A stretch of 22,179 nt of DNA from a virus, in IMG/VR virus record IMGVR_UViG_3300025889_001061, positions 1-22,179 of that record. The stretch is one strand, 5' to 3'. Position 1 is the first letter of the stretch; each line of letters opens with the position of its first letter. Under the pieces are notes generated by a model, which was not told the DNA's origin, made no database searches, and saw only the letters and a program-made list of their open reading frames with translations. This document shows, in pieces, positions 1 to 22,179 of the stretch. Made by a program: the position numbers and the translations under genes.

Positions 1-213
1 CGGATTGTCGCCGGGCTGCAGTTCGCTGGTGGGCGCAAACATGGTGCGGTCCCAGACCGGGCTGGCGTTCTCGTTGCGAGCATCCACGTTCGCGTAATGC
101 GAAATCTGAATCAGCGTCTGCTCCTTATCGCAACGCATCAGCGTGATGCGGGCATAGGTGTCGGCCATGGGAATGCCGATGTTGGTCTGAGCCAGGGAAG
201 AGGTTAGAGCCAT
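1..213 (-). CDS. Fibre-cluster small protein, N-terminal 71 residues (runs off left edge)
   Basis: The frame opens with ATG at 211-213 and stays open to base 1, so only the N-terminal 71 codons are present. The protein begins MALTSSLAQTNIGIPMADTY and continues with a basic-and-acidic mixed segment (ARITLMRCDKEQTL). It starts 2 nt after the stop of the upstream repeat-containing fibre gene, at a TGATCATG stop-start junction, so it belongs to the same operon. The N-terminus resembles a family of small proteins of unknown function found next to phage fibre genes; this is from memory and unverified. There is no signal peptide or membrane segment in the visible part. Function is unknown; fibre accessory or virion component is inferred from position only. 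Confidence 0.75.
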   Translation of the reverse strand, partial: MALTSSLAQTNIGIPMADTYARITLMRCDKEQTLIQISHYANVDARNENASPVWDRTMFAPTSELQPGDNP

Positions 214-215
214 GA

Positions 216-1403
216 TCAGTAGGTCATCTCCGTGGTGTCGATGCGGCAGACCCATCGGATTGTGGTGGCTGCAGCGCCAGTGACGGTCACAGCAATGCCA
301 CCGTTGGTGGTGTCGGCGGTGACGGCAACAACCCAAGAATTGGAAGCGCCATCGTTGTGCGTCCTAGTGACTGTAGGCGTGCCAACCATTACGGTCGATG
401 CTGCGTTAGCGCCACGCTTGATAGCGCCGCCAATAGTCCAGCGTGCGGTGGCGCCTGCTGCCGTGACGCCTGCGATCACCTCGCCGCTGAAGCTGTAGGC
501 GCTGTTATTCGGCAGGATGACTTGGTTGGTGGTGCTGGCGGCGCTGGTGTCGCTGGCGAGGACTGTTGCAGTGGCGTCGGTAGTTTGGCGGCCTAGCAGG
601 AGGAGGGCGGATTGACTTACACCTGATGCGTCTGCAACCGGAATACTGCAAGCAGGAAAAACATGATATCCAATAATTGATCTTCCATTGCCTCGCCTAC
701 CTCCGCTAATAAAGGTATAAGCAGCGCTGGTAAAATTAGTTTGTCCGCCGCCGACAAAAGAATAGGCGCCACTGCTTGTGTTGTTTTGGCCTCCGCAAAC
801 AGTGCTATTAGTTGCAGTTGCGCTTAGATTTTGCCCTCCGCCCACAAACGAATACGCCCCACTCGCCGTATTGCCACTGCCCCCACACACCGCAGCGTGC
901 GAGCTGGTTTGGGCGGCGTTGCTCTGGCCGCCGCCGACGAAGCTGTAAGAGCTGGAGGCGATGTTGCTGGCGCCGCCTACAAGTGCAGCGTAGGATCCAG
1001 TTGTTCGGTTGTCATAACCTCCCCCAAGAAATGTATTGAATGTCGTTCCGTATGTGTGGTCTTGGCCACCGCAAACAACGCTATAATTGCCATTTGCAAT
1101 GTTATTCTGACCGCCACCTATAAAAGAATAGGAACCAGAGGCGACATACGTGCTTCCTGTACGAAATTTTTGCAAATCAGTTGCATAGATTCCGCGTTTA
1201 TCGCCGCCGCTGCTTGTTCCATCCGGCACCTGAGCGAGCGTTGCACCCGTGCCCTTGGCGACTAGCGCGATGTCAGCGTTAGCCACACCAACTGGCGCTT
1301 CGCTGATCGCCGTCACCGGCACCGTGCTATTCACCCCGCTGTTGAACAGCCGCGCCACCAACCGCAGCGACGATGACGCCCAGCCAACTGGGTTTACGTT
1401 CAT
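216..1403 (-). CDS. Tail fibre / adhesin-like protein with YadA/Hep_Hag-like glycine repeats (395 aa)
   Basis: Three parts are visible. Residues 1-88 carry a fibre-type lead segment with motifs such as GTGATLAQVPDGTSSGGDKR and YATDLQKFR. Residues 89-236 hold about ten short repeats of the form SYSFVGGGQxN, like the head repeats of trimeric autotransporter adhesins, which fold as a trimeric beta-roll. Residues 245-395 form a beta-rich, Thr/Ala-rich C-terminal domain ending TIRWVCRIDTTEMTY, a type seen at the ends of phage fibre proteins. The start ATG overlaps the stop of the preceding gene by 4 nt (ATGA). Likely role: a trimeric adsorption fibre or decoration reaching the host surface. The receptor is unknown. 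Membership in the fibre cluster is secure; the exact position in the virion is inference. Confidence 0.82.
   Translation of the reverse strand: MNVNPVGWASSSLRLVARLFNSGVNSTVPVTAISEAPVGVANADIALVAKGTGATLAQVPDGTSSGGDKRGIYATDLQKFRTGSTYVASGSYSFIGGGQNNIANGNYSVVCGGQDHTYGTTFNTFLGGGYDNRTTGSYAALVGGASNIASSSYSFVGGGQSNAAQTSSHAAVCGGSGNTASGAYSFVGGGQNLSATATNSTVCGGQNNTSSGAYSFVGGGQTNFTSAAYTFISGGRRGNGRSIIGYHVFPACSIPVADASGVSQSALLLLGRQTTDATATVLASDTSAASTTNQVILPNNSAYSFSGEVIAGVTAAGATARWTIGGAIKRGANAASTVMVGTPTVTRTHNDGASNSWVVAVTADTTNGGIAVTVTGAAATTIRWVCRIDTTEMTY
696..1139 (-). repeat. Protein-level repeat array (about ten GGGQN units) inside the 395-aa fibre gene
   Basis: Residues 89-236 of the fibre protein consist of units of roughly 13-18 residues. 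Units of the form YSFVGGGQ alternate in part with units of the form VCGG, giving cysteines at residues 111, 173 and 203. The same peptide GAYSFVGGGQ occurs twice with different codons for nearly every residue, and SSYSFVGGGQ is coded differently again. The array is therefore conserved as protein, not as recent DNA duplication. It is coding sequence, not a CRISPR or a DNA satellite. Confidence 0.8.
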
Positions 1404-1795
1404 GTCAGGTCACCCCCGAATGCAGTGACGCGCACGGTGCCGGTGGTTGGCTGCACAGTGATCGTTGCGCCAAGCTTCCATGATGCGCTTGGCAGCACAA
1501 GATCCGTGTAGGCGGTTACCAGGCGGTAAGCCTTGGCGGTATTGCTGCCAGTGGTGGCGCTGATCGTGATCTGATCGAACAGATCCCACTGCGTCCCATC
1601 CCACAGGAAGATGTTCACCAGTGCCGCAACGGTCGTCGCGGTGCCTTGCACGTTGATACTCAGCACACGAGTGCCAGCGCTGACGCCAGTGATCAGATCA
1701 GTGATCGTGCCGGTGCCATCCGTTGCGGTGTTGCTGCTACTTAAGGAAACGCGCCCGATGCGCGGAGTGGAGATAAAAGCGGGTGAGGCAGCCAT
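1400..1795 (-). CDS. Fibre-cluster beta-rich protein, function unknown (131 aa)
   Basis: The protein opens MAASPAFISTPRIGRVSLSS and ends VRVTAFGGDLT. Between them lie alternating hydrophobic strands rich in Thr, Val and Ala, consistent with a single beta-sandwich domain. It has no signal peptide, no membrane span and no catalytic motif. The start lies 3 nt after the upstream stop (TAAGCCATG), and its own stop overlaps the next gene's start as ATGA, so the three genes are probably translationally coupled. Proteins with the same beginning and the same FGGDL-type end occur beside tail fibres in other phages, as I recall. Fibre subunit or fibre-tip accessory is inferred from context; no specific function can be claimed. 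Confidence 0.75.
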   Translation of the reverse strand: MAASPAFISTPRIGRVSLSSSNTATDGTGTITDLITGVSAGTRVLSINVQGTATTVAALVNIFLWDGTQWDLFDQITISATTGSNTAKAYRLVTAYTDLVLPSASWKLGATITVQPTTGTVRVTAFGGDLT

Positions 1796-1798
1796 GGC

Positions 1799-2065
1799 TT
1801 AGATGCAGTTCTGGTTGAGATAGAGGTTGTCACCGACGGAGCTGCCTCCGCCGCCACCACCTGCTGTTGCCCACGACAGCACACCAGATCCATTGGTGCT
1901 CAGCACTTGACCGCTGGTGCCATCAGCAGAAGGCAGTGTCCAGATGCGGTTGGTAGTGATGGTGGCAGGAGCCTTGAAGCCGACATAAGCGGATGAGTCC
2001 GCATCAGCCAGCCGCAGCTCGCGTTGCGCGTTGAGCGTTATGTCGGTTTCAAAAGCCCGTGCCAT
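1799..2065 (-). CDS. Short tail-fibre module protein (88 aa)
   Basis: The N-terminus MARAFETDITLNAQRELRLA resembles the start of the neighbouring 263-aa fibre protein. The middle contains VGFKAPATI, IWTLPSADGTSGQVL and STNGSGVLSWATA, a repeat unit that recurs in shafts of many long phage fibres just before a tip or an S74 chaperone. Here it is followed by a run of six glycines and a short tail (SSVGDNLYLNQNCI). The protein therefore looks like a fibre shaft unit without its usual C-terminal tip: either a minimal fibre subunit or a remnant of a longer fibre. The upstream stop and this start overlap as TGATG. Confidence 0.72.
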   Translation of the reverse strand: MARAFETDITLNAQRELRLADADSSAYVGFKAPATITTNRIWTLPSADGTSGQVLSTNGSGVLSWATAGGGGGGSSVGDNLYLNQNCI

Positions 2066-2856
2066 CAGCCGATCACCACCACGCGGTAAGCATTAACGCC
2101 AGGCGCTGTTGCAAACACCAGCGTTGCAGTGGTTGTGGTGGGGCGATACACATCCACTTCAACGTCGTCGTAGTTGCCGGAGTTGGGGAACACGCGGATG
2201 ATCACGTCGCGGGTGTTCAAGCTATGCGTGATCGTATAGCTGGTGGCGCTGCCGTCGCCCACGTTGGTGCTGTACTTTTTGATCCGCCCGGACCACGTAG
2301 CCAGCTTCAGCGGCGTGACGATGCGAAGGTCGTCGGTGCCAGCATCAACTTCGGCCTGCGTGGCAATCTCGGCAATACCAGGAGTCGTCTCGCTAGCGGC
2401 AGGTGCTGCAGCGGCAAACGATGTCCAGATGACATTGCTGCTGTCGATCGTGCCGTTGACCTGCGTCTGACGCCAAGTGGTGCCAGCGTCGGTGCCTTCC
2501 TCGACGGTGATGATCGCCTGCTCAAGCTCGGCAAAGGTGCTGGCATCAAGCGAGCGGGTCATGGCGACTGCAGCGCCATTCCACACATAAATGCCGTTCT
2601 GGCTTTGCGTGGATTGGTTGCGCACCAGCACCCGATCTTGGGATGCCATGGTCACGCCATCAATCGTGGCGCCAGGGCTGGTCAGGTTGATGCTGCTTTG
2701 CGTGCCAACGCGAGCGCTGTCCTTCCATGCCAGGCCCTCAACAGCAGAGTCCACATAGGACTTGGGCACTGCATCGCCCGATGCAGTTGGCGTCGGGACA
2801 TTGATGACCTTTGAGACGCTTTGCAGGTCAAGGTCAGTAAAAAACTTGCGAGCCAT
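2065..2856 (-). CDS. Tail fibre protein with C-terminal beta-sandwich tip (263 aa)
   Basis: Residues 1-45 form a fibre-type N-terminus (FFTDLDLQSVSKVINVPTPT followed by AVPKSYVDSAVEG), the kind that leads into a trimeric shaft. Residues 50-150 contain the motifs DRVLVRNQ, NGIYVWNG and AELEQAIITVEEGT, common in phage tail fibre shafts. Residues from about 193 to 263 form a separate domain beginning KYSTNVGDGSATSYTITHSL and ending AYRVVVIG, a beta-sandwich tip. There is 1 nt between the upstream stop and this ATG. Likely a homotrimeric side or tip fibre. The host receptor is unknown. Confidence 0.82.
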   Translation of the reverse strand: MARKFFTDLDLQSVSKVINVPTPTASGDAVPKSYVDSAVEGLAWKDSARVGTQSSINLTSPGATIDGVTMASQDRVLVRNQSTQSQNGIYVWNGAAVAMTRSLDASTFAELEQAIITVEEGTDAGTTWRQTQVNGTIDSSNVIWTSFAAAAPAASETTPGIAEIATQAEVDAGTDDLRIVTPLKLATWSGRIKKYSTNVGDGSATSYTITHSLNTRDVIIRVFPNSGNYDDVEVDVYRPTTTTATLVFATAPGVNAYRVVVIG

Positions 2857-2857
2857 G

Positions 2858-3184
2858 TCAGATCAGGCGAGCGAGGCCAGCGGATGCTGGGTTCAGTGTA
2901 ACAACGGTTTGGTTGTCGCTTGGGTGCGAAACATCACCGTCAATCTCTTGGCTGCCGCTGTCAAGTAATTCAACAGATGGTTTATAACCAAGATTGTGAT
3001 TTATGGTCCATGTTGTTGCTGGCGCAGTTTGCTGATAGACAAACGCAGTACCACCGGCTGGTCCTTGCGGACCCTCCGTGACTGCAGTAACCGTGCTGGT
3101 AACGGGTACGGTGACAACAGTGCTGCTGCCGTTTTCAGTGACGGTGACCGTGTTAGTTACAGAACTGACATTGACTGTCGTCAT
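2858..3184 (-). CDS. Small fibre protein with collagen-like GPQGPAG and beta-sandwich tip (108 aa)
   Basis: Residues 1-37 are almost entirely Thr, Val and Ser in alternating pattern (a beta-strand-rich lead). Residues 38-44 are a short collagen-like GPQGPAG. Residues 48-108 form a tip domain with TTWTINHNLGYKPSVELLD. This tip follows the same order of motifs (T-x-T-I-x-H-x-L, then acidic and strand segments) as the C-terminal tip of the adjacent 263-aa fibre. The start overlaps the upstream stop as ATGA. The protein is probably a trimeric mini-fibre or knob. No enzymatic residues are seen. Confidence 0.75.
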   Translation of the reverse strand: MTTVNVSSVTNTVTVTENGSSTVVTVPVTSTVTAVTEGPQGPAGGTAFVYQQTAPATTWTINHNLGYKPSVELLDSGSQEIDGDVSHPSDNQTVVTLNPASAGLARLI

Positions 3185-3519
3185 GCGGTGTAGCCCTCGC
3201 TGACGTAGATAATGCCTTCGAGGTAATACTCCTTCAGGCCACTTGGATTAGTCAGCAATACGTCGTAATACGCCTCATTGGGCAGCGTTGCGGTCTGGTC
3301 ATCAGTTAGCGCAATGGCAACTGTTCCAGTGCTGCGGTTGGTGTAGGTAACGGTGAAGTCGCCGTATTTGGTGGTGCGGCCTTGATTCCAAGCTTGAGCG
3401 GCAACGGTCCAGCCGGTCAAGTTGATGGCAGCATCGGTGCTGTCCTTGAACTGCAGCGTGATGCTGTAATCCGCCCGGCGCTGCAGGCTGATGTTGTAGG
3501 TGCCGGGTGAAATTGCCAT
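3181..3519 (-). CDS. Fibre-cluster beta-sandwich protein, function unknown (112 aa)
   Basis: The protein starts MAISPGTYNISLQRRADYSI and contains LQFKDSTDAAINLTGWTVAA, then alternating strands ending LEGIIYVSEGYTA. The order (polar lead, INLTG turn, then LPNEAYYDVLLTNP) is like small baseplate or tail-tip adaptor domains of the BppU N-terminal type, which join receptor-binding proteins to the tail. That comparison is from memory and only suggestive. Its start follows the upstream stop by 2 nt at a TGATCATG junction, and its stop overlaps the next start by 4 nt. A structural fibre adaptor is the best inference. Confidence 0.75.
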   Translation of the reverse strand: MAISPGTYNISLQRRADYSITLQFKDSTDAAINLTGWTVAAQAWNQGRTTKYGDFTVTYTNRSTGTVAIALTDDQTATLPNEAYYDVLLTNPSGLKEYYLEGIIYVSEGYTA

Positions 3520-3521
3520 GA

Positions 3522-3755
3522 TCAGCTCAGGCCAAACAGCTCTTTCAATTCTGCAACCGTCAAGCCAGCAGCTTCCAGCTTCTGCTCAGTGGTGAGTACT
3601 GGGGTGGGTTCAGGTTCAGGGGCGGGCAAGGGGGTGTTGCCTTCAGCGAGCCACGCCTGGTAGGCGGCGTAGTCGGTGTTGGCGGGGTCGGGTGAGATCC
3701 ACAGCTCGTCGGAAAGACGAAGGATCATGTTGCTGTGCGTCAGTTGGTAGGACAT
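3522..3755 (-). CDS. Small fibre-associated protein (77 aa)
   Basis: Residues 1-20 are strand-like (MSYQLTHSNMILRLSDELWI). Next come an acidic helix with DYAAYQAWLAEGNTPLPAPE, a Pro/Glu linker (PEPEPTPVL) and a C-terminal helix pair (TTEQKLEAAGLTVAELKELF). The YQAWLAEGNTP motif recurs in small proteins encoded directly after tail fibres, including fibre-assembly chaperone-like proteins; this is recalled and not searched. There are 3 nt between the upstream stop and this ATG (TGATCCATG). It may assist folding or attachment of the 488-aa fibre encoded just upstream. Function is not proven. Confidence 0.72.
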   Translation of the reverse strand: MSYQLTHSNMILRLSDELWISPDPANTDYAAYQAWLAEGNTPLPAPEPEPTPVLTTEQKLEAAGLTVAELKELFGLS

Positions 3756-3758
3756 GGA

Positions 3759-5225
3759 TCAAAGCTCCGCAGACCAAGTGAGAGATCCTGTGGCCAAGAA
3801 GTAATAAGCGTCCAAATTGGCCGTATTGCTTAAAGCAATCAAAGTTAAGTGTCGTCTTGTTGTTGTGGCATTTGAGAACGCACTGGAGTTGGCAGAGCTA
3901 AAAGTTGCTCCTGTGGCTGAAAAATTAGGGGCAATTCTCATGAGCACAGGAAACTCGTGAACAATAGGATGATATGTTGTTGCCGAAACTGTTCCAGCCC
4001 TTCCGTAAAAATCATTGCTTTGGCTGGTTTGATAGTAATACCTCTGACACAACGCCAGCTCCTGCCCGTAGTTGCGTCGTTCAAACGGGGTGGCGACGGT
4101 GCCGGGCTCTAGCTGCACATCAGTGATATAAAGGAAATCGCCAAGAGTGGTGTCCGTCACATCAGACCAGATGAATACAATGATATTGCTAGTGCTAGCC
4201 GTATCAATGTTTGCGGACAGCGAATAAGTGGCGTAGCTTGTTGTGACGCTTAAATTCGCAGGCGTATTCTCGTAGGTGGCATTAGCAATCAGCGTTGGAT
4301 TGGTGCCTTCTGCACCCCATGCGCTAATGATGTCGCTAGTTACGGTATCAGCAGTGCCGGACCACGCAATAATTGCAGCCTTTACGTTATCCAGCTTGGT
4401 AGTAGAGCTGACTTTCGCCTTGAAGCTCAGAGTGACATTGCCGCCGGTTAGCCCGACGCAGTTGACGTTTTCAATAATCTGGGCAATGCCGAACTTCTTG
4501 TTAATTGTCTCAACATCAAGTGCAATGGCGTATTTCTGATTGGTCGGTACTGTCGATGTTTCTTGCGTTACGTCAATAGCATCATTGCCATCGCTGAGGA
4601 TGTACCAGCGGTCTAGCGTATAGGTGTCGTCATTATTTGCACCGCTTACAAAGCTTATACCGCGCTGCGCAACGGAAAAGTCACCGTTGATGATGCGGTT
4701 GCGAGTGCCAGCAAGCGGCCCGCCGTTGAGGTTCTTGACCTGCACCTGATCAGTGCCAGCGTCAATCTTGAACAGGTTCGGCTCGGTGTCGCCTTCAATT
4801 CTGAGGTCAACGTCAGCGCCGCCATCGTTGAATACCACCTCAGTGGCACCGTTGAAGTTGACGCGCTGAACGCCAGCGGTGGCAATGGCTACTTGATCGG
4901 TGCCGGGGCTGTAGAGACCGGTATCGGTGCCGCTGTCCTTGAAATACAGCGACGGTGCAGCAGCGGTGCCGTTCTCCAGTGCGATCGTTGTCCACTCGCC
5001 ATCGAGCTGATACAGCGTGATCCAGCCGCTGTTAGCTGCGTTGCGGATCTTGTAGAGGCCAGTTGCCGTGTCCGCCCACGTCATGTAGGCGACGGTTTCA
5101 GGCGGTGCAGTGGCGCTGCTGTTTTGCGAAAACAGTGCCAGCAGTGCGTCGTTCAGGTCAGCGCGTACAGCCGAACCACTGCCGTTTGGGATTATGTCCG
5201 TGCCCGTCCAGTCGTACGTGGCCAT
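3759..5225 (-). CDS. Tail fibre / receptor-binding protein with carbohydrate-binding-like domain (488 aa)
   Basis: Residues 1-80 are a conserved fibre N-terminus (MATYDWTGTDIIPNGSGSAV, then RNAANSGWITLYQLDG). Residues 85-170 form a shaft of short glycine-turn repeats (TDTGLYSPGTDQVAIATAGV, DVDLRIEGDTEPNLFKID). Residues 174-390 contain RNRIINGDFSVAQRG, YTLDRWYIL, TGGNVTLSFKAKV and DVQLEPGTVATPFERR, the signature of a jelly-roll, carbohydrate-binding-like domain found in many phage and prophage fibres. Residues 393-488 (CQRYYYQTSQ onward) form the tip. The gene begins 3 nt after the J gene. This is the best candidate for the main receptor-binding protein. Base composition drops sharply in the tip-coding part. 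Confidence 0.88.
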   Translation of the reverse strand: MATYDWTGTDIIPNGSGSAVRADLNDALLALFSQNSSATAPPETVAYMTWADTATGLYKIRNAANSGWITLYQLDGEWTTIALENGTAAAPSLYFKDSGTDTGLYSPGTDQVAIATAGVQRVNFNGATEVVFNDGGADVDLRIEGDTEPNLFKIDAGTDQVQVKNLNGGPLAGTRNRIINGDFSVAQRGISFVSGANNDDTYTLDRWYILSDGNDAIDVTQETSTVPTNQKYAIALDVETINKKFGIAQIIENVNCVGLTGGNVTLSFKAKVSSTTKLDNVKAAIIAWSGTADTVTSDIISAWGAEGTNPTLIANATYENTPANLSVTTSYATYSLSANIDTASTSNIIVFIWSDVTDTTLGDFLYITDVQLEPGTVATPFERRNYGQELALCQRYYYQTSQSNDFYGRAGTVSATTYHPIVHEFPVLMRIAPNFSATGATFSSANSSAFSNATTTRRHLTLIALSNTANLDAYYFLATGSLTWSAEL

Positions 5226-5228
5226 GGA

Positions 5229-8200
5229 TTATGCGCCTTTACCGTATCCTACCGCTGACCACGCAAACAGGCGATCAACTGCAGTGCCACTGCTATTGCG
5301 GAAGGTCACATCAAAACCGCTGCTGCTTACGTTGGTCACGTTGAAGTAGTCGCCGGATTGCAGGTTTTGAGCGGTGATGCCGATGGACGGCAAGATGCTG
5401 TTGACGCCTCCGAGTGCCGCCGTTCCGGTCCAGAACGGATTGGCAAACGCAACGCTCTTGGTGCCAGCACCGCTTGATTCGGCCACCACTGAGCTTTCAA
5501 TGCGCCGCTGAAACGATGCTTTGTAGCCCAGCTCATAACAGGCAAACGCCTGCGACAACGTAAAGGCTGAGGCATCCAGCTTGAACTGGAAGGCTCGCGC
5601 AGTGAAGGTGCCGTTGCCAAATTCTTGATAATCACTCCACGCTGGTGATCCAGTGGGGTTGTCGTCGGTTGTACGTACGCAGACCTTGGAATTCACCTGA
5701 TCAGCCACTGCACCTTCAAAGTCAACCCATGTGTCGATCAGGTCGGTGCGTTCATCAATCAGATCAGATGGGTAGAAGCCGCCAGCAACAAGATGACGCC
5801 GCAAGTCCAGTGAATACTTAGCGCCAAGATCTAGCACTTCATTGAATACATATGTGCCGGTCTCTGCAATGTCACCGTAATAGTCGAGATCAACTAATAG
5901 ATCAAAGTCTGTAATCGTGTCGAATAAGCCTGTGCCGCCCAGCGTGATGGCGTCATATTCGACGCTATAAAACAGGTTGGTGAACTCACCTTGAAACGGT
6001 GGATCTGTTGTGTCTTCGCGTTTGCTTTGAACCAAAAAGGCGCTAAGTGGATCGGGCAGGTCAACAACAACACTGGCTTCAGCGATGCTTTGCTTGCCGC
6101 TGCTGTCTTCAAACTTGACGAGGTATTCACCCTCGACCATTGGCACGATCGCCTCAGTGCTGTAGCCAGGCACTGCAGGGATAAGATCCTGCGAATTAGT
6201 CCATGTACCAGTGCCGTCTGTGATGCTGGTGTGGCGGATGTGAACGCGACCGCCGATCTTCACGTCAAGATCAGTCGAGGCATCCCAACGCAAGCGTGCA
6301 GAGTTGGCACTGATTTGCTCAATCGTTAGATTCTGCACATTGGCAGGCTCGACTAGCTTGCCGCGTGCTGATACATCCAGACGCGCTGGTTGCGCTGATG
6401 GCCGCAAGCCTGGATTAACGCCATAGATCAATACTTCATAGTCGCCAGGTGTGGTGTCATAGATGACGTATTCCTGTGTTGTGACGTAATTCTGCGCCCA
6501 GTTGCCATCTGCTCTTCGCCATTGCACAAGGTATTGCACTGCGTTGGTGCGTCCGTCTTCATCAATGGACGCGAGCCAGTTGATGATGAGCTTGGATAGC
6601 ACTTGCCCAGCTTCCTCGTACAACACCTCTTGGAATGTCGGCGCACGTGGTGTACTGGCCGGCTTGTTCAGATCAGTGATGTCGCGTTCTTCTAGTGCTG
6701 TGCCGCGTTCGATGTAGTCGTACTTGCTGGCGTTATAAGCAATAGCGCTGATGGCGTAGTTGCTGCCGTCTTGCTCTTGAACGGTGAGCACACGCCACGT
6801 TGATGTTTGGATGGCGCTGGTTTGATAAATCCAGACGCTGTTAGCGTTGGGGGCTGTCGAAAATGCCGACGACACAGTGATCACATCACCGGCAATGGTT
6901 GTGATGGAACGTGTCTGGACGCTGCCATCAGGCATGATCACCGACAACTCAGCACCTGCTGCTGTCAGCCCGGTAGCGTCATCCACCGTGATGGCTGTGG
7001 TCGTTGCAGCGGAGATGCGGCCACCGCGTCGTGCGCCAGCTCGTACGGGATCGGCTACCTCGATGATTTGCCCAGGCCGCACCAGCACGCCAGCATCAAT
7101 CGAGGCAGTGAAGCTGATGATTTCGCTCTCGTAGCGCTCCGAGTACAACAGCCATTCGCCGATACGATACGCCTGCCCGCGACTGGTGCAGGCAAAGGCG
7201 CTGATTTCGGTCTTGACGACGCCGTATTTCTGGATGGCTTCGGCGTCTTCTACGACTTCGTAGGCAATATCCCGGCTGTTGAGATCGAGGTAACTTACGA
7301 CGCAAACCGTAGGGCGAGTCTTGCGGCTGCCGCCTTGATAGCTGAAACCCTCCTCAGTGACATTCGCCAGCGTGAACAGATAGGCGGTATCAGCGGGCTT
7401 GTCTTGGCTGATCGTGAGTGCGCCAGTGCTCCAATACGGCATACAGCGCATAACGCTGCACATGTCGTTGATCAGCTTGTAAGCGTCTTCTGCGGTTTGG
7501 ATGTTGACGTTGCAGGAGAAGCGCGGCTCTTGTCCGCCGAAGCCGTCAGGTACTAGCTCGGAGCAATACTGGCTGGCAGCGTAGAAGGCGAACTTATCAA
7601 GCTGCGCAGCTTCAATGTGATCACCAAAGCCATAGCGCGTTGATGTCAGCAAGTCCCACAAGATCCATGCCGGGTCGCTGCACCATTGCGCTGCGCCGAA
7701 TGTGCCGTTCCAGATGCCGGCGTAGATCAGCCTGCCGGTGACGCTATCAACGGTGGCATTATTTGGGATGCGTACTTTGATGCCACGGATCAGGTACGAC
7801 CGTGATGGGATGCGGTTGAACTGCTCGGCATCAATGCGCGTCCAAACCAGAGCACTATTGGGATAGCGCAGTTTGGCGTAGATGATTTCGGTATAGCTAG
7901 TCCAGCTGAAGGCGTTGACTACTTTTGGATCAGTACTATCTGGCCGATCGCGCTCAACCTTGATGTCGATCGGGTAGACGCTGGCAAGGTTGATGAAGTA
8001 GTCGCGCTGATAGGCATCACCAGTGCGTCCGCTGATTGTGTCGGCAATTACCTCTTGGTAGCCGCCGCCGTTGTACTGCACGTAAATGCGCAGGCCCACT
8101 TGCGAGCCAAGCACATCGCCTTCATTGGTGAAGGTTTGCAGTTGCGGCACTGTGATCGTGATGCGTGCGGCATTAACGCTGGTGTCAGTGATAGATCGAA

Positions 8201-8546
8201 CAACAGGTGATGCGTATTGCACTTCAACGCCTACCGCCTTTTCGTCCTCTACGTCAGATGTGCCAGGGATGTACGTCTGATTCTGCGTACCGTTGCGCGT
8301 GGCAATAGAGACGTTCTGGAAGTTGTATGTACCGTCTGCATTTTGCAGTGGCGTGTTATCAATGAAAATAGATTGATAGCCGTTCTTCAGTCCTTCAATC
8401 TCGCCTTCGCTAATCAGATCGAGGACTTGCGCGTATTGCTTGGAATTAAGGCTGTCGGTTTCAGTTGTAGGCGTGCGTGGTGCGGGTTGCGATTGCGCAC
8501 CACCGCCTTTACCACCGCCGCCACCAGCGCCGTAGATGCGTGCCAT
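5229..8546 (-). CDS. Tail tip attachment / host specificity protein, lambda gpJ-like (1105 aa)
   Basis: This is the central tail tip (hub) protein, which closes the distal tail and contacts the host receptor. The glycine-rich start MARIYGAGGGGGKGGG and the motif VLDLISEGEIEGL at residues 41-53 are typical of gpJ proteins. Residues 54-610 form the hub domains, including YGFGDHIEAAQLDKFAFY and a conserved cysteine-rich stretch near residues 345-368. Residues 630-725 and 733-828 look like two fibronectin type III domains. Residues 830-1105 are the variable distal part, ending in a strand-rich domain with LQSGDYFNVTNVSSSGFDVT. Its length is close to lambda J. The start overlaps the I stop as TGATG. 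Preceding M, L, K and I in lambda order support the call. Confidence 0.95.
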   Translation of the reverse strand: MARIYGAGGGGGKGGGAQSQPAPRTPTTETDSLNSKQYAQVLDLISEGEIEGLKNGYQSIFIDNTPLQNADGTYNFQNVSIATRNGTQNQTYIPGTSDVEDEKAVGVEVQYASPVVRSITDTSVNAARITITVPQLQTFTNEGDVLGSQVGLRIYVQYNGGGYQEVIADTISGRTGDAYQRDYFINLASVYPIDIKVERDRPDSTDPKVVNAFSWTSYTEIIYAKLRYPNSALVWTRIDAEQFNRIPSRSYLIRGIKVRIPNNATVDSVTGRLIYAGIWNGTFGAAQWCSDPAWILWDLLTSTRYGFGDHIEAAQLDKFAFYAASQYCSELVPDGFGGQEPRFSCNVNIQTAEDAYKLINDMCSVMRCMPYWSTGALTISQDKPADTAYLFTLANVTEEGFSYQGGSRKTRPTVCVVSYLDLNSRDIAYEVVEDAEAIQKYGVVKTEISAFACTSRGQAYRIGEWLLYSERYESEIISFTASIDAGVLVRPGQIIEVADPVRAGARRGGRISAATTTAITVDDATGLTAAGAELSVIMPDGSVQTRSITTIAGDVITVSSAFSTAPNANSVWIYQTSAIQTSTWRVLTVQEQDGSNYAISAIAYNASKYDYIERGTALEERDITDLNKPASTPRAPTFQEVLYEEAGQVLSKLIINWLASIDEDGRTNAVQYLVQWRRADGNWAQNYVTTQEYVIYDTTPGDYEVLIYGVNPGLRPSAQPARLDVSARGKLVEPANVQNLTIEQISANSARLRWDASTDLDVKIGGRVHIRHTSITDGTGTWTNSQDLIPAVPGYSTEAIVPMVEGEYLVKFEDSSGKQSIAEASVVVDLPDPLSAFLVQSKREDTTDPPFQGEFTNLFYSVEYDAITLGGTGLFDTITDFDLLVDLDYYGDIAETGTYVFNEVLDLGAKYSLDLRRHLVAGGFYPSDLIDERTDLIDTWVDFEGAVADQVNSKVCVRTTDDNPTGSPAWSDYQEFGNGTFTARAFQFKLDASAFTLSQAFACYELGYKASFQRRIESSVVAESSGAGTKSVAFANPFWTGTAALGGVNSILPSIGITAQNLQSGDYFNVTNVSSSGFDVTFRNSSGTAVDRLFAWSAVGYGKGA

Positions 8547-9148
8547 CAGCCGTACACCTCTACGGTGTCAATACCGGCCGAGATGGTGACAGAGCCAACC
8601 AAGGTCTCGCCATAGACGATTGGCACGGGTGTGCCTTGCCTGCTGGTGTTTTGGATGCCGCTGAAGCTGTAGCTTTTGCGGGGATCGTTGTTGTCTTGTG
8701 GTGTGCCGGGTTGGTTGATCTTTGGTGTGGGAGTGAGCAGTCCAGCGACGCCGCCGAGCACAAGGCTCACGCCAATACCAGCCAGAACAGTGCTGACTGC
8801 GACAGGCGCAGCAAGACCAAGCAATCCGATAGTTGCACCGCCAGTGAAAAATGCACCGGCAATCAATGCAGCCCCAATCAAAATACGCCCCACATTGCCA
8901 CCAGCACCCACTAGCACCGGCACGATCTTGATCTCTTGCTGCCCCGCTGGATCATGCAGCTCATCCATGGTTAGTGCATATTTCCCCACACTGACGCGGT
9001 AGTGCTGATCCGCCATGTGCTTTTCAAGCTGCGGGAAGTTCACCACTAGAAACCGCACCGCCTCAGCGGCGTTGGCAACGTCCGCCTCAAACACACGCTG
9101 GCCAAGGAACTTGGCAAGTCGTCCATATACCCGGATCTTCCGCAGCAT
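8546..9148 (-). CDS. Tail assembly protein, lambda gpI-like (200 aa)
   Basis: Residues 1-78 form a beta-grasp-like domain (RKIRVYGRLAKFLGQRVFEA; EIKIVPVLVGAGG). Residues 78-138 are a long hydrophobic Gly/Ala-rich stretch that could span or fold as packed helices. The rest is a Pro-rich linker (LTPTPKINQPGTPQDNN) and a C-terminal motif SYSFSGIQNTSRQGTPVPIV seen at the end of gpI proteins. In lambda, gpI takes part in assembling the tail-tip complex and is not found in the finished tail. The gene sits between K and J, as in lambda. It begins 8 nt after the K stop, with GGAGG about 12 nt upstream. Confidence 0.92.
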   Translation of the reverse strand: MLRKIRVYGRLAKFLGQRVFEADVANAAEAVRFLVVNFPQLEKHMADQHYRVSVGKYALTMDELHDPAGQQEIKIVPVLVGAGGNVGRILIGAALIAGAFFTGGATIGLLGLAAPVAVSTVLAGIGVSLVLGGVAGLLTPTPKINQPGTPQDNNDPRKSYSFSGIQNTSRQGTPVPIVYGETLVGSVTISAGIDTVEVYG

Positions 9149-9156
9149 GATGCGAC

Positions 9157-9882
9157 TCAGCCTCCACCCATGGTAACGAAGTCGGGATGGCGCAGCCTAT
9201 GGCCAGTGCATTTCTGAAGCCAGCCGCCACCGCCGTACAGATCACGACTGCTGAGTCGTCCGCGCAAGTGGTGAAGCACCATTCCGTCACCGATGTAGAC
9301 GCCGCAGTGGTTCAAGCCGCTGCCTGAAATGTTCATCAGCAGGAAGTCGCCTTTTTGCAGCTCTTGCTCCTCTTCCAGCTCGCGAAAGCCAGCCTCGCGC
9401 CAGCAGTCATCGAACATTGGCGCCGCTTCAAACTGCTCTGGTGTTAGCGGTCGCTCCCAGTCGCGTAGGTGTAATCCGTGCTCGGCGTACCAATCACGCG
9501 CCAGCGTCCAGCAGTCGCTGATGCCCCAGGTCCATTGCCTGCCGATGAGTGGAGCGCGGTAGCCGCTTGGTTGGCATTCGCCCCATCCGCCGGTCTTTGG
9601 ATTCCAGATGTACCACGGTAGACCGCTTGCCTCGCAGGCCATTAGATCCGGCTGGCTTGGCGTTGGTGGCGTGCTTGGATGCGAGTGGAACACCGCGACG
9701 ATTTCGCCGGCATCTTCGGCGGCTGCGTAGTCGGCAGGATCGAGGATGAACTGATCGCTGCCGCTGCTGAGGTTGCGACATGGCCAGTAGCGTTCGCGGC
9801 CTTTGACCACCACCACAAGCCCGCACGCCTCACGCGGTATATCACCACGTGCATGATCCATTGCGGCGTGCTTCCAGGTCAT
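9157..9882 (-). CDS. Tail tip peptidase, lambda gpK-like: JAMM/Mov34 plus NlpC/P60 (241 aa)
   Basis: There are two enzyme-type domains. Residues 1-100 are a JAB/MPN domain with an apparently complete JAMM motif: Glu18, His66, His68, Ser76 and Asp79 ([14 protein letters not shown]), the zinc site of this metallopeptidase family. Residues 112-241 are an NlpC/P60 cysteine peptidase domain with Cys124 ([13 protein letters not shown]), His192 ([11 protein letters not shown]) and His204/205 nearby. In this family the C-terminal domain is thought to cut cell-wall peptide bonds during DNA entry, and the N-terminal domain to act in tail-tip maturation. Both sites look intact. The gene overlaps L by 4 nt (ATGA) and has GGAG about 10 nt upstream. 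Confidence 0.93.
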
Positions 9883-10556
9883 CCGCTAAAGGCTCCGATG
9901 CCGGGGTAGCTGCCAAATGGCAGTTCAGCCGTAGCGCCAAAGTGCGCTTTGCAGTCAGTCAGTGTTTTGAGGCAGGTCGGCAGCCCGCCGCTGTAGCCAC
10001 ATTCGGTTGACTTGTATACCCACTGGCAGATGTTGGCGATGCATTGCCGTTTAGGTGCGCTGACGCCAGCAAGGTCAAAAGCGGCCGCAAGCTCAAACTC
10101 GACTACCTCGCGGTTTTCGATGGTTTTGCGATCGACGTAGTAGATCTCACGCGGAAACTCCGCCGTAGGGTCGGGACTGTAGGGGCTAGTGCCACCAGGG
10201 AAGTTTGCTGCGTCGATATAGCGTGCCAGCGTGCGGATGCGCGTAAATTTGGCACCCTCCAGTCCATCCGGCAGTGTCAACAGCAGGGCCGTGATGGTGC
10301 TGAGGATGTTGCTGACGCGGATCTTGGGACGTGGGAGCTGACCATTGCCGCTGTATTCAAACCCATCAGCCTCGACGGGAAAACGCTGATAGTTGTTGCC
10401 GTTCCACACCACCTCGCCATTGTTGTTGAGGCTGGTGCCAGCGTGGAAACGGTAGGTGTCGTTTGCGCCGTGTTGGGCAGTATTCAGCTCCAGCTCGAAC
10501 AGCTCGATGATCGCGCCGGGGGCTATCTCCTGTAGGGCTGAGACGGGTACGGTCAT
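9879..10556 (-). CDS. Minor tail protein, lambda gpL-like, probable Fe-S protein (225 aa)
   Basis: This tail tip component lies between M and K in lambda order. Residues 1-160 are beta-rich, with [20 protein letters not shown] and [10 protein letters not shown], characteristic of gpL. The C-terminal part holds cysteines at 172, 177, 186, 195 and 202 ([20 protein letters not shown], then [14 protein letters not shown]). Lambda gpL binds a [4Fe-4S] cluster through four C-terminal cysteines, and a similar set is present here; Cys177, 186, 195 and 202 are the most likely ligands. The start overlaps the M stop by 4 nt (ATGA). The cluster itself is inference from the family. Confidence 0.92.
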
Positions 10557-11254
10557 GGCTCGAACACCCTTCGCAGCGTCATTTGAAGATCGTTATTATT
10601 GTGATTATTATACGTTGTACTCCATTCCGCGCAAACGTACTTGCCTGTCGCAGCGGTCAGTGGGTCAGTCCATGTAAATGCAGTGCTGCCGCGTGCTTGA
10701 CGCAGGAATGTTCGAATCGCATCACGTTCTGCATTGGTGCGATTGCGAAACTGCAAATTCCAGGTTTCAGTTTGAGCGTTAAGGCCAAATTTTAAGCGTT
10801 TGGTATAACCCTCTCCAAATTGAAATGTTTGCGCATTTGATTGATAATTTTGATCGGCAGTGAAATCTGGGACCCAAGTAAAAGTGGTTGCGACGCCAGC
10901 AGGAGTAGCGATGTTTGTTTGTCCGGGCTCGTAACGAAGCTCGAATTCCGCCTCAACTGTTCTGTAATTGCACGACTCAAGCCGTGCATTCCAATTTGTA
11001 CAAATAAACTGCGCGGTTTCATTGAAAGGCGTCGTCCACTCAAACGTCTCAAGCCCATCGCGTGCTTTAAGAAACGCAATAATTCCCGCGATATCAGATG
11101 TACTGCGATTACTAAAACTAAGATTCCACGTATCGCGAAACGGATTGATGCCAAACGTAATGCGCTGCTCATAGGCACCAAGCCGCGTCTGACTTGCGCG
11201 CGGCTGGGAGCTTTCGCTTGCAGGTCGATCAGGTGTGTAAGTAAAAGTAGCCAT
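10553..11254 (-). CDS. Minor tail protein, lambda gpM-like, tandem duplicated (233 aa)
   Basis: The protein is two copies of the gpM domain in one chain. Copy 1 spans about residues 27-110 and copy 2 about 149-233. RITFGINPFRDTWNLSFSNR in copy 1 matches RLKFGLNAQTETWNLQFRNR in copy 2 at an offset of 122 residues, and FEWTTP matches FTWTDP at the same offset. The single-domain lambda protein is about half this size. gpM-type proteins form the ring that joins tail tip and tail tube, so a fused dimer could supply two ring units per chain. Copy 2 contains an Asn-rich loop (YNNHNNND) coded by an AT-rich stretch. The start overlaps the tape measure stop by 1 nt (TGATG). Confidence 0.9.
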   Translation of the reverse strand: MATFTYTPDRPASESSQPRASQTRLGAYEQRITFGINPFRDTWNLSFSNRSTSDIAGIIAFLKARDGLETFEWTTPFNETAQFICTNWNARLESCNYRTVEAEFELRYEPGQTNIATPAGVATTFTWVPDFTADQNYQSNAQTFQFGEGYTKRLKFGLNAQTETWNLQFRNRTNAERDAIRTFLRQARGSTAFTWTDPLTAATGKYVCAEWSTTYNNHNNNDLQMTLRRVFEP

Positions 11255-14200
11255 CAGGCAAGCAAGCCTCCGGGACGCTTTTGCTTAATCAGCTCAGCCT
11301 GAACCGCAACGGCAACAGCGCGGCCAAGCTGCTGACCTTGGTTGTTGTCGCCTTGAACCTTGGTGCCTTGCGCATCAACGTTCACAGTCACCGCAACGGA
11401 ACCACCACCCGCAACGCCAAGCTTGCCATCGCGACCACGCTTCAGCGGAATAATTGCTTCAGGGCCAGCTTCACCCATCAAGCCGAAGCGTCCAGCACCA
11501 CCGTCGGCATAGCGGAACAGCGTCGGCTTGTTGACGATGCCGCCCATGGCGAAGGGTTGGATGCCGTTTTTAGCAAAGGCCATGCCGTTGGCGGCGACAG
11601 CAGCGACTGGAATAGTCCCACCGCCAGGCGTGGGGAAGAGCTTGCCAATAGCTGAAATCGCTTGATTGATCACATAAATTTGAATCAATTGGCGGGCAAT
11701 ATCCTGCAATACGGTCGCCGCAATTTGGCGGAGACTGTTACTCCAGTTCTCAGTGCCATTAATTAAGAGATCAAATGACTGAGCGAATCCCTGTTGTAAT
11801 GGGTTCAAAACCGCATCTTTGAGCTGCTGCGCGTCTTGAATCGCTTTGTTGCGCTGTTCATTTTGAATTGCAAGTTGCTGATTTTGCTTATTAAGGATGT
11901 CTAGATTTTGAAGCTCAAGATTATATTGCTCACTTACTGCGTCAGCATTTTGACCTTGGTTGATAAGCGCTTGAGCCTGAACCTGCAATCGACGTTTCTG
12001 CGTCTCGTAGGACTGCTGCAAAGTCGTCAGCTCTCTGGCTATCGTCGGTTCGTGGCCTTCGCTTAGGTATTTGATCTGCAATTCAATTTCGCGAGTCTGA
12101 TCCTGCAGTGTCTTGTAGGTATCTCGACTGGTTTGAGTGATTTCGGATAGGGCCCCGAATTGTTCTTGCAATTGATTTTGATTAACCTGTTGAATCTGCT
12201 GCTGAGCGCCTTGCCGTCTTAACTGCGAAGTAGGAGCGGCACTGGGAATCACTTGTGCAAGCGGACCAAGAGAGCCGATAGATGCGCTGGCAATACTTTC
12301 AAAATTGCTAGCTAAGCGCGAAATGCTAAATTCACGGACAGGTAGCGCACTTTGCCTGCCTTGAGTCTGCTGAGAGAGCTTCCGCAGGAGTTGTTCAAGA
12401 TTTACATCAATTCGTTGAATTTGCTGTGGCACTTCATCTGCTTTAAGACCGCTATAAACTGGTCGGCCCCTAACGAACCCAGAAGGTTCACCAACTGGCT
12501 GCAGCCCAAACTGAGTTCGCTGCTGATTTAGACTGGTCCTTTGGAGAATTTGAGAAACAATTTGAGCGGCAAGAGTCAGTCGCTTTGCACCAGCGCCGCT
12601 GCCTTCTTCGATGATTTTTGCAGATGCTTTTGAGAAATCACGCTGAATTTCGCCGACACGTTTTGCGTAATTTTCGTTTGCCTCTGCAATTTGTTTTGCG
12701 GTATTTTTTTGGAAATCTGCAATTGTGCGTTGCTGAGTGAGCTCTTTATCAAGTAGATCTTCCTCGATCTTGATCCGATCCTCAGTGGCGCGCTGACTAA
12801 TCTCTGCAGCTTTACGTTCAGCTTCAATAACCTCAGGATCTTCGCCAGCAGCAAGCCGACGCAAGCGATCTATCTCGCCAGCGCCGAACTCCATTTCACG
12901 ACGAGTGCGTTCAATATCCCGTTCAATTTGACGCCGCTCATCGCCAAGCTGCCGCTCAATCTGCGCTGCTTGCTCAATCGCGTCTTTTCTGATTTTTGCA
13001 ATTTGCTCTTCGCGTTGGCGGCGAGCATCAAGGAGCGACTCTTCTCGTTGCTCTACTGCTTGCAGGTATTGCTGGCCAAGCTTTTCCTGCTCAGCCTTGG
13101 TTTCGTCGTCTTGACGTTGCTTCCTTTCCTTATTTGTTTCTTTTTCAATTAGGCGAAGCTTGACAAGCGCCTCCTCAAGCACCTTCACCTCTTTGCTTGC
13201 TTTTGCAACTTCAGGCAAAAGATCAGCCATAAAGCCAAGACCCACACCCCCAAGATTTTGCCTTAATGTCCCTTCTCGAGTACCAGCTTCAAGGAGTTGT
13301 GTTTCAAGTTCACGGATTGACATCCCTCCGCTAAGCACCTGCTCTTGGTAGAAGCCAGCGCCAGGCTGAATAGCTCTTAGCTCGATCAACTTGTTAATTA
13401 CGCGATCAATGCCACGGATTGAGCGAGCGGCGAAATCTTGAAAAGCAGCGCCACTGGGGCCAAGAGCATTACCAATGTTTTTCTGAAGATTTTTAAGAGC
13501 AAGATCCAAGCGCGCACCGGCTTGTTCGGGTGAGTCAGCGATGATTTGCGCAGTACGCCCGTATTTTTTGAGAGAGAATTCAACGAATTGAACGAACTGA
13601 GCCAGAGTAACTTCCCCGGACTGCAAGTCGGCATCAAGCTCCTTAGTGCTCTTGCCGCTTGATTCAGCGAACAAAGCAAAAGCACCCGCCAAACGCTCGC
13701 CAATTTGCCCCCGCAACTCTTCTGCGCTTACTTTGCCCTTGCTGAAGACCTGAGCGGCGGCAACGAGCGCTCCATTTACGTCCTGAATGCTGCCGCCAGT
13801 TGCAAGGACCGAAGCACTAAGCCCTTTGAAGGTGTTTTCAGCGTCCTTAATGGTGCCACCAGAACCAATAACAGCAGCGGACAGCTTGGTAAATTGTTGC
13901 GTGCTTTGCAGAATCGGGATATTAAACTGCTGCGAAGTTGATTCAATTGCCTTAAGCGCTGCTTTGTAATCCTCAAAGCTATAAACAACACCCTGAAGAG
14001 CGAGCTGCAGCCTGCGAATTTCTGCTGCATATTCAGCAGCGGCACCGGCTGCTTGCCTCAAGCCACCAAGCTGCGCACCAGCAGCAGCACCCGCAAACGC
14101 GCCGCCAACAGGTCCAAGCCCAGGAATCGCAAAACCAGCAGCAAAACCACCAAGGCCGCCGACAAAGCCTTCAGGACCGCCAAAAATACCGCCAGAGATA

Positions 14201-15702
14201 ATTGCGCCAGCGGACTGAACCGCCTGGCCTGTTGTAAGGCGACGACGGCGAAGCTTATCGCGCGCTTCTAGGCGTCGATTGAAATCATTAAGTTCTTTCT
14301 TGTGAATTTGCTCCTGAAGGGAGTAAATTTCATCTGCTTGAGCTAGCGTTTTGTCAATTTCAATTTGATCATATTTTGCTTGAATTTGAGCCCTTTCAAC
14401 TTTTGCGTTTTCATAGATGCGATTAACATCATCCAACGCACGATCAATAGACTCCTGAGCGCGGCGCCCCATTTCAGGGAACGGCTGCGGGCCGATTGGA
14501 GTGGGATAGGCCGCCTCATCAACACGGATCCGGCCTGGCGTGCGCGCGCCCGCAGCAATCATCGCTCCGGTGACCGGATCGCGATAGCCACCTACGCCAG
14601 GGGCGAGCGGACCTTGAGTGCTGTAATACTCCTGAATACCAGCCAGCTTTTCGGCCCTTCTTTCCGCGCCTGTTTGGGCAATATCTAATTGCTTGAATGC
14701 TTCAGCCGTACCCGTGATTTCACGACGAAGTTCGCGCTGAACTTCAGCTATTCGATTTGAAACATCAACATATGCGCTACTGCTTCGATTGGTGTTTAGC
14801 AAGCGTTCAGAAAGCTCTGCCAGCTCTTGGTTCAATGCGGCTGTAGTGTTAGGTAAATCGCCGAATTCTTTTGCCGCATTCCTAAAGTCAAACAAAAGCG
14901 GATCTTCAAAAGCTGCTGCGCCAGCGCGAACGCCTTCTCGACCAGTCCGAACTGACTGCTCGTACATGAGCTGCCTTTGTTGAGCAAGGGCGCGATTAAG
15001 TCTTTCCTCCGCTTCGGCGCGCTTTTCTTTATTATACGTTAATTCGCGTTCCCGCTTTCCGAGTAGATCAATGCTGTCTACGATTCCTCGTTGCTCTTCA
15101 ATCAAAGACTTAAGGTCTTGAAGCTGTTTGCGCGCACCAGCAGAAGTAGAAGCAAGCGCTTGGCCAAGAACACGAGCGAAGGCGCGACTAGTCTGAGTCG
15201 TTTGGGTCTCAGCTTGCTGTAAACGCGCGGTCAACGCGGCAATATCGCGCCCAAGATCGTTGAATACAGAGCCGGTGATTGTTGCCTCACCGCGCAGCCG
15301 ACCAAGATCCGTGATGTAGGACCTAAGAGACTGCTGTGATTGATTTGCGCCTGCCGCAACAGATAAAATGCTTTGCCTTAATACTTGAATCTCACCATCA
15401 GTGCGGCGAGAAGCCTGACGAAACCTTTCAATATCGCCAGCAAGCTCAGCCCAAGCAGTAGAACCGCGCTCCGTCTGAGACTGAAGCCCTCTCAGCGCTT
15501 CAATCTGACCTTTAATTACCTGCTCAGTATTCCTGCCTTCTCGACCGAAAGCGATAATGCTCTCACGAGCACGTTCAATTGTTGCAGCGCTAGGACCAAG
15601 CGACTTCTCAAGCTCGCGAAACGAACTCTTCAGCTTGTCCAGGCCCTGAAGACCTTGGATGCCAAGCCTGACAAGAATTTCGCTGACTTGCTTGCTAGCC
15701 AT
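11254..15702 (-). CDS. Tail tape measure protein (1482 aa)
   Basis: The tape measure sets tail length and is ejected ahead of the DNA. Long helical segments with Glu/Arg/Gln heptads cover residues 20-350, 410-490 and about 860-1080. A Gly/Ala-rich hydrophobic stretch at residues 497-545 could insert in the host membrane. Residues 560-740 match the tape measure N-terminal domain family (LQLALQGVVYSFEDYKAALK; GKVSAEELRGQIGERL). The C-terminus has GLMGEAGPEAIIPLKRGRDG and a basic end, typical of lambda-type tape measures. At about 0.15 nm per residue, the usual rule, the tail would be near 220 nm; this is inference. The start overlaps the T stop by 8 nt. GC is lower than in the J gene. Confidence 0.95.
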   Translation of the reverse strand: MASKQVSEILVRLGIQGLQGLDKLKSSFRELEKSLGPSAATIERARESIIAFGREGRNTEQVIKGQIEALRGLQSQTERGSTAWAELAGDIERFRQASRRTDGEIQVLRQSILSVAAGANQSQQSLRSYITDLGRLRGEATITGSVFNDLGRDIAALTARLQQAETQTTQTSRAFARVLGQALASTSAGARKQLQDLKSLIEEQRGIVDSIDLLGKRERELTYNKEKRAEAEERLNRALAQQRQLMYEQSVRTGREGVRAGAAAFEDPLLFDFRNAAKEFGDLPNTTAALNQELAELSERLLNTNRSSSAYVDVSNRIAEVQRELRREITGTAEAFKQLDIAQTGAERRAEKLAGIQEYYSTQGPLAPGVGGYRDPVTGAMIAAGARTPGRIRVDEAAYPTPIGPQPFPEMGRRAQESIDRALDDVNRIYENAKVERAQIQAKYDQIEIDKTLAQADEIYSLQEQIHKKELNDFNRRLEARDKLRRRRLTTGQAVQSAGAIISGGIFGGPEGFVGGLGGFAAGFAIPGLGPVGGAFAGAAAGAQLGGLRQAAGAAAEYAAEIRRLQLALQGVVYSFEDYKAALKAIESTSQQFNIPILQSTQQFTKLSAAVIGSGGTIKDAENTFKGLSASVLATGGSIQDVNGALVAAAQVFSKGKVSAEELRGQIGERLAGAFALFAESSGKSTKELDADLQSGEVTLAQFVQFVEFSLKKYGRTAQIIADSPEQAGARLDLALKNLQKNIGNALGPSGAAFQDFAARSIRGIDRVINKLIELRAIQPGAGFYQEQVLSGGMSIRELETQLLEAGTREGTLRQNLGGVGLGFMADLLPEVAKASKEVKVLEEALVKLRLIEKETNKERKQRQDDETKAEQEKLGQQYLQAVEQREESLLDARRQREEQIAKIRKDAIEQAAQIERQLGDERRQIERDIERTRREMEFGAGEIDRLRRLAAGEDPEVIEAERKAAEISQRATEDRIKIEEDLLDKELTQQRTIADFQKNTAKQIAEANENYAKRVGEIQRDFSKASAKIIEEGSGAGAKRLTLAAQIVSQILQRTSLNQQRTQFGLQPVGEPSGFVRGRPVYSGLKADEVPQQIQRIDVNLEQLLRKLSQQTQGRQSALPVREFSISRLASNFESIASASIGSLGPLAQVIPSAAPTSQLRRQGAQQQIQQVNQNQLQEQFGALSEITQTSRDTYKTLQDQTREIELQIKYLSEGHEPTIARELTTLQQSYETQKRRLQVQAQALINQGQNADAVSEQYNLELQNLDILNKQNQQLAIQNEQRNKAIQDAQQLKDAVLNPLQQGFAQSFDLLINGTENWSNSLRQIAATVLQDIARQLIQIYVINQAISAIGKLFPTPGGGTIPVAAVAANGMAFAKNGIQPFAMGGIVNKPTLFRYADGGAGRFGLMGEAGPEAIIPLKRGRDGKLGVAGGGSVAVTVNVDAQGTKVQGDNNQGQQLGRAVAVAVQAELIKQKRPGGLLA

Positions 15703-16042
15703 CCGAGCCCTTAGCCAATTCGCTTAATGCTGCGGCCTCCATTATCCGAAGACCTTCAAGCATCTCGCGGCGATTGTCCACATTGTAGAGGTCGAACAAC
15801 CCGCCAGCACACAGCAGCACGTCATATCGCAACCCCATATAGCCAGCCATTGTGGTCGTCCACTGCGTTTGCATGCGCAGGAACATCATCACAATATCCC
15901 AGTTCTCGTCCCATACTTCAAAATCAGCCGACTCCTCCTTCGGCTGCTCGGGGAGGACAATGCCAAATGCAGCAGCGTCCTCGCCCGATTTATCTTCTAC
16001 CCTCTTGCTGCCGCCTGCCCAGTAGACGGCAGCATCCTTTAG
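15695..16042 (-). CDS. T part of the G-T tail assembly chaperone fusion (115 residues, read by -1 frameshift)
   Basis: This frame has no convincing start of its own. Read from the slippery site it continues LKDAAVYWAGGSKRVEDKSG, then FEVWDENWDIVMMFLRMQTQ and ends LRIMEAAALSELAKGSDG. The FEVWxENW, TQW, GLRYD and MEAAAL motifs match the DUF1799-type domain found in the T part of lambda-like chaperones. In lambda, gpG coats the tape measure and the rarer gpGT, made by -1 frameshift, brings in tail tube subunits through its T domain. The fusion here would be 223 aa. Its stop overlaps the tape measure start by 8 nt. A GTG at 15890-15892 could start a shorter product but cuts into the domain. Confidence 0.85.
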   Translation of the reverse strand, partial: LKDAAVYWAGGSKRVEDKSGEDAAAFGIVLPEQPKEESADFEVWDENWDIVMMFLRMQTQWTTTMAGYMGLRYDVLLCAGGLFDLYNVDNRREMLEGLRIMEAAALSELAKGSDG

Positions 16043-16048
16043 TTTCCC
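16007..16048 (-). promoter_or_regulatory. Programmed -1 frameshift site: GGGAAAC slippery heptamer plus downstream stem-loop
   Basis: In the G frame the last codons read CAG GGA AAC TAA, so GGGAAAC at 16042-16048 has the X XXY YYZ form (G GGA AAC) and lies directly before the stop codon. A shift to -1 gives GGG AAA CTA and enters the T frame with no stop until 15695. The heptamer differs from the lambda G-T site (GGGAAAG) only in the last base. After an 8-nt spacer, GCTGCCG (16027-16033) pairs perfectly with CGGCAGC (16007-16013) around a 13-nt loop. This is the usual distance and kind of stimulator. Confidence 0.88.
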
Positions 16049-16365
16049 TGGCGGCCGCCTTCAAATGTCTCGGTATAAGCCTTCAGCACACCGCGAATCC
16101 AATAAGGATCATCGGTGAATTCGCGCATAGCCTCGATGGAGAACGGAACTTCCTTGCCGTCCTCATCAAGAATGCCCTCCCATCCAACCATGATCACTTT
16201 CAGAAGGTCAAGCTCGCCCTTTTCGCCAAGCTTCTGAAATTCCTTGCGGCCTACACGCTTAAATTTGGCGTCAAAGGTGGCCGTATCAAAAGTGCCGCCA
16301 TCAGCGGGCTCTTCGATCGATACAGGCCAGCTAAAAATCTTGACCTTTTTGCGGACAAATGCCAT
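16039..16365 (-). CDS. Tail assembly chaperone, lambda gpG-like (108 aa)
   Basis: The gene lies between tail tube and tape measure, the fixed place of G in lambda-like phages. The protein starts MAFVRKKVKIFSWPVSIEEP and has a strand-rich first half and a helical second half (RKEFQKLGEKGELDLLKVIM; MREFTDDPYWIRGVLKAY). It ends GGRQGN at the frameshift site. It is expected to bind the tape measure during tail assembly and to be absent from the virion. It is 24 nt shy of the preceding terminator's U-tract side and has no clear Shine-Dalgarno sequence in the 20 nt before ATG. It is also the N-terminal part of the G-T fusion ending at 15695. Confidence 0.9.
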   Translation of the reverse strand: MAFVRKKVKIFSWPVSIEEPADGGTFDTATFDAKFKRVGRKEFQKLGEKGELDLLKVIMVGWEGILDEDGKEVPFSIEAMREFTDDPYWIRGVLKAYTETFEGGRQGN

Positions 16366-16385
16366 GCGTAATGCACGCGATACTC

Positions 16386-16395
16386 AAACAGCATA
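16386..16395 (-). promoter_or_regulatory. Shared decamer TATGCTGTTT after the tail tube terminator (possible -10 element)
   Basis: The same 10 bases occur beyond the other intergenic hairpin at 19135-19144. TATGCT matches four of six positions of a sigma70-type -10 box. Here the decamer ends 20 nt before the G start codon, so a transcript could begin after the terminator and carry G and the tape measure. I see no good -35 box at 16-18 nt. Promoter function is a weak inference. Confidence 0.25.
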
Positions 16396-16402
16396 CACCC
16401 AA

Positions 16403-16427
16403 TAAAAAAGGGCCGCATTAGCGGCCC
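16403..16427 (-). terminator. Rho-independent terminator after the tail tube gene
   Basis: On the minus strand GGGCCGC pairs with GCGGCCC around the loop TAAT, followed at once by TTTTTTATT. The stem is seven perfect GC-rich pairs and the U-tract is six long. It lies 22 nt past the tail tube stop codon. Partial termination here would give more tail tube message than message for chaperone, tape measure and tip genes. Confidence 0.88.
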
Positions 16428-16449
16428 CCTCATCCGTCTGTCCAACCGA

Positions 16450-17385
16450 TCAAGTGTAGACCAGACTGAACTCATCGTTACCTGAAGTGCTGGGCACACA
16501 GGTGTACGGGATGTTCAGCATGTGGATGCCGTCTTGATCGCTGTAGCTCACATCGCCAATATCGACTCGGGTGGAGGCGAAATCAATGATGTTGCCAGCG
16601 GTCTGACCATGCTGGAACAACAGGTTGCCAAGAGTACCGTCGCTAAGGGCGGCGGTGAAGTAGTTCTTGGTTGCCATGGTCACAGCTTCCAGAGTCACGC
16701 TGCCAGTAGCGGCGCGATCAGTCAGCAGCACTTCCTTAGTGCAGCCAACCAGCTCGCGGTACACGAGCGAGTTGCCCACATCAAACGACACAGACTGAAG
16801 ACAACCGGCATAAGACAGCAGTTGGAAGTCAGTCGTATTGCCGTTCTTGAAAACAAGAGGCGTCGCCTGATTGCCGTAAGTCACCGCAGGCAGTGCCGTG
16901 TCGGTCGGTGTGTTGTAGATGCCAGTGAAGGTGAAATCGATTGAGGGGATTTCGCCAACAGCGCCGTTGATCGTGAAGGTGCCGCGAGCACCGGTCACCT
17001 TGTGCAGCACACCATCAATGTTGTAGTAGATGGTGCAGCTACCAAAGCTGCTGGACACAGGAGCATAAGTGACGCTAGTAGCAGCCACAACGGTCTGGCT
17101 CATGCCACAAGCAAGCAGGGCCTTGCCATAGCGAGGAGCGGTGCCAGCGGTGCCAGAACCTGCAAGCTCAACGCTGAAGGTGCATTCAACGCGAGTGTTA
17201 GCTAGCAACTGCTCAGAAGCGCCCAAATAAGGACGCACCAAGTCACGGCCTACAACGTCACTCTGCAGCGGAGTGATGTTCAGATCGCGAACCAGAACGG
17301 CGTCCGCTCCGTCCGGAGTCGGATCCGTGCCGTAAGTCGTCTCCGTCTCCAGAAGAATCAGACGTTTCCGAGTTAGAAGGGGCAT
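16450..17385 (-). CDS. Major tail tube protein (lambda gpV position, 311 aa)
   Basis: This protein stacks as rings to form the tail shaft. The start MPLLTRKRLILLETETTYGT is followed by DPTPDGADAVLVRDLNITPL and LVRPYLGASEQLL, a pattern that recurs in siphovirus tail tube proteins. VTYAPVSSSFGSCTIYYNID and FTFTGIYNTPTDTALP mark the central beta barrel. No extra Ig-like domain follows at the C-terminus. AGAGGT lies 8 nt before the ATG, among the clearest ribosome binding sites in the window, as expected for an abundant protein. A terminator follows 22 nt after the stop. Position before G/GT and the tape measure supports the call. Confidence 0.92.
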   Translation of the reverse strand: MPLLTRKRLILLETETTYGTDPTPDGADAVLVRDLNITPLQSDVVGRDLVRPYLGASEQLLANTRVECTFSVELAGSGTAGTAPRYGKALLACGMSQTVVAATSVTYAPVSSSFGSCTIYYNIDGVLHKVTGARGTFTINGAVGEIPSIDFTFTGIYNTPTDTALPAVTYGNQATPLVFKNGNTTDFQLLSYAGCLQSVSFDVGNSLVYRELVGCTKEVLLTDRAATGSVTLEAVTMATKNYFTAALSDGTLGNLLFQHGQTAGNIIDFASTRVDIGDVSYSDQDGIHMLNIPYTCVPSTSGNDEFSLVYT

Positions 17386-17497
17386 TGGAAATTACCTCTT
17401 GTGGAACAGGTGGCAGCGTCCGCTCAACGAGAGTGCGGATGCCTGTCTCGGGGTCAAGGATGTACGAGCCACCTTGCCCTTGAAACTCATCAATCAC
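17258..17497 (-). CDS. Small ORF between tail terminator and tail tube, overlapping the tube gene (79 aa)
   Basis: A GTG start at 17495-17497 opens MIDEFQGQGGSYILDPETGI, then RTLVERTLPPVPQEVI. These first 37 residues look like real protein and resemble small proteins coded at this place in related phages (recalled, not searched). The rest is a Ser/Asp/Arg/Gly-rich tail (SETSDSSGDGDDLRHGSDSG) read in a different frame inside the first 128 nt of the tail tube gene. Low complexity here is what a second frame forced by another gene looks like. There is no clear Shine-Dalgarno sequence. Function is unknown. The stretch 17386-17497 has no better candidate. Confidence 0.55.
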   Translation of the reverse strand: MIDEFQGQGGSYILDPETGIRTLVERTLPPVPQEVISNAPSNSETSDSSGDGDDLRHGSDSGRSGRRSGSRSEHHSAAE

Positions 17498-17522
17498 TGT
17501 AAATCGGGTGACTTATCAGACT

Positions 17523-17948
17523 CTAGGCCGCCAAACTCGCAACGCTTGTTCGGTATTGAACAATATAATCGTTAAAAATTACACCGGCAGGCTGGTCTGA
17601 GTCGAACATATTAAATGTCACCTCATCCGGCTGCACATCAATCGCATAGCCACCCAGTGTTAGGTCAGCAACCATACGCGAGTGCATGTTTTCAATAATT
17701 GGATCCGCAAGCTCATCAGGCGTGTCACCACGCACGATCACACTCACTCGCACGCGCATCTGCCAGTCCAAAGTCGGCAAGCTCGTATTCTGAGCCGGCG
17801 TGTCACTAATAGCCTCAATAACAATCGCCGGTGATTCAGCGCGCTGAACCGCCGTTACACGACTGCGATACACACGGCCATCAACGCCGTGCGTAGGAGT
17901 GAGCTTATCCTTAATGACGCGCAAAATGCGCTCACGCTTAGTTGTCAT
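17523..17948 (-). CDS. Tail terminator / minor tail protein, lambda gpU-like (141 aa)
   Basis: The protein reads MTTKRERILRVIKDKLTPTH, then VYRSRVTAVQRAESPAIVIE and DWQMRVRVSVIVRGDTPDEL. This helix-then-sheet order, with a region that ends in DYIVQYRTSV, matches gpU-type tail terminators, which cap the tail shaft and join it to the head. I chose ATG at 17946-17948: GAGG lies 6 nt before it, and it overlaps the end of the 57-aa gene. A longer form starting at TTG 17975 would overlap that gene by 38 nt and is less likely. It precedes the tail tube as in lambda. Confidence 0.82.
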   Translation of the reverse strand: MTTKRERILRVIKDKLTPTHGVDGRVYRSRVTAVQRAESPAIVIEAISDTPAQNTSLPTLDWQMRVRVSVIVRGDTPDELADPIIENMHSRMVADLTLGGYAIDVQPDEVTFNMFDSDQPAGVIFNDYIVQYRTSVASLAA

Positions 17949-18111
17949 TGAATCCTCGCTTTGGAAGCGGACCAAACGCGCCAGGGTCGACCTGCTTGGT
18001 CACAATTGATTTTGCTCGATAATAAATGTAGCTATCCGTCTTTCCAGCCTGTTCCAATGCTTGCATGACCTTGACCCAATTCCTAAAAGTGTCTCGGTCC
18101 ATACTTGTCAT
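17938..18111 (-). CDS. Small connector-region protein, function unknown (57 aa)
   Basis: ATG at 18109-18111 overlaps the upstream stop as ATGA, and the TAA at 17938-17940 lies inside the start of the gpU-like gene, so this frame fills an otherwise empty 133-nt gap exactly. The product begins MTSMDRDTFRNWVKVMQALE and ends PGAFGPLPKRGFNDN. It has an N-terminal amphipathic helix (FRNWVKVMQALEQAG), a second helix (SYIYYRAKSIV) and a Gly/Pro-rich tail. A second ATG at 18102 (MDRDTF) with AAGG 10 nt upstream is possible. I know no function. Its place between head-tail joining and tail terminator genes suggests a virion or assembly role. Confidence 0.68.
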   Translation of the reverse strand: MTSMDRDTFRNWVKVMQALEQAGKTDSYIYYRAKSIVTKQVDPGAFGPLPKRGFNDN

Positions 18112-18719
18112 GCCTTCACTTCTATTGCGCTTATCCGCCCGCGCTGGAAACTGATCGATGTCGTATCACTGTGATTGGCCACAAACAGTGCGACCTCGTC
18201 CGCATTGGCAAGTTCAACCATCCAAAAGCAAAAAAGCTTTGTAATTTGCGCACCAGAGCCGGTAAACGCCCGACACTCCGACTGAGAAATCACTGTGCCA
18301 TTTTTAGCCAGACTGATTCCCAGCGTGTGATTATTTCCTGCGGTGGCATCCATGCTTGCCATTACCTGAAATAATTTGGTTGCTCCGCTATTGTTTTTCA
18401 AACCAAAAGTATTTGAGGTGCCAAGAATTACCTGATAAGCAGTAGCAGAATCTAGTGTTGCCGTCAATCCAGTGCTCTGATACGTGCCAGCGGCAGCAAT
18501 TGCAATCGTCCCGCTGGTCATCTTGCTTGCTTGCCCGCGAGCAAGTACACCTTCGGTGTAATACGGCAAAGCAGACCATGCGCTTACGCCGTTGCCGACC
18601 TTGTATTTGCGCGTGTCAGTCTCGAGACCAACCTCGCCTTCAAGCAAAATTGGATTTTCTGCGGTCCACAATGCTGCGCTGCCATTGCGCAATTTGAACC
18701 TAGTAACCGTGTCAGTCAT
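18108..18719 (-). CDS. Fibre-like protein with Mtd-type N-terminal domain (203 aa)
   Basis: Residues 1-55 (TRFKLRNGSAALWTAENPIL, then EGEVGLETDTRKYKVGNGVS, AWSALPY) match the N-terminal domain of the Bordetella phage major tropism determinant and related fibre proteins, a small intertwined beta domain that trimerises. Residues 62-203 form a beta-sandwich domain (GTYQSTGLTATLDSATAYQV; NNHTLGISLAKNGTVI; ISFQRGRISAIEVKA) of the kind found at the ends of virion fibres. There is no C-type lectin variable region. It sits between the head-tail joining protein and the tail terminator, so it may be a head or neck fibre (whisker). The start overlaps the upstream stop by 4 nt. Confidence 0.82.
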   Translation of the reverse strand: MTDTVTRFKLRNGSAALWTAENPILLEGEVGLETDTRKYKVGNGVSAWSALPYYTEGVLARGQASKMTSGTIAIAAAGTYQSTGLTATLDSATAYQVILGTSNTFGLKNNSGATKLFQVMASMDATAGNNHTLGISLAKNGTVISQSECRAFTGSGAQITKLFCFWMVELANADEVALFVANHSDTTSISFQRGRISAIEVKA

Positions 18720-19132
18720 GGCGTACCGCCGTCGAGAACATTGCTGTCGACATAAACGGTCCCAGGACCGCCTCCATCAAGGATAACTAGGCTCTCTGTA
18801 TCGACTCCATCGCCATCAAGCACCACAGGCGATACCGGGGCCAATGCAGGTGTTGCACTGCGCTGCAGCATCACATCACAAAACTTTCCATCATCAAGCG
18901 GCTCAACATTGCGCACTGTGTATGGCAGCCCGTCCACATTGACGCCAGTGCCATACTGCAAATCACCGAACAAGCTCGCTAAGCAAGTGACCTTGTAGTC
19001 AGTTGTCATGACCACGCCATCAGCGATCATCTCGCTCGGCATATCCAAAATTCCCAGTCCACTCGCAGACCCAGCCGAAATCGGAACGCCGAAATCAGCG
19101 AGAAATACGCTTAGGTCTTCGGTGAATGCCAT
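18716..19132 (-). CDS. Head-tail joining protein, lambda gpFII-like (138 aa)
   Basis: The start MAFTEDLSVFLADFGVPISA, then GLGILDMPSEMIADGVVMTT, TCLASLFGDLQYGTGVNVDG and LPYTVRNVEPLDDGKFCDVM follow the order of the FII-type connector fold: an N-terminal helix, a strand carrying a phenylalanine-glycine segment and a closing beta barrel. FII binds the bottom of the filled head and provides the tail docking site. The last 45 residues (SPVVLDGDGVDTESLVILDG and on) are a Gly/Asp-rich extension beyond the usual domain with a repeated VxLDG motif. No clear Shine-Dalgarno sequence lies before the ATG; a hairpin ends 14 nt upstream. Confidence 0.8.
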   Translation of the reverse strand: MAFTEDLSVFLADFGVPISAGSASGLGILDMPSEMIADGVVMTTDYKVTCLASLFGDLQYGTGVNVDGLPYTVRNVEPLDDGKFCDVMLQRSATPALAPVSPVVLDGDGVDTESLVILDGGGPGTVYVDSNVLDGGTP

Positions 19133-19134
19133 GT

Positions 19135-19144
19135 AAACAGCATA
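19135..19144 (-). promoter_or_regulatory. Shared decamer TATGCTGTTT before the head-tail joining gene (possible -10 element)
   Basis: The decamer ends 2 nt before the ATG of the FII-like gene. If TATGCT were a -10 box, transcription would begin at or next to the start codon and the message would be leaderless, which would fit the lack of a Shine-Dalgarno sequence. TTGCTT lies 16 nt upstream of it as a poor -35 match, but inside the hairpin. The same decamer is found at 16386-16395. Function is a weak inference. Confidence 0.25.
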
Positions 19145-19146
19145 AA

Positions 19147-19174
19147 GCCCCAGGTCGCCGAAGCAACCCAGGGC
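19147..19174 (-). terminator. UUCG-capped hairpin after the putative decoration gene (attenuator-like)
   Basis: GCCCTGGGTTGC pairs with GCGACCTGGGGC through 12 pairs (nine Watson-Crick, three G-U) around the loop TTCG, closed by C-G, which is an unusually stable tetraloop. Only TTTAT follows, so the U-tract is weak. It may slow or partly stop polymerase, or protect the 3' end of the capsid and decoration message. Confidence 0.65.
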
Positions 19175-19190
19175 CAGTGCAATACAGCTA

Positions 19191-19601
19191 TCAGCCGTAC
19201 TTCTTCACGCCAACGCCATTGATGGAGTAAGTGTGAGTAGAGGTCGAGGTGGTCGACACAGCCTTGATCCAACGCTTGGCAGCGCCCTTAGGGAACACCA
19301 GGTACTGCTTGGAAGCAGAAGTGCTCACCTGGGTAAAGGCCACAGCCGAAGAAGCAACTTCAGAGCCACCGCGATAGAAAGCAGTGGTCACATCGCTGTA
19401 GCTGCCACCAGAGGTGTCGCTCGACTGAATCTTCACGTCCAAGGTTGAAGTGCCGCCAGCCTCAACATCAAGAATGATCACGAGGTCACCCTCGTAATCG
19501 TTCATGTCAACAGCAGTGCCGTCCAGGTTGGCAGTGCGCTGCGCGGTAGGAGCCAGGGCAAAGTGCTGGAGCTTCTCCAGACCAGTAGAAAGGATGGCCA
19601 T
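19191..19601 (-). CDS. Putative capsid decoration / head-associated protein (136 aa)
   Basis: The protein starts MAILSTGLEKLQHFALAPTA and contains NLDGTAVDMNDYEGDLVIIL, LDVKIQSSDTSGGSYSDVTT and a C-terminal strand pair ending HTYSINGVGVKKYG. It is beta-rich with a conserved pattern (DVKIQ-S-D-T-G-x-Y-x-D-V) that I recall from small proteins beside capsid genes in siphoviruses, where a virion location is usual. It follows the capsid gene by one small gene and has GAGG 7 nt before its ATG, a good ribosome binding site. Decoration protein is the likeliest role but rests on context; it could also be another head-surface protein. A stable hairpin follows the gene. Confidence 0.68.
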   Translation of the reverse strand: MAILSTGLEKLQHFALAPTAQRTANLDGTAVDMNDYEGDLVIILDVEAGGTSTLDVKIQSSDTSGGSYSDVTTAFYRGGSEVASSAVAFTQVSTSASKQYLVFPKGAAKRWIKAVSTTSTSTHTYSINGVGVKKYG

Positions 19602-19603
19602 GA

Positions 19604-19828
19604 TCAGTCCTCAATAGAAGGGGTGGGTTTGGCAGCCTTACGCACCGGTTTCACCGGCTTCGGCTCTTCCGTCACCTCAACAGGCACGGGCTTCACAACG
19701 GCAGGTGCAATAACAGCCTTGCCGCTACCAACCAAAAGATTGCCGTCAGCCTCATTGACCTCGACAAAGGAGCCAGCCGAAACTGACTCCCCCGAGATCA
19801 TGACTTGACGCAGGATCTCGACCCTCAT
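19604..19828 (-). CDS. Small head-region protein with basic Pro/Val/Lys tail (74 aa)
   Basis: Residues 1-40 (MRVEILRQVMISGESVSAGS, FVEVNEADGNLLVGSGKAVI) form a compact strand-turn pattern like a small SH3-type barrel. Residues 41-74 are a tail of Pro, Val, Lys and Glu (KPVPVEVTEEPKPVKPVRKA) that is probably unfolded. It lies 2 nt after the capsid stop at a TGATCATG junction and 2 nt before the decoration-like gene at another. Similar short proteins occur directly after capsid genes in other phages. No function is known to me; a head completion or nucleic-acid-contacting role is possible from the charge of the tail but unproven. Confidence 0.7.
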   Translation of the reverse strand: MRVEILRQVMISGESVSAGSFVEVNEADGNLLVGSGKAVIAPAVVKPVPVEVTEEPKPVKPVRKAAKPTPSIED

Positions 19829-19830
19829 GA

Positions 19831-22164
19831 TCAGGTGCCGTAGCAGAAGGCGCCGGGCTGCTTAACAGCCACATCCACATCCTGCAGAGCAATCACGCGG
19901 ACGGTACCGGCGGTAGCACCAGCGTAAGGATCAACAGTCAGATCCAGGCCGGACCACATGCCCATGATCATCATCGAGAAGTCGCCGAACAGAGCGTCGT
20001 TGTTCGCGAGCTGGTTGGAAACAACAGCGGGGTAGCCGTTGATCTCACCGTCCTCGAACACGAAACCAGCAGCCACAGCAGAAGCAGACTTGGCGGTCGA
20101 CTTCAGCGCGCCACGAGCAGCAGCGTTGATGATGTAACGCAGGCTGCCGGCATCAGCATTTGCAGAAGCCACATCGGTTTCCATGCCGATGTACTCCTCA
20201 AAAGTCCCGTAGGTGCTGATGGTCTGGCTGCCAATGCCGGTGGTGTTCACCAGACCGAGGGGCTGGTTGCTGGAGCCGGTGCCGTAGATAGCAGCGCGGT
20301 CGAGCTCGAGAGCAATCACGCGAGCAAGATCGTTGCGGATCATGCCTTCCACGTCGATCGAGGACTGCAGCAGCAGACGGCGGCTGTAGTCGACATAAGC
20401 ACCCACGGTCTTGGGCGTCATGTTCACCTGATCGATTGCCTGCTGGCTTTCGGTCGGCGAAGCGTTCTCACCCACCCAGTAGGCAGTAGCAGCAGAAGTC
20501 TGGCGGGGAATGCTGATGTTGCCCTGCAGGCCGGTCAGCATGGTCACGCCAGCCTGGGCCAGTGCCAGACGGTTGCGCAGCAGATCGATGAAGCTGCCGG
20601 ACAGCAGCTCATCAGCCACCAGGTTGCCGCCAGCAGTGGGGGTGCCCACCACCAGATCACGACGCAGCACTTCGTTGGGGATCACGATGCCGTTAGAAGC
20701 GCGCTCATACTTTTGAGCAGCAGCTTTGCCGACTTCAATTTCAAACTCGGCAGCCCGACGAGCAGAAGCATCGCTGGGGTTGGCGAGGTAGTTCAGTGCG
20801 CGAGCAAAGCTGAACGAACGGGTCTCTTTATCAGAGAGGCCAACATCGTTGGTGGTGATGTCAGCGGAGCGAATGACTTGTTCCACGGGTTGAGTGCCGA
20901 GTTTTTCAAGGACAGCAGCACGAGCTTCGTCGATAGTGCGACCACCGTCGATCAGCTCGCGAGCCAGGTCTTGCATCTGGTGCTTTTCGCCCAGTGCATT
21001 GATGGCGGCGATACGGGTACGCTCGGCCTCGACGGCCTCGGACCGGATCACCTCCAGATCTGGAGTGTTTTCCATTTCGGGTTCAGGTGTTGGTGATGCG
21101 GCGGGGGCCGCTTGAACAACGGTCTCATCAGTAAGAGACCTGCCGATTCCAATCGTAGGGTCAGCAGGTATAGAGACCACACTGACTTCGTAAGGCGACC
21201 ATCTAGTAGCCACGAAGTCATCTCCGCGCTCTTCCATCTTGTCGATCGAATAGCCGAAGCTGATGCCGCGCAAAATATTATCGCGGACATCATCAAGCAC
21301 TTCCTGCGCAAACTTGTTGCGCGAGAAGCGCACCTTTACATAGCCGCGCTTCTTGATGCCATCAACCCAGGCACGCTCGACAACGCCAACCACACGATCG
21401 GGATCGTGATTGAACAGCAGAGGAGCGCCATCATTCAGCCGGCTGAGATCAGCAGCATCCATCTCGTGGCTCAGCACCTCGTTGCCGAAGTACCGCATCA
21501 CGGGATACTCAGAGCTGAAGGGGAACTCAAAGCTCCGCTCCTCTTCAAGCGCGCGGAATGAGGTTACCTCAGAGCGTTGAAATTTACCGCCCTCAGTAGC
21601 GCGAATCGGATCGATCTTGGTCAGAGTGCTGAAGCGATGCCCAACCATCGTCTCAGTAGGCTCACCATCGCGATAGATCCGAATCAGTGCAGCAGGATCC
21701 TCCTCGCTGGCATCAATGCTGAATTCAGTGCCAGGCACACCCAAAGTGCCCTCGCGCATCACATGCTCAATCCGGCCACGAGCGCGACCGCCTGAACTAT
21801 TCCACGAAACGAAATCCCCCTCTTTAAGCGCATCAGGCGCTGCGCGTTTTTCGGTCACTGTTTCGACCTCAATTTCATCCACTTTAGAACGCTCACCTGT
21901 TGCCTCTTCAAATTCAAGCGGCTCATAATCACGCTCACGCAGCCATGCGCGAGCTTCGGCAGCAGTGAAATCAGCAAGCTTGAAGCGAATTGCCTGCAGC
22001 TCAGCGCCGCTTTCGCCTTCCTTGATTCCAAAAATGAAATCAACACCTTTCCTGCCTGCGTTATTACGACGCCGGAAACGGTCGTACTGCCCCGGATCAC
22101 GCAGCCTTGCTGCATGCTCATTCGGATACGGCCGACCTTCCTCGACCTCAGGCCCTTCGTTCAT
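19831..22164 (-). CDS. Prohead protease-major capsid protein fusion, HK97 type (777 aa or longer)
   Basis: One polyprotein holds five parts. Residues 1-85: a conserved segment (NEHAARLRDPGQYDRFRR). Residues 112-184: a Tudor-like domain (GDFVSWNSSGGRARGRIEHV) seen with phage proteases. Residues 195-342: an S78-type prohead protease with candidate His253 (LLFNHDPDRVVG) and Ser302 (RGISFGYSI). Residues 365-430: a charged helix like a delta/scaffold domain. Residues 450-777: HK97-fold capsid (GNISIPRQTSAATAYWVGEN; IYGTGSSNQPLGLVN). Cleavage should free the capsid domain, probably between residues 430 and 510. The frame stays open to base 22179, so the true start may lie outside; ATG at 22162-22164 is only the first visible one. 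Confidence 0.93.
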   Translation of the reverse strand: MNEGPEVEEGRPYPNEHAARLRDPGQYDRFRRRNNAGRKGVDFIFGIKEGESGAELQAIRFKLADFTAAEARAWLRERDYEPLEFEEATGERSKVDEIEVETVTEKRAAPDALKEGDFVSWNSSGGRARGRIEHVMREGTLGVPGTEFSIDASEEDPAALIRIYRDGEPTETMVGHRFSTLTKIDPIRATEGGKFQRSEVTSFRALEEERSFEFPFSSEYPVMRYFGNEVLSHEMDAADLSRLNDGAPLLFNHDPDRVVGVVERAWVDGIKKRGYVKVRFSRNKFAQEVLDDVRDNILRGISFGYSIDKMEERGDDFVATRWSPYEVSVVSIPADPTIGIGRSLTDETVVQAAPAASPTPEPEMENTPDLEVIRSEAVEAERTRIAAINALGEKHQMQDLARELIDGGRTIDEARAAVLEKLGTQPVEQVIRSADITTNDVGLSDKETRSFSFARALNYLANPSDASARRAAEFEIEVGKAAAQKYERASNGIVIPNEVLRRDLVVGTPTAGGNLVADELLSGSFIDLLRNRLALAQAGVTMLTGLQGNISIPRQTSAATAYWVGENASPTESQQAIDQVNMTPKTVGAYVDYSRRLLLQSSIDVEGMIRNDLARVIALELDRAAIYGTGSSNQPLGLVNTTGIGSQTISTYGTFEEYIGMETDVASANADAGSLRYIINAAARGALKSTAKSASAVAAGFVFEDGEINGYPAVVSNQLANNDALFGDFSMMIMGMWSGLDLTVDPYAGATAGTVRVIALQDVDVAVKQPGAFCYGT

Positions 22165-22179
22165 CAGACGCTCTGGAAT

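Follow-up and report, generated by a model that had tools for sequence, protein, structure and literature searches.

The stretch of DNA analyzed here, which we refer to as the window, is an entire IMG/VR virus record of 22,179 bases, and the record stops inside a fusion gene. On the minus strand, positions 19831-22179 form a single open frame that does not end before the window edge (Table 1). The fused frame is genuine; its product combines a Tudor-like domain and an S78 prohead protease with a helical delta-like segment and an HK97 capsid protein. A preliminary description of this locus had placed the protease, a Tudor-like domain, and the capsid protein in one frame, with the Tudor-like domain (residues 112-184) ahead of the protease, and the Pfam matches bear out both points: all lie over their cut-offs and follow the order Tudor-like, S78 protease, capsid. 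Hva1_TUDOR (PF11160) matches residues 116-162 (6.3e-07; 29.8 bits against a gathering cut-off of 24.1), Peptidase_S78 (PF04586) matches residues 220-337 (1.7e-09; 38.5 bits against a gathering score of 21), and Phage_capsid (PF05065) matches residues 512-776 (1.4e-44, over the curated cut-off). The capsid portion is also spanned by a match to TIGR01554, and PHROG 617 (major head protein) aligns residues 206-777 of the protein with positions 22-622 of its 626-position profile (2.7e-162).

Table 1. Features of the fused gene and of the proposed internal start (positions in the window; residues counted from the window edge).
Feature	Position	Strand	Basis
IPERL, last residues of the upstream Cys4 HiPIP-like module; gene continues past the window	22165..22179	-	
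EHAARLRDP module, residues ~7-92, predicted alpha/beta domain	21889..22146	-	conserved in alignment A3, modelled
Tudor-like SH3-type barrel (predicted), residues ~112-184	21613..21831	-	PF11160 and modelled barrel
S78 prohead protease domain, residues ~207-343	21136..21546	-	PF04586, invariant columns
Putative hairpin GCGGCCCCCGCCGC, 36 to 23 nt upstream of the M364 ATG	21098..21111	-	RNAalifold
ATG of M364 (MENTPDL), proposed internal start of delta-capsid	21073..21075	-	conserved ATG
Stretch LEVIRSEA at codons +6 to +13 after M364, where synonymous variability in the aligned gene is lowest	21034..21057	-	rank 1
Delta-like segment, residues 364-511, helical by eye	20632..21075	-	alignment A1
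HK97-fold major capsid domain, residues 512-777 and stop	19831..20631	-	PF05065, 8gta_A

The Tudor-like region is predicted to form a barrel, and the top VIA-align rows for it include many Tudor domains, with middling Z values of 6-7. The assignment is thus supported by both Pfam and the modelled barrel. In the protease domain, His253 and Ser302, which we take to be the catalytic residues, are invariant together with H233 across 13 aligned proteins (alignment A1). For wider comparisons we gathered 349 loci and counted a locus as usable if it has the protease motif followed in one frame by 300 residues or more; among the matches listed, the protease His and Ser patterns are present in 334 of the 339 usable loci. 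The 10 loci that were dropped lack the protease motif or the 300 following residues and include the split relatives L167, L168, and L170, a Helicobacter prophage (L166), and Pseudomonas phage PPpW-3 (L169). The 339 loci come from the best matches listed rather than from a census, and some represent the same contig fetched twice.

The preliminary description had also pointed to an extra conserved N-terminal segment at residues 1-85. This segment proves to lie in the interior of a longer gene, of which it is one module: the frame is still open where the window ends and IPERLM matches the interior of longer proteins, so the residue counted as the first is itself internal. Relatives have the sequence CKFWIIPERLM, with about 190-200 residues preceding that Met, and the full protein of close relatives has about 970 residues, in a frame that measures 977-983 residues from stop to stop (for example L095, with 977, L096, and L015). 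Upstream of the window edge the relatives carry two further modules, WGGD and then Cys4. The WGGD module opens their frame and corresponds to PHROG 2859. The Cys4 module of L095 resembles HiPIP (PF01355) at E=0.015 and 16.1 bits, below the gathering cut-off of 22. A model of the WGGD and Cys4 modules has a mean pLDDT of 56, and that of the EHAARLRDP module, which lies within the window, has block means of 85-94 across most of its length. The VIA-align rows cover mainly the Tudor-like part and little of the EHAARLRDP module, and a Foldseek search of the PDB with the whole model gave no match at E<=0.001. Among the matches listed, 8 phage records contain the EHAARLRDP module; the matched proteins all carry the annotation major capsid or head protein, and in one record the protein is split in two. 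In the annotation of Roseobacter phage CRP-823 (L008, 1289-4217), the fused gene appears as a pair of overlapping capsid genes with the break inside the EHAARLRDP module; the very similar Roseobacter phage CRP-821 has one frame.

Ahead of a constant protease-capsid core, the WGGD, Cys4, EHAARLRDP, and Tudor-like modules vary. Scored by simple patterns, and with contigs cut at their edge included, the 339 usable loci among the matches listed show no detected module in 102 cases, WHT in 59, WT in 56, and WCHT in 30, besides other combinations. Some of these modules also occur as separate genes. In the Actinomycetia phage DSL-LC01, WGGD and Cys4 each match a separate gene that lies upstream of the capsid gene and is annotated as capsid maturation protease; Limnohabitans phage DC31 has two separate hypothetical genes upstream of its capsid gene, one matching WGGD and the other the Tudor-like domain. 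WGGD also matches the portal protein of Haloarcula tailed virus 3. The placement of these modules in genes upstream of the capsid gene and the match in a portal protein suggest that the N-terminal modules may share a role in head assembly. The genes next upstream of the DSL-LC01 capsid gene (L350, 1052-8785) comprise three with a capsid maturation protease annotation, the two with WGGD and Cys4 matches among them, and one annotated as a high potential iron-sulfur protein.

An assembly error had been named as a way in which the fusion might be spurious. Relatives whose best segment is up to 96% identical to the window read through the fusion in one frame as well, and the fused frame recurs in independent contigs and in the named phages S-CBS1, S-CBS3, R4C, and VP882. 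An assembly or sequencing artefact is therefore ruled out by independent genomes, and we give that explanation practically no weight. The arrangement is also not unusual: 112 phage records match the fusion protein, with one place covering at least 80% of the query in 9 of them among the matches listed, and protease-capsid fusions are already catalogued as NCBIfam NF045541 ("prohead protease/major capsid protein fusion protein"), PHROG 617, and PHROG 4523 (major head and protease protein), all with a domain order identical to that of the window protein. Since the window protein scores 178 bits against NF045541, with its best stretch at residues 207-474, and misses the curated cut-off of 525 bits, it falls outside that curated model. 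In HK97, the gp4 protease and the gp5 capsid protein are separate genes. The S78 protease, the delta segment, and the HK97 fold are common to HK97 and the window, whereas two genes in HK97 correspond to one frame here. The contrast with HK97 drawn in the preliminary description thus holds as far as the single frame goes, but not as something special, given that such fusion families have been catalogued and published. The protease-capsid fusion itself is already known, and the new part is the probable nested start described below.

Among named phages, gp4 of the Synechococcus phages S-CBS1 and S-CBS3 shares the protease-delta-capsid core with the window protein (50.1% and 48.0% identity over the covered part) and, like the window's relatives, carries EHAARLRDP and WGGD modules at its N-terminus. 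We looked for a Tudor-like domain in these two proteins and found none; both are annotated as major capsid or head protein only. The 629-aa fusion gp006 of Dinoroseobacter phage vB_DshS-R4C is homologous from the protease to the C-terminus and starts shortly ahead of the protease, without N-terminal modules. In other lineages than that of the window, a protease domain is fused to the capsid protein in thaumarchaeal proviruses, where the fused protease of NCAV2-Pro1 is called a typical caudoviral prohead protease (PMC6563490), and a protease-capsid fusion with a different gene order occurs in the RcGTA-like prophages LC2/LC3 (PMC11409702); the available parts of these two papers mention no internal start. 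Nor did we find any report of an internal start in a protease-capsid fusion in the literature searched, in which subscription journals are thinly covered. One IMG/VR relative (L308, 2859-5457) has the fusion in two same-frame pieces of 336 and 529 residues, parted by a single stop at ~3867, which by its coordinates lies near the protease domain; the capsid part is open.

Two relatives with split genes show where a separate capsid gene begins. The protease stop of MT835917 shares bases with the capsid ATG (TAATGA), and in phi39:1 the protease and capsid genes overlap by one base in the same manner. Both capsid genes begin at the place that matches the junction ATG of the fusions (M364 in the window), and both capsid proteins begin with a charged, helix-like stretch that by eye resembles the segment after M364. 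Judged by these sequences, the fused genes look like the same protease/capsid pair minus the stop, with the capsid start retained. We considered Marinobacter phage AS1 as a further split relative and rejected it; it has a separate peptidase gene whose sequence is free of WGGD and looks different.

An in-frame ATG lies within 60 codons of the protease end or motif in all 339 usable loci among the matches listed, which represent 302 distinct DNA stretches, and the junction ATG is present in all representatives when the loci are clustered at 97, 90, 80, 70, 60, and 50%. We divided the loci into two groups, A and B, by 55% identity to the window or S-CBS3, group B being made up of lineages distant from the window; L079 and L076 were placed in group B despite a cyanophage-like look by eye. 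Relative to other 60-codon windows of the same genes, presence of the ATG is in excess of expectation in group B (null 0.78; p=0.002), and in group A, with 9 representatives including the window, it does not reach significance (null 0.75; p=0.065). The window's clade comprises 155 sequences, 141 of them unique, and among the latter M364 shows 99% conservation. The 14 other Met columns of that clade range from 19% to 100%, and two of them, in the capsid domain, equal M364 (0.99 and 1.00).

We next consider the Shine-Dalgarno signal, calculated as the energy of pairing to the 16S anti-Shine-Dalgarno upstream of ATGs in 34 representatives obtained by clustering at 70%, with matched 60-codon windows elsewhere in the same genes as the null. 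In group B (25 representatives), the best junction energy averages -5.92 kcal versus -2.59 +/- 0.45 for the null, a value that none of 20,000 draws reached. The same test is negative in group A (-3.08 versus -2.51; p=0.21; 9 representatives, window included). In 12 named phages, the junction ATG has a mean energy of -6.63, with 75% at or below -5; the corresponding figures are -5.12 and 53% for other annotated starts (n=85) and -4.33 and 31% for fusion starts (n=13). The junction value is unchanged whether we take the best of one or two ATGs or one ATG per phage picked by eye. Judged by these energies, the short product should in many cases be made no less well than the fusion in these phages. 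The junction ATG of R4C gp006 has a strong Shine-Dalgarno (-9.5), whereas M364 of the window has none (0.0 kcal); among other ORF starts in the window, 10 of 18 reach -5. The upstream fusion start has a strong Shine-Dalgarno (-10.3) in 5 of 8 relatives examined, so the long form should be well made there. The lack of a Shine-Dalgarno at M364, together with its strength at the fusion start of relatives, is the main counter-evidence to an internal start in what can be read from the genes.

Synonymous sites provide a second line of evidence. We scored synonymous variability in 8-codon windows normalized by amino acid. In the window's clade, codons +6 to +13 rank 1 of 757 for a longer stretch and 1 of 577 at three clustering levels, and codons -15 to -8 of M364 form the next separate trough. 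The lowest synonymous window of the L036 clade (rank 1 of 573) includes the ATG itself, and that at +4 in the S-CBS3 clade ranks 2 of 591, behind one at the 3' end of the gene; these three clades are cyanophage-type subgroups of group A. The Roseobacter-phage clade has its lowest windows in other parts of the gene; the best ATG-touching window ranks 104 of 755, and windows ~16 codons upstream of the ATG are among the six lowest. Raw variability without normalization in the 8 codons directly upstream of M364 is unremarkable (25th percentile).

Ahead of the ATG, where codons -15 to -8 form the trough mentioned above, RNAalifold predicts a 5-pair GCGGC/GCCGC hairpin; in 51 selected sequences 96.1% of its cells are paired, and its covariation score is 0.197 versus 0.072 after shuffling. 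The selection arises because only 51 of 55 junction regions were aligned (alignment A2, in which L038 is out of register); L049, L056, L057, and L274, whose linkers could not be aligned by eye, were left out, so the hairpin counts refer to a selected set, and no hairpin of such form was seen in these four. Four of the five pairs follow largely from the Ala codons that the peptide requires, which leaves the wobble-wobble pair as the only free one. Its compensatory UA type occurs in 7 sequences and may go back to one event. The two flanks of the ATG could also form a long-range helix, with 78% of cells paired in the 51 selected sequences. No known RNA family matches 20900-21300 up to E=1. We regard the putative RNA element at the junction as a lead. 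Tentatively, the capsid precursor of the cyanophage-type clade may start without a Shine-Dalgarno by means of the GC hairpin ~20-35 nt upstream and the constrained codons +6 to +13 (GGAGGTGATCCGG in the window), with relatives of other hosts using a plain Shine-Dalgarno, so that one conserved start would have two initiation devices; the long-range flank pairing would hold the AUG in a loop. We regard this scheme as possible, though the odds are against it. On the plus strand, opposite the gene, two overlapping terminator-like matches (21043-21065; shuffle mean 0.4) fall inside the constrained stretch after M364.

The boundary of the mature capsid protein can be estimated from a solved structure. 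The R4C capsid chain in the PDB (8gta_A) matches the window protein over residues 512-773 (E=8.8e-56). It comprises residues 362-629 of the 629-aa gp006, and its start aligns with window residue 512; the delta-like segment 364-511 is thus absent from the solved chain, bearing in mind that the chain may have been shortened on deposition to what was modelled. The R4C paper gives 415 copies of the gp006 capsid protein per capsid, and its accessible part mentions neither a fused protease nor cleavage.

The locus encodes a protease-major capsid protein fusion of the known kind, and based on these data we consider it fairly probable that the gene is nested and gives both delta-capsid and the protease-bearing fusion. 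In the scheme that we infer for the use of the ATG, the product ratio, the cleavage, and the role of the RNA hairpin, a start far upstream, outside the window, would give a long precursor with the N-terminal modules, S78 protease, delta-like scaffold segment, and capsid domain. Initiation at the M364 ATG would give a shorter, protease-free precursor of the delta-like segment and capsid domain. Many or most of the capsid subunits would come from the short form. The long form would carry the protease into the prohead, where the protease would remove the N-terminal modules and the delta segment to leave a mature subunit starting near residue 512. The preliminary description had raised M364 as a possible internal start, and the idea gains from the conserved ATG, the group B Shine-Dalgarno, and the group A synonymous constraint but loses from the absent Shine-Dalgarno at M364 in the window. 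For the group B lineages, the evidence from their genes for internal initiation is good but indirect. Internal initiation probably also occurs in the window's phage, where conservation and synonymous constraint point to it without a Shine-Dalgarno. A nested arrangement of this type is known from phage lambda, in which C/Nu3 is a nested protease-scaffold gene with an in-frame internal start that gives a protease-free product; here, the nested product would include the capsid protein itself, and the protease family differs.

A rival reading is a single polyprotein, in which the full-length fusion is the sole product, made several hundred times per head, and every capsid subunit is released by proteolysis, the junction Met and its codons being kept, for example, as a cleavage site or recombination hot spot. 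The protease and capsid protein do share one frame in the 339 usable loci (selected for that), 16 named phages included, the fusion start of five close relatives has the strong Shine-Dalgarno that M364 lacks, and the Ala-rich AAPAAS just upstream of M364 could, as a guess, be a protease site. However, the junction Shine-Dalgarno of group B is at or above the level of ordinary gene starts, and synonymous sites, which are invisible to proteolysis, reach their strongest constraint within the gene at the ATG or next to it in two subgroups of group A, and their second strongest there in another. We therefore think it unlikely that the full-length fusion is the only product. Another way to a short product would be a nested transcript, with a promoter or RNA processing site at the junction that gives a short delta-capsid mRNA with M364 as its first AUG; herpesviruses have nested protease and scaffold genes that resemble this reading. 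In the window's clade, the conserved GC hairpin 23-36 nt upstream, the strong nucleotide constraint on both sides of the ATG, and the lack of a Shine-Dalgarno at M364 would all fit, but a simple scan of 20900-21400 for sigma-70-like promoters found none, and we judge a nested transcript improbable. If the junction ATG is used, such fusions would be nested genes and not single-product polyproteins. The earlier expectation that every capsid subunit brings its own protease would then not hold, the matter of how such phages avoid one protease per capsid subunit would be settled, and the annotation and expression of such capsid genes would change.

Analysis of the window outside the fusion gene gave several additional observations. 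At the far end of the tail genes, the minus-strand ORF at 216-1403 contains repeated YSFVGGGQ/YSVVCGGQ-like motifs, and its protein has no PHROG match at 0.001. The minus-strand ORF at 10553-11254 seemingly holds two tandem copies of a minor tail protein domain, with PHROG 14 matching two stretches. Lastly, a GGGAAAC heptamer (16042-16048, minus strand) immediately precedes, in the proper phase, the stop codon of the tail assembly chaperone ORF (16039-16365), and the -1 frame past it is open to ~15695, near the tape measure start, an arrangement that bears a likeness to the G-GT frameshift of phage lambda.
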